Shown here: positions 1 to 64,000 of the stretch, one piece after another
Position numbering within the stretch: the stretch's first letter is position 1
Layout: each line of letters starts with the position of its first letter
Origin: Natronoarchaeum philippinense
GTDB lineage: Archaea; Halobacteriota; Halobacteria; Halobacteriales; Natronoarchaeaceae
DNA: 64,000 nt
Reading direction: 5' to 3'
Assembly: GCF_900215575.1 (NCBI RefSeq)
Contig: NZ_OBEJ01000005.1
Location: 62,001-126,000, forward strand
Position numbers and translations under genes: made by a program
Notes under the pieces: generated by a model
Told to the model about the DNA's origin: nothing
What the model saw: the letters and a program-made list of their open reading frames with translations, nothing else
The model's database searches: none

Positions 1-671
1 GTCGCGTCGGCGTCCTCGTCGAGCGTCTCGTCGGGTGCGACGGCCGCCCGCAGCTCGTCCATCGAGTTCACGTCGTAGTAGCCGTACAGCGCTTGGGTCA
101 ACCGCTCGCGCACTTCGCGGGCGTGTTCCTTGGGCGCCTTGATACGCTGCTGGCGGCCGTCGACTTCCAGCACGATCTGGGTGGCGACGCTGCCCTCCTC
201 GAAGGTGAGATCGGTCACGTCGTCGTAGTGGAACTCCTCGTAGTCCTCGTCCCAGACGACTTCGCCGATGTGCTTGACCAGTCGCTCGCTGGTGATGACC
301 AGCGTCAGCTCGCTGAAGCGGTAGGTCTTGACGACCGTTTCGCCGGGGTCGGTGACGCCGCCGGCGTTCATGATCCCCGCCAGCACCGGGTGGAGCGCCC
401 GCTCGGCGCTGTTCGAGGGCAGGGTGAACTCCTTGGTCCCGTCGAGTGGGTACTCCAGGCTAAAGCGCGTCTTGCGGCGTCCCTCCTTGACGGTCAGTCG
501 CTCGGCCTCGTGAGGGTACTCCTCGACCGTCTCGTCGCTCAACAGCCCTTCGGCCCGGTAGATCAGCGTTCGCGTCGGCGTGATGTACAGCACGTCCTCG
601 CCACCGAGTGCCACTTCCGCGGCGACCGTCTCGCCGTCGAGTGTCGATTCGACTACACCGGGTACGCTCAT
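1..671 (-). CDS. Haloarchaeal DUF7115-like protein (C-terminus cut off)
   Basis: The reading frame starts with ATG at 671 (MSVPGVVESTLDGETVAAEV) and runs open through 223 codons to the left edge, so the C-terminus is missing. The visible part has two similar beta-rich halves, each with a stretch like TPTRTLIYRAEG or ITSERLVKHIGEVVW; this looks like tandem PH-like or GRAM-like folds. No membrane segment or catalytic motif is visible. I recognise it as a conserved protein of haloarchaea, probably the family called DUF7115, with unknown function. It points away from tRNA-Met. Confidence 0.8.
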   Translation of the reverse strand, partial: MSVPGVVESTLDGETVAAEVALGGEDVLYITPTRTLIYRAEGLLSDETVEEYPHEAERLTVKEGRRKTRFSLEYPLDGTKEFTLPSNSAERALHPVLAGIMNAGGVTDPGETVVKTYRFSELTLVITSERLVKHIGEVVWDEDYEEFHYDDVTDLTFEEGSVATQIVLEVDGRQQRIKAPKEHAREVRERLTQALYGYYDVNSMDELRAAVAPDETLDEDADA

Positions 672-767
672 GCACCATTCTTTTTCCCCCATAGCTTAAA
701 ACCGCGGGCCGTTCGACACGGGTTCGTTCGGGCGAGACTCACACGCTCGCCCGCCGGAGATGAGAAG

Positions 768-774
768 CTTAAAG
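768..774 (+). promoter_or_regulatory. TATA box of tRNA-Met
   Basis: CTTAAAG preceded by a GAAG BRE-like stretch lies 27-33 nt before the tRNA 5' end at 801, the usual archaeal spacing. Confidence 0.6.
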
Positions 775-800
775 GTAATCACCGGACAACTCCGAGTCGA

Positions 801-952
801 GCCCGGGTGGCTTAGCTGGACATAGCGCCGCACTCATAGGGTTCTGAGCTTCGGTGCGGCTCGCCTTGGAAGCCTCTCATGTCCGTACGAGGACTGCCGA
901 GCCTCGAACCTGGGACATGCGGAGATCGAGGGTTCGGAGCCCTCCCCGGGCA
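801..952 (+). tRNA. Elongator tRNA-Met (CAT) with a 78-nt intron
   Basis: Acceptor arms GCCCGGG (801-807) and CCCGGGC (945-951) pair perfectly and A952 is the discriminator base. The anticodon stem is CCGCA (828-832) with TGCGG (918-922), and the anticodon CAT is 835-837. An intron of about 839-916 interrupts the loop after position 37, as is known for haloarchaeal elongator tRNA-Met, where the bulge-helix-bulge endonuclease removes it. The T arm is GAGGG/CCCTC around a loop TTCGGAG, which places G rather than the usual A at position 58. CCA is not encoded. Confidence 0.93.
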
Positions 953-1085
953 CTTTCTCACACACGTCGCGAACCTCGTGTGAGCGACAGCTCCGTGAGA
1001 AAGTGCTCGGAACGCTCCGAACCCGCAGGCTCTCGTGAGTGAGCGATGCGAACGAACGAGAGTACGGGAGAGCTGTGCTCTCCCG
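950..1085 (+). other. Array of four consecutive hairpins after tRNA-Met
   Basis: Immediately after the tRNA come four inverted repeats in series. A 12-bp stem joins 950-961 to 995-1006 (GCACTTTCTCAC/GTGAGAAAGTGC) and encloses an inner CACACG/CGTGTG stem (961-966/977-982). Next are TCGGA/TCCGA (1007-1011/1016-1020), CTCTCGT/ACGAGAG (1030-1036/1056-1062), and a 9-bp stem CGGGAGAGC/GCTCTCCCG with a 3-nt loop (1065-1085). The first arm uses the last three bases of the tRNA gene. No convincing ORF covers it. It could be a structured RNA, a processed trailer or a terminator; the pairing is seen directly, any function is inference. Confidence 0.5.
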
Positions 1086-1174
1086 GAAGTTCGCGAGCCC
1101 TCCCAAGCTCACCTCACCATCGCTCTCTGCCTCGCACCTAGGTATTTCAGTATCACCGCCCAGAGTACGATCCG

Positions 1175-2260
1175 ATGACAGAACAGGACGCGGTCCGGCT
1201 CGGCGTCGTCGGGCTCGGATTTATGGGACAGACGCACGCGACAAACGCCGAGGAGCTCGGCCACGAGGTCGTCGCCGGAACCGACCTCGACCCCGACGCC
1301 CGCGAGGCGTTCGCAGCGACGTACGACGCGGCGACCTACGAGGACGTCGACGAGATGTACGACGCCGAGGCGTTAGACGCCGTCGCCGTCTCGACGCCGA
1401 ACGCCTACCACGAGTCGGCGGCCGTCGGCGCGCTCGAACGCGACATCGACGTGCTCTGCGAGAAGCCGCTGGCCGATACGCTCGACAGCGCCGAGCGGAT
1501 CGCCGCCGCCGCAGACGACTCGGACGGGTTTTGCGCCGTCAACTTCCACAATCGGTTCTCGCCCGCCGCGGAGATGTTCACCGGCTACCAGTCCGAAGGA
1601 CGCTTCGGCAAGATCAGCCACGTTCGGGCGAACTACGTCCGCAGCCGTGGCATCCCCGGCGTCGGCTCGTGGTTCACCGACGAGTCCGTCTCCGGCGGGG
1701 GCGCCGTCGTCGACATCGGCGTCCACGCCATCGACTTCGCGCTGTATCTCATGGGCTATCCCCGCGTCGAGGAGGTGTTCGCGGTCACGCGGAGCCAGTT
1801 CGGCGACCGCGAGGACTACGTCGATCCCGGTGACTGGTACGACGAGACCGAGGACGCCGTCTTCGACGTCGAGGACTCCGCGACGGCGACGATCCGCTGT
1901 GCCGACGACCGGACGATCTCGCTGGAGGTCGCGTGGGCCGCAAACGAGCCCGAGTCACAGGAAGTCGTCGCCCGCGGCACCGACGCCGGTGCGCGGCTCG
2001 AACTCGGCGGCGACGAGCTGACCGTCTTCGACGCGGGCCGTGCGGGCACCGACCATCTCCGCGAGTCGACGATGTCCGGCGCGTCGCTGGACCACGCCGG
2101 CTGGGAGGGGTCGGCAAAGCAGTTCCTCGACGCCGTCGGCGGCGAGGCGCCGCCGCTGAACACCGTCGACGAGGCCCTGACCGTCCAGCGCGTGATCGAC
2201 GCCATCTACCGATCGGCCGACTCGGGCTCTTGTGTCTCGGTCGCTCCCGACCGAGCGTAG
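1175..2260 (+). CDS. Gfo/Idh/MocA family NAD(P)-dependent oxidoreductase
   Basis: 361 residues. The N-terminal Rossmann fold opens with the dinucleotide motif GVVGLGFMG (residues about 9-17). CEKPLAD supplies the conserved EKP of the family near residue 93, and GGGAVVDIGVHAIDF in the second half has the histidine normally near the active site. These enzymes oxidise or reduce sugars, inositols or related polyols with NAD(P); the substrate cannot be read here. A TATA-like GGTATTTCAG lies about 30 nt upstream. It precedes a decayed aldo/keto reductase, so the pair may once have acted together on a carbohydrate. Confidence 0.9.
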   Translation: MTEQDAVRLGVVGLGFMGQTHATNAEELGHEVVAGTDLDPDAREAFAATYDAATYEDVDEMYDAEALDAVAVSTPNAYHESAAVGALERDIDVLCEKPLADTLDSAERIAAAADDSDGFCAVNFHNRFSPAAEMFTGYQSEGRFGKISHVRANYVRSRGIPGVGSWFTDESVSGGGAVVDIGVHAIDFALYLMGYPRVEEVFAVTRSQFGDREDYVDPGDWYDETEDAVFDVEDSATATIRCADDRTISLEVAWAANEPESQEVVARGTDAGARLELGGDELTVFDAGRAGTDHLRESTMSGASLDHAGWEGSAKQFLDAVGGEAPPLNTVDEALTVQRVIDAIYRSADSGSCVSVAPDRA

Positions 2261-2311
2261 GCCGATTTCCGGCAGACGGACGTTTTTGCACCCGGTCGTG
2301 CAACCATCGGT

Positions 2312-2740
2312 ATGGAGTACACCACGCTGGGATCGACCGGGATGGATGTCAGCCGGATCTGTCTGGGCTGTATGAGCTTCGGATCGAGCGACTGGCGCGA
2401 GTAGGTCCTCGACGAGGACGAAAGCCGCGAGATAATCGAGCGCGCGATCGATCTGGGCGAGAACGAGGAGTATCTCTACGAGCATCCCTACCGCGAGGGT
2501 GGCGGCCCCGAAATCAACGAGCGCGTCGCCGAACTCGCCGCCGAGAAAGGCGTCACGATGGCCCAGATCGCGCTGGCGTGGCTGCTCCACAAGGACTGGG
2601 TCGACGCGCCGATCGTCGGCACCACGAGCGTCGAGCACCTCGAAGACGCCGTCGAAGCGCTCTCGATCTCGCTGTCCGAGGGCGATATGGCGTATCTCGA
2701 AGAGCCCTACGAGCCGGTGCGCGTGTCGGGTCACGAGTAG
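2312..2740 (+). pseudogene. Aldo/keto reductase remnant with in-frame stop and internal deletion
   Basis: The N-terminus MEYTTLGSTGMDVSRICLGC is typical of aldo/keto reductases. TAG at 2402-2404 replaces codon 31, where homologues usually have Trp, so one base change would explain it. After 18 more sense codons the sequence jumps from the early RAIDLG region to ENEEYLYEHPYREG near the C-terminus; the barrel centre with catalytic Asp, Tyr, Lys and His is gone. The C-terminal part (ALAWLLHKDWVDAPIVG) remains in the same frame to the stop at 2740. Only 143 codons remain of about 320-330. Internal starts could give a 60-residue peptide, but no functional enzyme. Confidence 0.9.
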
Positions 2741-2819
2741 CGACCGGGCTGTCCCGCCTACGCATTACAGGCGTACGGCCGACACCACTCCTTTCACTGC
2801 TGGCGTCGTACAGGCGTGA

Positions 2820-3800
2820 GTGAGCGACTCCAGATCCCCTCCCGGAACCGAGGGTGTGATGTACTGGCTGCTCCTGTCGGGGAACCGACTTCTGTTGGCT
2901 GCGGGCGTCGTCGCGGTGATCACGGCGGCGACGCTGGCGATCCTGTGGACGTTCGGCGTCGCGGCCGTCTTACCTCGGAGTCCGATGAACTTCGTGTACA
3001 GCTCGCTGCTTACGGGCAACCTGACACTGCTGACGGTCGTGCTTTCGATCAACCAACTCGTCCTATCGCGGGAGCTGGGCGATCCGGGGACGCTCAGACA
3101 GCGCGTCGATGCGACGCTCAATTTCCGGTCGGAGGTCGAGGAGACCACTGCGGCGAGCGTGACGCCCAAATCGCCCGGGGCGTTCCTCCGGCACCTCCAC
3201 GAGAGCGTCGCCGACGAGGTCGACGCCGTCGAGGAGATGCTGCACGATGTTGACGACGCCGACGCCGACCGACGGCTCAGTTCCGTGACCGACTCTCTGC
3301 GGCGCGACATCCGGCGAGTCAATCGGACGCTCGACGACGAGGCCGACTCCATCTTCGCCGTCATCGGCGCGACGCTGTCGACGACCCACGCGGAGCAATT
3401 AAACGACATCGAACGGGTGCGGGCGGGTTGTGACGACTCGCTGCCCGATACGTTGCCGGTGCGCTTGGAGCGTATCAGGGACGCGCTGCTCCAGATCGAT
3501 GTCGCCCGCAACTACTTCCGGACGATCTACGTCCAGAAGGAACTTGCCTACCTCTCTCGGGTGCTCCTGTACGTCGGTGTCCCCGCGATAGCGGCCAGCG
3601 GGCTCTCCCTGCTGGTGTACAACGCCGGCTATGTCACTCCCGCCTCGGCGTCGCTGTACGCCGCGCTCGTCGCCGTTACGGTTCCTCTGGGATTCGCGCC
3701 GCTGGCGATCCTTTTTGCCTTCGTCCTTCGGCTCTCGTGGATCGCACAGCGGACGTCTGCGATCCCACCGTTCTCCGCGGACACCGACTACCGCCCCTGA
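2820..3800 (+). CDS. Haloarchaeal four-TM membrane protein
   Basis: 326 residues starting with GTG (MSDSRSPPGTEG). Two hydrophobic segments lie at about residues 23-45 and 60-80, a helical cytosolic-looking domain of about 150 residues follows, and two more segments occur near 240-262 and 275-300. The middle domain has several Glu/Asp/Arg heptads and may form a coiled coil. The architecture resembles uncharacterised haloarchaeal membrane proteins; no enzyme motif is visible. It stands alone, converging on the cysteine-rich gene at 3890. Confidence 0.75.
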   Translation: MSDSRSPPGTEGVMYWLLLSGNRLLLAAGVVAVITAATLAILWTFGVAAVLPRSPMNFVYSSLLTGNLTLLTVVLSINQLVLSRELGDPGTLRQRVDATLNFRSEVEETTAASVTPKSPGAFLRHLHESVADEVDAVEEMLHDVDDADADRRLSSVTDSLRRDIRRVNRTLDDEADSIFAVIGATLSTTHAEQLNDIERVRAGCDDSLPDTLPVRLERIRDALLQIDVARNYFRTIYVQKELAYLSRVLLYVGVPAIAASGLSLLVYNAGYVTPASASLYAALVAVTVPLGFAPLAILFAFVLRLSWIAQRTSAIPPFSADTDYRP

Positions 3801-3889
3801 GTTCGAGAGCACTTATCGTCGGCGCAGTTGCAAAAAAGTGACCGCCGCACGTTCTGATCGCTCCGTCTCGACGCGGTTTCGGATCCGGT

Positions 3890-4246
3890 TTACGACGCCA
3901 TTTCTCGGCAGCTCTCGGCGCACTCCCGGACCACGTCGGCACAGACCTGACAGTGGTGGTGGTCGTGGCGCTCGCACTCCTCGGCGCATTCTTCACAGAC
4001 CTCGGCGCACACGTCTGCGAGATGCTGGCTGTAACCGGACTCGCGGGCCATAAAGCGAGCGTGCATGCTGGCGATGTCGGCTACGTCTCGACAGAGCCGG
4101 ATGCACCGCGCCATGTCCTCGTCCTCGTCGAGGCACTCGTCTGCGCACCACTCGCAGGTCTCTGCGGCCTCGAAGCAGTTCTCTAAGCAGTCCCGTTCGG
4201 CGTCGTTCAGGTGGTCGATTTCGGATGAGATTTCTGCTAGTGACAT
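3890..4246 (-). CDS. Four-helix-bundle copper-binding (Csp-like, DUF326) protein
   Basis: 118 residues with 15 cysteines arranged as repeated CxxxC and CxxC on predicted helices, plus a His-rich HDHHHC stretch. This is the pattern of the DUF326/copper storage protein family, whose four-helix bundles hold many Cu(I) ions through core cysteines. No signal peptide is present, so it should be cytosolic (Csp3-like), buffering copper. No copper ATPase or regulator is adjacent. Metal specificity is inferred from the family. Confidence 0.88.
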   Translation of the reverse strand: MSLAEISSEIDHLNDAERDCLENCFEAAETCEWCADECLDEDEDMARCIRLCRDVADIASMHARFMARESGYSQHLADVCAEVCEECAEECERHDHHHCQVCADVVRECAESCREMAS

Positions 4247-4338
4247 CGCATGCTAGGCCGCCACGGGAGCCCTTTTGACCGTTTTCGTTATCGAGATTGA
4301 CTTTTCGGACGGCCGCTCATGCTCTCGTTGCCAGCCCC

Positions 4339-5496
4339 TCACGTTCCCTCCGGATGCCCCGCGACGGCCCACGTCGCCGCCGTCACCACGAGCAGTCCGA
4401 CGGTCAGCGCGACCGTGAGATACATCGCCGTCTGGACGCCCGCCCGTTCGGCGAGCCACCCGACGATCGGCGGCGCCAGCGCGATGCCGAGATACGTTCC
4501 GCCGGTCGTCAGCGCGTTGATCGGACCGCTGTACTCGGGTTCGGCGTCGACGCCGTAGGACAGCACCGTCGGGAAGAGCCCCGAGACACAGAGGCCGGCG
4601 ACGAACACTGCGGCGAACAGCGCCGGTCCGGAGATGCCCGCGAACGCGACCGCGAGCGTCGGGATCGACAGCACGGTCAACGCGAGCGCGAGGGGGAGAT
4701 ATCGGGTCCGGTCGATCAGCCACGTGTTCGCCATCCGGCCGGGGATGTACGCGAGCAGGTACACCGACAGCAGGGCGTTGGCCAGATCGCGCGCGATCAG
4801 CGTCGACGCGTAGTACGGAAGCCACGTGAACACGATCCCCTCGATCGCGCCGATCAGCGTCATCGCCGAGGTCGCCCCGAAGATCGACGGCCGGCCGAGC
4901 AGCCGCCGGAGCTCGGACAGCGAGAGCGTCCGTTCGTTGCTCGCGCTCTCGGGCAGGTCGAGTCGCCACAGCACGGCGACCAGCGGCAGGAACCACAGCC
5001 CCAGCAGGGCGTAGGTCACGCGCCAGTCGGCGACAGCGAGCACAGCCGTGACAGCAAGCGGCCCGGCGACGGCGCCGATCGCCCACGCCAGCGCGTAGAG
5101 GCTGAACACCCGCCCGCGGCGGGCCGGAAAGAGGTGGCTCAGGATCGGTCGGTCGCCGCCCCGAAACGCCCCGGCGGCGGCGCCTTGCCCCACCAGCGCG
5201 ATCAGAAACAGGACGTAGATCGGCGCGACGCTCATCGCAAACAGCGCCAGCCCCGTCGCCAGCGCGCCGGCAAGTAGCGTCCACCGAAGGTCGATCCGGC
5301 CGGTGACGAAGCCGACGCCGAGGATCGCCACGACGAAGCCGATCGTCCCCGCCGGCGCCACGAGTCCGAGCAGGGCTTCAGAGACCCCGAACGACGACTG
5401 GAAGCTTCGGAGCAACGGCCCCCGCGTCTGCGTGGCGACGGCGTCGCCGACGACGAACAGGAAGATCGTGAGCGTCCACGTCCGACGAGAGTCCAT
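4339..5496 (-). CDS. Major facilitator superfamily transporter
   Basis: 385 residues with about twelve hydrophobic segments. The N-terminal half contains GFVTGRIDLRW between segments 2 and 3, corresponding to the MFS motif A loop, and a charged loop (DLPESASNERTLSLSELRRL) separates the halves. It should be a single-polypeptide permease of the cytoplasmic membrane; drug, sugar or organic-acid substrates cannot be separated by sequence alone. It is read leftward and is not clearly in an operon with either neighbour. Confidence 0.88.
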   Translation of the reverse strand: MDSRRTWTLTIFLFVVGDAVATQTRGPLLRSFQSSFGVSEALLGLVAPAGTIGFVVAILGVGFVTGRIDLRWTLLAGALATGLALFAMSVAPIYVLFLIALVGQGAAAGAFRGGDRPILSHLFPARRGRVFSLYALAWAIGAVAGPLAVTAVLAVADWRVTYALLGLWFLPLVAVLWRLDLPESASNERTLSLSELRRLLGRPSIFGATSAMTLIGAIEGIVFTWLPYYASTLIARDLANALLSVYLLAYIPGRMANTWLIDRTRYLPLALALTVLSIPTLAVAFAGISGPALFAAVFVAGLCVSGLFPTVLSYGVDAEPEYSGPINALTTGGTYLGIALAPPIVGWLAERAGVQTAMYLTVALTVGLLVVTAATWAVAGHPEGT

Positions 5497-5584
5497 CCGC
5501 TCCGATGGTCACGGTCCGCAAGTAAATGTGATTGGATGCCGGAACCGGGCCACGGGGCGGCGTCGATGCGTCCGGTCCCGCGAC

Positions 5585-6508
5585 CTACACCCGCCGGGTC
5601 AGGGCGTCGGCGACTCGCCTTTTCGTCGTCCGGATGCGATCGAGCAAGAGCGTGCCGTCGGCCAGCGCGGGATAGGTTACGGGCAGCGGCTCGTAGAGAT
5701 ACGCACAGAGGCTGTGCCCGTCGTCGCGCCAATCGGCGCCGCCGGCGCTGTGCTGGATCTGATCCTGTCGCCGAGCCACCACCTCTCGGCACTCGGCTTC
5801 GAGGTCGTCGAGGTCCTCCCACGCCTCGGTCAGTTCCGGGAACGACTGCTGGAGGCACTGCCGGTCTTCGAGCCCTTCGAGTCGGTGCTCGATTGCTCCG
5901 AGATCGTTGCTCGCCGCAGCCACCGAGTCGCTTTCTTCCGATAGCGTCTGCAGGAACGCCGTTCGATCGTCGATCGCCGCGTCGGTCTTCTGGAGCAACG
6001 CGCGTTTCACCGGCGGCGTCAGCGCTGTGCCGCCGACGACGGCCGCTGCCACGTCGTCGCCGAACTCCGCGCTCATATGCTCGGCGAGTGGTTCGCCGTA
6101 GTCGTCGTCGTAGTGATCGACCGCCATGACGGTCTCCTCGTAGGCTTGTTTCACGGCCCGGAGGTCGGAGTGCGTCTCGGCGACGTTGGCCCGGGCCAGC
6201 GTTGCCCCGCCGTTGCCCGTCGCAGCCGGCGTTTGTGCGCCGACCGACAGCTTCTGAACGCGCCGTTGGAACCGTTCGAGCGCCGAGCGCTCTTCGGTGA
6301 CGCGTGATCGCTCCTCCTCGCCCGCCTCCCGCGCGGAGTGCAGAAACGTCAGCGCGGCCAGTGCGAGGCACGTCACCGTCGCCGTCGCCACCAGCACCGC
6401 CTGTGAGGACAGCGCGTCGACGGCCGCACAGCCGACATCAGAGCACCCCCGCTGGAACTCCGGCTCCCCGAGCCGGTAGACGCCAGCGCTCGCCTGTGTA
6501 GAGCCCAT
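5585..6508 (-). CDS. DUF7260-like haloarchaeal membrane-anchored protein
   Basis: 307 residues from ATG at 6508 (MGSTQASAGVYRLGEPEFQ). One transmembrane segment near residues 37-58 is followed by a long helical, acidic domain with probable coiled coil and a conserved-looking C-terminus (YEPLPVTYPALADGTLLL). A longer start at 6538 exists, but its ATG falls inside a TATA-like GGTTATG that suits a leaderless start at 6508. I recognise the pattern as a haloarchaeal family, probably DUF7260, of unknown function. Confidence 0.75.
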   Translation of the reverse strand: MGSTQASAGVYRLGEPEFQRGCSDVGCAAVDALSSQAVLVATATVTCLALAALTFLHSAREAGEEERSRVTEERSALERFQRRVQKLSVGAQTPAATGNGGATLARANVAETHSDLRAVKQAYEETVMAVDHYDDDYGEPLAEHMSAEFGDDVAAAVVGGTALTPPVKRALLQKTDAAIDDRTAFLQTLSEESDSVAAASNDLGAIEHRLEGLEDRQCLQQSFPELTEAWEDLDDLEAECREVVARRQDQIQHSAGGADWRDDGHSLCAYLYEPLPVTYPALADGTLLLDRIRTTKRRVADALTRRV

Positions 6509-6592
6509 GCTAACTGATATCACGGTATCCGGGAACATAACCGTTGTGTCAGTACCGACGGCTCGAACGGAGAGAATAGTCCGTAATAGCCG

Positions 6593-6874
6593 CTATGACT
6601 CGTCTTCGCAGTCGACCAGTTCGATGCGTCCGTCGCCGTGAATCGTCGCCAAAAAGTCGTGATACTCGACAGTCATCGTCACGTCGCGTTCCCGTACTAG
6701 CGAGTCGAGCGCCTCGGCGTCGACCACCTCGTACAGCGGTCGGAGGTCCGTCGGCTCGACGCCGCGCGCATTGGCGACCGCTCGGACGAGCGCGGTCGAC
6801 GGCGGCGTCGTCTCGTCCCACTCCCGTTTGATTCGCTGCTGTCTGTCGTGTCCGCCGTGTGTCGTGCCAGTCAT
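6593..6874 (-). CDS. HalOD1 output-domain protein
   Basis: 93 residues. After a short His/basic tail, residues about 24-90 match the HalOD1 pattern (STALVRAVANARGVEPTDLRPLYEVVDAEAL, then a beta-rich MTVEYHDFLATIHGDGRIEL; shown here only as fragments). HalOD1 is a haloarchaeal output domain often attached to response regulators; stand-alone copies are common and their partner is unknown. A large non-coding gap lies upstream. Confidence 0.8.
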   Translation of the reverse strand: MTGTTHGGHDRQQRIKREWDETTPPSTALVRAVANARGVEPTDLRPLYEVVDAEALDSLVRERDVTMTVEYHDFLATIHGDGRIELVDCEDES

Positions 6875-7236
6875 GACTCAGTTAGTCGCTGTTTCGGGCG
6901 TCGCGGTGATGGCCCAGCGTGTCTGCGCGACGACCTTGTGCCGGCGACAGTGCCCCCGCACGGCCGGCTGGTACACACTATTCGCGGGATTGTGGATAGA
7001 CCACTATAGTAGTGCTCAAACTGTTTTGACGTTGTCTCGGTGTGGTATCTGGCGGTACTACGCTGGCGCGTCATGACGGATATATTGTATGCATCTCTAA
7101 CCGCGCATATTGAGCGTTCTCGCCCGGATATGTCCCTACTTGCCGGTAGTTACCATGGTACTTTGTGACAAAATCTCGGTGCAGTGGTCACGGCGGTCGA
7201 CACACGCTTTAACAGTCGCTCGGTCGAATAGGTCAC
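6875..7236. other. 362-nt intergenic gap between divergent genes
   Basis: No convincing ORF. It is AT-richer than its surroundings at 6980-7150. An inverted repeat CACTA-TAG-TAGTG sits at 7002-7014 and TATATTGTATGCAT at about 7081-7094. GCTTTAACA near 7208 is a suitable TATA element for the gene at 7237. The left part would be a leader of about 100 nt for the HalOD1 gene if its promoter is the CACTATAG region. Confidence 0.5.
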
Positions 7237-8253
7237 ATGAACGTCAGCCGCGGCTTCTTGCTCGCAATCATCGCTATCGTCGGTGCCGTGTCGCTGCTGA
7301 TCGTTCTTCCCTACCTCGAATACGTCCTGCTTGCCCTGCTGCTCGCGTACGTACTCCATCCGCTCCACAGACGCCTTTCGCCCCGCGTCGGCGGGACGGC
7401 CTCGGCGGCTTCGATGCTCGCGCTGGTCACTGTTGCGGCGCTGTTGCCGTTCGTGGTCGTCCTGAGCGTGATCGCCTCCGATGTCGTCGCGTTCGCCGAA
7501 GACCTCCAGACCGGCGGCATCGAGTTCGCTGCTATCGAGTCCGCTATCGCGGATCTGACCGGCGTACAGGTCGATTTGGCGTCGAGCCTCGACGGCTACG
7601 GCGAGCAGATCGGCAGTGCGCTCCTCGACGCCGCGAGCAACGCGTTCGGACTGCTGGCCCACGTCATCATCGGTCTCGGTCTGACCGTCTTTTTGTTGTA
7701 CTATCTGCTCAAAGACGGCGAGCGCTTCATCGACTGGCTTCGCGAGATCACGCCACTTCCCGAGCCCGTGCAGGAGGATCTCTACACCGAGATCGACGAC
7801 GTGACGTGGGCCGTGCTCGTCGGCCACGTCTTCATCGCTATCGTACAGGGCGTCGTCGCCGGAATCGGCCTGATCGTAACCGGCGTCCCCAGCGCCGTGT
7901 TCTGGACCGTCGTGATGGTGATTCTGGCGCTGCTGCCGGTGATCGGCGCCTTCATGGTCTGGGGTCCGGCGGCGCTGTGGCTGGCGGCGACGGGCAACCT
8001 CGCCGCGGGTGTCGGACTGGCAATCTACGGCACGATCGTCGTCGGCGTCACCGACGATTACCTCCGTCCCATCGTTGTCAACCGGCGGGCCGATGTCAGT
8101 CCCGCCGTGATCGTGCTCGGCGTCGTCGGCGGCCTGTCGCTGTTTGGCTTCATCGGCCTGTTCGTCGGCCCGATCGTACTCGGCGTCCTGAAGGCGAGTC
8201 TGATCGTGTTCGACGACTACTACGATCGCATGCAAGAGGACGACTCGCTGTGA
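7237..8253 (+). CDS. AI-2E family transporter
   Basis: 338 residues with 7-8 transmembrane segments: a pair at the N-terminus, a long amphipathic stretch (about residues 85-135), then the cluster ending in the family signature region (TDDYLRPIVVNRRADVSPAV). The family (PF01594) includes the E. coli TqsA autoinducer-2 exporter and Na+/H+ antiporters; in haloarchaea the substrate is unknown. It converges on the K+ channel gene. Confidence 0.9.
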   Translation: MNVSRGFLLAIIAIVGAVSLLIVLPYLEYVLLALLLAYVLHPLHRRLSPRVGGTASAASMLALVTVAALLPFVVVLSVIASDVVAFAEDLQTGGIEFAAIESAIADLTGVQVDLASSLDGYGEQIGSALLDAASNAFGLLAHVIIGLGLTVFLLYYLLKDGERFIDWLREITPLPEPVQEDLYTEIDDVTWAVLVGHVFIAIVQGVVAGIGLIVTGVPSAVFWTVVMVILALLPVIGAFMVWGPAALWLAATGNLAAGVGLAIYGTIVVGVTDDYLRPIVVNRRADVSPAVIVLGVVGGLSLFGFIGLFVGPIVLGVLKASLIVFDDYYDRMQEDDSL

Positions 8254-8296
8254 GCGGCGGCGTCCGGCAGGCGAGAGGGACTGGCGCCGAACTGAG

Positions 8297-9451
8297 CTAC
8301 TCCCCGACGAACTCGTCGAGCACATCTTCGGCCGACGGCTCTTCGGTCTCCTCGAACGCTGAGCGAACGAGCAGCCGGCCGCCGATGCTGGCCGGGCTGA
8401 TCACGTCGTCGGCGCCGGCGCGCCGGAGCTTCCGAACGTTCTCGCGGTCGGTCGCCGCGGCGACGATCCGCACGTCGGGCCGGAGTTCCCTCGCGGTCAG
8501 GATCGTCAGCGCGTCTTCGGCGTCGTCGTTCGTGGCGACGACGATTGCCCGAGCGTCCTCGATCCGGACGCGGTGTAGCGGCTCCTCGTCGCTCGGATCA
8601 CCAGTAAAAACGTTGTAGTCTCGATCGGAGAGCGCGGCGGCGTGTTCCTGATCGCCGGTGACGACCACGAACTCGCTGCCCGCGTCGTGCAGTTCCGTGA
8701 GGATCGGTTCGGTCAGTTCGCCGTACCCCAGTACGAGGACGTGGTCCTCTAAGAGTTCGAGCTGTGAGTCTGTCATTTTCCCGAGTGCGTGGCTGAGGCG
8801 CGCTTCGATCGCCGGGCCCAGAAGCGATCCCAGCGCGACCGCGAAACTGGCCGCGCCGAACACGACGACGCTCATGCCGAACAGCCGCGCCTCTTGACTG
8901 GTCGGCGACACGTCGCCGTACCCCACTGTGGTCGCCGTGACGATGGTGAAGTAAAACGCGTCGAGCATCGTGTTGACGCCGTTGAACTCCTCGCGCAGGA
9001 TGTAGGAACCGACGGTGCCGTACGCCTGTACGCCGGTCAGCGCGATCGCCGCGGCCATCTGGGTTGTCGTCAGGCCGACGCGGTTCGAGAAGTGCCGCCG
9101 GTTGGCCGCGACGACCGGGATCGACAGCACCGACAGCGCGACCAGCGGATACGACACCGAACTGGACTGGATGATGCCCTGCGCGGCCGTCACCGGCAAC
9201 AGCACCAACACCGCGTACCAGGCCGCCCGCTGGCCGCGCCGGAGTCCCAGCACGGCGCCGAGCATCAGAAAGCCGGTCAGTGTCCCGGTAAAGCCGGCGA
9301 GCTGCTGGGCGTAGCCGGGAACGTAGGGGTCGAGCGGGCCGACCGTCGTGACGCCGATGTTGGCGATACCGGTGATCACCGATAGCACCGCCACGACCGT
9401 CGTCAGCGTGACGGCGGCGCGCCCACTGACCAGCCGTCGACCGCGTACCAT
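8297..9451 (-). CDS. Potassium channel with RCK/TrkA_N domain
   Basis: 384 residues. Hydrophobic segments occupy residues about 15-145, then a pore-helix region and selectivity filter TTVGYGD (174-180), the last inner helix (190-212), and a cytosolic RCK domain from about 237 with a nucleotide-binding turn LGYGEL. NAD(H) or ions normally bind the RCK ring and gate K+ flow. The C-terminal TrkA_C domain is absent; the two genes divergently oriented upstream encode TrkA_C-like regions and may relate to it. TATATAAA at 9473-9480 indicates a leaderless transcript. Confidence 0.93.
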   Translation of the reverse strand: MVRGRRLVSGRAAVTLTTVVAVLSVITGIANIGVTTVGPLDPYVPGYAQQLAGFTGTLTGFLMLGAVLGLRRGQRAAWYAVLVLLPVTAAQGIIQSSSVSYPLVALSVLSIPVVAANRRHFSNRVGLTTTQMAAAIALTGVQAYGTVGSYILREEFNGVNTMLDAFYFTIVTATTVGYGDVSPTSQEARLFGMSVVVFGAASFAVALGSLLGPAIEARLSHALGKMTDSQLELLEDHVLVLGYGELTEPILTELHDAGSEFVVVTGDQEHAAALSDRDYNVFTGDPSDEEPLHRVRIEDARAIVVATNDDAEDALTILTARELRPDVRIVAAATDRENVRKLRRAGADDVISPASIGGRLLVRSAFEETEEPSAEDVLDEFVGE

Positions 9452-9472
9452 ACCTCCCTGTGTGGATAGCCG

Positions 9473-9480
9473 TATATAAA
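9473..9480 (-). promoter_or_regulatory. TATA box of the K+ channel gene
   Basis: On the minus strand this reads TTTATATA, 22-29 nt before the ATG, so transcription should begin at or within a few nt of the start codon. GGAGGT directly abuts the ATG (9452-9457) with no spacing and is therefore unlikely to work as a ribosome binding site. Confidence 0.7.
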
Positions 9481-9575
9481 CGGCCGTCGGTCGCGGTCGA
9501 TGCTACTCCCCCTAACCACGTCTGCGAGGCGCCCCGCCGGTACTGGTTTAGTGGTGGCCGCCCCAACGCAGTCCA

Positions 9576-10823
9576 ATGGCATCGCTTCCTGTCGAGTTAC
9601 TTTTCGGGCTGTACGTCGGGCTGCTGACCGGCATCGTCCCGGCGCTGATCTCGGGGTCGCTCGGCTTTCTGTTTCGCTACGTTACCGGCGTCTCCGTGCC
9701 GGCGCTGGCGGTGGTCGTGCTCGCGGTGGCGGTCGCGGGGATCAACGGCGGCCTGTTGGGGCTGGTCGACCCCGCGATCTCACAGTCGCCGCGGCTGCTG
9801 GTCGCCGCGCTGGTCGTGATGATGCTGTCGCTGTACGCCCACAGTCAGGGCGACGCGCTCGGGGCGACGTTCCCGCGGCGGTTCTCGATCGCAACGCTTC
9901 GCAAGCAGACGCTGTCTGCCGACGTGGTCGATTTCGTCGGCGCCGTCGGGCAGGTGACGATCCGCCCGACCGGCGAGGTCGGCGACGTGGACGGCTACCC
10001 GCCGCTGTCGGCCGATCTGCGCGAGGAACTGCGCGGCGGAAGCTGGCGCTTCCCCGCCGACCTCCCGCTCGCTGAACTGGAGTCCCGACTCGCCCGGCGC
10101 CTGCGAACCGAGTTCGATCTGGCCGCCGTCGACGTTTCGATCGACGAACGGGGTCGGGCCACGATCGACGCCGCGCCGCCCTCTGGCGGACTCTCGCGGC
10201 GCATCTCGCCCGGCCAGCGCGCCGTTTCGGTCTCGACGCTCGTCCCGACGGGCGTCACCCGCGGCGAGCGCGTCGCCGTCGTGCCCGGTACCGACGCCGA
10301 TCCGATCGAGGGCACCGTCGTCAGCGCCCGGTCAGGAGCCGATTCCGGAGCCGGCGGCGACGCCACTGATCCCGCCGCGCTGACCGACGGCGGCGAGTCG
10401 CCGCTCGCTTCGACCCGTCCGTCGGCGCCGACGACGACCGGGGGCGACGGCCGCGTCACCGTTTCGGTCCCGACGGCCGACGCCGAGCAGCTGCTGGCCG
10501 TCGACCGTGGCCAACTCCGCGTCCAACCGCGGGACGCCCCTGCCGAGTTCGAACTGCTCTCGGTGCTCCGACGAACCGGAAAGTTCGTCGAGTCGCTGGC
10601 GGTTCGGGCGGGCGGTCCGCTCGACGGGGCGGCGCTCGACCCTGCCGCGATCCGCGAGGACCACGGCGTCACCGTGCTCGGCATCCGGCGGTCCTCGGCC
10701 GACGCCGACGGCGGTCGCTGGACGTTCTCGCTCGACTCCAGCCCCGAACTCGCCCCCGAGGACGCGGTGTTTGTCGCCGGGCCGCCCGATGCCGTCGCCC
10801 GCGCCCGGGAGGTGCTGTCGTGA
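9576..10823 (+). CDS. Membrane protein with C-terminal TrkA_C-like domain
   Basis: 415 residues. Three transmembrane segments lie within residues 5-90. A beta-rich central domain (about 115-235) contains LSADLREELRGGSWRFPADL, a Gly/Asp-rich linker follows (about 250-295), and the C-terminus (GKFVESLAVR through GIRR to ELAPEDAVFVAGPP) reads as a TrkA_C (RCK_C) regulatory fold. No pore filter and no Rossmann motif are seen, so it is not itself a K+ channel. A paralogue follows at 10900. It likely acts with the divergent channel gene; that is inference from position. Confidence 0.8.
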   Translation: MASLPVELLFGLYVGLLTGIVPALISGSLGFLFRYVTGVSVPALAVVVLAVAVAGINGGLLGLVDPAISQSPRLLVAALVVMMLSLYAHSQGDALGATFPRRFSIATLRKQTLSADVVDFVGAVGQVTIRPTGEVGDVDGYPPLSADLREELRGGSWRFPADLPLAELESRLARRLRTEFDLAAVDVSIDERGRATIDAAPPSGGLSRRISPGQRAVSVSTLVPTGVTRGERVAVVPGTDADPIEGTVVSARSGADSGAGGDATDPAALTDGGESPLASTRPSAPTTTGGDGRVTVSVPTADAEQLLAVDRGQLRVQPRDAPAEFELLSVLRRTGKFVESLAVRAGGPLDGAALDPAAIREDHGVTVLGIRRSSADADGGRWTFSLDSSPELAPEDAVFVAGPPDAVARAREVLS

Positions 10824-10899
10824 TCGCGCGTCCTCGCGGCGGCGCCGTCACGGACTCACCAGCCGCTACGTGGTTCCGATCCCCGGAGGCGAGCGGCCG

Positions 10900-12045
10900 A
10901 TGGTAGCACCCATGATCGAGGCCGCGCTGACCGCGGCCGTCCGGATCGCCGGGCTGGCGGCGCTCTCTGGCGGCGTCGCGTTCCTCGCCGCGCTGGCCTA
11001 TCGCTGGTACGGCCGGACGGCGATCCCCGACGGGCCGGCGGTGCTTTTGGGCCTGAGCAGCGTCGCGCTCTGGCTCAACACCACCGCGACGCTGATCGGC
11101 GCCATCGGCGGCAACGACGCCTTGGTCGAGCCGACGACCGCACTCTACACGGTCGGCGCGTTCGTCGTCGCCGGGATTGCGGCCGACGCGGGCAAGCGTG
11201 CAGGCGACCGGGTCGCGCTCGATACCGCGACGTTCTCGGCCGGCGTCTCCGGCTCGCTCGACGCCGACGTGTCCGCGCTGGTCCGCGCTCGGGGACGGAC
11301 GATCCGGGTCACGCTTCCCGACGAGATCGACGATGTCGAGGGATACGATCCCGTCGCCCCAGACCGGAAAGACGACATCGCCGGGACGACGCTGCACTTC
11401 CCTCGCGGGCTGACCGTCGGCGACCTCCGCGAGCGGATCGCCGCCCGACTCGAAGACGACTACGGCGTCGGCTACGTCGACGTCGAGGTCTCTGCGGATG
11501 GCGAGGTCGAACATCTCGCGCTGGGGCGGCGTCAGGCCGGCCTCGGTCGGACGCTCCCGCCGGGCACCGTCGGCGTCGCACTCCGGGCCGATCCCGCGTT
11601 CAGCGCCAGCCCCGGTGACGCCGTCGAGGTCTGGTCGGCCGGCGCCGACGCCGAGCGCGTCACGACGGCCGAACTGCGGGCGGCCGTCGACGACATCGTG
11701 ACGCTGGTGGTCGACGAGCGCGACGCCGACGCGCTCGACGCCGCGGAGCACTATCGACTCGTGACACTCCCCCGAGAACCTCGCGCCGACCGGGAACTGC
11801 TCGCTGGCATCCGCGAAGCCGACGAGGTTGCCGGCGTCGTCGATGTGGCCGCCGGCGACGACCTCGACGGAACGACCGTCGGCGGCCTCGCCGCGACGGT
11901 CGTCGCAATCGACGGCCCGAACGGCCTCGAAGGGACGCCCCGCCCCGGCCGAGCGCTCGCTTCCGGTGACCGCGTCTACGCGCTCGGCCGGCCCGAGAAC
12001 CTGCGTCGCATCGGCGCCCGGCCGTCCGAGATTGCGAGCGACTGA
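10900..12045 (+). CDS. Paralogous membrane protein with TrkA_C-like domain
   Basis: 381 residues. ATG at 10900 was chosen because CCGGAGG precedes it by about 11 nt and the frame upstream is an out-of-frame shadow of the preceding gene. Three N-terminal membrane segments (about 8-100) precede a domain with PDRKDDIAGTTLHFPRGLTV, which matches the equivalent part of the gene at 9576, and a C-terminal TrkA_C-like region ending RVYALGRPENLRRI. The two genes lie 76 nt apart in one orientation and probably form a complex or an operon. Function unknown. Confidence 0.8.
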   Translation: MVAPMIEAALTAAVRIAGLAALSGGVAFLAALAYRWYGRTAIPDGPAVLLGLSSVALWLNTTATLIGAIGGNDALVEPTTALYTVGAFVVAGIAADAGKRAGDRVALDTATFSAGVSGSLDADVSALVRARGRTIRVTLPDEIDDVEGYDPVAPDRKDDIAGTTLHFPRGLTVGDLRERIAARLEDDYGVGYVDVEVSADGEVEHLALGRRQAGLGRTLPPGTVGVALRADPAFSASPGDAVEVWSAGADAERVTTAELRAAVDDIVTLVVDERDADALDAAEHYRLVTLPREPRADRELLAGIREADEVAGVVDVAAGDDLDGTTVGGLAATVVAIDGPNGLEGTPRPGRALASGDRVYALGRPENLRRIGARPSEIASD

Positions 12046-12084
12046 CCGCGCTGTGGCGCCAAGCGCGGCGTCGCTCCGCCCGGC

Positions 12085-12993
12085 CTACCGGCCGCTGAGA
12101 TCCGCGGCGAGAACGAAGTCCGGGGTGTCGGAAATGCCGGCCCGGAGCGCGGCGCCGTCGCTGACGTGCCGGACCGTTTCGGGAAGCAACACGCGCGTCC
12201 GATCCGCGCCGAGCGCCGCGGCGTCGCGCTTGATCGCCGCGACCAGCGACTCGGCGGCCGGCAGGTCGGCCCACGCGGCGACGCCGTACTCGGCGACGCG
12301 CTCGCTGTCTCCCGATTCTGTCTCGCGCTCGTAGTCCCGCACTCGGACTGTCATCGCCCGTGCGCCGTCCTCGGACGTGACCGCGATCACGCCCTCGTCG
12401 GCGGCGTCCCGGAGGTCGGCCAGCGTGAGTTCGCGCAGCGCCCAGCTTTCCTCGGGCGCGAGCGCGAGCCCCCGGAGGTGATCTCGGGCCGCGCTTTCCT
12501 GCCAGCACTGCCACGCGATGTCTGGATCGTTCGTCGTGTCGAGCGGCCCCTCGGCGTCCGGGTCGGGGTCCGGTTCGAGCCAGCGAAACTCCGTTGTCGG
12601 CTCGAATCCGGTCGCACGCGACTGGCCCAGCCCGGCCTGATTCCACGAGAAGACCATGTTTCGGGCGACGGTGGCTCCCTGCTCGCGTGCCCAGTCGAAC
12701 AGGTGCTCGACCAAGAGGCTTCCAACGCCCCGGCCGCGGTGGTCGGGCGCGACGCGCATTCCCTGCAGCCACGCCTCGCGGTCGGACAGCAGGGTACACT
12801 GGAGGATGCCGACGGCCGTCTCGTCGTCGACGGCGACCGCGGTCTTCGCGTCCTCGGCGGCGAGCCAGTCGTGGAACACGTCGGCGAGATAGTCTCCGGT
12901 TTCGCGCTCGGGCCACGTGTCTTCGGTAAAGGCAACCACGTCCTCGTAGTCCTCGGCCGTCGCCTCGCGGACCGTCAGGTCGCCGTCGGTCAT
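12085..12993 (-). CDS. GNAT family N-acetyltransferase
   Basis: 302 residues. The N-terminal half is a GNAT domain with acetyl-CoA motif A at RVAPDHRGRGVGSLL (about residues 81-95). The C-terminal half (about 165-302) looks like a second, degenerate GNAT fold without the RGxG loop. It acetylates an unidentified amine. It begins 12 nt after the gatD stop and is probably cotranscribed with it. Confidence 0.85.
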   Translation of the reverse strand: MTDGDLTVREATAEDYEDVVAFTEDTWPERETGDYLADVFHDWLAAEDAKTAVAVDDETAVGILQCTLLSDREAWLQGMRVAPDHRGRGVGSLLVEHLFDWAREQGATVARNMVFSWNQAGLGQSRATGFEPTTEFRWLEPDPDPDAEGPLDTTNDPDIAWQCWQESAARDHLRGLALAPEESWALRELTLADLRDAADEGVIAVTSEDGARAMTVRVRDYERETESGDSERVAEYGVAAWADLPAAESLVAAIKRDAAALGADRTRVLLPETVRHVSDGAALRAGISDTPDFVLAADLSGR

Positions 12994-13005
12994 GCTACTG
13001 TGAAC

Positions 13006-14247
13006 TCACTCCCACGGAACGGACCGGTCGGTGCTCTCGCCGGCGATCGGCGCTTGCATCGTTTCGGCCACGTCCTCGCTGTTGGCGAGCGCCCACATCA
13101 GTTTCACCTTCGCGGTGCCCGGGAGCATGTCCTCGCCCTCGATGACGCCGGCGTCGAGCAGGTCGCGGCCGGTGTCGTAGACGCGATCGCAGACCCGGCC
13201 GTCGAGACACTGGCTGGTCATCACGACCGGCGTTCCCGCGTCGGTGATCTCGTCGATCCGGTCGATCCAGTCCGAATGCACGTGACCCAGTCCCGTCCCC
13301 TCGATCACGATACCGTCCTTCTCGGCGGCCAGATCGAGCACGGCTTGGTCGGTGCCGGGCGTGAACTTCACCAGCGCGACCTCGGGGTTTAGGTCGTCGC
13401 TGACCGCGAGCTCGCTCTCTCCTCGCTCGGCGTGTTCCCGTCGGAACGTGACCTCGCGCTCGTCGTAGTCGACGCGTCCGATCGGCTGCTGTCCGACCGT
13501 CTCGAAGGCGTCCCGGCGCGAGGTGTGGTTCTTCCGGACGCGGGTGCCGCGGTGGAGCGCGCAGGCGTCGTCGGACTCGTCTTCGTGCATGCAGACGAGC
13601 ACTTCCGCGCAGTCGCTCTTTGCGGCCTCGACCGAACAGACCGCGTTCATCACGTTGTCGCTGGAGGGGCGATCGGCCGAGCGCTGGCTGCCCGTGAACA
13701 CGATCGGGACGGGCGTATCGAGCATGAAGGCGAGCGCGCTGGCGGTGAACTGCATCGTGTCGGTGCCGTGCATCACGACGACGCCGTCGGCGCCCTGCTC
13801 GATCTCCTCGGCGACGACGCCCGCCAGTTCCTGCCACACGTCGGGCGTCATGTTCTCGCTGAGGATGTTGGCGACGACCCGGCCGCGGTAGTTCGCCAGC
13901 CCGGCGAGGTCGGGCACGGCGCGCAGCACGTCTTCGGCGTCGAACTGCGCGGTGACGGCGCCGGTGCGGTAGTCCACCGTCGAGGCGATGGTGCCGCCCG
14001 TCGAGATCAGCGAGATCGTCGGGAGGTCCTCGTCGAACTCGACTTCGGATTCGGCCTCGGCGTCGCCCTCTTCGACGTCGTACACGTCCGATTCGACGAC
14101 CTCGACATCGGCGTCCGTTCGATCGACGCCGACGTTGTAGCCGCCGTCGAGCTTGACGACGAGGTTCTCCGGCGTCGTCGAGGGGAGCAACACGCCCTCG
14201 TAGGTCTGTCCCGCGCGTTCGACCCGCACGCGATCGCCTGCGTTCAT
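13006..14247 (-). CDS. gatD: Glu-tRNA(Gln) amidotransferase subunit D
   Basis: 413 residues. A small N-terminal beta-barrel (about 1-60) precedes an asparaginase-like domain with catalytic motifs STGGTIAST and HGTDTM. GatD hydrolyses glutamine and passes ammonia to GatE, which converts Glu-tRNA(Gln) into Gln-tRNA(Gln), the archaeal route for making Gln-tRNA. gatE is not in the window. A GNAT gene follows closely. Divergent from the membrane protein at 14341. Confidence 0.95.
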   Translation of the reverse strand: MNAGDRVRVERAGQTYEGVLLPSTTPENLVVKLDGGYNVGVDRTDADVEVVESDVYDVEEGDAEAESEVEFDEDLPTISLISTGGTIASTVDYRTGAVTAQFDAEDVLRAVPDLAGLANYRGRVVANILSENMTPDVWQELAGVVAEEIEQGADGVVVMHGTDTMQFTASALAFMLDTPVPIVFTGSQRSADRPSSDNVMNAVCSVEAAKSDCAEVLVCMHEDESDDACALHRGTRVRKNHTSRRDAFETVGQQPIGRVDYDEREVTFRREHAERGESELAVSDDLNPEVALVKFTPGTDQAVLDLAAEKDGIVIEGTGLGHVHSDWIDRIDEITDAGTPVVMTSQCLDGRVCDRVYDTGRDLLDAGVIEGEDMLPGTAKVKLMWALANSEDVAETMQAPIAGESTDRSVPWE

Positions 14248-14340
14248 GTACGGTCGTTCTGTCCGGCGGGACTTGAACGCACTCCTTCCGCGGTCGACCC
14301 CCTCGCAACCTCTATGGGTCTCCCGAGCGAACCGTTTCCT

Positions 14341-14850
14341 ATGAGCGAGCGCACGGACCAGCTCTCGGCGGAGGCGTCGTCCGACGACGACGCGGCCGGC
14401 GGGCGGTCGTTCGACACCGGGATCGACGACAGCCTGCTCGGCGGGACGGACGCCAAAGCGGAGCCGGCCGACGACGACGCTGAGGGTTCACGCCTCGGCG
14501 GGTACTTCTCGATCCGGACGTTCCTCGTCTTGCTCGTGGGGCTGGCGGTGCTCTCGGGGATCGGCCGCTCGATCGTCCCGATCGTCTCCGGGCTCGGCAG
14601 CCTGCTGGGCGCGTTCGCCGGCGCCTTTCTGGTCGGCCTGATCAGCTCGAAGCGTCGGTACGCCGAAACCGGCCTCGCGGCGGCGCTGCTGGGGGCGTTC
14701 AGCGCCATTCCCGGATTCGTAACGTTCGGCCTCGGCCTCCAGTCGGTGGCGATGATCGCCGCGGTCGGCGGCGGCATCGGGCTGGTCGTCGCGCTGCTCG
14801 GCGTCTACTTCGGGCGCGACCTCAGGGATGGGCTGACCCGGGATATCTGA
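14341..14850 (+). CDS. Small haloarchaeal membrane protein
   Basis: 169 residues. ATG at 14341 is preferred over far upstream starts because gatD lies opposite and a TATA-like CTCTATGG lies about 25-30 nt upstream. The N-terminal 60 residues are acidic and soluble; three or four membrane segments follow (about 60-160) with a glycine-rich pattern such as SGLGSLLGAFAGAFLVG. I cannot assign a function; it resembles DUF456/DUF5518-type small integral proteins. Confidence 0.7.
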   Translation: MSERTDQLSAEASSDDDAAGGRSFDTGIDDSLLGGTDAKAEPADDDAEGSRLGGYFSIRTFLVLLVGLAVLSGIGRSIVPIVSGLGSLLGAFAGAFLVGLISSKRRYAETGLAAALLGAFSAIPGFVTFGLGLQSVAMIAAVGGGIGLVVALLGVYFGRDLRDGLTRDI

Positions 14851-14871
14851 CCACAGAATCGACCTCCAGCT

Positions 14872-15528
14872 TCAGTCACCTAGCGTCCAGCCGTCGTCGA
14901 CCCGTTCGACCAGCCCGTTTTCAGAGAGATCCGCGAGCACCTGCTCGACCATCTCCGGCGGCGCTTCGGCGTCCGCCGCGATGTCGTCGACCAGTTTCGG
15001 GCCGTCGGCCAGCGCCAGCAACACGTCGGCGTACAGTCGGCTGTCGCCGTCGGCGTCGACATCGTCGGTTAGCTCGTCGAGCACTTCGGTGATCCGCCCT
15101 TGGACCCATCGCTGGGCCATCGAGAGCTCGTTTTCGAGCTGTTCGAGCTCGCGGAGTTCAGAGGCCAGCTCGCGGGTTCCCTCCTCGGCGTCGTCGAGTT
15201 GCACGTCCAGCGTGAGATACCGCCACGTCGTGATGTCGAAGCCGCGGCTGGCTGGATAGGCACTTTTCGTGCCGAACTCGTAGGGCGAGACGTTGACCTC
15301 CAACCGGAGGTTCCGAGAGATGTGGAAGTACTTCCGGCGCTGGTCGTCGGTGCGGCTCTCGACGATCCCGGCCTCCTCTAGCTTGCGGAGGTGGTCGATC
15401 ACCGCTTTGGGGCTGACTCCGAGATACTCGCTGATCTCCGTGACATAACAGGGCTTGCGCGCCAGCAGGCGGAGGATGCGCCTGCGGTTCTCGTTGCCCA
15501 AGAGATCGAGCAGCGCTGCGGAGTCCAT
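14872..15528 (-). CDS. ArsR-type transcriptional regulator with two winged helices
   Basis: 218 residues from ATG at 15528 (MDSAALLDLLGNENRRRILR). The N-terminal winged helix has the recognition region EISEYLGVSPKAVIDHLRKL. A middle part with beta strands and a coiled coil (about 80-150) leads to a second HTH (about 170-215, LVDDIAADAEAPPEMVEQVL). ArsR-like regulators of this two-HTH type are common in haloarchaea. No metal-binding cysteine motif is seen, so the ligand is unknown. Confidence 0.88.
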   Translation of the reverse strand: MDSAALLDLLGNENRRRILRLLARKPCYVTEISEYLGVSPKAVIDHLRKLEEAGIVESRTDDQRRKYFHISRNLRLEVNVSPYEFGTKSAYPASRGFDITTWRYLTLDVQLDDAEEGTRELASELRELEQLENELSMAQRWVQGRITEVLDELTDDVDADGDSRLYADVLLALADGPKLVDDIAADAEAPPEMVEQVLADLSENGLVERVDDGWTLGD

Positions 15529-15622
15529 CTTGTCCCCGGTAGGGTCGCCGCGCTGAAAAGGGTATCTGCTCGTGGGCTCGATGGGTGACGGCGTCGGATG
15601 TGCCCCGTGCGATGCCGGCGGT

Positions 15623-16504
15623 CTAGGCGTCCGTCGAAGCGGGCTCGTCGTCGCCCGTGCTCGCGCCACCAGTGCCTCGGTTTCCGGGTGCGTCGACGTT
15701 CGGCCCGCCTGCTCCCTCGCTGTCGCCCGGTCGGCCCTCGCCAGTGCCGGCCGACCGGCCGCGATCATTTCCCGGCTGGTCACCTCTGTCGCCCGGCGAG
15801 ACGCCGCCGGTACTGCCGTTAGCGGCATTCTCAGGCGTACCACTGTCGGTCTCGCCGGTGTTGTCACCGCCCCGCTCAGTTGGTGGGCCACCGTTCGTAC
15901 CCTGCTCAGTCGGCGGGCCGCGATCGCCGGGGCCGCGATCCGCTGGCGGACCGCGTCCGGGAATGACATCGGCGGCCGCAGCGACGCTCGGCCCTCGAAT
16001 GGCCGAAACGTTCGTTCGTAGGCGGTCAAACCGCGCCGCCTCGGCGCCGGGTTTCGACGCCGTCTCGTTGATCTGGCGCTCGAGCGCCTCGATCTGGCTG
16101 GCGAGCTGGCTCATCTGTACCGTGTACGCCACGTCGCTCATCTGTCCCGACCGGTCGGTCAGGCGCTGTTTACGATCGCGCAACTGTGCGATCTTCCGCT
16201 CGATCCGATCGGCGCGCTTGTCGACCACTGCCGTCTGGTTGGTCGCCGTTTCGTACTCCGCCTCGAACATCCCGCTTTCGACCGCGCTCGTCGCGTTTGC
16301 GCTGCTGGTCTGCATGAACGCCGACAACTGGACGCCAAAGCCCGGTCCCTCCGACGTGTTCCCGTCGGTCGCGTTGGTAGTGTTAGCTCCACCCGACTGG
16401 GCATCGGCGGCGTCGGTCAGTGCGAACGCCCCTGCGAACGGTACGGCCAGCACGGTCCCGAGAACGACGAGCGCGACGAAGACCGTGGCGCGGACACTAC
16501 TCAT
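15623..16504 (-). CDS. Secreted haloarchaeal protein with Pro/Gly-rich tail (DUF7096-like)
   Basis: 293 residues. A Sec-type signal peptide (MSSVRATVFVALVVLGTVLA, cleavage near ADA-QS) is followed by a Thr/Asn-rich segment with N-glycosylation sites (NTTNAT), a coiled-coil region (about 85-145) and a long disordered tail of RGPPADRG-type and GGDNTGE-type repeats. The charged helical core resembles the haloarchaeal DUF7096 family. It is probably exported to the S-layer space. A TATA element GCTTTTTTAA lies 25-34 nt upstream. Confidence 0.75.
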   Translation of the reverse strand: MSSVRATVFVALVVLGTVLAVPFAGAFALTDAADAQSGGANTTNATDGNTSEGPGFGVQLSAFMQTSSANATSAVESGMFEAEYETATNQTAVVDKRADRIERKIAQLRDRKQRLTDRSGQMSDVAYTVQMSQLASQIEALERQINETASKPGAEAARFDRLRTNVSAIRGPSVAAAADVIPGRGPPADRGPGDRGPPTEQGTNGGPPTERGGDNTGETDSGTPENAANGSTGGVSPGDRGDQPGNDRGRSAGTGEGRPGDSEGAGGPNVDAPGNRGTGGASTGDDEPASTDA

Positions 16505-16718
16505 CAGCCGTCTCTAACTACCGCCCCGGTTAAAAAAGCGGACCTTCGTTCGCACCGTTCACTGATAGACTCCGGCGGTGTAGATGGCTGTATAGAGTTT
16601 AAAACACTGTTTTGTCGCGTCTCGTCGATTCGGTGCCGACCGGCCGCCGGGTGGGCGGCCAGCGAACGGTCTGAATGCGATACTACAAAAACGCTCGCCG
16701 GAAGCCTTATTCTCGTCC

Positions 16719-16740
16719 GATACACATGTTACCATGTATC
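16719..16740 (+). promoter_or_regulatory. Imperfect palindrome abutting the DUF5802-like start codon
   Basis: GATACACATG (16719-16728) and CATGTATC (16733-16740) form an imperfect inverted repeat ending one base before ATG 16741. A TATA-like CCTTATTC lies about 33 nt upstream, so the palindrome overlaps the expected transcription start and could be an operator. Confidence 0.35.
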
Positions 16741-17136
16741 ATGTTCGAGGAGTTCTCCAGCGGCTACTACTTCGGCCGGCTGTACGTCGAACCGTTCGAC
16801 GGCGACCGCGCTGTGATCCAGCGCGATCAGCACGAACGGGTCAACGAGCAGTTGTACGCCTCCGGAGAGGGGATCGAACGCCTCGACACGCCGCTGGTGA
16901 TGAAACTCGACGAACGCCATATCCCGGTCCACGGCGACGACGGCGTCCCGCCGGACACGCTCGCGATTCCGGCTCCATTGCTCGACGACGTTCGAATCCG
17001 GAACCCGCCGGCGCTCAAGGAGGTGCTGCTCGCAAAAGCCGACCGGGCCCAGCAACTACTTCGCCTGACCGGCACGGCGCCATCGGACGACGCCGCGGCG
17101 TCCGGGAGCGAGTGGGACCCCACGGCGGGTACCTGA
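16741..17136 (+). CDS. DUF5802-like protein
   Basis: 131 residues from ATG 16741 (MFEEFSSGYYFGRLYVEPFD). Small, acidic and soluble, with a conserved-looking core (DTPLVMKLDERHIPVHGDDG, then a helical LKEVLLAKADRAQQLLRL) and a variable tail. It matches a small haloarchaea-restricted family; function unknown. No upstream partner; the next gene begins 40 nt downstream. Confidence 0.8.
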   Translation: MFEEFSSGYYFGRLYVEPFDGDRAVIQRDQHERVNEQLYASGEGIERLDTPLVMKLDERHIPVHGDDGVPPDTLAIPAPLLDDVRIRNPPALKEVLLAKADRAQQLLRLTGTAPSDDAAASGSEWDPTAGT

Positions 17137-17176
17137 CCGCCGATACGGTTTTGACCCGCTGGCGGCTACGACCGGT

Positions 17177-17467
17177 ATGCGCGAGGCCGAGGAGACGACC
17201 CGCCGGCGCATCGCCGACCAGCTCCGCGAGGACGCCGCCACGCCCAGCGCGCTCGCGGCACAAGTCGATGTCACCGCCCACGCGGCGCTCGATCACGTTC
17301 AGCATCTGGCGCGGTCGCTGGATCCGACGGACGAACAGCTGCTGGTCGCGCCGCCGACCTGTCGGGAGTGTGGCTTCGACGGCTACGACGACCCGGCGAA
17401 CCTCCCTTCCCGGTGTCCCGAGTGCAAACACGAGGGGATCGACGAACCCGAATTTACCATCGAGTAG
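17177..17467 (+). CDS. Predicted regulator: HTH fused to zinc ribbon
   Basis: 96 residues. The N-terminal winged-helix part (RRRIADQLREDAATPSALAA, then a second helix ALDHVQHLAR) is followed by a rubredoxin-like zinc ribbon with CxxC pairs TCRECG and SRCPEC. This architecture defines a small archaeal family (COG3357-like) predicted to be transcriptional regulators. It converges on the Rieske gene, with 6 nt between stops. Confidence 0.85.
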   Translation: MREAEETTRRRIADQLREDAATPSALAAQVDVTAHAALDHVQHLARSLDPTDEQLLVAPPTCRECGFDGYDDPANLPSRCPECKHEGIDEPEFTIE

Positions 17468-17473
17468 CCGCCG

Positions 17474-17893
17474 TCAGATCTTCACGTTCGACGACGAGGA
17501 CAGATCCGAGGGGTCGCTCTCGATCGCGCCCGTCCGGAGGAACTCGTACTCGTCGTCGGTCAGATACGCGGTCCCGGCGTCGACGGTCACGTCGACCTCT
17601 TCGAGGTAGGCGCCCTCGCAGGGGCCAAAGGAGCAGTAGCCGGTGTCGGACTCGAAGTAGGCGCCGTGGTTTTCACAGACGAGCTCGCCGTTTCGCATCG
17701 GCGCCCCCGAGCCCTTGTCGATCTTGATGTGAGTCATGTGCTGGCAGTAGTTGAGCCAGCCCGCCACTTCGTCGTCTAACTCGACCAGCAGCGCCTCTTT
17801 TTCCTCGTCGGCCTCGATATCCTCGACGGTGAAGACGAGCGTCGATTCCTCGGGGATCTCCTCGACGGCCGCGATCGCGGTTCCCGGTGGCAT
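17474..17893 (-). CDS. Rieske [2Fe-2S] ferredoxin-type protein
   Basis: 139 residues from ATG 17893. Cluster ligands are visible as CQH (Cys and His) and CENHG (Cys and His) about 20 residues apart, with an extra CSFGPCEG loop. There is no transmembrane helix, so it is a soluble Rieske protein such as those acting with oxygenases, assimilatory reductases or as electron carriers. It shares a palindromic TATA box with the DUF1648 gene transcribed the other way. Confidence 0.9.
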   Translation of the reverse strand: MPPGTAIAAVEEIPEESTLVFTVEDIEADEEKEALLVELDDEVAGWLNYCQHMTHIKIDKGSGAPMRNGELVCENHGAYFESDTGYCSFGPCEGAYLEEVDVTVDAGTAYLTDDEYEFLRTGAIESDPSDLSSSSNVKI

Positions 17894-17917
17894 CGTTCCC
17901 GTGCTAGCGCGTGGGTT

Positions 17918-17925
17918 GATATATC
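17918..17925. promoter_or_regulatory. Shared palindromic TATA box of two divergent genes
   Basis: GATATATC is its own reverse complement. It lies 21-28 nt before ATG 17946 on the plus strand and 25-32 nt before ATG 17893 on the minus strand, in the centre of a 52-nt gap, so one TATA element probably serves both leaderless transcripts. Confidence 0.65.
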
Positions 17926-17945
17926 TGGACCGAAAATCCCGCGCT

Positions 17946-18587
17946 ATGAACGCGCGCAACCGACGCGCCGCGACGATCGCGCTGGTCGGCATCGCCGCGT
18001 TGGCGAGCGCGGCCGTCTACGGCGATCTACCCGCCGAAATGGCGATCCACTGGGGGCCGTCGGGCGTCGCCGACGGCTGGGCCGACAGAGCCGTCGGCGC
18101 CTTCCTCCTCCCCGGCTTGATGGCCGTGCTCGCCGCAGTCCTGTGGGCGGTGCCCCGCCTCGATCCCCGAGAGGAAAACTACGCCTCGTTCCGGCCGACC
18201 TACGACTGGTTCGTCGTCGGCGTCCTCGCGCTGTTGGTGTACGTCCACGGCCTCGTCCTCGCCACCAATCTCGGCGTCGACGTGTCGATGACGCGCGCGC
18301 TCGTCCCGGCGATCGCAGCGCTGTACTACGGCGTCGGCCACCTGCTCGACGGCATCGCGCCGAACTGGTTCGTCGGCATCCGGACGCCGTGGACGCTCGC
18401 CGACGACCGCGTCTGGGAGCGCACGCACGCGGTCGGCGGCCGGCTGTTCAAACTGGCGGGCGTGCTCTCGCTGGGCGGGCTCGTCGCCGGCGAGTACGCG
18501 ATCGTCTTTCTGGTCGGGCCGGTGTTGCTCGCTGCGCTCGCGGCGACGGCGTACTCCTACCGGGCGTACAGCAAGCTGTCGAACTGA
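17946..18587 (+). CDS. DUF1648/SdpI-type membrane protein
   Basis: 213 residues. The N-terminal stretch with LPAEMAIHWGPSGVADGWAD matches the DUF1648 signature, and a C-terminal membrane bundle (GIRTPWTLADDRVWERTHAV) resembles the SdpI immunity-protein family. Six to seven hydrophobic segments. SdpI confers resistance to a toxin in Bacillus, but archaeal members are uncharacterised. Convergent with a small membrane gene 4 nt away. Confidence 0.85.
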   Translation: MNARNRRAATIALVGIAALASAAVYGDLPAEMAIHWGPSGVADGWADRAVGAFLLPGLMAVLAAVLWAVPRLDPREENYASFRPTYDWFVVGVLALLVYVHGLVLATNLGVDVSMTRALVPAIAALYYGVGHLLDGIAPNWFVGIRTPWTLADDRVWERTHAVGGRLFKLAGVLSLGGLVAGEYAIVFLVGPVLLAALAATAYSYRAYSKLSN

Positions 18588-18591
18588 CTCC

Positions 18592-18912
18592 TCACCGCGC
18601 CTGCGAGTCGATCGTCTCGGCTGCCAGCACGTTCGCGTCGGTGACGAGCTTGAATGCCGCACCGACGAGGCCCGCGAACAACAACAGTGCACCGAAGACG
18701 GCGATCGCCAGCCCGGCGAGCTGCTGGATCACTCCCGTGAGCAGCGGCGTGAACGGTGGCTGGCTGACGAACGTTCCGAGGCCCAGGGGAACCAGCAGAG
18801 ATCCGACGGCGTAGATGATGAGCAGGCGACGCATCTCCGGATGCAACGCGTACGCGACGGCAGTCTCGAAATCGACCGGCGAGTCACGGAGGGTATTTTC
18901 GGGGTCCGACAT
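18592..18912 (-). CDS. Small two-TM membrane protein
   Basis: 106 residues from ATG 18912 (MSDPENTLRDSPVDFETAVA). A GTG six nt further upstream is possible, but the TATA element (18934-18941) is 22-29 nt before 18912. Two hydrophobic segments follow at about 32-52 and 63-88. I do not recognise the family. Confidence 0.7.
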   Translation of the reverse strand: MSDPENTLRDSPVDFETAVAYALHPEMRRLLIIYAVGSLLVPLGLGTFVSQPPFTPLLTGVIQQLAGLAIAVFGALLLFAGLVGAAFKLVTDANVLAAETIDSQAR

Positions 18913-18933
18913 GATCACAAGTCGATAGTTGTC

Positions 18934-18941
18934 GATAAAAA
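18934..18941 (-). promoter_or_regulatory. TATA box upstream of the small membrane gene
   Basis: On the minus strand it reads TTTTTATC, 22-29 nt before ATG 18912, consistent with a leaderless transcript and supporting that start over the upstream GTG. Confidence 0.55.
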
Positions 18942-19035
18942 CAGTTCCGAAGGCCTACGCCCGATCTGTGCGTCGGTACCGCGGCATCGTTCTGTCCGGA
19001 TCGGCGGGACGACGCCGACCGGCAGTCTCCGACGA

Positions 19036-19731
19036 CTACAGCACGTCGTCGAAGTCCTTGTGGCCCTCGATCTCGACGCCCTCGTCGGTGATCTCGGCGA
19101 GGAAGACGCCGTTGCCGCTGCCGGTGTCGCGCTCGACGGCGCTTTTGACGGCGCGAGCGGCGACCTCCTTGGCTTCCTCGTTCGAGAGGCCTTCCTCGTA
19201 GTACTGTTCGAGGGTACCGTAGGCGACCTGCATCCCGCTGCCGGTGACGGTGTAGTCGTCGGCGATGACGCCGCCGGCGGGGTCGATGCTGTAGACGTGG
19301 TGGCCGTCCTCGTCGACGCCGCCCAGAATCGGGTGGATCGCGCGGAACGGGCCGCCGCGGCCGAGATTGCCGGCAAGCGTCGCCAGCGCCTTGATGCTCA
19401 TCGGCTCGCCGCGGCGCGTTTCATAGAGGTTCGACTCGGCGCGCAGCGTCTCGATGAAGGACTGAGCGCCGCCGACCGAGCCGACCAGCGTCAGCGCGGC
19501 CGTCGGGTGGATCTGCTCGACCTTCTGGACGTCCTTGTTCGAGACGAACCGGCCGCCGAGGCTGGCGCGCATGTCCGTGGCGATCACGACGCCGTCGGCC
19601 GTCGTCAGGCCGACCGTCGTCGTCCCGGTCTTTGTGACTTCGCCGTCCTCGGCGCCCTCGTTGGTCTGGATCGGTGCGACTTCGGGCTCGTGGGGGTCCT
19701 CGATCCCGACGTTGTCCAAGTTGTGATTCAT
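19036..19731 (-). CDS. psmB: Proteasome beta subunit
   Basis: 231 residues. A propeptide of about 36 residues ends at KTG and the catalytic nucleophile is the following Thr37 (TTTVGLTT). Further family marks are IATDMRASLGGRF, and a conserved GSGMQVAYG near residue 170. It forms the proteolytic inner rings of the 20S core. It starts one nt after the psmA stop, so the two are cotranscribed, alpha first. Confidence 0.97.
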   Translation of the reverse strand: MNHNLDNVGIEDPHEPEVAPIQTNEGAEDGEVTKTGTTTVGLTTADGVVIATDMRASLGGRFVSNKDVQKVEQIHPTAALTLVGSVGGAQSFIETLRAESNLYETRRGEPMSIKALATLAGNLGRGGPFRAIHPILGGVDEDGHHVYSIDPAGGVIADDYTVTGSGMQVAYGTLEQYYEEGLSNEEAKEVAARAVKSAVERDTGSGNGVFLAEITDEGVEIEGHKDFDDVL

Positions 19732-19732
19732 A

Positions 19733-20482
19733 TTATTCCTCCTCCTCGTCGATCACTTCGACGTCGAGGTCCGCGACGATGTCGCGCACGTCCTCGACGC
19801 CGTAGGGCTGGTACTGGTCGGTCTCGGCGTCGATCACCGCCACGTCGACGCTCGCGGGATCGATGCCGTCGCTGTCGGCCTGAGCCAGCGCTTCGAGCGC
19901 CAGTCCGACGCCCTCGTCGGCGCTCAGCTCGGCGGTGTACTCCTCTTCGAGGTGACCCTGAATCACGTCGCGGTCGCCGCCGACGGCGACTGCCTTCCAC
20001 TCGGTTGCGACCCCGGAGGGGTCGGCCTCGTAGAGGTGGGGTTCGCCGTCCTCGGTACCGGCGATCAGCAAGGAGACGCCGAACGGTCGGGCGCCGCCGG
20101 TTTGGGTGTGCTCTTGGATGTTGTCGGTGATCGACTTGGCGAGCGTCTCGACGCCGATCGACTCGCCGTACCGGAGCTGCTCGGTCTGGGCGCGTCGGCG
20201 CGCGAAGTCGACGAGCTTCCGGGCGTCGGCGACGTGGCCGGCGCTCGCGACGCCGACGTGGTCGTCGATTTCGTGAAGCTTTTCGACGCTCTCGGGTTCG
20301 ATCAGCCGCGAGCGGACGCTGCGGTCGGCCACCAGCGCGACGCCGTCGGGCGTCCGGACGCCGATGGTCGCCGTGCCGCGTTTGACCGCTTCGCGGGCGT
20401 ACTCTACCTGATAGAGCCGGCCGTCCGGGGAGAAGATGGTGATCCCCCGGTCGTAGGCCTGCTGATTGTGTTGTCCCTGCAT
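19733..20482 (-). CDS. psmA: Proteasome alpha subunit
   Basis: 249 residues. The N-terminus carries the gate helix and signature YDRGITIFSPDGRLYQVEYA, typical of alpha-ring subunits. An acidic C-terminus (EVIDEEEE) ends the protein without an obvious HbYX-binding pocket change. Cotranscribed with psmB. A TATA-like CTTTAAA lies about 30-36 nt before the start. Confidence 0.97.
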   Translation of the reverse strand: MQGQHNQQAYDRGITIFSPDGRLYQVEYAREAVKRGTATIGVRTPDGVALVADRSVRSRLIEPESVEKLHEIDDHVGVASAGHVADARKLVDFARRRAQTEQLRYGESIGVETLAKSITDNIQEHTQTGGARPFGVSLLIAGTEDGEPHLYEADPSGVATEWKAVAVGGDRDVIQGHLEEEYTAELSADEGVGLALEALAQADSDGIDPASVDVAVIDAETDQYQPYGVEDVRDIVADLDVEVIDEEEE

Positions 20483-20511
20483 CAGTCTTCACGTCGGGTT
20501 AGGGCTTCACG

Positions 20512-20517
20512 TTTAAA
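20512..20517 (-). promoter_or_regulatory. TATA box of psmA-psmB
   Basis: TTTAAA on the minus strand, inside GGCCTTTAAACG, lies 30-35 nt before the psmA ATG. Confidence 0.6.
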
Positions 20518-20629
20518 GGCCTTCTGCGGTCGTCAGACGCCAGAGGCAGGTTTGTCCCATTCCAAAGGCCTAATACGTCGGTTTGGCGTTTCGCCGCCGA
20601 CGCGGAACGAGGGGCGCCAGCGCCGCCGA

Positions 20630-21502
20630 TCAGGCGGTGTCGCCGCCGTAGTGGCGCCGCTCGACGCGCTCGTCGAACAGCCGCGAGAGCAGATCCGTCA
20701 CGGGCCCGCCGCCGACCGCGATGCCGTCGAGTGTCTCGATTGGGCGCAGTTCCCACGTCGTGTTCGTGAGAAACGCCTCCTCGGCGTTCCGAACGTCGTC
20801 GGGAGTGTACCGTCCCTCGTGGATGGGGATTTCAGCCGACTCGGCCAACTCGATCACGACCGATCGTGTGATCCCCGGCAGGACGGGGCCGCCGAGACTC
20901 GGTGTGTGCAGGCCGTCGTCGCCGACGAAAAACACGTTGCTCGTCGCGCCTTCGGCGACCCGTCCGTCGGCGTCGCGTAGCAACGCTTCGTCGGCGCCCT
21001 CGACGAGTTCCCGGCGCGCGAGGATGCCGTTGAGGTAGTTGTGGGTCTTCGCGTCGGCCGGAATCGCGCTGTCTGGCACCCGCCGAGTCTTGGTCGTCTG
21101 CACGACGGCCGGCTCGTCCCAGACGTCGACGCCGTCGACGCCGCCCCGTGGGAGCTCGTCGACGATGACGACGACCGTCGGATCGGCGTCGGACTGGGGC
21201 GTCAGTTTTCCGCCCTGCACGCCCCGAGAGATCGAGAGCTTCACGTAGGCGTCCGCGAGGCTGTTCGCCGCCAGTGTCTCTCTGACGCGTTCGCGTAGCT
21301 CAGTGTCGGTGCAGCCGTGGTCGATGCCGAGCGCGTCACAGGAGTTGGCCAGTCGCTCGGCGTGGGCCTCCCACTCGAAGATCGAGCCGCCGTAGGCTCG
21401 CATCGTCTCGAAGACGGCGTCGCCGTACTGAAAGCCCCGATCCTCGACGCTGACGGTGGCCTCTGCGGCCGGCACCAGTTCGCCGTCGACGTGATATTTC
21501 AT
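20630..21502 (-). CDS. pabC: Aminodeoxychorismate lyase / class IV aminotransferase
   Basis: 290 residues. Fold-type IV PLP enzyme: AKTHNYLN contains the Schiff-base lysine (K near residue 147) and EGATSNVFFV the phosphate-binding loop. With pabA and pabB upstream, it should release pyruvate from aminodeoxychorismate to give p-aminobenzoate for folate or methanopterin-type cofactors. Branched-chain or D-amino acid aminotransferase activity cannot be excluded. Its ATG overlaps the pabA stop by 4 nt. Confidence 0.88.
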   Translation of the reverse strand: MKYHVDGELVPAAEATVSVEDRGFQYGDAVFETMRAYGGSIFEWEAHAERLANSCDALGIDHGCTDTELRERVRETLAANSLADAYVKLSISRGVQGGKLTPQSDADPTVVVIVDELPRGGVDGVDVWDEPAVVQTTKTRRVPDSAIPADAKTHNYLNGILARRELVEGADEALLRDADGRVAEGATSNVFFVGDDGLHTPSLGGPVLPGITRSVVIELAESAEIPIHEGRYTPDDVRNAEEAFLTNTTWELRPIETLDGIAVGGGPVTDLLSRLFDERVERRHYGGDTA

Positions 21503-22194
21503 CGTTCTCCTCCGCCGTTCCCGGCTGCTGTTTCTTCATCCCGGTCGTACGACCGCGCGAACGCACAGAAGTTGGCGATCAGGCGCTTGCCCAGTTCCAG
21601 CGAGAGTTCCTCGCCCGCTGACTCCCGAGCGACCGGTCCGGTCAGGATGCTCTCGGGATGGAACTGGACGCCGAAGTGCGGTCGGTCGTGGTGTCGAACC
21701 GCCATCAAGATCGCCTGCTCGCCGTCGGTGCGGGCGGTCTCGACGAGCGACTCCGGCAGGTCCTCGCGCTCGACCGCCAGCGAGTGATACCGGCCCACCT
21801 CGAACGCCTCCGGAAGCCCCTCGAACAGCGCGTCGCCGTCGTGGCGCACCGTCGAGGGCTTCCCGTGGACCACCTCCGGCGCGTGGACGACCGGCGCGCC
21901 GTGGGCCGAACACAGCGCCTGATGACCGAGACAGACGCCGAGCGCTGGATACTCGGTCTCGGAGAACACCGGAATCGAGACGCCGGCGTCGGCGGGCGTT
22001 CCCGGCCCCGGCGAGACGACGATGCCGTCGGGATCAAGTGCTCGAATCTCCTCGACACCGATCTCGTCGTTCCGGCGGACGACCGGTTCTGTGGGCTCCT
22101 CGCCCCGGCGTTCGGCTGCCCGGATTTCGGCTTCGGCGACGAACTGGACGAGGTTGTACGCGAACGAATCGTAGTTGTCGATCACGAGGATCAT
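21499..22194 (-). CDS. pabA: Aminodeoxychorismate/anthranilate synthase glutamine amidotransferase
   Basis: 231 residues. Class I glutamine amidotransferase with nucleophile in GVCLGHQ and the His-Glu pair in FHPESI. It supplies ammonia to the chorismate-binding subunit encoded directly upstream. The two families (PabA and TrpG) cannot be separated by sequence alone, but the adjacent lyase gene favours p-aminobenzoate synthesis. It overlaps both neighbours by 4 nt (ATGA), indicating translational coupling. Confidence 0.9.
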
Positions 22195-23777
22195 CGCGGT
22201 TCACCTCCGTGATCATCGGCGTCCGTCCGATCGACTCCTCCGCCCTCGACGCCCAGACTCGTCCGGTCGTCGAGTGCCTCGTCGACCGCCCGAACGAGCG
22301 CGCGGGCCTTGTCCAGCGTCTCCTCGTACTCGCGTTCGGGCACCGAGTCGTGGACGATCCCCGCCCCGACGCGCAGGTGGTACTCGGCGTCCTGCCGGAC
22401 GAGCGTCCGGATGACGATGTTGAGCGTGGCGCGCTCGTCGAAGCCGAAGATCGCCATCGAGCCGGTGTAGGGGCCTCGACGGGTCGCCTCGACCTCCTCG
22501 ATGATCTCCATCGTTCGCGGCTTGGGTGCGCCGGTGATCGTCCCGCCGGGGAACACCGCGGCGATCGCGTCTGCCAGTTCGGCCCCGGGTCGCAACTCGC
22601 CGGTCACGCGGGAGACCAGATGCATCACCTCCGAGTAGCGGTCGATCCGGCGGTACTCGGGCACGTCGACGCTGCCGTACGCCGATACCTTGCCCAGATC
22701 GTTGCGCTCCAAGTCGACCAGCATCGCGTGCTCGGCGCGTTCTTTGTCGTCGTCGAGCAGTTCGTCCTCCAGCGCCTCGTCGTCGGCGTCGGTCGCGCCG
22801 CGCGGCCGTGTGCCCGCGATCGGTTCGGTCTCGATCCGGTCGCCGTCACGGTCGAGGAGGAGTTCGGGGCTCGCGCTCACCAGATCGACGCCGGGGAACT
22901 CCAGTAGGCCGGAGTACGGCGCCGGGTTGACCTCGCGCACGGCGTCGTACGCCGCGACGGGATGGACCGCCGCCGGCGCAGTCAGGCGCTGGGAGACGTT
23001 CGCCTGAAACGTATCGCCCTCGCGGACGTACTCTTTGACCCGGCGAACGCGCTCGGCGAAGGCCTCGCGTCCGCAGTCGCTCTCGAAGCTCGCCCGATCG
23101 CGCTCGACCGGTGGTTCCCCGATTTCGGGGTTGCCCTCGACGGCCCGCCGCGCGAGATCGAGCGCACGCTCCCGGCCTCGCTCGTAGGCGGCGTCGATCG
23201 CCGCCTCGCCGTCGCCTTCGATCCGCGGGCAGGCGGTGATCCGAAGTGTCGTCTCGCCGTCGCGTGGTTCTTCCCACGCCGCCAACCGGTCGAACACGCC
23301 GACCTGTATCTGTGGGAGACCGCGGTCGTCGTCGGCCGACTCGGGCAGGTCCTCGATCTCGCGGACGACATCGTAGGAGAGCCAGCCGATCGCCCCGCAG
23401 GGGTAGGGCACGTCGCAGTCGCCACGGATCAGCGCCTCGCCATCGAGCAGGCCTTGGAGCGCTGCGAGCGACGGCGCCGTCCGGCCGCCCAGCCCGGCTA
23501 GGGCGTCCTCTGCCGGGGGTTCGGATGGACGCCGCAGGACGGCGTCGGGACCGACAGTCAATCGCTCGACCGGCTCGACGCCGAAGTAGCCCCAGCCGGA
23601 CTGCCCGCCGGTGGTCTCCAGAAACGCCCCGCCGGGGCCGTCACGCGCCCGTCGATAGGCATCGAAGGGGTCCGACACGGCGACGCGAACCTCGACCGGG
23701 ACGCGCGCGCCGACCGGCGCCTCGGCGGCGACCGAGCGGAACGCCGCCGCGTCGGTTTCGACCGTCGGAGAACTCAT
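22191..23777 (-). CDS. pabB: Aminodeoxychorismate synthase component I
   Basis: 528 residues. The C-terminal chorismate-binding domain carries PIAGTRPRG, the acidic metal-binding [10 protein letters not shown], and [14 protein letters not shown]. The N-terminal half resembles the TrpE/PabB N-domain. It aminates chorismate using ammonia from PabA. TrpE is an alternative, but pabC in the operon argues against it. Two sets of TATA-like bases at 23799-23804 point to a leaderless transcript. Confidence 0.9.
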
Positions 23778-23798
23778 TGTCGGGAGAAAGCAGCCGGG

Positions 23799-23804
23799 AA
23801 ATAA
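23799..23804 (-). promoter_or_regulatory. TATA box of the pabBAC operon
   Basis: TTATTT on the minus strand, within CCGTTATTTCCC, lies 22-27 nt before the pabB ATG; no SD sequence lies between, so the operon mRNA is likely leaderless. Confidence 0.55.
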
Positions 23805-23816
23805 CGGTGTTGCGGT

Positions 23817-24488
23817 CTATCGGACCTTCGCCTGCTCGATCCAGTTCTCGACGCGCGTCGCCGAGAGGTCGGTCTCGGATGCGATCTCCTCGGCGTCGGC
23901 GTCCGCGAGGTCGCCGATCGACTCGACGCCGACGCCTCGCAGGCGCTCGGCGTAGGCCGGGCCGACGCCCTTGATGTCTTCGAGGTCGCCCTCCGACTCG
24001 TCCGTGGTCGCTTCGTCGTCGCCGTCCTCGACATCGGCGTCCGCCTCGTCGGCGTCCTCGGCATCTTCAGCTTCAGGCTCTTCTGCCTCGTCGTCCTCGG
24101 CTACGTCACTCTCCGTTTCGGCGTCTTCGGCTTCGGCGTCTTCGGTGTCCTCAGCATCGCCGTCCTCTGCTTCAGCCTCTTCCTCGCGGTCGGGCTCGGC
24201 TTCTTCGATTGCTTCTTCGATAGGTTCGGTGTCGTCAGCCGCCTCGGACTCTGCGGCTGTCGGCTCCGAATCCGCCGTCTCGTCTTCCTCTCCGTTCGCC
24301 TCGTCTTCGTTCTCGTTCGCCCCCTCGCCGGTATCCATGTCGGCGCCCTTGACCGCGCTTTCGGTCTCGGTCGCCGGTGCCGCGTCGCCGGATTCCCGTT
24401 CGACGGTGACGCCGACATCGCCTCGTGACTCGGTCTCGTCGTCGCCCCTGAGTCCGAGTAGCGACTTCAACGTGTCCAGCAGTGACAT
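23817..24488 (-). CDS. Acidic protein with C-terminal helix-hairpin-helix
   Basis: 223 residues. ATG 24488 (MSLLDTLKSLLGLRGDDETE) is preferred because a TATA element GGCTTTAAG lies 23-30 nt upstream. The middle 110 residues are almost only Glu, Asp and Ala and must be disordered. The last 60 residues hold two helix-hairpin-helix-like units (DIKGVGPAYAERLRGVGVES, then ATRVENWIEQ), a DNA-binding fold. It is probably a nucleic acid-binding protein with a halophile-specific acidic linker; role unknown. Confidence 0.82.
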   Translation of the reverse strand: MSLLDTLKSLLGLRGDDETESRGDVGVTVERESGDAAPATETESAVKGADMDTGEGANENEDEANGEEDETADSEPTAAESEAADDTEPIEEAIEEAEPDREEEAEAEDGDAEDTEDAEAEDAETESDVAEDDEAEEPEAEDAEDADEADADVEDGDDEATTDESEGDLEDIKGVGPAYAERLRGVGVESIGDLADADAEEIASETDLSATRVENWIEQAKVR

Positions 24489-24560
24489 TGATGAGTAGTT
24501 ACCAGCCGTCTCACTTAAAGCCGTTCGCCTCACGGCAGGCTTCGCGGCGGCGACGCCGTG

Positions 24561-24616
24561 CGGTGGCGCCACGACGCCGCGCTACAGTCGGTTGCGCCGT
24601 GACGCCGCGCTACAGT
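24561..24616. repeat. Tandem 28-bp duplication at the aroE 3' end
   Basis: Two head-to-tail 28-nt copies (24561-24588 and 24589-24616) differ at 3 positions. The second copy contains the last codons and TAG stop of aroE (24610-24612), so the first copy is a displaced duplicate of the gene end. Confidence 0.7.
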
Positions 24617-25410
24617 CGCTCGCGCAATGCCTCGTTCATCGCCGCGACCGGGGCGTCCTCGCCGGTCCAGCGCTCGAACGCCTCGACGCCCTGATACAGC
24701 AGCATCCACGCGCCGTCGATCGTCGTCGCACCGGCGTCGTCGGCGTCGCGCAGAAGAGTCGTTTCCAGCGGGCTGTAGACGGCGTCGAGCACGGCGAGAT
24801 CGCCGTGAAGCGCCTCGGCCGGCACCGGCGTGGCGTCCTCGTCCATCCCGACGCTGGTCGCGTTGACGAGCACCGTCGCGTCGGCGAGCAGGTCGTCGAG
24901 ACCCGCCAGCCCGTGCCCGCTGGCGCCGGGCACGTCCGCGGCGAGGTCGTGAGCGCTCTCCTCCGTACGGTTTGCGATCCGCACGTCGGCGCCGGCGTCG
25001 GCGAGCGCGAACGACGCCGCTCGTCCGGCGCCGCCCGCGCCGACGACGACCGCCGTCGCGCCGTCGAGTTCGACATCGTAGCGGTCGAACGCGCGGAGCA
25101 CGCCCGCTGCGTCGGTGTTGTGGCCGGTCGGCCGGTCGCCCGAGAAATCGACGGTGTTGACCGCGCCGATCCGGGTCGCCAACTCGTCGGCGTCGACGCA
25201 GTCGAGCACGTCCTGCTTGAACGGGATCGTCACGTTCAGTCCGGCGACACCGAGCGCGCCCGCGCCCTCGATTGCCGCATCTACGTCGCTGGGATCGGGT
25301 TCGAAGGTGACGTAGCGGGCGTCGATCCCCAACTCATCGTATCCGGCCTCGTGCATCGGCGGCGACAGCGAGTGCCCGACCGGGTTGCCGATCAGGCCGT
25401 ACACGTCCAT
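24610..25410 (-). CDS. aroE: Shikimate dehydrogenase
   Basis: 266 residues from ATG 25410 ([20 protein letters not shown]). The substrate loop GHSLSP, the lysine motif [10 protein letters not shown] and the NADPH fold [17 protein letters not shown] are present; the C-terminus ends in an expected [12 protein letters not shown]. It reduces 3-dehydroshikimate to shikimate, upstream of the chorismate used by PabB. TATA element GTTATTTTC lies 22-30 nt upstream. The terminal codons are part of a tandem repeat. Confidence 0.96.
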
Positions 25411-25562
25411 ACGGCTTCCACGCGCCCGGATGAAAATAACTGGCACGATCCGCGGCGCGGACGCCACAGCGGCGCATTCGCATCGCTCCGGGCATTCTAC
25501 GGTCGTACTGGCCCGGACAGACAACGCAAGAACTACCAGCCACCGTCGTTTCGGAGGTGCTA

Positions 25563-26867
25563 ATGAGTAGTCCGCTTCGACATCCGCTGATGGGCGTCGT
25601 CGTCGCAGTGTTGCTGTCGGTGCCGTGGGTGGTCGTGTACGCGGTCAGCTCACCCGAAGCGATCGGCACCGTCCCGACCGTCGCAGTGAGCGGCCTGTCG
25701 GTGCTCGGCGCCTCGTTCCTGCTCGCGTGGGGCGCCGAGACCGCCGAGAAAGACGTGCCGCGCGCGTTCGCTATCGCGGTGCTGGCGATTCTGGCCGTCG
25801 CGCCGGAGTACGCCGTCGACGCGTTCTACGCGTGGCAAGCCGGCCAAGGTCGGGTCGGCGCCGGTGACCTCGCTGTCGCGAACATGACCGGCGCGAACCG
25901 TATCCTGATCGGCCTCGGCTGGTCGGGCATCGCCCTGTTCTCGATCTACCGAGCGACCCGGAGCGGCGACGCCGCCGTCGAGCACAACGACGGCATTCTC
26001 GCTGATGCGGTCGTGCTCGACCGAGATATCGCAACCGAGATCCTCTTCTTGATGCTCGCCACGCTGTGGGCCTTTTTTGTCCCGCTCGGCGGCGGGATCG
26101 ACACTCTCGACCTCGTCGTGCTCGTCGGGCTCTACGTCGTCTACATCGGGATCATCATCCGCGGCGGCGCCGACGATGGGGAGGTCCACGTCGGCGTCCC
26201 GGCGTATCTCCAGAAAACGCCCGCGAACGTCCGAATTCCGTCGATATTCGCGCTGTTTGGCTACTCCGGATTCTTGATCTTTACCGCGGTCGAGCCGTTC
26301 GCCCACGGGTTAGAAAACATCGGTCTGCAGTACGGCATCCCGGAGTTTTTCATGATCCAGTGGGTCGCGCCGCTGGCCAGCGAGAGCCCCGAACTGATCG
26401 TCACGGCCTATCTGGTCAACAAGGCCCGCACGACCGCGGCGTTTAACGCCCTGATCTCCTCGAAGCTCAACCAGTGGACGCTGCTGATCGGGACCCTCGG
26501 CGTCGTCTTCAGCATCTCGCAGGGCGCCTACGGCGTCCTCGAGTTCAGCTTCAAGCAGTCCGCCGAGATCTGGCTGACGGCCGCTCAGAGCTTCTTCGCG
26601 CTGGCGATCCTGATCAACTTCCGGATCACCGTCCGCGAGGCGGTCGTGTTGCTCGTGCTGTTCGTCTCGCAGGTCGGCATCGAGTTCCTGCTGATCGATA
26701 CGATCTCGGTCGGGTTCACCGCGACCGACTTGCTGTTGGCCTACACCGCAGTCTATCTGCTTCTCGGCAGTGCGATGTTCGTGGCCCGGTTCGACAACGT
26801 CCGGCACGTCGGCAGCCTCGCAAAGACCAACGTCTTCGCCGACGGCCAGCCCGCCGACTCCGACTGA
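25563..26867 (+). CDS. Sodium/calcium exchanger (CaCA superfamily)
   Basis: 434 residues. GGAGG at 25553-25557 lies 5 nt before ATG 25563, one of few convincing SD sites here. Two alpha-repeat regions are visible: [14 protein letters not shown] near residues 78-92 and [17 protein letters not shown] in the second half, each with the acidic ion-binding residue. About eleven membrane segments. It probably extrudes Ca2+ or another cation against Na+ or H+. It stands apart from neighbours. Confidence 0.87.
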
Positions 26868-26915
26868 TCGGGCGCTGTCGATACGCTTTTTCGCGCCGAC
26901 CCCAAACCCTCGGTA

Positions 26916-28391
26916 GTGATTGCGATCGTCGTCAGCCGTGCCGATTTCGCCTCCGAACACATCGGAGAGCACCTGCTGTCGCTCGCCGACTGGGACCGCC
27001 GAATCGACGACGCGGCCCCCGACGCCGAGGACGGCGGCGAGGTCTTCCGGACCGACGGCTTCGAACTGCGCACGTTCGACCAGATGCATCTCGATATCGA
27101 GGCCGCCGCCGACGCCTTCGACGACCCCGATCTGCTCGTCTTCGCCTCGCGCCACGCCGGTGACACCGGCCCGCTCTTGACGGCCCATTTCACCGGCAAC
27201 TTCGGCCCCGCGAAGTTCGGCGGCGAGGACAACGCGCTGGCGACTTCCTGTCCGAGAGCGCTGTCGGCGGTCGTCGACGCACTCGACGAGTACGCCCCTC
27301 CCGAGTACGATGTCGGCGTCGAGGCCACCCACCACGGCCCGACGGCCGTCGGCGTCCCCTCGATGTTCGTCGAACTCGGCAGCGACGAGCCACAGTGGGA
27401 CGACCCCGACGGCGCTCGCGCGGTCGCACAGGCTATCCTCGATCTGGACGGCGTCGCCCCGAACGCCGAGCGCCGTCCGGGCGACTCTTTGCGGGACGAC
27501 ACCGCGTCGGATGATGACGCCCCACCGAGCGACGCCGACAGTTCGATCCGTCGGCACGTCGTCGGCATCGGCGGCGGCCACTACGCCCCCCGATTCGAGC
27601 GGGTCATCCGCGAGACCGACTGGCACGTCGGGCACATCGGCGCCGACTGGGCGCTGACGGCGATGGGCGAGCCCGACGCTCACCGGGACGTGCTCGACGC
27701 CGCCTTCGAGCGCAGCGGCGCCGACCTCGCGCTCGTCGACGGCGACCACGAGGCGGTCGTCGACGCGATCGAGGACCTCGGCTACCGGACGGTCGGCGAG
27801 CGCTGGCTCCGCGAGACCGACGACGTTCCCCTGTCGCTGGTCTCGCTGCTGGAAGCCGAACTTTCGCCGGTCGAAGACGGCCTCCGATTTGGCGTCCCGG
27901 CCCGCGAGGGCGAGGCGCCGTCGCCCACCGACGTTGCAATCGTCGACCTCCCCGACGACCTGCTCGCCGACGCGCAGGGCGTCGACGCCGATGCGGCCCG
28001 CGAGGCCGTCGAACGGTTCGCCTACGGCTTCGAGACCGCGGAGTCGGGCACCCGGATCGAGGGCGCGGCGGCGTTTCCGGCGTCCGGCGACGCCGCCGGT
28101 TTCTCGACCGACACTGACGCTCTCGCCCCGGACGCCGACTTGGCAGCCTACGACGACCTGATCGCCGCGCTGGCCGAACTACTGGCGGCGAAGTACGACA
28201 CCGTTGAGCGTCACAACGGCCACCTGCTGGCCGAAGTCGAAGCGTTCGACCCCGAACTCGCCAGCGCGGCCGGCGTTCCCGAGGGGCCGGCGTTCGGCAA
28301 GCTCTCGAACGGTCAGCCGGTCGAGGTCGACGGCGAGCGGATCGCTCCCGAGGACGTGCAGTCAGTCCAGACCGAGACGTTCGAGTTGTGA
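26916..28391 (+). CDS. dtdA: D-aminoacyl-tRNA deacylase (archaeal type)
   Basis: 491 residues, GTG start (MIAIVVSRADFASEHIGEHL). The N-terminal domain contains LVFASRHAGDTGPLLTAHFT and EATHHGPTAVGVPSMFVELG, and a further conserved HVVGIGGGHYAPRF lies near residue 210; these match the archaeal/plant DTD2 (GEK1) family that removes D-amino acids from tRNA. Homologues are about 270 residues; the extra C-terminal 230 residues are a haloarchaeal extension rich in acidic residues. Promoter ACGCTTTTTCG lies about 28-35 nt upstream. Confidence 0.92.
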   Translation: MIAIVVSRADFASEHIGEHLLSLADWDRRIDDAAPDAEDGGEVFRTDGFELRTFDQMHLDIEAAADAFDDPDLLVFASRHAGDTGPLLTAHFTGNFGPAKFGGEDNALATSCPRALSAVVDALDEYAPPEYDVGVEATHHGPTAVGVPSMFVELGSDEPQWDDPDGARAVAQAILDLDGVAPNAERRPGDSLRDDTASDDDAPPSDADSSIRRHVVGIGGGHYAPRFERVIRETDWHVGHIGADWALTAMGEPDAHRDVLDAAFERSGADLALVDGDHEAVVDAIEDLGYRTVGERWLRETDDVPLSLVSLLEAELSPVEDGLRFGVPAREGEAPSPTDVAIVDLPDDLLADAQGVDADAAREAVERFAYGFETAESGTRIEGAAAFPASGDAAGFSTDTDALAPDADLAAYDDLIAALAELLAAKYDTVERHNGHLLAEVEAFDPELASAAGVPEGPAFGKLSNGQPVEVDGERIAPEDVQSVQTETFEL

Positions 28392-28449
28392 GCGTGCGAG
28401 ACGTGCCGCTCCCGAAAACTGTTTTCCGTCGTCGCCCCAAGTGGCGGGT

Positions 28450-28608
28450 ATGCCGCCGACCCTGGAAGTCGAGTGCACGAGCGACGACTGCGAGATCGAC
28501 ATGTTTGAGCTGCACTACACGTACGACATGCCCGACGATGTCGGGGTCGAGGACTTCTCCTGCCCGTACTGCGGGGGGACGGAGTGCCTCGAGGAGATCC
28601 AGCTATGA
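28450..28608 (+). CDS. 52-residue zinc-binding mini-protein (DUF7559-like)
   Basis: 52 residues with CTSDDC near the start and CPYCGGTEC near the end, spaced to bind one zinc as a small ribbon. Its TGA overlaps the next ATG as ATGA (28605-28608), so translation is coupled with the Hsp20-like gene. It matches a conserved haloarchaeal small-protein family; the partner and target are unknown. Confidence 0.8.
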   Translation: MPPTLEVECTSDDCEIDMFELHYTYDMPDDVGVEDFSCPYCGGTECLEEIQL

Positions 28609-29051
28609 CGCTGCGCGAGCTCGGCCGATCGGTCGGCGGGAGCGTGCTGCGCCGGGTCGGCCGCGCCGCCGGCAGCGTTCAGGAGCGCCGGCCGATACCG
28701 GCCGATCTGCTCGAAAGCGACGACGCCTTTCTGGCCGTGTTCGACGCCGCCGGCGCGACCAGCAGTGACGTTCAGGTTCGGTTCTCTCGGGGCACCGTCC
28801 ACGTCCGGATCGACCGGTTCCGCGACCCGCAGGACGACTTCGAGATGCGTTTCCCCGGTCGCGGGCTCTCGCTCGACGGCACGGTCGACCTCCCTGCTGA
28901 CGTGGCCGTCGACCCCGACTCGGCCTCGGCGACGCTGACCGACGCCGGAGCACTGGAGGTGCTGGTGCCGAAAGTGGAGTCCTCGGCCGATAATTCCGAC
29001 GCCGGCTCGGACGACACCGAGACGACAGACGCCGACGCTGCCGACGCCTGA
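28605..29051 (+). CDS. Hsp20/alpha-crystallin-like protein
   Basis: 148 residues. Residues about 44-125 form an alpha-crystallin-like beta sandwich (AFLAVFDAAGATSSDVQVRF, then VDLPADVAVDPDSASATLTD, then ALEVLVPK), followed by an acidic disordered tail. Small heat shock proteins hold unfolding clients. Its start overlaps the stop of the zinc mini-protein, suggesting one expression unit. It converges on the FAD oxidoreductase gene with a 2-nt gap. Confidence 0.8.
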   Translation: MTLRELGRSVGGSVLRRVGRAAGSVQERRPIPADLLESDDAFLAVFDAAGATSSDVQVRFSRGTVHVRIDRFRDPQDDFEMRFPGRGLSLDGTVDLPADVAVDPDSASATLTDAGALEVLVPKVESSADNSDAGSDDTETTDADAADA

Positions 29052-29053
29052 TA

Positions 29054-30256
29054 TCAGCCCCGCTCGTCGACGACGATCCCGTCTGCGATCTCGATTTGCT
29101 CTCCACCGTCGAACCGCGTCGGATCGAACGCGGCGACGCCGTCCCCACCACAGAGTTCCCGAGCGGCGAGTTCGCCGATCGCCGGCGCGCGCATGAACCC
29201 GTGGCCATGAAAGCCCGTCGCGACGACCAGTCCCGGCGCGACACTCCCAACCAGCGGATTCCGGTCCGGTGTCGCCGTGCATAGCCCCGCCCACGAATCC
29301 GTCGCAGCCGTGTCGACGCCGTCGACGCGCTCGGACAGCACACCGATCAGCTCCTCGCGGAACCACGCGTCGGCGTCGCGCGTCCAGTCTTCGGGATCGG
29401 CTGCACCCGGCTCCACGCCGTCGCCGGCGAGCAGCCCAGTTCCGTTCGGGCGGGCGTAGTACTCGCCGGTCGCGTCGTAGAACGTCGGAAGGTCACCGTT
29501 GCCCTCGGCGACGCCGACGGTCAGCGCCTGCACTCGGTAGGGCGCACAGGCAATCTCGACGCCGGCGTCGGCGAGCAGCGTCGGCGTCCGCGCGCCAGCG
29601 GCGACGAGGACGGCGTCGAACGTTCGGACGCCGCCCTCGCGGGCACGATTCCGGTCGCTGTGGCCGACTCGAACGCCGATCGGATCAGTCTCGATGGACG
29701 CCGGACTCCCGACTTCGACCGCGGCGCCGTCGGCGCGTGCGGACTCGACCATCGCCGCGGCGTAAACCTCGGGATCGGCGGTTCCGGCGGTCCGAGCGAC
29801 GGCGACGACCGCCAGATCGTCGGTCCGCAGGGCGGGCCACCGGTCGGCGACTGCCGCCGGCTCCAGCACCTCGACGCTTCGGCCGTTCGCGCGCATCCGG
29901 GACGCCTGCTCGCGGATGGCCTCGGCGCGTCGGTCGTCGCCCTCGCGGGCGAACCAGACGTAGGGTTGCTCGGTCAGCGCGAACTCGCCGCTGCCCGAGG
30001 CGGTGCGAAAGCGTTCGATTGCTCGGTCTGCGACCGCGGCGTCGAGATCCTCGGCGAAGGCGTCGTAGACGATCCCCGCTGCCCGGCCGGTCGCCCCGGC
30101 GCCGACAGCGTCGCGCTCGAACAGCGTCACGTCGGCGCCCCAGCGCGCCAGATCGCGGGCAGCCGTCGCACCGACCGCGCCGGCGCCGATCACGGCGACC
30201 GATCGGTCGAGTTCGGGTGGCGGCGTCGCGGGGGACGCCGGCAGGTCGAACTGCAT
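29054..30256 (-). CDS. FAD-dependent oxidoreductase (DAO family)
   Basis: 400 residues. The FAD-binding Rossmann motif GAGAVGATAARDLARWG lies at about residues 24-40, and the C-terminal glycine/histidine region VVATGFHGHGFMRAPA matches the D-amino acid oxidase/glycine oxidase fold. It probably oxidises an amino acid or N-methyl compound; the substrate cannot be read from the sequence. No clear operon partner; divergent from the protease gene at 30334. Confidence 0.88.
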   Translation of the reverse strand: MQFDLPASPATPPPELDRSVAVIGAGAVGATAARDLARWGADVTLFERDAVGAGATGRAAGIVYDAFAEDLDAAVADRAIERFRTASGSGEFALTEQPYVWFAREGDDRRAEAIREQASRMRANGRSVEVLEPAAVADRWPALRTDDLAVVAVARTAGTADPEVYAAAMVESARADGAAVEVGSPASIETDPIGVRVGHSDRNRAREGGVRTFDAVLVAAGARTPTLLADAGVEIACAPYRVQALTVGVAEGNGDLPTFYDATGEYYARPNGTGLLAGDGVEPGAADPEDWTRDADAWFREELIGVLSERVDGVDTAATDSWAGLCTATPDRNPLVGSVAPGLVVATGFHGHGFMRAPAIGELAARELCGGDGVAAFDPTRFDGGEQIEIADGIVVDERG

Positions 30257-30333
30257 ACCGCGACGCTTGGTCGGCGCCGAAGAAAATCCCTCACCTTGCG
30301 GAGGTTGAAGGTCCTCGGGAGCCTAGGTCGGGT

Positions 30334-31497
30334 ATGCGAAGTTTCAGGATCGGCTCGGCCTTCGGCATCCCGATCAAGCTGGACCTGACGTTCCTGCTCG
30401 TGTTGCCGCTGTTTGCCTACCTCATCGGCTCCCAGTCGTCCCAGATCGTCGAGTTGCTCAATCAGGTGCTCGGCGCGACTATCACCCTCGAAACGTTCGA
30501 CGGCGGCGCGACCCGCTGGGTTCTGGGTACCGTCGCGGCGCTCGGGCTGTTCGTCGGCGTGTTGCTCCACGAACTTGGCCACTCGCTGGTGGCCCGCCGC
30601 TTTGGCTTCCCCATCGACTCGATCACGCTGTGGATCTTCGGCGGCATCGCGTCCTTTACCGAGATGCCCGAGGACTGGCGCCAAGAGCTCGCTATCGCCA
30701 TCGCCGGTCCCGTCGTGAGCGTGCTGGTCGGCGTGGTCTGTTTCGGCCTGTTCTCGGCCGTTCCGGCGAGCGCCGGCGGTGCGCAGTTCGTGTTCGGATA
30801 CCTCGCCGTGCTCAACGTCATTCTGGCCGTTTTCAACCTCCTGCCTGCGTTCCCGATGGACGGCGGGCGGATCCTTCGGGCGATCCTCGCGCGCACCCGT
30901 CCCTACGCGAGAGCGACCTCGATTGCCGCCGAGGTCGGCAAGTTCTTCGCGGTGCTGCTCGGGCTGTTGGGGCTGTTCAGCTTCAACGTCCTGATGATCG
31001 GGATCGCCTTCTTCGTCTACATCGCGGCCTCCTCGGAGTCACAGCAGGTCCAGTTGAAGGCCGCTTTCGAGGGCGTGACGGTCCGGGACGTGATGACGCC
31101 GTCCGAGCGACTGCACACGGTTTCCCCTGATACGACGATCGCCGAACTTCTCCAGCGGATGTTCCGCGAGCGCCACACAGGCTATCCCGTGATCGAGGAC
31201 GGACAGCCCGTCGGGATGGTGACGCTCGACGACGCCCGCGAGGTCACCCCCGTCGAGCGCGAGGCCTTTACCGTCGACGACGTGATGAGCCGTGATCTCG
31301 TGACGATCCCGGTCGACGCCGACGCGATGGCGGCGTTCGATCGCCTGCAGGAACACGATGTCGGCCGCCTGCTCGTCGTCGACACTCGCGGCGATATCGT
31401 CGGGTTGCTCTCGCGGACCGACCTGATGACCGCGCTCGATGTCGTCCGATCGACCGACACGATCGACGGCGGCGACCTGCGATCGGCGTCGAACTGA
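30334..31497 (+). CDS. Site-2 protease (M50) with CBS pair
   Basis: 387 residues. The metalloprotease motif HELGHS sits in the second transmembrane region and the other metal ligand in NLLPAFPMDGGR. The C-terminal 130 residues are two CBS domains (VMTPSERLHTV, and VMSRDLVTIPVDADA), which commonly sense adenine nucleotides. It should cleave a membrane-embedded substrate such as an anti-sigma-like or SREBP-like factor. No cotranscribed partner. The end overlaps nothing but faces the REC-PAS gene. Confidence 0.93.
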   Translation: MRSFRIGSAFGIPIKLDLTFLLVLPLFAYLIGSQSSQIVELLNQVLGATITLETFDGGATRWVLGTVAALGLFVGVLLHELGHSLVARRFGFPIDSITLWIFGGIASFTEMPEDWRQELAIAIAGPVVSVLVGVVCFGLFSAVPASAGGAQFVFGYLAVLNVILAVFNLLPAFPMDGGRILRAILARTRPYARATSIAAEVGKFFAVLLGLLGLFSFNVLMIGIAFFVYIAASSESQQVQLKAAFEGVTVRDVMTPSERLHTVSPDTTIAELLQRMFRERHTGYPVIEDGQPVGMVTLDDAREVTPVEREAFTVDDVMSRDLVTIPVDADAMAAFDRLQEHDVGRLLVVDTRGDIVGLLSRTDLMTALDVVRSTDTIDGGDLRSASN

Positions 31498-32640
31498 TCA
31501 GGAGCGCTTGACGACGTCTCGGATCACGCTCTGGACGAGGCGCTCGTTCTCTAGGTCGATCACCTGCGAGGAAATTTCAACGGGGATGCGCTCGCCGTCG
31601 TCGGTGACGACATACACCTGCGAACCGTCGGCGTGCTTGCTCACCATACCCGCGCCGGTTTCCAGACGCTCCCGAAACAGCGTCTCGTACAGCTTGCGAT
31701 CCTCGGAGGGATGAAGCGCCGTGTGATGTTCCCCGGAGAGCGTCTCGGAACTGCGGCCCAGCAGCGACTCCGCTGACTGGTTTATCTCGACGATCTCTCC
31801 GTCTTCGGCGTCGGTCACGACGATCGCGGTCGGCGCTGTGTCGACCAGCGCCCGATAGCGCTTACGCGACCGTTCGAGTTCCTGCTGGCGACGCTTGCGC
31901 TCGGTAACGTCGCGGAAGTAGATCGACAACCCGTCCACGTCGGGGAAGATCCGCACTTCCAGCCAAGCGTCGAGTAGGTCGTAATGCTCCTCGACCGAGA
32001 TCACCTCTTGTTCATCGAGCACGCCCGAGGCTGCCCTGTAGAACTCCGTGTCTTCGATGCCGGGGAACACCTCCGTCACTTCTTTGCCCCGCAACTCCTC
32101 GTTCGAGCGGTCCAGCAGCTCCGCGGCGCGCGTGTTAGCGTAGGTCAGTTGCCACTGTTCGTCGAGCGCGACGAAGCCGTCGTCGATCCGCTCGTACACC
32201 CGCCGGATGCGCCGATTGCGAGCCTTCTTTGCCTGCTCGGTCCGCCGCTGGCCGACCGCGTTCCGGATGCGGTGGGCGAGCAAGTCGTAGTGCTCGCTGC
32301 CGGCCTCTTTGCGGATGTAATCGGTGACGCCGGCCGAGATTGCCTCGCTGGCGACGGTCTCGTCGCCTTTCCCGGTCATGATAATAAACGGTAGCTGGGG
32401 GTGGTCCGTGCGGACATCTCGCAGGAACTCGATCCCATCTTTTTCGGGCATCTGGTAGTCGCTGACGATGCAGTCGACCGGCTTTTCCGCCAGCGTCTGC
32501 TCGCCCTCGACCGCGCTCGTCGCGGCATCGACGCGAATGTCTTCGAACTCCTCTTCTAGAAACATTTCCGCGAGCTCTCCGAAACGGGGGTTGTCGTCGA
32601 CGATGAGAACGCGAATAGGCCCTCCAGAGACGGTTGCCAT
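31498..32640 (-). CDS. REC-PAS-PAS response regulator without kinase
   Basis: 380 residues from ATG 32640. REC domain with acidic pair DD (15-16) and phosphoacceptor D61 (SDYQMPEKDG), then PAS domains at about 140-250 and 260-375. No histidine kinase or DNA-binding domain follows, so the output is a sensory PAS module; it probably passes a phosphoryl or small-ligand signal to another protein. A TATAAT at 32665-32670 is 25-30 nt before the start. Confidence 0.88.
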   Translation of the reverse strand: MATVSGGPIRVLIVDDNPRFGELAEMFLEEEFEDIRVDAATSAVEGEQTLAEKPVDCIVSDYQMPEKDGIEFLRDVRTDHPQLPFIIMTGKGDETVASEAISAGVTDYIRKEAGSEHYDLLAHRIRNAVGQRRTEQAKKARNRRIRRVYERIDDGFVALDEQWQLTYANTRAAELLDRSNEELRGKEVTEVFPGIEDTEFYRAASGVLDEQEVISVEEHYDLLDAWLEVRIFPDVDGLSIYFRDVTERKRRQQELERSRKRYRALVDTAPTAIVVTDAEDGEIVEINQSAESLLGRSSETLSGEHHTALHPSEDRKLYETLFRERLETGAGMVSKHADGSQVYVVTDDGERIPVEISSQVIDLENERLVQSVIRDVVKRS

Positions 32641-32664
32641 TACCCACTGTCTCGTAGCTGTCAG

Positions 32665-32670
32665 TATAAT
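32665..32670 (-). promoter_or_regulatory. TATA box of the REC-PAS-PAS gene at 31498
   Basis: On the minus strand it reads ATTATA within CCATTATACTG, 25-30 nt before ATG 32640. Confidence 0.55.
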
Positions 32671-32875
32671 GGTTCTGGTGGTTCGGGGGCTACGCGTCGG
32701 CCGGATTTCGCGCCTGCGCAAACGTTTACTCGACTCGGTTTCTGCCCGTCCACGTCCGGATCCCCACAACTCCGTCGGGTGGGGCGAGCGATCAAGTGCA
32801 GCCGCTTCACGCCGCAGTCGAGGCTGTCTGGCAATTCGATTCCAGAGACGTTTCTGGCAAGTGAAAAGTAAAGGA

Positions 32876-32949
32876 GTCCAGGTGCGAGAATTGAACCCGC
32901 GTCTCAGCCTCCACAAGGCTGAAGGATAGTCCACTACCCCAACCCGGAC
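32876..32949 (-). tRNA. tRNA-His (GTG)
   Basis: Anticodon GTG lies in CAGCC-TTGTGGA-GGCTG. The acceptor is TCCGGGT/ACCTGGA. The genome encodes the extra G at position -1 (32949), which pairs with discriminator C73 (32876), the feature HisRS requires. D and T arms fold normally (T loop TTCAATT). No intron and no encoded CCA. A TATA-like GTATTTCAA lies 28-36 nt before the 5' end. Confidence 0.95.
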
Positions 32950-33040
32950 ACGTACTCCAATCTAATACCGAGCCAATTGAAATACGTTACGCCTCGAAAC
33001 CGTCGCGTCATGCGTTCTCACACTGCGACGATGCCGGCGC

Positions 33041-33054
33041 GGCGTCGAGACGCC
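33041..33054 (-). repeat. 14-nt intergenic palindromic repeat GGCGTCTCGACGCC
   Basis: On the minus strand this is GGCGTCTCGACGCC, an inverted repeat with a 6-bp stem; identical or near-identical copies occur at 45275-45288, 49397-49410 and 49432-49445, all in intergenic DNA. Confidence 0.45.
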
Positions 33055-33110
33055 GCTGTGGGGCCACACCGCGGCGCTTTTCTCTCGCCGGCCGGTAGGT
33101 GGGGGCAACT

Positions 33111-33566
33111 GTGGCGATCACGGACAAAATCTACGTGAAGAACCACCGGCAGCTGAGCTCCCAACTCGACACCCACATCCCGAAGGGGGCGTTCAAGGGT
33201 GCGACGCTCGACGTGCTCTTTACCGGCGGCGGCCTCGAAAAGCTGGACGAGGCCACCCGCGATCGCGTACTCGACTTCGCGGAGGACTTTCTGGACTGCG
33301 ACTGCGACAACAATCCCTACTGTGGCTGTCCGGAGCGCAAGTTCGTGCGCTACTTGCTCGAACTGCGTGCGCAGGGGCTCGGCCCCGACGCCATCGTCGA
33401 CGTGATGAGCGACGACTACATGCTGTACGCCTACCCGGGCGACGTGCTCTCCTTTCTCGACAGCGGCGTCCGGACGCTGGAGGCGGTCGAGGAACTCGCG
33501 GCCGTCGAAGGCGACGACGAAGCCAGAGAACAGGCCCGCCGCGTCAAACGGAACCTGTCGGGCTGA
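33111..33566 (+). CDS. DUF5814-like protein
   Basis: 151 residues, GTG start (MAITDKIYVKNHRQLSSQL). A helical basic N-terminus is followed by a cysteine cluster CDCDNNPYCGCPERKF, which could bind a metal or an iron-sulfur cluster, and then helical DAIVDVMSDDYMLYAYPGDV. I recognise it as DUF5814, a domain also found at the ends of archaeal DEAD/DEAH helicases; as a stand-alone protein its partner is unknown. Convergent with the RHH gene. Confidence 0.75.
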   Translation: MAITDKIYVKNHRQLSSQLDTHIPKGAFKGATLDVLFTGGGLEKLDEATRDRVLDFAEDFLDCDCDNNPYCGCPERKFVRYLLELRAQGLGPDAIVDVMSDDYMLYAYPGDVLSFLDSGVRTLEAVEELAAVEGDDEAREQARRVKRNLSG

Positions 33567-33575
33567 CTGCGCGAT

Positions 33576-33989
33576 TTAGCCGAGGTGGAGCGTCTCGTCG
33601 TCGGCGTCGTCCCGGTCTAAATCTTCGAGGTGGATCACGTCGTCGGCGTCGTCGTCGACGCGCTCGCGCAGGTGGGTCGCGTACTGCTTGTACTCGTCTA
33701 ACTGCTCCCGCAGGTGGTCGGCTTCGAGTTCGAGACGTTCGTGTTCGCGCACGAAGCTCTTCGGTACCGTGACCTTCGGCGGGAACTCGTCGTCGTCGCT
33801 CTCGTCGACGGCGCTGTCGAGGTCGTGTTCGGGGACGACCTCGATCTGACCGTCGTGGGCAACGAGCATGTCGACGTAGTCGCGGAACACCGCCGACAGC
33901 GAGATGTCGCGCTCCTCGGCGATCTCCCGTAGCGACTCGAAGTCGTCCTCGTTGACGCGAAACGAGATCGTCTTGTTCTTGTTGCCCAT
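33576..33989 (-). CDS. Ribbon-helix-helix protein with coiled-coil tail
   Basis: 137 residues. The N-terminal ribbon-helix-helix fold (KTISFRVNEDDFESLREIAE, then ISLSAVFRDYVDML) binds DNA as a dimer in related proteins. A helical, acidic coiled-coil region (about 80-115) and a charged tail follow. CdrL-type cell-division regulators of haloarchaea share the RHH-plus-coil layout, but neither ftsZ2 nor cdrS is present here, so that assignment is only a possibility. It lies downstream of rpa3-rpap3 with about 100 nt between. Confidence 0.8.
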   Translation of the reverse strand: MGNKNKTISFRVNEDDFESLREIAEERDISLSAVFRDYVDMLVAHDGQIEVVPEHDLDSAVDESDDDEFPPKVTVPKSFVREHERLELEADHLREQLDEYKQYATHLRERVDDDADDVIHLEDLDRDDADDETLHLG

Positions 33990-34090
33990 GCTACCGACTA
34001 CCTCTTGCTGAACGCACTTAATCGTTTGTCAGACGACGCCCAGCGGCGGCATGGCGTGTCTGCTGAAAAACGTCCGGCGGGTGTGGCCGG

Positions 34091-34684
34091 CTAGGCCGGA
34101 TCCGCAGCGGCTTCCTGCTCGTCTTCGAGGTCCTCCAGCGCGGTGACGACCTCGCGGCGGTAGTTCTCGATCGGGAACTCGTACTCTTCGTCGGCCATCG
34201 CGGCGTACTCGCTCGCGTCGGTGTCGAAGTTCTCGATCCGGTCGAGCGTGCGCTGGGCGGTCTCGACGACCCAGCGGTCCCGCACGTCGGCGTCGACGAC
34301 GGTGATCGACTCCGGTCGCACGGAGACGTTCACGTCGCCCTCGTCGGTCTCGTAGGTGCGAGGCTTGCCGACGACCGAGACGTACGCGGGCGGTTCCAGA
34401 TCCCGCAACATCGCGGCGGCGTCGGGCTGGTACTGGCCGGCGTAGACGAAGAAGGTCCCCGTCGGATCGACGATCCGGCCGCGCCAGTACTCGTTGTCCT
34501 CGCCGATGTCCTCTTTCTCGGTGAGCGTGCCGGCGAAGAACACGCGATTGACGCGCTCGCCCGTCGGCAGCAAGGCGTAGACGGGCGCGCGCTCGTCGTC
34601 GGATTCCTTGAACGTGTAGCTCGCGTCGTTGAACTCGGTTGCGAACGCGCGTCGCGCGACCTCTCGGCTGGGTGCATCGCTCAT
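34091..34684 (-). CDS. rpap3: RPA3-associated protein
   Basis: 197 residues with an OB-fold-like beta region (RVFFAGTLTEKEDIGEDNEY, RIVDPTGTFFVYAGQY). Its length and immediate position after the RPA gene, one nt beyond the stop, match Haloferax rpap3 (about 196 residues), whose product works with RPA3 on single-stranded DNA. It has no zinc motif. Co-transcription with rpa3 is clear. Confidence 0.9.
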   Translation of the reverse strand: MSDAPSREVARRAFATEFNDASYTFKESDDERAPVYALLPTGERVNRVFFAGTLTEKEDIGEDNEYWRGRIVDPTGTFFVYAGQYQPDAAAMLRDLEPPAYVSVVGKPRTYETDEGDVNVSVRPESITVVDADVRDRWVVETAQRTLDRIENFDTDASEYAAMADEEYEFPIENYRREVVTALEDLEDEQEAAADPA

Positions 34685-34685
34685 G

Positions 34686-35627
34686 TTAGATCGACCTCGC
34701 TTTGATCAGCGTCTCCTCGACATCTGTCGGCCCGGCCAGTTCCTCGACCTCGTCCGCGAGCACGTACCGACCGAACACCGGTCCCGAAACGCGGTAGTAC
34801 GTGCCGAGCAGCGTGTCGGAGATCTCGTCGGCGACGACCTCGGTGTCGAGCGCGTCCATCGCCATCTCTTGGGCTTCGTCGAGGGTGATGTCCGCGACGT
34901 TCTCGGTCGCCTCCTGATCGAAGATGACCTCGTGGGCGTCGAGCCCGTCGTCGATCACGCCCTTGATCCGGAGGTCGAACTCGCCTTCGACCTCGCCGTG
35001 TTCGTTACAGCGCCCGTTCTGCAGGACGCGGGTGCAGTCCTCCTCGGGACAGCGCTTGATGAGGCCGCTGCCGCTCTGGATGTCGACCAGCGCGCCCTCG
35101 ATCTCCTCGGCGTCGTCCCCGACTTCGATATCTTCGTCGAGCTCCTCGACCGTCGTCGTGCTGTTGAGCTTGACCGAAAACCGGCCCTCGTACTCGTCGG
35201 TGACGACGTTGCCCAGACGGTAGACCGCGCCCTCCTCCAGTTCCTGAAGATCGGACGCGGCCCACTTGACGAACTTGATCGTCCCGCTCTCGTCGCCGAG
35301 CAGGCCCACCTGTGCGATCGACTCGCTGCGGGGCTCCCACAGGTCGACGAGCTTCGCTTCGACCGTGTGCCACGCCTCGTCCTCGTCGATGTCGCCGACG
35401 GCGATCAGCTCGCTGCCGCCGCCACCGCCACCTCCGCCAAGGGCGTCGCGCTCTAGGCCCGCCTCGTCGAGGTAGTGGTTGGTGACGCTGCGGCGCGCCT
35501 CGTCGACTGGCACTCTGTACTCGTCGACCAGATTCGACAGGCGCGACTCGACGTCGTCGACCTCGATGTCCAGATGGTCCGCAAACTGTTCGTGTATGTC
35601 TTCCGCGTGCTCTCGAAGATCACTCAT
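34686..35627 (-). CDS. rpa3: Replication protein A, RPA3 type
   Basis: 313 residues from ATG 35627 (MSDLREHAEDIHEQFADHLD). The N-terminal helical region is followed by a glycine linker (eight consecutive Gly), then OB folds for single-stranded DNA and a zinc finger CPEEDC...CNEH. Length fits Haloferax RPA3 (311 residues) rather than the larger RPA1. It protects single-stranded DNA in replication and repair and is cotranscribed with rpap3. Confidence 0.93.
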   Translation of the reverse strand: MSDLREHAEDIHEQFADHLDIEVDDVESRLSNLVDEYRVPVDEARRSVTNHYLDEAGLERDALGGGGGGGGSELIAVGDIDEDEAWHTVEAKLVDLWEPRSESIAQVGLLGDESGTIKFVKWAASDLQELEEGAVYRLGNVVTDEYEGRFSVKLNSTTTVEELDEDIEVGDDAEEIEGALVDIQSGSGLIKRCPEEDCTRVLQNGRCNEHGEVEGEFDLRIKGVIDDGLDAHEVIFDQEATENVADITLDEAQEMAMDALDTEVVADEISDTLLGTYYRVSGPVFGRYVLADEVEELAGPTDVEETLIKARSI

Positions 35628-35852
35628 GGTTTGCTCTGTCTCCGCTCTGTTTTCAGTGGGAGACACTACTCGGTTGGCCCCGTTCGTACATAAACCTGTG
35701 GCAGCCGCGGCGAAAGTGAAAACGGCGATAAGGGTGCTGTATGCGGGCATCTTGGCGAGCTATCAGATTCCAAAGCACCGGGATTCAGGGCGCCCTCGTG
35801 CGCACCTGCGATGGACCTTAGTGTGCCGGCCTGCAACTCGTTCGTATGACCG

Positions 35853-36146
35853 ATGTCGGTGGTCGGCGTGGCTGATCGCGACCGCGTCCGCCGGTTCGTC
35901 TCCCGGACGCTCAGGGGGGCTGGCCGCCAGCTAGAGGAGGCCCGACAGGCGTATCAGGAGGGTCGAACGACGGCGTCGCTCCCCCGCGATGAGGACGGCA
36001 AGGCGCGGATCGTCTGCCGCCGGTACGCCGAACGGCGCTCGGTTGGCCTCGACGACCACGGGCGTCCCGAGTGTTTCGACCCTGACCATCCCGATTGCCG
36101 AGGCTGTGCCGAGGACGTTCGTGACGGCGTCGTCGAGACGTGGTGA
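35853..36146 (+). CDS. DUF7091-like small protein
   Basis: 97 residues. The C-terminal half contains IVCRRYAERR and CFDPDHPDCRGCAEDV, a four-cysteine pattern that could bind zinc or iron. The ATG at 35853 is used, but GTG at 35868 (MADRDRVRRFVSRT) fits the family better. I recognise it as a conserved haloarchaeal protein, probably DUF7091. Isolated gene. Confidence 0.75.
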   Translation: MSVVGVADRDRVRRFVSRTLRGAGRQLEEARQAYQEGRTTASLPRDEDGKARIVCRRYAERRSVGLDDHGRPECFDPDHPDCRGCAEDVRDGVVETW

Positions 36147-36295
36147 CGCGTCCGACTGCGGAGTGAAAGTGGTTCTTTTCGATCTAATGGTATCGCAGTA
36201 GTGCGATTTCGAAGTGAAACGGAGGGGTTCGGTACGGACTGACAATCGAACTGAATCAGGAACGAACCGACGCTCGTCGACGCCGAAGCGACCGC

Positions 36296-37351
36296 TCAGT
36301 CGCCCGCGCTGGGCTGGAGGCCGGCCCGTTCGACGTCTTGGCCGCCGACCGACGAGCGGTAGCTGTCCATCCCGTCGTCCCGCGTGATGCCGAAGTTCTC
36401 TTCGTGCAGTTCCTGCACGCGCTCGTACTCCTCGTCCGACAGCGCGGGAACGTCGCTGGCGGCCGCCCACGCGTCGATGTCGTCGGTCGTCCGGAACGTC
36501 GGCGTCACGGAGGCGACGGCGTCGTGATAGAGCAGCCACTGGATCGACGCCTGGGCCATCGTGCGCTCGCCGTCCCGTTCGAGGAAGCGGATCGACTCCA
36601 ACTTGTCCCAGCCGGTCTCGTACCACTCCTGCGGGCGGTGCGAGCGGTGGTCGCCCTCGCCGAGTTCGGTGTCGGGCGTGACCTGCTCGTTGAGCAGCCC
36701 CGAGGAGTGGGGGACGCGCGCGAGCACGCTCGTGTCGGCGTCGTGTTCCTCGACCGCGTCGAGGAAGTGCGTTCCCGGTCCCTGCTCGAACAGGTTGAAC
36801 ACGGTCTGGACGGCGTCGAACTCGCGCTCGACGGCGGCTTCGCCCTCGGCGAGCCAGCCGATCGAGGGGCCGAGCGCCCAGCCGATCGAGTCGACGCGGC
36901 CCGACTCGACGAGTTCGTCGAGCAGCTCCATCACGTCGTCGTCGACCTCGGCGGCGTTGGCGTTGTGAACCTGCAGCAGATCGACGTAGTCGGTGTCGAG
37001 CCGGTCGAGCGAGCGGTCGAGCGCCGTCTCGATCCACTCGGGCGTGATCTCCTTGGGGAGCTCGCCGTGGCCCGCCTGCGGGTTGTTGTAGAAGTCGTAG
37101 CCCACCTTCGTGCCGATAGTGACCTCCTCGCGGCGGTCGCCGAGCGCCTCACCGATGATCTCCTCGCTGGCGCCGTGGCCGTACACGTCGCCGGTGTCGA
37201 AGAAGGTGATCCCCCGGTCGAGCGCGTGGCGGACCATATCGATCGCCTGCTCGTCCGACCGGTCGCCCCACCAGTCCGTGCCGACGACCCACGCGCCGAA
37301 GCCGACTTCGCTCACTTCGACATCGGTGTCGCCCAGCGTTCGGTAGTGCAT
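36296..37351 (-). CDS. Aldo/keto reductase
   Basis: 351 residues. The barrel begins MHYRTLGDTDVEVSEVGFGA; FFDTGDVYGHG holds the catalytic Asp and Tyr, TKVGYDF the Lys, and DLLQVHN the His. The whole active site is intact, unlike the decayed copy at 2312. It should reduce aldehydes or ketones with NADPH; physiological substrate unknown. It may be cotranscribed with the oxidoreductase upstream at 37441. Confidence 0.92.
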   Translation of the reverse strand: MHYRTLGDTDVEVSEVGFGAWVVGTDWWGDRSDEQAIDMVRHALDRGITFFDTGDVYGHGASEEIIGEALGDRREEVTIGTKVGYDFYNNPQAGHGELPKEITPEWIETALDRSLDRLDTDYVDLLQVHNANAAEVDDDVMELLDELVESGRVDSIGWALGPSIGWLAEGEAAVEREFDAVQTVFNLFEQGPGTHFLDAVEEHDADTSVLARVPHSSGLLNEQVTPDTELGEGDHRSHRPQEWYETGWDKLESIRFLERDGERTMAQASIQWLLYHDAVASVTPTFRTTDDIDAWAAASDVPALSDEEYERVQELHEENFGITRDDGMDSYRSSVGGQDVERAGLQPSAGD

Positions 37352-37440
37352 GCGCGTGTGTTAGGAACGGGACCACTTAGCGCGTGCGGATTCCCGCTCG
37401 TCGGCGCCATTCCGAAGTCACTGCCGAGACCGCTGCCCGC

Positions 37441-38460
37441 TTACTCGCTCCGCTCGCCGACCTTCACGAGCTGTTTGCCGATGTTCTCGCCTTCGAACAG
37501 CCCGAGGAAGGCGTCGGGTGCGTTCTCCAGACCCTCAGTCACCGTCTCTCTGTACTCGATCTCGCCGGCACCGACCCACGCTGCGAGGTCGCGCGTCGCC
37601 TGCTCGAATCGCGGGGCGAAGTCGCCGACGAGGAACCCTTCGACCGTCGCCCGCGACTCGATCAGCGCTGGCAGCTTTCTCGGGCCGGTCGGCAGCTCTT
37701 GGGCGTTGTACAGCGATATCTGTCCGCAGACCGCCACGCTGGCATCCACGTTCAGTCTCGTGAAGACGGCGTCGGTGATCTCGCCACCGACGTTGTCGAA
37801 GTACGCGTCGACGCCCTCCGGGGCAGCCTCGTCGAGCGCGGCGCCGTAGTCGTCGGTCTCCTTGTAGTTGATCGCCGCGTCGAAGCCAAGGTCGTCTTCG
37901 AGGAAGGCGACCTTCTCTTCCGAGCCGGCAAAGCCGACCACGCGAGCGCCAGAGAGCTTCGCGATCTGGCCGGCTACGGAGCCGACCGCGCCCGCCGCGC
38001 CGGTCACGACGAACGTGTCGCCGGCCGCTACGTCGGCCACCTCGCGGGTCCCGAAGTAGGCCGTCCGGCCGGGCATCCCCAGCACGCCCAGCGCCGTCGA
38101 GACGGGGCCGTTTTCGGGATCAACCGGCTGCAGTTCGGCGCCCCGAGCGGTCGCGTAGTCGGCCCACTCCAGATTGCCGGTGACGACATCGCCCGCCTCG
38201 AAGCCGGTTCCGCGCTCGTCGACGACCTCGCCGACGACACCGGCCTGCAGCGGCTCGCCGACCGCCCACGCCTCCGCGTAGGACTCGCCGGCGTCCATCC
38301 GGCCGCGCATGTAGGGGTCGACAGAGAGATACAGCGTCCGGACCAGCGCCTCGCCCGGTCCCGGCTCCGGAACGTCTTCTTCCACGAGCTCGAAGGTGTC
38401 GCGGTCAGGTCGTCCGTCGGGACGGTTCGCCAGCAGGAACTTCCGATTCGTTTCTGACAT
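37441..38460 (-). CDS. NADP-dependent quinone/leukotriene-type oxidoreductase
   Basis: 339 residues from ATG 38460 (MSETNRKFLLANRPDGRPDR). Zinc-independent MDR family: LSVDPYMRGRMD is typical of the leukotriene B4/prostaglandin reductase group, and the cofactor motif is VTGAAGAVGSVAGQ. It reduces enones or quinones; no zinc site is seen. The longer frame upstream is rejected because MSETN is the usual start of these proteins. Confidence 0.9.
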   Translation of the reverse strand: MSETNRKFLLANRPDGRPDRDTFELVEEDVPEPGPGEALVRTLYLSVDPYMRGRMDAGESYAEAWAVGEPLQAGVVGEVVDERGTGFEAGDVVTGNLEWADYATARGAELQPVDPENGPVSTALGVLGMPGRTAYFGTREVADVAAGDTFVVTGAAGAVGSVAGQIAKLSGARVVGFAGSEEKVAFLEDDLGFDAAINYKETDDYGAALDEAAPEGVDAYFDNVGGEITDAVFTRLNVDASVAVCGQISLYNAQELPTGPRKLPALIESRATVEGFLVGDFAPRFEQATRDLAAWVGAGEIEYRETVTEGLENAPDAFLGLFEGENIGKQLVKVGERSE

Positions 38461-38667
38461 CATCCCATCTTCGCAAGCCGAGTCAAAGACCAGCCCGGTA
38501 ACGGACGTACCCTCGCCGAGGGTCAGGGTCATACGTGGTGAGAAGCGCCATTCTCTGAACTGCCCCTCACGATGTCATTCGGGCATGACAGCGTGGTTTC
38601 GGACACTCACTGATGCCGTTTGGTTCTCTGTTAAAGTCTAGTTATTAATGTTTAGAAAATACATGCA

Positions 38668-38677
38668 TTTATTATAG
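38668..38677 (+). promoter_or_regulatory. Strong AT-rich TATA element
   Basis: TTTATTATAG lies 22-31 nt before ATG 38699, inside a strongly AT-rich stretch of about 70 nt (38625-38695) that stands out in this GC-rich window. Confidence 0.65.
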
Positions 38678-38698
38678 TAGAGTATGAAATGTTGCTCC

Positions 38699-38953
38699 AT
38701 GACCAGCGAGAACGGGAATCAGTCGGGAACCGGTGATCGGCCATTTGCAGCGAGCACCGACGAGATCGACGCCGTCGACCCCGAGCAGGTCGCGGCACTG
38801 GACGACGAATCGGTCGCCGACGACGGCCCGGACCCCGAGCAGTTCGAGGATTTCGTTCGCGGCGTCGACCCCGAACGGACAGCCTCCGCCGACCGTCCCG
38901 AGTCGTCCGTCCCCATCGACGCCTCGATGGACGAACTGTTCGGCGAGCAGTGA
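38699..38953 (+). CDS. Small acidic haloarchaeal protein
   Basis: 84 residues starting MTSENGNQSGTGDRPFAAST. Very acidic, with repeated DPEQ/DPER units (VDPEQ, PDPEQFEDF, VDPERTA) and a C-terminal amphipathic ASMDELFGEQ. No known fold or motif is visible; probably a short regulator or adaptor. Transcription starts from a strong AT-rich promoter, suggesting high or regulated expression. Confidence 0.7.
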   Translation: MTSENGNQSGTGDRPFAASTDEIDAVDPEQVAALDDESVADDGPDPEQFEDFVRGVDPERTASADRPESSVPIDASMDELFGEQ

Positions 38954-38989
38954 GCCAGTGCCGCCGCGGCGTCGCCACGCGGCGTCGTC

Positions 38990-39006
38990 GCGCTCGCGGC
39001 GAGCGC
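38990..39006. terminator. GC-rich hairpin between the acidic protein and acyltransferase genes
   Basis: GCGCTCGC-G-GCGAGCGC forms an 8-bp stem around one base, 37 nt after the stop at 38953. No run of T follows, so terminator activity is uncertain. Confidence 0.35.
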
Positions 39007-39052
39007 GGCCCCGACGGAAACCCATTTTAACGGCGGTGAGCAAGGAAGGGCA

Positions 39053-39958
39053 ATGACCAAGCGCCACGTCAGCCTCCCCGAGGACGCCGAAGCGGGTCTC
39101 GAGGCGTTTATCGAGGAGGTAGACCAACGGCTCTCCTCTGACGAAGACACCTGTTCGGTCGTCGAGGACGTGCTCGTCGACTTACACGGCGACCGGGACG
39201 CTTACGAGCGCTGGCAGGCCGGCGAAGACGTTTCACCAGCCGAGCGCGTCCGACTGCAGGGCTATGACCCCTGTAACTCCACGCTCGAAAGCGAGTACTA
39301 CGCTGAAAAAGACGAGGAGACGTTCCGGGAGTCAAAGCACCTCCAGTGGCTCTGGCGCCAGTTCGACGCGACGCCGATGGCCGACAACGTCGAGTTCGCA
39401 CTGCGATTTCGTCAGATGCTCGGCGAGCACCTCTTCGACGAGTGCGGGGAAAACTGCCGATTTTTCAAGGGGATCTCGGTTACCTACGGCCACAACATCT
39501 CGGTCGGCGACAACGTCGTGATCCACGACGACGTTCATCTCGACGACCGCGGCAAGCTCACGATCGGCGACCGCGTGTCGATCTCCGACGGCGTCCACCT
39601 CTACAGTCACGACCACGACCTCGTCGACCAGACGCAGGTGGACAACTTCCACACGATCGTCGAGGACGACGCGCGGGTCACCTACGACGCCATGGTTCGG
39701 GCGGGCTGTCGCGTGGGCGAGAACGCCGTCGTCGGCGCTCGGTCGGTCGTACAGGGGGACATCCCGGATCATCACGTCGCCGTCGGGACGCCGGCGACGA
39801 GCGTCAAGATCAAGCCGGGCTGGGAGGAGGTCGCGACGCCGCTCGACGCCGAGGGCGTCAATGCCAACCGACAGGACGAGCGCCGGATCGAACGCGACCT
39901 TCCCGATGATTTCGAGCCGTTCGACGAGTTCCAGCGCGACCTCGAACCGCCGAACTAA
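39053..39958 (+). CDS. Hexapeptide-repeat acyltransferase with RHH-like N-terminus
   Basis: 301 residues. The first 55 residues (MTKRHVSLPEDAEAGLEAFI) resemble a ribbon-helix-helix fold. Residues about 150-250 are left-handed beta-helix repeats (ISVGDNVVIHDDVHLDDRGK, TIGDRVSISDGV, AVVGARSVVQGDIPDHHVAV), the CoA-acyltransferase fold of the maltose/galactoside O-acetyltransferase group, with the catalytic His in HLYSHDHDLV. The acceptor is unknown. Confidence 0.88.
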   Translation: MTKRHVSLPEDAEAGLEAFIEEVDQRLSSDEDTCSVVEDVLVDLHGDRDAYERWQAGEDVSPAERVRLQGYDPCNSTLESEYYAEKDEETFRESKHLQWLWRQFDATPMADNVEFALRFRQMLGEHLFDECGENCRFFKGISVTYGHNISVGDNVVIHDDVHLDDRGKLTIGDRVSISDGVHLYSHDHDLVDQTQVDNFHTIVEDDARVTYDAMVRAGCRVGENAVVGARSVVQGDIPDHHVAVGTPATSVKIKPGWEEVATPLDAEGVNANRQDERRIERDLPDDFEPFDEFQRDLEPPN

Positions 39959-39971
39959 CTCCCGACCGCGA

Positions 39972-40181
39972 TCAGAATAGCCAGCGTTCGAGCGCCTGTT
40001 CGACCGCAATCAGCCCCACTAGTGCTCCGAACCAGTACGAGCCGACGATCCACTCACCCGACAGCGCGTTGACGCCGATCGACAGCCAGACCGCGGCGAC
40101 GACATACGCGGCTATCACGACGAAAAACGTCGCGTAACTCCATCTACCGTGCGTCGGATCGTCAGTCGATTCGTCACCCAT
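39972..40181 (-). CDS. Small two-TM membrane protein
   Basis: 69 residues: a short polar N-terminus, transmembrane segments near 18-37 and 45-65, and a charged ending ALERWLF. Unrecognised. Downstream of the acyltransferase on the opposite strand. Confidence 0.65.
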   Translation of the reverse strand: MGDESTDDPTHGRWSYATFFVVIAAYVVAAVWLSIGVNALSGEWIVGSYWFGALVGLIAVEQALERWLF

Positions 40182-40322
40182 CGTCTGATCGGAGCCGGTC
40201 GCCGTTCGATTGTGAATCAGTACCGTCTACCGTCGTCCTTCTCACTCGACTATTAATAATCATTCTGGACTGGTGGCAATCGCACCGAACAATCAAGTTG
40301 TGTGAGACCGTACACCACACTG

Positions 40323-40646
40323 ATGGACGTCTGGCAGTGGGTCGTACTGTACGCGACGTTCCTCGCGGTCGTGCAGTTACTGTTGTACTACTACTTCCGC
40401 CGGAACCGGGACCGCCGTTCGGTCCCCGCATCGGGGCTTCGTGACGCCGGCCAGCTCAACGGCGCCGTCCCGAACGGACGCGGTTCCGGTGAGGGTTCGG
40501 AAGCCGCCGAGGAGTTCGACGCGCCCGGTGATGCCCCCGGCCCGGTCGCGGAGGGAGTGATCGTCTGCCCCCACTGTGGCGCGCGAAACGAGCGCGAGCC
40601 CACCTACACGTACTGCCGGAACTGCGCCGCCCAGCTCGGTGCCTGA
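40323..40646 (+). CDS. Membrane-anchored zinc-ribbon protein (DUF7577-like)
   Basis: 107 residues: one N-terminal transmembrane segment (MDVWQWVVLYATFLAVVQLL), a disordered linker and a C-terminal zinc ribbon CPHCGARNE...YCRNCAAQ. The pattern matches small haloarchaeal membrane zinc-ribbon proteins. No partner seen. Confidence 0.75.
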   Translation: MDVWQWVVLYATFLAVVQLLLYYYFRRNRDRRSVPASGLRDAGQLNGAVPNGRGSGEGSEAAEEFDAPGDAPGPVAEGVIVCPHCGARNEREPTYTYCRNCAAQLGA

Positions 40647-40705
40647 GGGGTCGCCCGTGTTGGGCGACCCCGGCCGATTTTGTCTCGTCCCGTCGAATCG
40701 TCCGT

Positions 40706-41812
40706 ATGAGCGGAAGCCCCAGCGAACACGCCGGCGCGGTCGGTCATCACTTTGCTGCCTTCGACCGCCGCGACTGGCACCGTCCGGTCGATCGCGGGCC
40801 GCTCCGGTTCGCCGTCGTCGGCGTCGGAACGTTCGCCAAGAACCGGGCGCTGCCGGCGATCAGCACCGTCGAGCAGACCGAGACGACGGTGTTCGTGAGC
40901 AACACCGTCTCCGAATCCGACCCGGTCGCTCGGGAGTACGACATCGAGGCCGTCGTCGGATACGACGAGTTTCACGCCGGTGCGGCGACCGACGACTACG
41001 ACGCCGTCTACGTGGCGGCGCCGAACGCCTTCCACCGCGAATACGCCGAGTCGGCCGCCAAGCACGGCAAGCACGTCCTCTGCGAGAAGCCGCTTGCGAC
41101 CAGTGTCGCCGACGCCCGGTCGATGGTCGACGCCTGCGAGGACGCCGGCGTCACGCTGATGACCGCCTATCGACTCCACGTCGAACCGGCGACGCGTCGC
41201 ACCCGCGAACTCGTGCAGGAGGGGTACATCGGGCGCCCGGTACAGGTCCACAGCACGTTCGCTACGAAGTTGCTCGACGGCCACGACGACGACCACTGGC
41301 GGCTTGACCCGTCGATCGCCGGCGGCGGCGCGACGATCGACCTCGGCGTCTATCCGATCAACGCGATCCGGTTTCTCCTCGACGAAGATCCGGTCACCGT
41401 GCAGGGCGTCACCAACGCTTGGGGGTCGGCGTTCGACCGCGTCGAGGAACACGCCGCGTTTCAGTTGACGTTTCCCTCCGGCGTCGTCGCCTCCTGTTCG
41501 ACGACGTTCGACGGCCAGCCCGACAGCCACTTGCAGCTCGTCGGAACCGACGGTTCGATCTCGATCGACTCGCCCTACGGCGGCGACGTTCCACAGGAAG
41601 TCACCGTCGAATGTGGCGACATGCGCATGGAGTACACCGGCGCTCCGGTCGACGACGTTTGTGAAGAAGTCGCGTACTTCGCGAATCACGTGCTCACCGG
41701 TCGCCGTCCCGGTCCGGACGGTCGGGACGGTCTCACCGATCTTCGCGTCGTCGAGGCCGTCTACGACTCGGCCGAGAACGGCCGACGCGTCGAACTCGAC
41801 GCCGACGACTAA
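40706..41812 (+). CDS. Gfo/Idh/MocA oxidoreductase, D-xylose 1-dehydrogenase-like
   Basis: 368 residues. The N-terminal region (FAAFDRRDWHRP then RFAVVGVGTFAKNRALPAI) and CEKPLAT resemble haloarchaeal NADP D-xylose dehydrogenase, which oxidises xylose to xylonolactone in the oxidative pentose pathway. GGGATIDLGVYPIN completes the fold. No other pathway genes (xacB, xacC) are nearby, so the substrate remains inferred; glucose and other sugars are alternatives. Confidence 0.85.
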   Translation: MSGSPSEHAGAVGHHFAAFDRRDWHRPVDRGPLRFAVVGVGTFAKNRALPAISTVEQTETTVFVSNTVSESDPVAREYDIEAVVGYDEFHAGAATDDYDAVYVAAPNAFHREYAESAAKHGKHVLCEKPLATSVADARSMVDACEDAGVTLMTAYRLHVEPATRRTRELVQEGYIGRPVQVHSTFATKLLDGHDDDHWRLDPSIAGGGATIDLGVYPINAIRFLLDEDPVTVQGVTNAWGSAFDRVEEHAAFQLTFPSGVVASCSTTFDGQPDSHLQLVGTDGSISIDSPYGGDVPQEVTVECGDMRMEYTGAPVDDVCEEVAYFANHVLTGRRPGPDGRDGLTDLRVVEAVYDSAENGRRVELDADD

Positions 41813-41813
41813 C

Positions 41814-42467
41814 TCAGCCAGCCAGCGCGGTTTTCACGTCTGAGACGCTCTCGGCGTCGACGATCACGGCCACCTGATCGCCCGATTCGAGCGTCGTTCC
41901 CGGCAGGGGGATCGTCAGCGACTCGTGTTGGCGTCCGTGGGCGTAGATTCGAGCGCTCTCGGGTAACTCGACCTCGCTCACCCGGCTTCCGACGGCGCCC
42001 GATCCGTCGCCGATGGTGAACACCGAGAGCTGGAGCTTCTCGGTCAGATCCGAGAGGACGTTGAAGTCCCCGCCCAAAAGCGCCGTCTTCGCGCCCGCGG
42101 CGCCCAGTCGCTCGGGGTAGATCACCTCGTCCACGTCGTCGGCGTACTTCTGGTAGATGTCCTCGCGGTAGTCCTCGTCGATGCGCAGCACGGTCCGACA
42201 GCCGTGGTGCTTGCCGATCATGCAGGCCGCGAAGTTGACGTTGAGATCGCCCGTCAGCCCGCCGACGGCGTCGACCGTCGACAGGTCGATCCCCTCGAAC
42301 GTGGCGTCTTCGGCGCCGTCGCCCTCGATCGTCTCGAACCCTTCATCGCGCGCCCGGTCGATCTTGTCGGGATCGTTCTCGACGACGATCACCTCGTGGC
42401 CCTCCTCGCGCAGGATGCGCGCGGTCCGGATGCCGACTCGACCATACCCCACGATAACAAACTTCAT
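41814..42467 (-). CDS. trkA: TrkA family potassium uptake regulator
   Basis: 217 residues: a Rossmann domain (VIVGYGRVGIRTARILREEG) for NAD(H) and a TrkA_C domain (about 140-215). It regulates Trk/Ktr K+ transport. No trkH is adjacent here; it overlaps nothing and ends a few bases after the sugar dehydrogenase stop. Promoter GTCTTTTTGAG lies about 25-35 nt upstream. Confidence 0.92.
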   Translation of the reverse strand: MKFVIVGYGRVGIRTARILREEGHEVIVVENDPDKIDRARDEGFETIEGDGAEDATFEGIDLSTVDAVGGLTGDLNVNFAACMIGKHHGCRTVLRIDEDYREDIYQKYADDVDEVIYPERLGAAGAKTALLGGDFNVLSDLTEKLQLSVFTIGDGSGAVGSRVSEVELPESARIYAHGRQHESLTIPLPGTTLESGDQVAVIVDAESVSDVKTALAG

Positions 42468-42610
42468 GGGAGACCCCTACGCGGCCGTCCCTCAAAAAGA
42501 CTAGTCCCGGATTCGGTGGTCGACGCCGATGACGCCGCGGCGTCGCTGATGGGGCGCGGGTCGCCGAGCATCACAATTCGAAGCGACGAGAACAGCAGAT
42601 CTGATCAGGC

Positions 42611-43630
42611 CTACCCGCGGAGCGACGGCGTAGCGAGCAGGCCAGAGCCGACGAGCGCGGTCGAGACGACAGGTTCCGCCGGATCGCCGGCCAGCGTTCC
42701 GACGCTGAGCCCGACCGCGAGAATCGCCGCCAGTGCGACCGCAGCGACGCCCGCCCCGGTCGGCGTGGCAGGAAATGGAGCGGCATCGCCACTGACGCCG
42801 AGACGGGCGGCGACGCCGCCGATCGCGGCACCCAGCGCGCTGGCGGCCTCGCTGCCGACGCCGGCGATCGGGACGGCGAGCAAGCTCACGAGTAGGGCGA
42901 CCGCGAACGCCGGGGCGAGGGGATCGTCGGCGCGGCGAACCAGCGGGACCGCGACGGCCAGACACGCCGCGCCCAACAGGACGCCGGCGACCACGTCGAT
43001 CGGCGCGTGGACGCCCAGCGCAACCCGCGAGAGACAGACCAGCGTGATCACGCCGCCGGCGGCCGCGAGGCGGTGGCGTCGGCGTCCCGCCTCGAGAACG
43101 AGCGCGAGCGCACCCCACGTAACTGTCGCGCCGGTCGCGTGCCCGCTCGGGAATCCCGGCGAGGCGTCTGTGGTCTCGGACTCGTACAGCGGGCGCAACA
43201 GTTCCGGAACGGCTTCAGCCGGCGCCAGCGGTCCGGCGGTCGGCCGCGGGTGTGCGAGCCAGACCTTGAGAGCGAGTGTCACCGACAGCGCGGCGAGCAC
43301 GACGCCGAACAGCGCCCCGACCTCGTCCCGGCCGGTGAACCAGTACGCCGCCGTCAGCGCGATGACGAGCACCCAGACCTCGCCCAGCAGCGTCGCAAGC
43401 AGCCACGCCGTCGCGCTCCAGTCGGGCAGTAGCGACTGGACCATTTCGACATCGACCGACAGCGCGCCGACTGCTCGGGCCGTTTCGACGCCGATCGACT
43501 GGGCCGTCTCGACACCGGCAGATCGCACTCGCTCGGCGCCCGCCGACAGCACGTCATCGGCGCCGACGGACTGAGCCGTCTTGACGCCGAGGCTTCCGAG
43601 CAGGTCGATGCCGGTGTGAGCGATTGACAT
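42611..43630 (-). CDS. PAP2-superfamily lipid phosphatase with repetitive N-terminus
   Basis: 339 residues. PAP2 motifs are complete: KVWLAHPRP, GFPSGHATG and SRVALGVHAPIDV. Membrane segments surround them. The first 65 residues are a hydrophilic helical repeat (VKTAQSVGA, VRSAGVETAQSIGVETARAV), unusual for PAP2 enzymes and possibly membrane-associated. It starts 4 nt after the BrkB-family stop, so the pair forms an operon. Confidence 0.88.
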   Translation of the reverse strand: MSIAHTGIDLLGSLGVKTAQSVGADDVLSAGAERVRSAGVETAQSIGVETARAVGALSVDVEMVQSLLPDWSATAWLLATLLGEVWVLVIALTAAYWFTGRDEVGALFGVVLAALSVTLALKVWLAHPRPTAGPLAPAEAVPELLRPLYESETTDASPGFPSGHATGATVTWGALALVLEAGRRRHRLAAAGGVITLVCLSRVALGVHAPIDVVAGVLLGAACLAVAVPLVRRADDPLAPAFAVALLVSLLAVPIAGVGSEAASALGAAIGGVAARLGVSGDAAPFPATPTGAGVAAVALAAILAVGLSVGTLAGDPAEPVVSTALVGSGLLATPSLRG

Positions 43631-43634
43631 GGGT

Positions 43635-45266
43635 TCAGGAGCGCCACGAGCCGATCGCGTTTCTGAGGCGACCGGGGACGCCGAGCAGCGAGAGGCCGGT
43701 CCCGACGAGCACCATCAGGACGTACAGCCCCAGCGTCGACAGCCAGATCACGAGCATCGCAAAGATCGCCCAGCCGCCTTCGAGATACGGCGTGTAGAAC
43801 GCCGCGATCGTCATGGCGGTGCCGTACAGCAACACCACGTAGGGCCCCCAGCCCCGCGCGTGGCCCCGCCGGACGCGCCGGCGGACGTAGCGCTTGAGGT
43901 CGCTCTCGAACTCGTCGCGGTCGACGGTCCGCTCGTCGACGCTGTCCTCGAACTCGTCGAGCTCCGAGCGCAGATCGGCGATCTCGCTGTTCAGTCGCGC
44001 CACTTCGCTGGCCGGCGCCGTTCCGGGCCGGACCCGCTCGGACGCGGTGGGGTCGTCCGGCGCGTCGGACGGCTCCCCCGCTGTTTCGTCCGGGGCGTTA
44101 GTCCCCGCCTCGGGGCCGCCGTCCGTGGTTTCGGGGCCCTCGGGCCCGGTCTTCGACCCGCCGGCGTCGTCCGGTCGCTCAGATGAGTCCTCGCCAGTCA
44201 TCGCTTCAGATGTGTCAGGCTGTCGAGCGCCACCACGTTGTACTTGCCGGTCTGTCCCAGTGTGGTCGTCGCCGGGGTCGCCGGTTGTGACCGGTCCGTT
44301 GGCTGTCTCGCCCGCGCTGCCCGCGTTGTCGGCGTCGAGCGCGTCGGCGACCTCGTCGCTACTCGGGGCGTTGCCGACGCTCGCTGTCATCTCGTTTCGA
44401 TCTTGTTCGTCGGGATTGTAGCCCGGGCTGTAATCCATCGCGGCGGCGTCGTCGGCGTCGAGCCGTCCGGAACGCACCGCGTTGACGACCGCGCCGAGCA
44501 TCACGACCAGCGCGCCGAAGTACAGCCACGTCACCAGCAGCAACGCCCCGCCGAGCACGCCGTAGGCGGTCACGCTGCCGGTGCTGGCCGAGTACAACTG
44601 GAACCCCACGCCGAGCGCGACCCACCCCAGCGCCGCGAACAGCGTCCCAGGCAACGCCTCTTCGTACCCGATGTCGGCGTCGGGCAAGAGCAGGTACATC
44701 GGGTAGAACACGACAGCGAGCGTGGCGACGAGCACCGCAAAACCGATCTGGGGCGCGATGTCGCCGGCCGGTATTCGTTCTATCACCGTGCCGACGACGG
44801 CCATCGAGACGACGCCGACGACGACCGCCACCGCGACGACGATGGCGTCTCGCATCTCGTCGACGAGCGTCTTCGAGTCGGTGGTGCCGTACACCTGCGC
44901 GAACGCCTTGTCGAGTCCGCGAAACAGCCGCAGGCCGCTCCAGAGCAACACGACGGAGCCGATCAGCGTCGCACCACTCCGGCCGGCATCGGCCGTCAGC
45001 GCCTCCGTGAGCAACGCCTGCGCGTCGGGCGTCAGGAACTCCTCGACGAGACGCTCGACCTGTGATTCGACGGCAGTGCCCGTCACCGAGGCGATCACCA
45101 GCCCGAGCAGCGACAGCGGGATCAGCGAGACGAACGCGTAGTAGGCGACCGCCGCCGCCAGAAACGTGATCTGCTCGGATCGGGCGGCCATCACGATCGC
45201 GCGGAGGTCGTCGGGGACGGCGTCGAGTCGCTGTCGCACGGCCGATAGTTCGGCGCCGTCGTACAA
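43635..45266 (-). CDS. YihY/BrkB family membrane protein with long linker and extra TM pair
   Basis: 543 residues. The BrkB domain spans about residues 20-285 (ARSEQITFLAAAVAYYAFVS, then GLDKAFAQVYGT). A Glu/Asp/Pro-rich disordered region (290-425), a coiled coil (428-470, ARLNSEIADLRSELDEFEDS) and two further membrane segments (490-535) follow. The family function is unsettled. Cotranscribed with the PAP2 gene downstream. Confidence 0.85.
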   Translation of the reverse strand: MYDGAELSAVRQRLDAVPDDLRAIVMAARSEQITFLAAAVAYYAFVSLIPLSLLGLVIASVTGTAVESQVERLVEEFLTPDAQALLTEALTADAGRSGATLIGSVVLLWSGLRLFRGLDKAFAQVYGTTDSKTLVDEMRDAIVVAVAVVVGVVSMAVVGTVIERIPAGDIAPQIGFAVLVATLAVVFYPMYLLLPDADIGYEEALPGTLFAALGWVALGVGFQLYSASTGSVTAYGVLGGALLLVTWLYFGALVVMLGAVVNAVRSGRLDADDAAAMDYSPGYNPDEQDRNEMTASVGNAPSSDEVADALDADNAGSAGETANGPVTTGDPGDDHTGTDRQVQRGGARQPDTSEAMTGEDSSERPDDAGGSKTGPEGPETTDGGPEAGTNAPDETAGEPSDAPDDPTASERVRPGTAPASEVARLNSEIADLRSELDEFEDSVDERTVDRDEFESDLKRYVRRRVRRGHARGWGPYVVLLYGTAMTIAAFYTPYLEGGWAIFAMLVIWLSTLGLYVLMVLVGTGLSLLGVPGRLRNAIGSWRS

Positions 45267-45274
45267 ATAGGTCC

Positions 45275-45288
45275 GGCGTCTCGACGCC
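45275..45288 (+). repeat. Intergenic copy of GGCGTCTCGACGCC
   Basis: Exact copy of the 14-nt palindromic repeat, between the BrkB start and trm1 stop, followed by CGCTGCG as in the other copies' GC-rich flanks. Confidence 0.45.
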
Positions 45289-45344
45289 GCTGCGTCCGCG
45301 CGGATCGGGCTGTACTCTCCTGAACCGTGCTCACCTGCGCCCGC

Positions 45345-46451
45345 TCACTCGCCGGTCGCCGCCTCGATCTCGGCAACCGTTGCGTCCGTTTTGAACGTCG
45401 TGCCGCCGTAGTGGGCGCGGGTCGCTTCATAGCCGGCCTCGCGTAACTGCTCCAGAAAGTCGTCCATCGAGACCGCCGAGCGCGTCCACTGCTTGCAGAG
45501 CTTGTGCTGGTCGTAGTGAGTCGGCACGTCGAGTTCGGCCTCCAGCGTCGTCAGCAGGTCCCGACAGTTGTCGGCGGTGCCCATGTCCTCGCTGACCTGT
45601 TCGCGGGTCGCCGCGGCGAACTCGCTGTCGGTCAGCTGTCCCAGCCAGATCGGTCCCGCCGTCAGGACGCGATTGCCGCCGCAGTTCGGGCACGTCTCGG
45701 GCGGGTGGGCTATCAGCCCCGACTCGTGCTCGCGGTGGAGACAGTCCTCACAGTGGTGGACGTGGCCCAACTGGTCGACCGCCTCGTTGGCGTCGGTCGC
45801 GCTGTGGTCGAGTTCGAGGTAAGTCCGCGCGTAGTGGTTGGTCGCGTGCGAGAGGATCGGCGTCGCGCCCACGTCGTACCGGGCGGCCGTCCGAACCAGC
45901 GCGGAGACGAGCACGCGCACGCCCATCTCGGCGTGGTACTCGGTGTTTCGGGGAATCGCGGAGTACTTCCGGACGCCGCTGTCGAAGTGCGCGCCACACA
46001 GCGGCGCCGTGTCGGTCGCGGTGACACAGACGAGATCCCGCGCGTTCGAGAGCGCGGCGTCGGCGAAGGGCATCGGCGTCCCGAAGGGGTCGATGTCGAT
46101 CACGTCGAACACCGATTCGTGCATCAGTGCGTTGGCGTCGCGCTGGACCGCCTCGCCCTCGACGCCGTTGCGTTCGAGATTGCGTTCACAGAGAGAAACG
46201 GCGTCGGCGTCGAGATCACAGAGCGTAACGTCCCAGCCGTCGACGGCGGCCCGGACCCCGCGGGCGCCGCTGGCGGCCATGGCGTCGAGATACGACGCCG
46301 CCCGCTCCTCGCGCTCGCGGTAGGCCCGCAACGCGGCGACGGTCAGGTCGCGGTTGAGCTCCTGCACGGGGTTGAAAAACACCGCGTCGTCGATGCCCTC
46401 GGTCTCCTGTTCGGGCACCTCGATCTCGACTGCGCCCTCCCGAATCTGCAT
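45345..46451 (-). CDS. trm1: tRNA (guanine26-N2)-dimethyltransferase
   Basis: 368 residues from ATG 46451 ([20 protein letters not shown]). The SAM fold contains [19 protein letters not shown] and a catalytic region [19 protein letters not shown]; a zinc-binding segment [10 protein letters not shown]...CPNCGG follows. It dimethylates G26 of tRNA. Divergent from the REC-PAS gene at 46603. Confidence 0.96.
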
Positions 46452-46602
46452 GCCGACCGCTCGGCACCCCGCGGCGAAAAGCCCCACGATGCGCGGTCGG
46501 CGCCGGTATCGACGCCGACGTGCAATCGACCGAGAGTTTTTTACACTGTGGGAAATGATAACGTGTAGAACCGGTCGGCGTCGGGGCCGCGGCATTCCAG
46601 CC

Positions 46603-47880
46603 ATGAACGAGCATATCACCGTCCTGCACGTCGACGACGAGCCCCCACAGCTAGACCTGACGAAGACGTTCCTCGAACGCGAGGGCGACCTCGACGTCAG
46701 GAGCGAATCCGACCCCGAGCAGGCGCTGGCGGCCCTCGACGGGTCGATCGACTGCGTGCTCAGCGACTACCAGATGCCCGAAATGGACGGGATCGAGTTC
46801 CTCGATGCGGTCCGAGAGCGCCGTCCGTCGGTACCGTTCGTGCTGTTTACCGGCAAGGGCAGCGAAGAAATTGCAAGCGAGGCGATCTCGGCCGGCGTTT
46901 CGGACTACATCCAGAAAGAAACCGGCACCGATCAGTACGCCGTGCTGGCGAATCGGATCCGGAACCTCGTCGACCGGCGCCGCACCGAACGAACGCTCCG
47001 CCAGCGCGTCGAGGCGATCGAGGCCGCCTCCGAGGGGATCGCCGTCTTCGAGGCGGGCGGCGAACTATCCTACGCGAACACGGCGTTCGGAGAGCTGTAC
47101 GGCTACGACGCTGCCGATCTCGAAGGGAGCAGTTGGCACAAGATCGCTCCCGAATGGGCGCTCGGTCGAGTCGAATCGGAGGTCCGGCCCGCCTTGCGAT
47201 CCGACGGCGAGTGGTCCGGCGAAGTGACCTGTGAGCGCGCCGACGGCGAGACGTTCCCGACCACGATCTCGCTCGCCCGGATCGACGACGCACCTGCCGC
47301 CGCTCCCGACGCGTCCGCGGGCGCCGTCTGTGTCGTTCGCGACCTCACAGAGCAGCGCGAGCGCGAGTGTGAACTCGAAGAACAGCGCCGGCGGTTCCGA
47401 TCGCTCTTAGAGAGCCTCCCGGGGATGGCGTATCGCGCCCGAACCGATTCGGGCTGGCCCATAGAGTTCGCCAGCGAGGGCTGCGAGCGACTCACCGGGT
47501 ACTCCCCCGAGGAGTTCGAATCCGGCGAAGTGTCGTGGGGCGAGGCAGTGCTCCACCCCGAGGACGCCGAGACGATCAACCGCGTCACCCGAGAGGCGCT
47601 GGCCAACGGCGACGCCTTCGCGCTGGAGTACCGGATCGTGCGCAAGGACGGCGACGTTCGCTGGGTGTACGAACGGGGCCACCGGGTCGAACCGGGCATT
47701 CTCGAAGGGTACATCACCGACGTGACCGCGCGGCGGCGGCTCGAAGCCGACCTCCGGCGCGCCCGTGGCGAGTCCGCCTCCGAGCAAGACGCCACGGGTG
47801 AGACAGACGCCGTTGGCGAGGCGGTGCCCGACAACGGCGAGACAGACGCCGTTGGCGAGGCGGTGCCCGACGACTACTGA
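46603..47880 (+). CDS. REC-PAS-PAS response regulator with terminal duplication
   Basis: 425 residues. REC domain with acidic pair DD (11-12) and phosphoacceptor D55 ([11 protein letters not shown]), PAS domains at about 145-260 and 265-385, but no kinase or HTH. It is a paralogue of the gene at 31498. The tail ends with two copies of [12 protein letters not shown](N/D) encoded by a 39-nt tandem duplication. Promoter TTTTTTACAC lies about 60 nt upstream, giving a short leader. Confidence 0.88.
47797..47874 (+). repeat. 39-bp in-frame tandem duplication at the 3' end of the REC-PAS gene
   Basis: Two 13-codon units, 47797-47835 and 47836-47874, encode [13 protein letters not shown] and [13 protein letters not shown]; they differ at two bases. 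The stop codon follows after one further codon. Confidence 0.85.
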
Positions 47881-47987
47881 CCGAACCTGTTTTGTCAGGG
47901 GCTTTCTAATCTGCGTGGCGTGATCCGGGTGCTCGGCGGACCTGCCCGTCCCGAAGATCGGCCAGTGCGGACAGCGGGTGGTCGGCC

Positions 47988-48335
47988 GTGACCGACGGCG
48001 ACGACTGGCGCGCCGACTTGGCCGCGGCGGGCGAACTGACGCCCGCAGTCGTCGAGCGCATCACCGACATCCACGGCGACCGCGGCGCCCGCGCCATCGA
48101 GGCGGTCGCCGAGGGGCGCGTCAAGGAGTACCGCGATTTCACTGTCGTCGTCGGCCACTCCGACGAGTACGTCGTCGAGGGCCGAGGTTGTACCTGCGAG
48201 GACACGCTGTACAACCTCGACCCCGACGATCCGACCGATCTCTGCTGGCACGCGCTGGCGGCGACCGTCGCGGACCTGATCGACGCCGCCGACCATCACG
48301 ACATGTACTACTCCGACGTTCGTGAGTTTCTCTAA
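47988..48335 (+). CDS. Stand-alone SWIM zinc-finger protein
   Basis: 115 residues, GTG start (MTDGDDWRADLAAAGELTPA). CTCEDTLYNLDPDDPTDLCWH has the SWIM pattern CxC...CxH, which binds zinc. Short SWIM proteins assist RecA/Rad51-type recombinases in some archaea and eukaryotes (Sws1), but that link is only suggestive here. No recombinase is nearby. Confidence 0.8.
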   Translation: MTDGDDWRADLAAAGELTPAVVERITDIHGDRGARAIEAVAEGRVKEYRDFTVVVGHSDEYVVEGRGCTCEDTLYNLDPDDPTDLCWHALAATVADLIDAADHHDMYYSDVREFL

Positions 48336-48561
48336 CCGCACGGTGGCGTCGAACTCGGCGCCGTCCTCCGTTGCTCGGCGCCGATTTCCCGGTAGTAACC
48401 GCTTACCTCTGCGTCCGGTCCGTATCGGCGTCGGATCGTTCCCGTAAGTTGCGTTTACCGCCACGGAACGAATCCTAACCGACGATTGCCGTCGAGATAG
48501 CACTCACGTGCCGCGAACTACCCACCGAATACCTTTCAACTGCTTTGTCGCAGTTCGGCGC

Positions 48562-49338
48562 ATGCGACGACGAACCTTCGTCACGGCGTGTGGTGTGACC
48601 GCTCTCGCAGGCTGCATCGGGGCCGGCTCGGACGACTCCGACAACAACGACAACGAGTCCGACGGCGGGCCCACGGGCAACGAGAGCGACGGCAACGACA
48701 ACACCGGCGGCGACTCGCTCGGTGCGACCGATCCCGACCCGACCGAGTTCTCCGGTAGCGGCAACGCGACGACCGATACGTTCACCGTCCGCCCCGGACT
48801 CACCGTGCTGGACATCGAACCGATGTCGGGGCTGCGGGTCGACGTGATCGACTCCGGAGGGAACGTCTGGCGATCGCTGGAGGGCGACATCCAGAACTAC
48901 AAGGCGTTCATTCCGATCGACGTTCCCCAAGGCGAGTACACGATGGAGATCCGAACCGACAGGGAGTGGTCGGTCAGTGTTGTCCAGCCGGACGTGGGCG
49001 ACGGCGACCTCGTCACGCCGCCGGCCACGCTCACGAGTTCCGAACCGGCCTACCTCGGCCCCATCGACTTCAGCGATGTCAACTCCGTCGCGATCAACCA
49101 CACCGGCGTCGGCGAGTTCTCGCTGAAGCTGTACACGCTCGGCGGCGAGTACCTCGGGGAGATTTACGCCGACCAAGGAATCTTCGAGGCCGACGTTTCG
49201 CTCGATCACGGCGGGCAGGGCTGGATCGTGTGCGCCGCCGTGAGCGACTACGAAGTCACGCTCGAGACTGACGACGGCGAGACCGACTCGATGCTCGGGG
49301 CCGGCGGTGGCGGCGGTGGCGGCAACTCGTCGAGCTAA
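48562..49338 (+). CDS. Tat-exported lipoprotein
   Basis: 258 residues from ATG 48562. The twin-arginine signal RRRTFVTACG is followed by lipobox LAGC, so the mature protein would be lipid-anchored outside the membrane. A Ser/Asp/Asn-rich stretch with N-glycosylation sites follows; the body is beta-rich (FTVRPGLTVLDIEPMSGLRV) with no catalytic motif, ending in a Gly-rich tail (GAGGGGGGGN). Function unknown; possibly a binding protein. Confidence 0.85.
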   Translation: MRRRTFVTACGVTALAGCIGAGSDDSDNNDNESDGGPTGNESDGNDNTGGDSLGATDPDPTEFSGSGNATTDTFTVRPGLTVLDIEPMSGLRVDVIDSGGNVWRSLEGDIQNYKAFIPIDVPQGEYTMEIRTDREWSVSVVQPDVGDGDLVTPPATLTSSEPAYLGPIDFSDVNSVAINHTGVGEFSLKLYTLGGEYLGEIYADQGIFEADVSLDHGGQGWIVCAAVSDYEVTLETDDGETDSMLGAGGGGGGGNSSS

Positions 49339-49396
49339 AACAGCTTTCGCGCGCTCTTTTTGGTACTGGCTGGACGCCGAGCGAAAGCGACGCCGC

Positions 49397-49445
49397 GGCG
49401 TCTCGACGCCGCCGAGCGGCAGCGGCGCTACGGCGTTTCGACGCC
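49397..49445 (+). repeat. Two copies of the GGCGTCTCGACGCC repeat
   Basis: Copies at 49397-49410 (exact) and 49432-49445 (one mismatch, GGCGTTTCGACGCC) lie in the gap between the lipoprotein and aRF1 genes; CGGCGCTAC separates them. Confidence 0.5.
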
Positions 49446-49484
49446 GTCGACAGAAGATGCCGCAGGATGCCGCCGGGGATCGGC

Positions 49485-50744
49485 TTAGACGCCCGTCGAG
49501 TACCGCAGGATGCCGGCGACGCCGCCGAAGGCGTCGTAGAGCTGCTCGCCCTTCTCGAAGTCAGTCGAGATGAACTTGGTATCGGTGCCGCGTTGTTCGG
49601 CGATCTCGATGAGGTGATCGATGGCGTCCTCGCGGGCCTCCTCTTCCTCGTCGGCCTCGACCTCCTCGCCGCACTCGCTGCAGGTGTGGGTCGGCGTGTT
49701 CTTGCGTCGGTCGATCACTTCGCGCTCTTCGTGGCCATTGGAACACTCGTAGGTGACGACGTCCTTGCGGAGATCCTCGCTGATCAGCAGCGTCTCGACC
49801 GAGCCCATGATGAGGTTCCGCCGGGTCTGCTCGAACCCGTAGGTGGCTTCCTCGCCGGCGTGGAGCTCCTTGAAGAAGTCCTCCATCAGCGACTTGTCCT
49901 CCATGAGTTCGGCGTCGGCCAGCGCCTCCTCGCCGGCGTCGACCAGATCGTACAGGCCCGACTCGTCGGTGTAGGACACGTCGAACTTGCCCAGCACCTT
50001 GTCTTGGATCTCGTGGTGGAGATAATCGCCGTCGAGGAACTCGTCTTTGGTCGGCGAGGGACCGCCCACCAGCACGCCGTCGAGTTCGTGGCGCTTGGCG
50101 ACGAACAGGTCGTTGGCCATCTCAGCGACTTCCTGATAGAAGTTGTCGATGGCTTCGAGGCGCAGTCGGGCGAATCGCTGGGCTGACTGACCACCTTTGC
50201 GCTGCTTGCCGGGCACCAGCGAGGAGGCTGACTTGACAGGCTCGACGCGCTTGCCCCGGAGCCAGCCGACGTTTGCCTCGCGCCGGTCGAGCACGATCAG
50301 GCCGTACAGCCCCTTGTCGGCCAGCATGTGCTCTAACGGCTCGGTCAGGAACTCCGAGTCGCAGTGATAGCGGAACGACTCGATGGACTGGGGCGGGTTC
50401 TCCAGCACTTCCGTCACCATGTCCGTCCGACCGCCGCCCGAATCGACGGCGCCGGAAAACAGCACGACGCCGTTGTCCGGCGGGTAGGTGTCGAAGTACT
50501 TCAGGCGCGCCTTGATCGACGACAGGGCGTCTTGGACGGCAGTGCGTGTCTGCTTGGACTTGATGTTCGACGCTTCGCTGTGCTCTTGGGTGACGTGGGC
50601 GACGACATCGCTAATCTGCTTGTCCGGCGGGACGTAGATGGTGACGAGCTGCGTGCCCGACCCCTCGTACTCCTTTAGATCCTCGATGACCTTCCGGAAC
50701 TCGTATTTTTTCCGGTCGGTCTGTTCGGCATCCTGCTGACTCAT
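49485..50744 (-). CDS. prf1: Peptide chain release factor aRF1
   Basis: 419 residues from ATG 50744 (MSQQDAEQTDRKKYEFRKVI). The stop-codon recognition motif NIKS is in SNIKSKQ and the catalytic GGQ in QRKGGQSAQRF. A zinc-binding C-terminal part (YECSNGHEEREV, HTCSECGEEV) is present. It recognises all three stop codons in archaea. Divergent from the MinD-type gene. Confidence 0.96.
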   Translation of the reverse strand: MSQQDAEQTDRKKYEFRKVIEDLKEYEGSGTQLVTIYVPPDKQISDVVAHVTQEHSEASNIKSKQTRTAVQDALSSIKARLKYFDTYPPDNGVVLFSGAVDSGGGRTDMVTEVLENPPQSIESFRYHCDSEFLTEPLEHMLADKGLYGLIVLDRREANVGWLRGKRVEPVKSASSLVPGKQRKGGQSAQRFARLRLEAIDNFYQEVAEMANDLFVAKRHELDGVLVGGPSPTKDEFLDGDYLHHEIQDKVLGKFDVSYTDESGLYDLVDAGEEALADAELMEDKSLMEDFFKELHAGEEATYGFEQTRRNLIMGSVETLLISEDLRKDVVTYECSNGHEEREVIDRRKNTPTHTCSECGEEVEADEEEEAREDAIDHLIEIAEQRGTDTKFISTDFEKGEQLYDAFGGVAGILRYSTGV

Positions 50745-50839
50745 TATGCGTACTAACCGCCGGAGCGTGTAAGTATGCTTTGACCTGCACGCAGACGGCC
50801 GCGCGAGGCGGTCTCTGTGGCCCCCGGCGTCCTGCGATG

Positions 50840-50846
50840 TTTTATT
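50840..50846 (+). promoter_or_regulatory. TATA box of the MinD-type gene
   Basis: TTTTATTA at about 50839-50846 lies 32-39 nt before ATG 50878. Confidence 0.55.
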
Positions 50847-50877
50847 ACCCGCGGGTGACTGTGATCCGATAACGAAT

Positions 50878-52125
50878 ATGTCTGGCACCACGGTCTACGC
50901 GGTCGCAAGCGGCAAAGGTGGGGTCGGAAAGACGACGACCACGGTCAACCTCGGCACCGCGCTTGCCGGCGCCGGCAGGCGGGTAGCGATCGTCGACGCC
51001 GATCTCGGGATGGCGAACCTCGCGGGCTTCGTCAGCCTCTCGCCCGACGGTCCGACGCTTCACGACGTGCTGGCCGACGAGGCCGACGCATCCGAGGCGA
51101 CCTACGAGGTGGCCGATGGCATCGCCGCGGTCCCCAGCGGCACCGAACTCGACGAGTTCGCCACCGCCGACGCCACCGGCCTCGCCGACGCCGTCGACGA
51201 CCTGCGCGGCGAGTTCGACTACGTGCTGTTGGACGTGGGCGCCGGCGTCAGCCACGAGTCGGTGCTGCCCCTCGGCGTCGCCGACGAAGTCGTGCTGGTG
51301 TCGACTCCCGAACCGGCATCGGTCCAAGACGTTCGCAAGACGATCGACCTCGTCGACCGCTCGGGCGGCGACGTTGCCGGTCTCGTCGTCACGCGCGGCC
51401 GGCCCGACGGCGGCGTCTCTCACGACGAGATCGCCTCGCGGCTGGGCGTCGACCTGCTCGGCTCGATCCCCGAAGACCCGACGGTCCGGGACAGCGTCTA
51501 CGCCGGGACGCCGCTGGTCGTCCACGAACCGGAGTCGTCGGCCGCCACGGCCTACCGGAAACTGGCCGCGACGCTGGCCGACGGCGTCGAACCCGATGCC
51601 GTCGCCGACGACGATGCCGAAGCGACCGAGGACTCGGAAGCTGACCGAACCGGCGACGACGCCCCCGAGAACTCGGGCGAGCCCGCTACCGAGTCGTCCG
51701 TCGAGGACGCCATCGCGGGGGTCGACGACGAGGGCGATGCGGACGACGCCCAAGATGCTGACGACGATACGGGGGCGTCCGACGCAGAGCGCGCCGAGTC
51801 GGCCGTCGTGACGCAAGCCGAATCCGACGGCGCAGCCGACGCGGCGTCCGAGTCCGAACCAGAAGACGGTGGGGCGACTGACGATGCGGCGCCGATCGAG
51901 TCGGACGACGACGCGGTTACGATCCCGGACGCCGAATCCGACACGGACGACGGAGAATCCGAGGACGAGATCGACCTCGACGACGACGCGATTCCGTTCT
52001 CCGGTGACGACGCGACGGACGGTGACGCCGAAGACGATATCGACACGGCGGACAGCGAGGACCAAGGCGACGACGAGGCCGACGAGGAAGAACAGAGCGG
52101 CGGGTTCCTCGGCGGCATCTTCTGA
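50878..52125 (+). CDS. MinD-type ATPase with long acidic C-terminal extension
   Basis: 415 residues. The deviant Walker A motif GKGGVGKTT lies at residues 12-20, IVDADLGMANL follows, and a Walker B-like region is EFDYVLLDVGAGV. The C-terminal half (about 245-400) is almost entirely acidic and ends in GGFLGGIF, an amphipathic segment that could attach to membrane. The Haloferax MinD4 protein that places motility machinery has a long C-terminal extension, but orthology is not shown. A small membrane gene follows. Confidence 0.88.
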   Translation: MSGTTVYAVASGKGGVGKTTTTVNLGTALAGAGRRVAIVDADLGMANLAGFVSLSPDGPTLHDVLADEADASEATYEVADGIAAVPSGTELDEFATADATGLADAVDDLRGEFDYVLLDVGAGVSHESVLPLGVADEVVLVSTPEPASVQDVRKTIDLVDRSGGDVAGLVVTRGRPDGGVSHDEIASRLGVDLLGSIPEDPTVRDSVYAGTPLVVHEPESSAATAYRKLAATLADGVEPDAVADDDAEATEDSEADRTGDDAPENSGEPATESSVEDAIAGVDDEGDADDAQDADDDTGASDAERAESAVVTQAESDGAADAASESEPEDGGATDDAAPIESDDDAVTIPDAESDTDDGESEDEIDLDDDAIPFSGDDATDGDAEDDIDTADSEDQGDDEADEEEQSGGFLGGIF

Positions 52126-52145
52126 GCGAACGCGGCCACTTCTTG

Positions 52146-52349
52146 ATGAACTGGAACGCCGCCGCCGAGACGCTACGCTCGTTGCTCGCGCGAATCGCGG
52201 GACACGTCCTGCTGTTTACCGGCGTGTTGCTGACGCCGTCGAGCCTCTGGTTTCTCCTCGGCGGCCGGCTGACGCCGGGGTTGATCGCCATCCACCTGTG
52301 GGGGTGGCTGTGCTTTCTGACCGGGCTCTCGCTGATCTACTCGAACTAG
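52146..52349 (+). CDS. Small two-TM membrane protein
   Basis: 67 residues from ATG 52146 (MNWNAAAETLRSLLARIAGH). Two hydrophobic segments near 18-38 and 46-65. It lies 20 nt after the MinD-type gene in the same orientation and ends exactly before the argS gene on the other strand. Unrecognised. Confidence 0.65.
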   Translation: MNWNAAAETLRSLLARIAGHVLLFTGVLLTPSSLWFLLGGRLTPGLIAIHLWGWLCFLTGLSLIYSN

Positions 52350-54107
52350 CTACATCGAGCGCGGCGCTTCGACGCCCAGCGCGTCGAGCGCGTTGCCGAC
52401 GGCGTGGCGCGCGGCCGCGACCAGCGCGAGGCGGGCGTCCCGGACCTCGGGGTCGACGTCGTCGCCGAGCACCTGACACTCGCGGTAGAACGCGTTGAAG
52501 TCCTCGGCAATCTCGCGGGTGTAGGTGGCGACGACGTGGGGCTGGAGTTCGTCGGCGGCCTCCTCGATTACGGCGGGGAATCGTGCGACGGTCCGGAGCA
52601 GGTCGCGCTCGTACTCCGTCGAGAGCAGGTCGGCGTCGATGTCGGTGGCGTCCGGATCCGCGTCGGCACCTTCGAGGATGCCACAGCACCGCGCGTGGAC
52701 GTACTGGACGTACGGCGCGGACTGGGCCTCGAAGTCGAGCGCGCGGTCCCACTCGAACGTGATCGCCTTGGCGGGCTGTTTGGCGACGATGTCGTAGCGC
52801 ACCGCGCCGATGCCGACCTGCCGGGCGATCCGCTCGACGTCCGACTCGTCGAGGTCGTCGTCGCGGATACGGCCGTCCAGTCGGTCCTCGACCTCCTCGC
52901 GGGCGCGGTCGATCGCCTCGTCGAGCAGATCGTCGAGGTCGACGCCGGTGCCGGCGCGCGTGGACATCTTCCCCTCGGGGAGGTTGACGTAGGAGTACAG
53001 CACCTGCTCTAACTGGTCGGTGTCGTTCCCGAGCAGTTCGAGGCTGGTCCGGAGCTGGCGGGCCTGCAGGCCGTGGTCCTCGCCCAGCACCGTCACCGCG
53101 CGGTCGTAGTTGTCGAACTTCCACTCGTGGTGGGCCAGATCCCGCGTCGCGTAGAGGCTGGTGCCGTCCGAGCGGAGGAACACGAAGTTCTTGTCGATCC
53201 CCTCGCCCGAGAGGTCGAGTTGCCACGCGTCTTCCTCGTAGACGGCTTCGTCGAGTTCCTTGAGCCGGCCGACCAGATCGTCGACCGAGTCGTCGAACAG
53301 AAAGCGCGTCTCCTTGACGAACTCGTCGAACTCCGCGGGCAGGCGCCCGAGCGACTCGCGCATCCCGCCCAGCACGGTGTCGACGACTTCGGTGACCCGG
53401 TCGTAGGTCTCCTCGTCGCCGTCTTCGAGGCCCTGCATGATCGATTCGATCTCGGCTTCGGCGGCCTCGACCTCTTCTTCGGGTCCTTCGTCGAGGAACG
53501 TGTTGCCCTTGCGGTAGTACCGAACCATGTCGTAGTCGGCCTTCTCGCGCTCGGGTTCGGGGAGGTCGCTCTCGTCGAACGTCTCGTAGGCCCACGTGAA
53601 TACGGCGATCTGGCGTCCGGCGTCGTTGACGTAGTAGTGCCGATCCACGTCGTAGCCCGCGTAATCGAGCACGCGAGCCAGTGCGTCGCCGATGATCGGG
53701 TTGCGCGCCCGGCCGACGTGGACCGGCCCCGTCGGGTTCGCGCTCGTGTGTTCGAGCACCAGCGACTCATCGCGGTCCTCCAGCGCGCCGAAGTCGTCGG
53801 CTTGCCCGGCCGTCAGTGCGGCCTCGAAGTACCGGTCGCTGGGCAGGAAGTTGACGTAGGGGCCCTGCGTCGTCACGGCGGCGACGTACTCGTACTCGTC
53901 GGGGTCGATCTCGTCGGCGATGTCGGCGGCCACCTTCGGCGGCGGCGCGCCGACCTCGCCGGCCAACCGGAAGGCGACGCTGGACGCCAGCACGGCGTCG
54001 ACGTCTTCCGGCGGCTGTTCGATGCCGAGGTCGTCTGCGGGCAGGTCGAGTCCGGTGAGCGCGTCGGCCAGCGCGGCTTCGACCTCCTCGCGGACGGTGA
54101 GGAACAT
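52350..54107 (-). CDS. argS: Arginyl-tRNA synthetase
   Basis: 585 residues. The class I signature HVGR appears in [20 protein letters not shown] and the KMSKS counterpart as EGKMSTRAG; the N-terminal Add-1 domain and C-terminal anticodon-binding helices are present. It charges tRNA-Arg. A TATA element CCTTTATCC lies 26-33 nt before the start. It converges on the small membrane gene. Confidence 0.97.
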
Positions 54108-54165
54108 ACGACTTCGTATTCGAGCGCCGGATAAAGGCGTGACGAGTTACGGCGGCCCGGACCGC

Positions 54166-54645
54166 CTACGCGGGCTGTGGATCGAGCGCAACGTCGCCGT
54201 CGACGTTCTCCACGTCGCCGCCGTCTTCGAGCGCGTCGAGGCAGTCGGTGACGCTGTAGGTCCCCTCCGGCGCCGAGCACGGGTAGACGCCTGCGATGGC
54301 GTCGTCGCGGCGAACGACGACGCAGACGACCGGGAGGTGGACGACCGACCGGCCGCGACTCGGTCCCTTGCGCTCCCGGAAGAACGGCTGAATAGAGAGC
54401 GCTGTTCCGTCGGTCGCGTCCACGAGTTCGCGGTACAGTTCGGTCCCGTCAGGCCGGTCGTGGTGGAGTTCGACGGACAGACACGCCCGGCTGCTCCAGC
54501 GCGACACCGACACGTCGTCGATGATCCCGCGATCGCGGAGGCGGCGCATCCGCTCTAGCATCGCTTCCTGTCTTCGTTGGGCGGCGTCCGGAACGAACGC
54601 TCGCATGTACACGTCGAGTTCGAACGGCTCGGTATCCTGTCCCAT
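54166..54645 (-). CDS. Conserved haloarchaeal HTH-like protein
   Basis: 159 residues. The N-terminal helical part (AAQRRQEAMLERMRRLRDRG) resembles a winged-helix start; the C-terminal segment IAGVYPCSAPEGTYSVTDCL, with an upstream VVHLPVVCVVV strand, recurs in haloarchaeal proteins annotated as HTH domain proteins. It is soluble and unassigned; role unknown. TATA element ACTTTATCC lies 32-39 nt upstream. Confidence 0.7.
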   Translation of the reverse strand: MGQDTEPFELDVYMRAFVPDAAQRRQEAMLERMRRLRDRGIIDDVSVSRWSSRACLSVELHHDRPDGTELYRELVDATDGTALSIQPFFRERKGPSRGRSVVHLPVVCVVVRRDDAIAGVYPCSAPEGTYSVTDCLDALEDGGDVENVDGDVALDPQPA

Positions 54646-54720
54646 TCTCTCCCCACGCGCTACTACGCCGGACCCGGATAAAGTCCTTTGTCGGGTGTTC
54701 GGTGACCGATCACCCAGCCG

Positions 54721-54762
54721 TCCGGACGCCGCTACTGATCTTCCGGACGCCGCTACTGATCT
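54721..54762. repeat. Perfect 21-bp tandem duplication at the maoC 3' end
   Basis: TCCGGACGCCGCTACTGATCT occurs twice head to tail (54721-54741, 54742-54762). The second copy contains the last two codons and TAG stop of the MaoC gene; the first lies just beyond it. Confidence 0.85.
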
Positions 54763-55376
54763 ACGTCAGGGTCGATCAGCACGACGGCTTCGCCCTCGAT
54801 GACCGCCCGGTCGTCCTGATCGTAGACGGCCGTCGAGAGCCGGTAGCGGTGCTCGCCGAGATCCTCGACGATCTCACACTCGGCAGTAACTACGTCCCCG
54901 ATCCGCACCGGCGCGTTGAACTCCAGATCCTGCGAGAGGTAGATCGTCAGTCCCGGCAGGCGCGCCAGCGCCGCGCTGATCGTCCCCGCGACGAGCGTGC
55001 CGTGGACGATCCGGCCGTCAAACCGCGTCGCCTCGGCGAAGGCGTCGTCGAGGTGGAGCCGGTTGGTGTCGCCGCTGGCTTGCGCAAAGGCGTTCACGTC
55101 GGCGTCGACGAGCGGCTTGGTGAACCGCACGTACTCGCCGACGCCCAGCTCGTCGTACTCGTCGACCGACCGCTCCATCATCCACTCGGCGTCGCCGTAG
55201 GCGATCTCGACCACCGGTGCCTCCGTCTGCTCGGCGCCGGAGTCCGGTTCGTCCCGGTCGATGCCGATGGCCGCAAAGAGGGCGTTGTTGGCCTCCACGT
55301 AGCTGTTTACGGCGTGGCGCGAGGCGTCGGTCCACTGCCGCCCGATCGTCGTCCGGTTCGCGTCGTTCTCGCTCAT
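54753..55376 (-). CDS. MaoC family hydratase with N-terminal extension
   Basis: 207 residues from ATG 55376 (MSENDANRTTIGRQWTDASR). The C-terminal 130 residues are a hotdog MaoC domain (FTKPLVDADVNAFAQASGDT, NRLHLDDAFAEATRFDGRIV, HGTLVAGTIS), with catalytic Asp/His in the HLDD and HGT segments. The first 75 residues form a helical extension seen in haloarchaeal polyhydroxyalkanoate-linked MaoC proteins. It hydrates enoyl-CoA. A tandem repeat covers its end. Confidence 0.87.
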   Translation of the reverse strand: MSENDANRTTIGRQWTDASRHAVNSYVEANNALFAAIGIDRDEPDSGAEQTEAPVVEIAYGDAEWMMERSVDEYDELGVGEYVRFTKPLVDADVNAFAQASGDTNRLHLDDAFAEATRFDGRIVHGTLVAGTISAALARLPGLTIYLSQDLEFNAPVRIGDVVTAECEIVEDLGEHRYRLSTAVYDQDDRAVIEGEAVVLIDPDVDQ

Positions 55377-55582
55377 GGTCACCAGTCAGTCAGCCGCGTG
55401 TTGTCCCCGTCCGCCAACCCCGTATTGTCCTCGTCCGATACGTGCTCGCGCGCTTGTCTCCCCCGTCGTCGAGCCATACACCGACTACGACGCCGAACGA
55501 CTTGTGTTTGTGCCCAAAGTCTTTGACACTGACCGCTCGCGCGCTCGTCACGCTCAAATCCCCCCGGACCGAACGGCCGGGC

Positions 55583-55960
55583 ATGCACTTCGATCAGCGA
55601 ACCCAGCGCGCGCTGCGCGAGGTCGGTCTCGACACCGACGACCTCCAACGCGCGTCGGAACTCGTCGTCGAGGAGACCACCGAGACGGCCGCCGAACTGG
55701 AGGCGTTTTTCGAGGCCGCCGACCGACTCTACTCGGACATGGATCTCGCTCACGGCGCCAGCGAGTACCCCGAACACACCGTCGACTACCTCGATCTGAC
55801 GACCCACGCCGAGGACATGCGGGGCTGGCTGCGCTTCGATTCGTGGGGCGTGTACGTCGAGGACGGCCGCGTGCTCGACGACGACCTCGTCGAGTTGACG
55901 CTCGGGCCGACGATCCACGACCGCGTGAAATTCGCGCCCGCACGCGACCGCCTCCGATGA
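55583..55960 (+). CDS. DUF7532-like acidic protein
   Basis: 125 residues (MHFDQRTQRALREVGLDTDD). Helical N-terminus, then beta-rich TTHAEDMRGWLRFDSWGVYV. Recognised as a small haloarchaea-restricted family, likely DUF7532, function unknown. Its TGA overlaps the ATG of the FAU-1 gene, so expression is coupled to that RNase. Confidence 0.78.
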   Translation: MHFDQRTQRALREVGLDTDDLQRASELVVEETTETAAELEAFFEAADRLYSDMDLAHGASEYPEHTVDYLDLTTHAEDMRGWLRFDSWGVYVEDGRVLDDDLVELTLGPTIHDRVKFAPARDRLR

Positions 55961-57408
55961 CCGCAGTCCGACTGCGCGGCATCTACTCGACCGCGCTGAC
56001 CCGTCTGCTGCTCGATGCCGGTCACGAGGTCGTGCAGGCCTCCGACCCGATCCGCGAGCGGTTCGACGCCGATCTGTCAGCGGCGCCGGCGGCCGTCAGC
56101 GTCGCAGACACCGACGACCGGCAGGGCGTCGGTCTCAGCGGCGCACCAGACGCCGTCGCGGAACTGCGCGACCTGCTCGCCGACGCGCTCGGCCGCGACG
56201 CCCTCGCGTGGTCGACGCCCGCGCCCCGCGGCGCGGTGTTCGACGGCGTCGTCACCGACTCGCTGGGCAGCGGCGCCGTCGTCGCGCTGGCCGACGACCC
56301 GGCGCCGCCGACGGCCGGCGCACCACTTCCCGGCGTTCCCGCCGAGGGCTTTCTCCCGTTCGACGCCGTCGACGGCTACGTAGAGGAGGGTGATCGGCTG
56401 CGCGTGCAGGTCGACGATCCGGCGGCGCCGTGGGACGACGACCGGCCGCTACTCGACACCGGCATCGAAGTGCCGGGCGAACTCGTCTCGCTCGTTCGCG
56501 GGCGCGACGACGCCACCGCCGCGGTCCGCGGAGAGCGCGGGACTGAACTCGTTCGGACGACCGATCTCCTGCCGGCCGAGGCGCCCGACGGCTGGGGGGT
56601 TCGCTGGGAGCGCGCCGCGGCCGACGCCGAGATGAGCGCGCTGGGCGACGCGCTCTCGCGGGCCGCCGAACGCGCCGCGGCGTTCGACGAGGGGCTGTCG
56701 GCGGCCGATCCCGACGCTGACGACCCGCGACAGGTCGTCGCCCCGCAGGCCACCGTCTGGGTCTGGTTCGGCCGGGAGTCGCGGTTCGCGCTCGACGAGC
56801 GGCGCCGCGACGTGACGACGACGATGCCGGGCCACCATCGCACGAAGGCGGCCGACCGAGCGGCCAGCGATGCCGTCGACTTCGTCGAGGCGGTCGGCGC
56901 GCCGGACGGCGAGTTCCCCTTCGGCGCCGTCGCAGACCAGTTCGGGCCGCGGGAGGACGACCGACTCGCGCTGGGCCACGGCAAGCCCGACGGCCGGCTC
57001 ATCACGCTCGGGCGGGGCGAGGTAACAGATCGGGGCGACGACGGCTCGTTGACGCTGCGCCGCGAGATGCGCTCGTCGGGCACCTACGACGCCATCGGCA
57101 CCGACCGCGAACCGGGCGACGTGGCCATCACGAAACTCGTCGAGGGCCGGTGGTGGTATCCGACGATGTACCGCGGCGCCGACGGCGAGCGCAAGGGAAC
57201 CTACGTCAACATCTGCACGCCCGTCGAGCTGTTTCCCGACGCAGCGCGCTACGTCGACCTGCACGTCGACGTGGTCAAGCGTCCCGACGGCGAGGTCGAG
57301 CGCGTCGACGCCGACGAACTCGACGCCGCTGTCGAAGCGGGCTACGTTTCCGAAGAACTCGCCGAGAAGGCCAGAAGCGTCGCCGGCGCCGTCGAGAACG
57401 CGCTGTAG
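55957..57408 (+). CDS. fau1: Probable ribonuclease FAU-1
   Basis: 483 residues. An N-terminal RNase E/G-like region (LRGIYSTALTRLLLDAGHEV) and a C-terminal DUF402-type domain (SSGTYDAIGTDREPGDVAIT, YRGADGERKGTYVN, with the sequence ending in helices) match archaeal FAU-1, an AU-rich RNA-binding protein. It should process or degrade RNA. Translationally coupled with the DUF7532 gene upstream. Confidence 0.88.
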   Translation: MTAVRLRGIYSTALTRLLLDAGHEVVQASDPIRERFDADLSAAPAAVSVADTDDRQGVGLSGAPDAVAELRDLLADALGRDALAWSTPAPRGAVFDGVVTDSLGSGAVVALADDPAPPTAGAPLPGVPAEGFLPFDAVDGYVEEGDRLRVQVDDPAAPWDDDRPLLDTGIEVPGELVSLVRGRDDATAAVRGERGTELVRTTDLLPAEAPDGWGVRWERAAADAEMSALGDALSRAAERAAAFDEGLSAADPDADDPRQVVAPQATVWVWFGRESRFALDERRRDVTTTMPGHHRTKAADRAASDAVDFVEAVGAPDGEFPFGAVADQFGPREDDRLALGHGKPDGRLITLGRGEVTDRGDDGSLTLRREMRSSGTYDAIGTDREPGDVAITKLVEGRWWYPTMYRGADGERKGTYVNICTPVELFPDAARYVDLHVDVVKRPDGEVERVDADELDAAVEAGYVSEELAEKARSVAGAVENAL

Positions 57409-57409
57409 G

Positions 57410-57464
57410 CGGCTGCGGCGCTACTTTAGATTACTCTGGCACTGCGCTGCCAGAACTGCAGCCG
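57410..57464. terminator. Nested hairpin between convergent genes
   Basis: Outer arms CGGCTGC (57410-57416) and GCAGCCG (57458-57464) enclose an inner TCTGGCA/TGCCAGA hairpin (57435-57441 and 57448-57454). It sits between the ends of the FAU-1 and DUF5611 genes and could act for both strands. Confidence 0.45.
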
Positions 57465-57489
57465 GTCGAAAACAGCGTGCTGTCGGACC

Positions 57490-57882
57490 TCAGGCGTCGA
57501 CGTCGTGGTCCGGGTCGTCCTCGACGGCCCGTTTCATCGAGTCGCGGCGTGCCTTGGCGTCCCGGCCCGTGGCTTCGAGCAGGAAGTCGTTCTTGGCGTC
57601 GACCGCGTCGGCGGCGGCGTCGGCATTACCCTCGGCGATGACGTCCTCGGCGTCGCGCTCCTCGAAGTGGACCGCGAGCTTGTCCTTCTTGCCGCTGTAC
57701 TCGGAGGTCCCGGCGACGATCCGCTTGAACACGGGGTTGTCGGGGTCTTCGACGACGTGGAGGTCGTTGCCTTTGAACTCCTCCGTGTCGGTGATTTCGC
57801 CGAAGTAGTCCTCGACGGTCGCTTCCATGTCCGGGATTCGGTCCTCTAAGTGCTCGCCGCGGCGCATCTTGTACTCCTTCAT
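57490..57882 (-). CDS. DUF5611 family protein
   Basis: 130 residues (MKEYKMRRGEHLEDRIPDME). A beta-rich core (VVEDPDNPVFKRIVAGTSEY, then KDKLAVHFEERDAEDVIA) and helical tail match the haloarchaeal/methanogen family DUF5611; function unknown. A convergent hairpin lies beyond its stop. Confidence 0.85.
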   Translation of the reverse strand: MKEYKMRRGEHLEDRIPDMEATVEDYFGEITDTEEFKGNDLHVVEDPDNPVFKRIVAGTSEYSGKKDKLAVHFEERDAEDVIAEGNADAAADAVDAKNDFLLEATGRDAKARRDSMKRAVEDDPDHDVDA

Positions 57883-57928
57883 GCTTCGTGGAATCGTCCG
57901 GGGCTGATTTACCCGTTACGGCTTGGTC

Positions 57929-58810
57929 CTAGCGTTCCGCGAGGTAGCCGCGGCGACACTCCGGGCAGATGTCGCCGGCGCGCAGCGACGATCCGTTCCC
58001 GGCCGCGGTGTGACCACACTCCGGGCAAACGTACTCTGTCGCCTCGCGCTCGCGGTCGGCCTCAACTGGCGAGGGCGCTGCGTCGGCGCTGGTGAAGCCG
58101 GTGTCGCCGCCGACCATCTGTCCGTCGGCGTCGGCATCGCCGCCTGCTTCCGGCTTCAGGCCGCCGCCGAACTCCACGTCGGCGGGCTCGCCGCCCGCTG
58201 GCTCGGCGTCGTAGCCCTCGTCCTCGCCGTCGGCGTCGGGCCACTCCGCTGGCGGGCCGTCCCCGCCGCTGCGCTGGCGCGTGTCGTCAGCGTCGGGCCA
58301 CTCGCCGTGTTCGCGCTCTTTGGGTTCCTGTTCGTCCTCGCTCTCGTCGAGGATCACGGCGTCGTCGTCGCCGGAGGCCGGCTCCGACGCGGTCGCGCTC
58401 TCGTCTTCTTCGGTCACCGACGCCGCCTCGCGGGTCGCTTCCGGGACGGAGTCGTCGGGCCCGCCGTCGATAATTTCGGCGTCGCGCCCGTCACCGGCGA
58501 CCGCAGCTTCCTCGGCGCTCCCGTCGTCGGCTCCGAAGCCACCCGTCGCGTCGGCGTCCTCGTTCGCCCCACCGGCGGCGGTCTCGTTCGCGTCGTCCGT
58601 CGACGACCCGCCAGACGTGTCCGGCGTGCTCTCTCTGGTCGCCATCGAGGTCACTTCCTTGTTCTCGCTGACGAGTTTCGTCTTCCCGCAGCGGGAACAG
58701 GTCTGTTCCTCGCGGATCGTCACGACCACCTCGCTGCCCTGCTCTTCTCGCTCTCGCTCGACCTCGCTGTCGCCGAAGCTATGTCCGAGGAGCGAACACC
58801 TGAGACCCAT
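57929..58810 (-). CDS. DUF7093-like protein with two zinc ribbons
   Basis: 293 residues. N-terminal MGLRCSLLGHSFGDSEVERE precedes a zinc ribbon-like TCSRCGKTKLV; a long acidic disordered region occupies about residues 60-245; the C-terminus is another zinc ribbon, CPECGHTAAG...CPECRRGYL. It probably links zinc folds in a protein or RNA-binding role, which is inference. TATA CTTTTTACGG lies 26-34 nt before the start. Confidence 0.78.
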   Translation of the reverse strand: MGLRCSLLGHSFGDSEVEREREEQGSEVVVTIREEQTCSRCGKTKLVSENKEVTSMATRESTPDTSGGSSTDDANETAAGGANEDADATGGFGADDGSAEEAAVAGDGRDAEIIDGGPDDSVPEATREAASVTEEDESATASEPASGDDDAVILDESEDEQEPKEREHGEWPDADDTRQRSGGDGPPAEWPDADGEDEGYDAEPAGGEPADVEFGGGLKPEAGGDADADGQMVGGDTGFTSADAAPSPVEADREREATEYVCPECGHTAAGNGSSLRAGDICPECRRGYLAER

Positions 58811-58981
58811 TGCAATCGCCTACCCAATCGGGCCGTAAAAAGTTGCCGCTGAACGGCCCCTGCGAGAAAGCGCCCTCTCGCGGTTGCGATCTGATCGACT
58901 CGGCTCTCCGTGGCGACCGATCGCCCAAAACGTCAAGTAACTTGGGATAAGGTAAAACCACAGCAGGGGCATGTATCAGAC

Positions 58982-59278
58982 ATGAGAGCACGGCGGGAGT
59001 ACCGCGACCGTGATGCGACCGAGGTCGAGGTGCTCGACGCCCTCGTCGACCGGCCCGAGGACGGCATGACGGTCTTCGAGCTCCGGTCGCACGCGGACGT
59101 GAGCATCCACGACATGGAAGAGGCCTTAGAATCGCTGAAAGACGACGACCTCATCGACGTTGACGAAACCGTCGACCGGACGGTGATCAAACCGGCCGAT
59201 CGAGTCATCCCCGATCCGGACGACCAGTCCACCGATCAGTCGTTTCTGGACGAACTGCGCGATCGACTCCCGTTCTGA
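58982..59278 (+). CDS. DUF6432-like winged-helix protein
   Basis: 98 residues from ATG 58982 (MRARREYRDRDATEVEVLDA). The central part LRSHADVSIHDMEEALESLK, then DDLIDV, resembles a winged helix; a disordered, acidic segment leads to the C-terminus DELRDRLPF. Family recognised as DUF6432 in haloarchaea, unknown function. Confidence 0.75.
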   Translation: MRARREYRDRDATEVEVLDALVDRPEDGMTVFELRSHADVSIHDMEEALESLKDDDLIDVDETVDRTVIKPADRVIPDPDDQSTDQSFLDELRDRLPF

Positions 59279-59317
59279 AGCGCGACGCTTTTTCCGGCCC
59301 GGGACGAGGCTTTTCAC

Positions 59318-60403
59318 ATGACTGTCATCGGATCGGTCCACGAGCAACACGGCGCCGTCTTCGACGAGCGCGGCGGACGGCGCGTCGTCCGCAACTTCGG
59401 GCGCCCCGAGCGCGAGCATCGCGCGGTCCGGAACGTCGTCGGCCTGATCGAGATGGCCTACGGCGTCGTCGTCGTCGAGGGAGCGGACCGCGTCGACTAC
59501 GTCGACAACGTCGTCTCGAACCGCGTTCCCGCGGCCGACGGCGAGGGCACGTACGCCCTCGTTCTGGACCCGCAGGGCGGCGTCGAGACGGACATGTACG
59601 TCTACAACGCGGGCGAGCGTTTGTTGCTGTTCACGCCGCCACAGCGCGCCGCCGAACTGGCCGAGGACTGGAGCGAGAAGGTGTTCATCGAGGACGTGGA
59701 GATCCGCGAGGCGACCGACGACTTCGCCGTCTTCGGCGTCCACGGCCCGAAAGCCACCGAGAAGGTCGCCAGCGTGCTCAACGGGTCGAGCACGCCCGAC
59801 GAACAGCTCACCTTCGTCCGCGGGTCGATGGGCGACGCCGGCGTCACGGTGCTCCGAACCGACGCGCCGACCGGCGACGAGGGGTACGAAATCGTCTGTG
59901 CGGCCGACGACGCCGACCACGTCTACGACACGCTCGAAACGCAGGGGATGAACGCCGCGCCGGTCGGCTACGACGCTTGGGACGCGCTCACCCTCGAAGC
60001 CGGGACGCCGCTGTTCGAGACCGAACTCGACGGCCAGATTCCCAACGTCGTCGGCGTCCGGAACGCGCTCGACTTCGAGAAGGGCTGTTACGTCGGGCAG
60101 GAAGTCGTCTCGCGCGTCGAGAACCGAGGCCAACCGAGTCGACGCCTCGTCGGCCTCGCCTGCGATCAGCTCCCCGAGAGCGGCGCCGCGGTATTCGACG
60201 GCGACAGCGCGATCGGGGAGGTCACCAGAGCCGTCGAGAGCCCGACCGTCGGCGGCCCGATCGCGTTCGCGCTAGTGGAGTTCGGCGTCGACGCCGATGC
60301 CGAACTCACTGTTCGTGTCGATGGCGAGGAGGTCCCCGCCGAACCGGTCGAACTGCCGTTCTACGAGGGCACCGACCGGTCGGCGCGACTGCCGACGTAC
60401 TGA
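59318..60403 (+). CDS. ygfZ: YgfZ/GcvT-domain protein
   Basis: 361 residues. The folate-binding YgfZ motif KGCYVGQEV and an N-terminal aminomethyltransferase fold are present. In bacteria YgfZ supports Fe-S cluster assembly or repair; haloarchaeal copies are named aminomethyltransferases. Divergent promoters are not seen; the oxidoreductase at 60422 converges. Confidence 0.88.
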   Translation: MTVIGSVHEQHGAVFDERGGRRVVRNFGRPEREHRAVRNVVGLIEMAYGVVVVEGADRVDYVDNVVSNRVPAADGEGTYALVLDPQGGVETDMYVYNAGERLLLFTPPQRAAELAEDWSEKVFIEDVEIREATDDFAVFGVHGPKATEKVASVLNGSSTPDEQLTFVRGSMGDAGVTVLRTDAPTGDEGYEIVCAADDADHVYDTLETQGMNAAPVGYDAWDALTLEAGTPLFETELDGQIPNVVGVRNALDFEKGCYVGQEVVSRVENRGQPSRRLVGLACDQLPESGAAVFDGDSAIGEVTRAVESPTVGGPIAFALVEFGVDADAELTVRVDGEEVPAEPVELPFYEGTDRSARLPTY

Positions 60404-60421
60404 ACCGCTCTTTTCCGTCGA

Positions 60422-61522
60422 TCAGGGCGACAGCCACGCCTTCAGCTGCTCCCGCGAGAACAGCGAGGTCGGCCGATCCATGTGGACGCCGATCTCGCCC
60501 GAGAGCGTTCGGAGTCCGAACCGCTGAACTGGCTCCGGAAGCGAGTACGCCCGGCGTAGCAGGTGGCCCAGTCGGATCTCCCGGAATAGGTCCTCGCGCC
60601 ACGCGCGCTCGTAGTCCGCGAGCGTCGGCGGCCAGTCGGGGTCGATCTGTTCGACCGCGTGGTCGGCGGCGGTCATGCCATAGAGGATGCCGCCGCCGGT
60701 GAACGGTTTGGTCTGGGCGGCGGCGTCGCCGAGCAAGAATCCCCGCCGCGACGTGACCGACTCGGGCGGACCGATCGGGATAGCGCCCGAACAGCGATTT
60801 TCGAGATCGACGCCGTAACCCGCCTGTAGCTCCTCGAACAGTTCTCGCACCCCGTCGCCCGGCGGCGCCGCCAGCCCGTACTCGACGCCGGCGTCGCCCC
60901 GCGGGATGCGCCACGCGAAAAACCGCGGCGCCGAGAGGTGGACATCGACGAAGTCCTGCCCGTCCGGTTCGGGATCGAATCCGAGGACGCCGTGGAGCAA
61001 CTCGCCGGGCTCTTCCAAGCCGAGTTCGTCACGCACCCGCGAGCGCGGACCGTCGGCGCCAGCGACCATCTTTGCGTCGACTGTCTCGGTGCCCTCGGGT
61101 GATTTAACCGTCACCTCAACTCGATCATCGTGCTCGTCGACGCCGGTGACGGTGTGGCGCTCGCGCACGTCGGCACCTGCCTCGCGGGCCAGATCCGCGA
61201 GGTGGCGGTCGAGGCCGACGCGGTCGATCACGTTCGAGACGGTTTCGTCCTTGTAAAACGGGTACGAATCGTCGCCGTCGGGCCGATCACCGTTCGGGCC
61301 GCCGACGTGGAACCGAGCGCCGCGGATGCGGTTCTGAAACAGGTCCTCGCGGGCATCAGGCCCGGTAAACTCCCATATATCGGTGCTGACGTGGCCCGAA
61401 CAGGCCAGCGGCTCGCCCACTCTACCTTTCTCGAAGGCGACAACGTCGTACCCTTCTTCGGCGGCTCGCCGGGCGAACCGCGCTCCCGGCGGCCCGCAGC
61501 CGACGACGACGAAATCGTGCAT
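60422..61522 (-). CDS. Geranylgeranyl reductase family flavoprotein
   Basis: 366 residues. N-terminal FAD motif VVVGCGPPGARFARRAAEEG, conserved CSGHVS near residue 42, and GDAAAQTKPFTGGGILYGM match the geranylgeranyl/digeranylgeranylglycerophospholipid reductase family that saturates archaeal lipid or menaquinone chains. The exact substrate is not determined. A TATA element GGTATTTACT lies about 30-38 nt upstream. Confidence 0.9.
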   Translation of the reverse strand: MHDFVVVGCGPPGARFARRAAEEGYDVVAFEKGRVGEPLACSGHVSTDIWEFTGPDAREDLFQNRIRGARFHVGGPNGDRPDGDDSYPFYKDETVSNVIDRVGLDRHLADLAREAGADVRERHTVTGVDEHDDRVEVTVKSPEGTETVDAKMVAGADGPRSRVRDELGLEEPGELLHGVLGFDPEPDGQDFVDVHLSAPRFFAWRIPRGDAGVEYGLAAPPGDGVRELFEELQAGYGVDLENRCSGAIPIGPPESVTSRRGFLLGDAAAQTKPFTGGGILYGMTAADHAVEQIDPDWPPTLADYERAWREDLFREIRLGHLLRRAYSLPEPVQRFGLRTLSGEIGVHMDRPTSLFSREQLKAWLSP

Positions 61523-61721
61523 CTCCGATACGGTGTGTCAGGTCCCGCGAGTAAATACCTTCTCGGTTCCGTTCGGGACGCCGCCGTCGCGGCACACCTT
61601 TATGTCCGAAAACGAGGCGACGCCCGGCCATGCGCTGACCCCCGACGCGGAACGGTTCGCGGTCGCACGGCACTTCGTTCCGCGCGCTCGCCCCTGTGCC
61701 GTCTGTTCGCCATCTGTGCGT

Positions 61722-62717
61722 TCACTCGACCACCGCCAGCCCTCGGGCGGTCTGCTCGTCGAACCGATCGGGCCAGTCGATACTGACCCTGTTCCAGCTC
61801 TCGCCGGCGTCCTCGGTCCGGAACAGGCCGGTGTTCGAGAGCGCCCAGAGTTCGCTAGGTTCGTCGCCAGACGATAGCACGTACCGGTACGTTCCCTGTC
61901 CGGTCGGCAGTCCCGCACCAGCCTCGTACTCGTCGCCGATCCGGGACCACGCACCCTCTCCACGCCTCCGGTAGACGTAGGACTCACCGACGCGGTGGGC
62001 GCTGTTGGCCCCGCTGGCCGCCGAGACGAGCACGGTATCGGGGTCGCCCGGATCGGCCGCGACGCTCCAGACGTAGTGGTGCTCCAGCCCGTTCTGTGGA
62101 TGGCCCCACGTCATCCCGCCGTCTGTCGATTCGGCGTAGCCGTCCCCGGCCGCCGAGTAGACTCGGCCCGGCGCTTCGGGATGGGTCGCCAGCCAGTGGT
62201 TGTCGCGCCGGGAGCCCTCGGGCCGGTCGGTCCACGTCTCGCCGCCGTCCTCGCTCACCAGCAGGGCACCCGCCTCGATACCGACGTAGACGCGCTCGGG
62301 ATCGGTCGGATCTAGCTCGATCCACCGGACGTGGTGGGTCGCGGGACGCGGCGGGAACGACCACTCGTCGGCAGAGGGCAGATCGGTCAGAGCGGGCAGT
62401 TCGCCCCACGTTTTGCCCGCGTCGGGCGACCGAAACAGCCGGCTCGGTTCGGTGCCGACCCAGATCTCGCGGGGATCGTGCGGACTCACGCGCACGGCGG
62501 TGACGGCCTCGGGAAGCGAGCCGGCGCCGATACGCTCCCAGCTCTCGCCGTCGACCGTCCGATACAGCCCCGACTCGAACGTCCCGCAGAACGCCTGTGT
62601 GTCCGTTGCGGCGACGCACTCGACCCGCTTATCCGCGAGACCTTCGGTAGCCAGCCATTCGCCGCCGCTCTCGCGGACCGTCAGAACGCCGTTGCGCATA
62701 GCCGCGTACACTGTCAT
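61722..62717 (-). CDS. BNR/Asp-box repeat beta-propeller protein
   Basis: 331 residues with four Asp-box motifs SPDAGKTW, SEDGGETW, STDGGMTW and TEDAGESW, typical of sialidase/Vps10-type propellers. Each blade carries HDP-type or TDPER loops. No signal peptide or catalytic sialidase residues, so it is not a neuraminidase; probably a cytosolic interaction or scaffold protein. TATA CTCATAAG lies 24-32 nt upstream. Confidence 0.83.
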   Translation of the reverse strand: MTVYAAMRNGVLTVRESGGEWLATEGLADKRVECVAATDTQAFCGTFESGLYRTVDGESWERIGAGSLPEAVTAVRVSPHDPREIWVGTEPSRLFRSPDAGKTWGELPALTDLPSADEWSFPPRPATHHVRWIELDPTDPERVYVGIEAGALLVSEDGGETWTDRPEGSRRDNHWLATHPEAPGRVYSAAGDGYAESTDGGMTWGHPQNGLEHHYVWSVAADPGDPDTVLVSAASGANSAHRVGESYVYRRRGEGAWSRIGDEYEAGAGLPTGQGTYRYVLSSGDEPSELWALSNTGLFRTEDAGESWNRVSIDWPDRFDEQTARGLAVVE

Positions 62718-62825
62718 GCGTTCACGTTTGTCCTACACGCTTATGAGTGCTTGACACAGCGAGGGTCGCGGAAAACAAGTAGTCAGGAATCGCCGCGGTC
62801 GGGGTGGCGTCAGCCGGTGCGGCGA

Positions 62826-63515
62826 TCAGGCGAGGCCGTCGTCGCCGTCGCTCGGCGGGGCGATCGGATCGGAATCGCCGTCAGCATCGGGCCCCGACGA
62901 CGAGTCGCCGCGAACGCGTTTCCAGAGCGCTTTGGGTGGTTTGCCGAACTGCTTCGTCCAGCCGAGTTTCAGCAGGCCGATCTGGCTGAGCGTCCCGGCG
63001 ACAAACACCGCGGCGAAGGGGACGCCGGGTTCGATCAGTACCGGTGAGGGGTCGAGAGAGGTGGCAGCCTCGCGGAACGCGTCGACCGTCCACGCACGCG
63101 TCGCCAGCGCTGCGCCCAACAGCGCGGTGAGGGCCGGGAGCACCTTCGTGAACAGGAGCCCGCAGATCGCCGCACCGACGACGCCGCCCAGCAGCGTCGG
63201 GCCGAGCGTGGCGACGCCGAGGCTCCCGCCGTCGAGCCCGACGACCATCGCCGCGACGTACGACCCGAGCATGAATCCGGGAATCGTCGCTACGGTCGTG
63301 ATTAGCGAGAACGCTAGGAACACGCCCACAACGGCGCCGACGAGCGCGGCGACGGCCACGGTCGTCGGTTCGGGTGCGACCGCATTGGCGAGCAAGAACC
63401 CGCCCGCCCCGCCCGAAAGCAGCCCGACGGCCGCCAGCGTGTACTTGAACAGCGCTGCGCCCGCGAACGCCAGAACCAAGCCGACGGCGACGAGCGCGAT
63501 GTCGATCGGAGTCAT
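62826..63515 (-). CDS. DUF4203-like membrane protein
   Basis: 229 residues from ATG 63515 (MTPIDIALVAVGLVLAFAGA). About seven hydrophobic segments with Gly-rich helices resemble the DUF4203/TMEM198 family, of unclear function. An in-frame GTG precedes it by 6 nt, but a TATA element GTATTTG lies 26-33 nt before the ATG. Confidence 0.75.
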   Translation of the reverse strand: MTPIDIALVAVGLVLAFAGAALFKYTLAAVGLLSGGAGGFLLANAVAPEPTTVAVAALVGAVVGVFLAFSLITTVATIPGFMLGSYVAAMVVGLDGGSLGVATLGPTLLGGVVGAAICGLLFTKVLPALTALLGAALATRAWTVDAFREAATSLDPSPVLIEPGVPFAAVFVAGTLSQIGLLKLGWTKQFGKPPKALWKRVRGDSSSGPDADGDSDPIAPPSDGDDGLA

Positions 63516-63690
63516 AGCCACTAGTTACCAGACGAGCCGCAAATACTTTTGGCTATCCGGAATGTATCCGGCACGTTCTGGCCGCTCGCGCACTGTGCGG
63601 CACGAATGCCGTAGTCGTGCGGTGCAATGCTGTGGTAGAGACGACGCGGCGCGGCGCTACCAGAGAACTGCCGAGAGACAGCCGGTCGAG

Positions 63691-64000
63691 TTAGTCGTCG
63701 TCCGCCGCCGGCGCTGCTTTCTCGCGGTCCGACCGCGGTCCCTGCATATCGACATCTGGGAGCAGGTCACGTAGGTAGCGACCGGTGTGGGAGTCGTCGG
63801 TTCGGGCAACGTGCTCTGGCGTCCCCGCGGCGACGATCTGCCCGCCTCGCTCGCCGCCTTCGGGGCCGAGATCGAGCACGTGATCGGCGTTCTTGATGAG
63901 ATCGAGCTCGTGCTCGACGACGACGACGGTGTTGCCGTTGTCGGTCAGGCGCTGGAGCACGTCGATCAGCTTGCGCTCGTCGGCCGAGTGCAGCCCGGTC
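63691..64000 (-). CDS. uvrA: UvrA C-terminal fragment (continues past window)
   Basis: The frame runs from the right edge ([20 protein letters not shown], matching the ABC signature region of UvrA) to a stop at 63691. Walker-B-associated [20 protein letters not shown] and the C-terminal [10 protein letters not shown] are diagnostic of UvrA, the damage-recognition ATPase of nucleotide excision repair. Only about the last 103 codons are in the window; the N-terminus lies outside. Confidence 0.95.

Follow-up and report, generated by a model that had tools for sequence, protein, structure and literature searches.

The elongator tRNA-Met gene (anticodon CAU; 801–952, forward strand) of Natronoarchaeum philippinense is directly followed by a run of hairpins, raising the question of whether this DNA encodes a structured trailer RNA, as a preliminary description had suggested, or something else. 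All coordinates given without a locus name refer to the window, the 64-kb stretch of the genome that was analysed. ARAGORN, run with introns, placed a 78-nt intron at 839–916 in the gene, and the acceptor arms GCCCGGG and CCCGGGC were read off the sequence. Four hairpins lie where they had been described: 950–961/995–1006 (a perfect 12 bp), 1007–1011/1016–1020, 1030–1036/1056–1062 and 1065–1073/1077–1085 (TGT loop). The first arm does contain the end of the tRNA, but takes in seven of its bases rather than the last three, since the stem extends over 16 bp (946–961/995–1010; inverted repeat I1, 16 nt, 94% complementary). Its left arm (946–961) comprises the tRNA end and a segment termed the X arm, and its right arm (995–1010) is termed the X′ arm. 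An inner stem is present between them as described, but the family consensus, obtained by alignment with other loci, places this inner hairpin, K (966–988; GTCGC-GA-AC-CTCGT-GT-GA-GCGAC), on a stem at 966–970/984–988 with tandem G-A mismatches.

The remainder of the unit contains copies of the tRNA's own 3′ end. The copied piece, T, is 20 nt long and spans tRNA positions 54–73 (933–952), with limits taken from 34 modules of the class described below. A degraded inverted copy of it, T′, lies on the reverse strand (1004–1021) and overlaps the 1007–1020 stem; it was delimited by inverted repeats I1 and I2 and by the covariation of T′ with T2 in 40 modules. Next come a linker (CCCGCAGG, 1022–1029), which reads CCCGTAGG or CCCGGTGG in relatives when 33 tRNA-Met modules are aligned; hairpin h1 (1030–1062), recognized by sequence and folding, with a 7-bp stem and the cap T-GA-GC-GAT-GC-GA-A; and hairpin h2 (1065–1085; inverted repeat I11), with a 9-bp stem and a 3-nt loop. 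The preliminary description had closed the structure at 1085; the hairpins do end there, but the unit goes on to approximately 1110 and closes with T2 (TTCGCGAGCCCTCCCAAGCTC, 1090–1110), a direct, worn copy of the 3′ end of the tRNA that shares an exact direct repeat with the gene (937–946/1095–1104) and scores 25 at 136–151 past the tRNA-Met end, a match equalled in 1 of 200 shuffles.

The 940–1100 segment folds at −84.0 kcal/mol, compared with a mean of −56.4 (s.d. 4.3) for shuffled sequences (z = −6.5; 0 of 200 as good), and as single-stranded DNA the 940–1110 segment gives z-scores of −5.3 (top strand) and −4.3 (bottom strand). A fold that leaves out the tRNA end (957–1140) is less exceptional (z = −2.65), because hairpin 1 uses the tRNA's own 3′ end. 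The region indeed falls outside named RNA families, with no Rfam match at E ≤ 1 in window positions 1–3000 (rtT, RF00391, included). That no ORF covers it, also claimed earlier, is literally incorrect, as mechanical reading frames overlap the hairpins, although none of these frames was shown to be a gene. The next gene 3′ of the unit encodes a GFO/IDH/MocA oxidoreductase. Farther downstream, an aldo/keto-reductase-like frame (2312–2740) is apparently broken (in-frame TAG at approximately 2403, middle missing) and is a possible pseudogene.

A class of modules behind haloarchaeal tRNAs

A DNA search of the source genome with the window unit, itself a worn copy, returned weak matches only, and the class was exposed by subsequently matching each tRNA to its own trailer. 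Two other loci retrieved by DNA matching (L014 and L015) were discarded, as their hairpins are generic and no tRNA was called there. Among the 46 tRNAs of N. philippinense (45 Rfam matches plus tRNA-Met), the tRNA's own 3′ end recurs within 300 nt downstream in 28 (0 of 200 shuffles for each), and 27 tRNAs exceed the 95th percentile of tRNA-swapped controls, which used the trailers of other tRNAs. Most of these cases have a trailer hairpin, a T′ (for example, GGATTTGAACCACGC) and a hairpin between T and T2.

Each module consists of a trailer hairpin, T′ (the inverted tRNA 3′ end), one or two hairpins and T2 (the direct copy of positions 54–73). Modules are approximately 100–200 bases long, can stack in tandem and are apparently non-coding, no gene having been recognized in the units. 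At tRNA-Met loci, some of which hold two units, the X and X′ arms flank an inner hairpin (consensus GTCACGAACGnAGTGAGTGAC), and the inverted tRNA end, the linker CCCGTAGG, h1, h2 and a direct GGTTCGGAGCCCTCCCCGGGCA copy follow in that order. Across the 34 modules used to set its limits, the copy starts at T54 or a few bases earlier, ends exactly at base 73 in half of them and is exact over 20 of 20 nt in 16, giving a duplicated piece of 20–21 bp. The acceptor half of T2 lies mostly outside the predicted stem, yet it stays identical to the tRNA; pairing therefore does not explain that identity.

In DNA searches, tRNA-Met proved to be followed by this region in further genera, both of the family and of the order. 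A copy lies within 330 nt at 22 of 46 tRNA-Met loci in family f7, 4/9 in f1, 2/15 in f17, 2/7 in f12, 1/1 in f6, 1/2 in f10 and 0/11 in f5, counts that come from best-matching loci and are not unbiased rates. In the sister species (G001), 18 of 30 tRNAs have their own 3′ end copied downstream. A stricter rule, an ungapped 16/20 match, retained 22/46 tRNAs in N. philippinense and 13/30 in the sister species, and gave 9/30, one of them a tandem tRNA-Asp pair, in a genome of f5 (G253), the family with no copy among its sampled tRNA-Met loci. In these three genomes, the share of examined tRNA genes that carry module DNA ranges from approximately one-third to 60%, and modules occur in many genera of one archaeal class. 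Among named genomes, a scan with the T′ pattern matched Halorhabdus, Natronococcus, Natrinema, Natrialba, Halobacterium, Natribaculum, Natronorubrum, Salinadaptatus, Halomicrococcus, Halosimplex, Salinibaculum, Halopiger, Haloarcula and others. Every haloarchaeal match examined sits behind a tRNA with a T2 copy, which measures the association of T′ with T2 and not its frequency, as the matches were chosen by T′. Among approximately 103 tRNAs of other genomes and viral contigs we found one case, in a Nitrospira metagenome-assembled genome, where the 3′ end of a tRNA-Asp (L205, 5499–5577, reverse strand) reappears in identical form approximately 180 nt downstream; it is the only case seen outside haloarchaea. 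Seven of eight apparent matches among the control loci, with T copies, turned out to be haloarchaeal and were set aside. The hairpin observation is thus confirmed and its reach greatly widened: the hairpins are not peculiar to tRNA-Met and belong to a class found behind many tRNAs.

Differences in units between genomes and similar units at different tRNAs

Four locus pairs differ by one or two extra modules placed exactly between the tRNA and the shared flank, that is, next to the tRNA. The tRNA-Met loci L039 and L056, with closely similar flanks, differ by one unit of approximately 153 bp; compared with N. philippinense, the sister species has two extra units behind tRNA-Ser(tga), and the two genomes also differ by one unit behind tRNA-Phe; and comparison of L042/L445 with L079/L446 shows a unit between the tRNA and the same downstream DNA (91%). 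Module presence differs between N. philippinense and the sister species at nine tRNAs. These are differences between genomes in which either state may be the ancestral one, and some may be precise deletions between the 20-bp repeats.

Similar units, 79–95% identical, occur behind different tRNAs (for example, Lys/Ser/Val and Leu(taa)/Gly(ccc)), each unit carrying the 3′ end of the tRNA that it follows. When one unit was used as a BLAST query against its own genome, all matches at E ≤ 1e-10 lay behind tRNAs, and one 24-nt match (E = 3.5e-4) lay away from the listed tRNAs. Interiors can also be inverted: a tRNA-Ile hairpin scores 100 inverted and 19 direct between N. philippinense and the sister species, and h1 of L056 scores 42 inverted against 19 relative to L039. 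Two N. philippinense loci called as tRNA-Pro(cgg) and tRNA-Arg(acg) (contig C4, 60900–60979, and contig C2, 782996–783094) have an identical 3′ end and modules 95% alike, and one of these tRNAs may be misread or captured. At the tRNA-Met locus L038 (G139), the two tandem modules hardly differ, which indicates that arrays also expand through copying of neighbours.

We consider it rather likely that the modules are mobile palindromic DNA cassettes added directly 3′ of tRNA genes in Halobacteria, of which the window unit would be one decayed copy. The units might instead be scars of integrative elements, viruses or plasmids that integrated in tRNA 3′ ends by means of tyrosine integrases (IntSNJ2-type and others) and whose internal deletions left hairpin-bearing att sites between T copies. 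Archaeal integrases do target tRNA genes, preferring the 3′ end (PMC8371274), a given stretch of downstream DNA can come after T1 in one genome and after T2 in another, and a tyrosine integrase at locus L018 has module-like DNA and T copies as neighbours. However, units that are short, uniform in design, covarying and recurrent behind different tRNAs are unexpected of random deletion scars, the pattern scan of viral contigs with 50% GC or more revealed no T′ motif accompanied by a T2, and none of the 13 Phage_integrase loci in N. philippinense is linked to a module, so that we regard the scar explanation as unlikely. The last result counts against mobility as well; the only Phage_integrase locus near an exact tRNA end, that of tRNA-Val(cac), has no module.

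Other candidate enzymes were sought in the same genome (approximately 96% complete), which has no PF01867 (Cas1) match and a single Y1 transposase frame, holding a stop. In genome G005, module-like hairpins and two copies of a 3′ end belonging to another tRNA (TTCGAATTCGCGCCGGCCCA) adjoin a frame for a tyrosine integrase (L018, 314–1600; L447, 7776 and 7902), with no tRNA called in the surrounding 14 kb; this locus is the best lead to an enzyme. The DNA past the unit in G340 was considered as a provirus end and rejected, its first two frames having no Pfam match and being followed by a histidine kinase and a DUF3179 protein.

DNA or RNA pairing

Strong folding, covarying arms, a position directly after tRNAs and the lack of an annotated family are what would be expected if the 3′ extension of the pre-tRNA folded into four hairpins that are released as a small RNA or control tRNA 3′ processing. 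Compensatory changes across related genomes, the comparison proposed in the preliminary description, are indeed present: X and X′ arms pair better with each other than with swapped arms (33 loci with 28 distinct arm starts; 0 of 10,000 permutations), and the same preference holds for T′ and the T2 of its own module (40 modules; 0 of 10,000 permutations), indicating that pairing is maintained. This own-versus-swapped test was used in place of RNAalifold, whose signal on the tRNA-Met alignment is weak (−13 kcal/mol) because the arms differ in sequence and length.

The mismatches that the stems accept separate the two kinds of pairing. The tRNA stems of two genomes contain 36 G-T and 1 A-C mismatches, whereas module stems contain 4 and 5 under strict detection and 35 and 25, 58 and 54, or 44 and 43 under relaxed detection (module versus tRNA stems, Fisher p = 5e-4 and 9e-8); detection is biased to perfect stems but makes no distinction between G-T and A-C. 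Because RNA pairing would favour G-U, whereas G-T is here as rare as A-C, the palindromes look maintained as DNA, not RNA. A cap motif (tandem GA/GA, two base pairs and mostly a GNA loop) occurs 20 times on the tRNA-sense strand and 3 times on the other, and the bias to the tRNA-sense strand by folding energy is modest (29 of 46 modules, p = 0.016). One of the extraordinarily stable DNA hairpins is GCGNAGC, but tandem GA/GA and GNA loops are stable in RNA too, which counts against reading the cap as DNA. Short DNA hairpins of extraordinary stability have been described (PMC10527192), and the motif supports DNA hairpins, short of proving a single-stranded intermediate.

Further observations weaken the structured-RNA reading: the identity of the mostly unpaired acceptor half of T2 to the tRNA, the presence or absence of units between sister species, and the occurrence of modules as precise extra units with a 20-nt tRNA-end copy behind many tRNAs. 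At the tRNA-Met locus L046 (G391), moreover, the left arm of one variant is joined to the right arm of another in a recombinant between units, and the two arms do not pair. Together with the absence of wobble tolerance, this makes a trailer RNA quite unlikely; strong folding and covariation beside a tRNA need not mean RNA, and a simple comparison of G-T with A-C mismatches split the readings. Alternating T, T′ and T2, near-perfect stems and inverted interiors are as expected if, with no dedicated mobility, template switching at palindromes and gene conversion among tRNA trailers made the inverted and direct tRNA-end copies, but on its own this leaves unexplained the fixed ends near positions 54 and 73, the whole extra units beside the tRNA and the recurrence of K and h types at unrelated tRNAs and in many genera, and we judge it quite unlikely as well.

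A possible mechanism and related systems

tRNA ends appear to be sites of repeated addition of small hairpin DNAs. If the modules are mobile cassettes, insertion at the tRNA end would duplicate the 20-nt T and leave the tRNA intact. A recombinase or transposase provided in trans would use the hairpins as its DNA substrate, probably in a folded, single-stranded state. Selection on that folded form, or template-switch correction, could preserve the complementarity of T′ and T2. Two schemes would fit the 20-nt duplication, Campbell-type recombination with a crossover in the T-loop and a casposase/Cas1-like insertion that duplicates its target; the latter would better explain why a unit behind a new tRNA bears that tRNA's end. 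A circular or single-stranded intermediate is hypothetical in either case. More tentatively, tRNA genes might anchor an integron- or CRISPR-like array, in which a recombinase would add folded single-stranded hairpin cassettes beside the tRNA, duplicating positions 54–73 each time, and cassettes would pass between tRNAs and take on the end of each new host. Mobility of the modules would imply an uncharacterized tRNA-targeting recombination system to be found, with arrays that are small and easy to test.

No prior description of the units was found in a literature search of incomplete coverage, and several known systems resemble them in part. The rtT repeats behind E. coli tyrT are tandem units of similar length bearing part of the tRNA 3′ end; they are known from one locus in enterobacteria and described as a transcript, whereas modules occur behind many tRNAs across a class. 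IntSNJ2 of the pleolipovirus SNJ2 targets the tRNA 3′ end (PMC8371274), where the modules also lie, but has a 14-nt att site without a stem-loop and belongs to an integrase-encoding virus of kilobases, whereas the piece duplicated in modules is 20 nt long. Haloarchaeal MITEs, PATEs and small mobile repeats (Haloquadratum) are, in the passages of PMC3119063 that treat them, mostly non-coding and mobilized in trans or by unknown means; according to the same passages, PATEs have near-terminal palindromes and are IS605-related, small mobile repeats make no target duplication, unlike modules, and none of the three is tied there to tRNA ends.

Insertion at the 3′ end of a tRNA gene, leaving direct repeats, is known from casposons and Cas1-type integrases and is what we propose for the modules. 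TCAAATC, which the A. boonei casposase reads while making a 14–15-bp duplication (PMC6614799), is part of the T-loop sequence in modules. The modules differ in their 20–21-bp duplication with limits at 54–73 and in holding no protein genes, and N. philippinense has no Cas1 match. In CRISPR adaptation, new units enter beside the leader; in the four locus pairs, the extra modules lie next to the tRNA. Integron cassettes are small units added in order at one site, as modules might be, whereas modules have no recognized gene or linked integrase, sit at tRNA genes and come with a duplicated 20-nt piece of the tRNA. The attC site recombined by IntI forms an imperfect inverted repeat with AAC and GTT at its boundaries (PMC2727003); correspondingly, T′ in modules often ends in GAAC and T2 starts with GTTC, with exceptions such as GAAG and GAAT. 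The hairpin formed by T′, h and T2 resembles attC, and strand-asymmetric unpaired bases are common to both.
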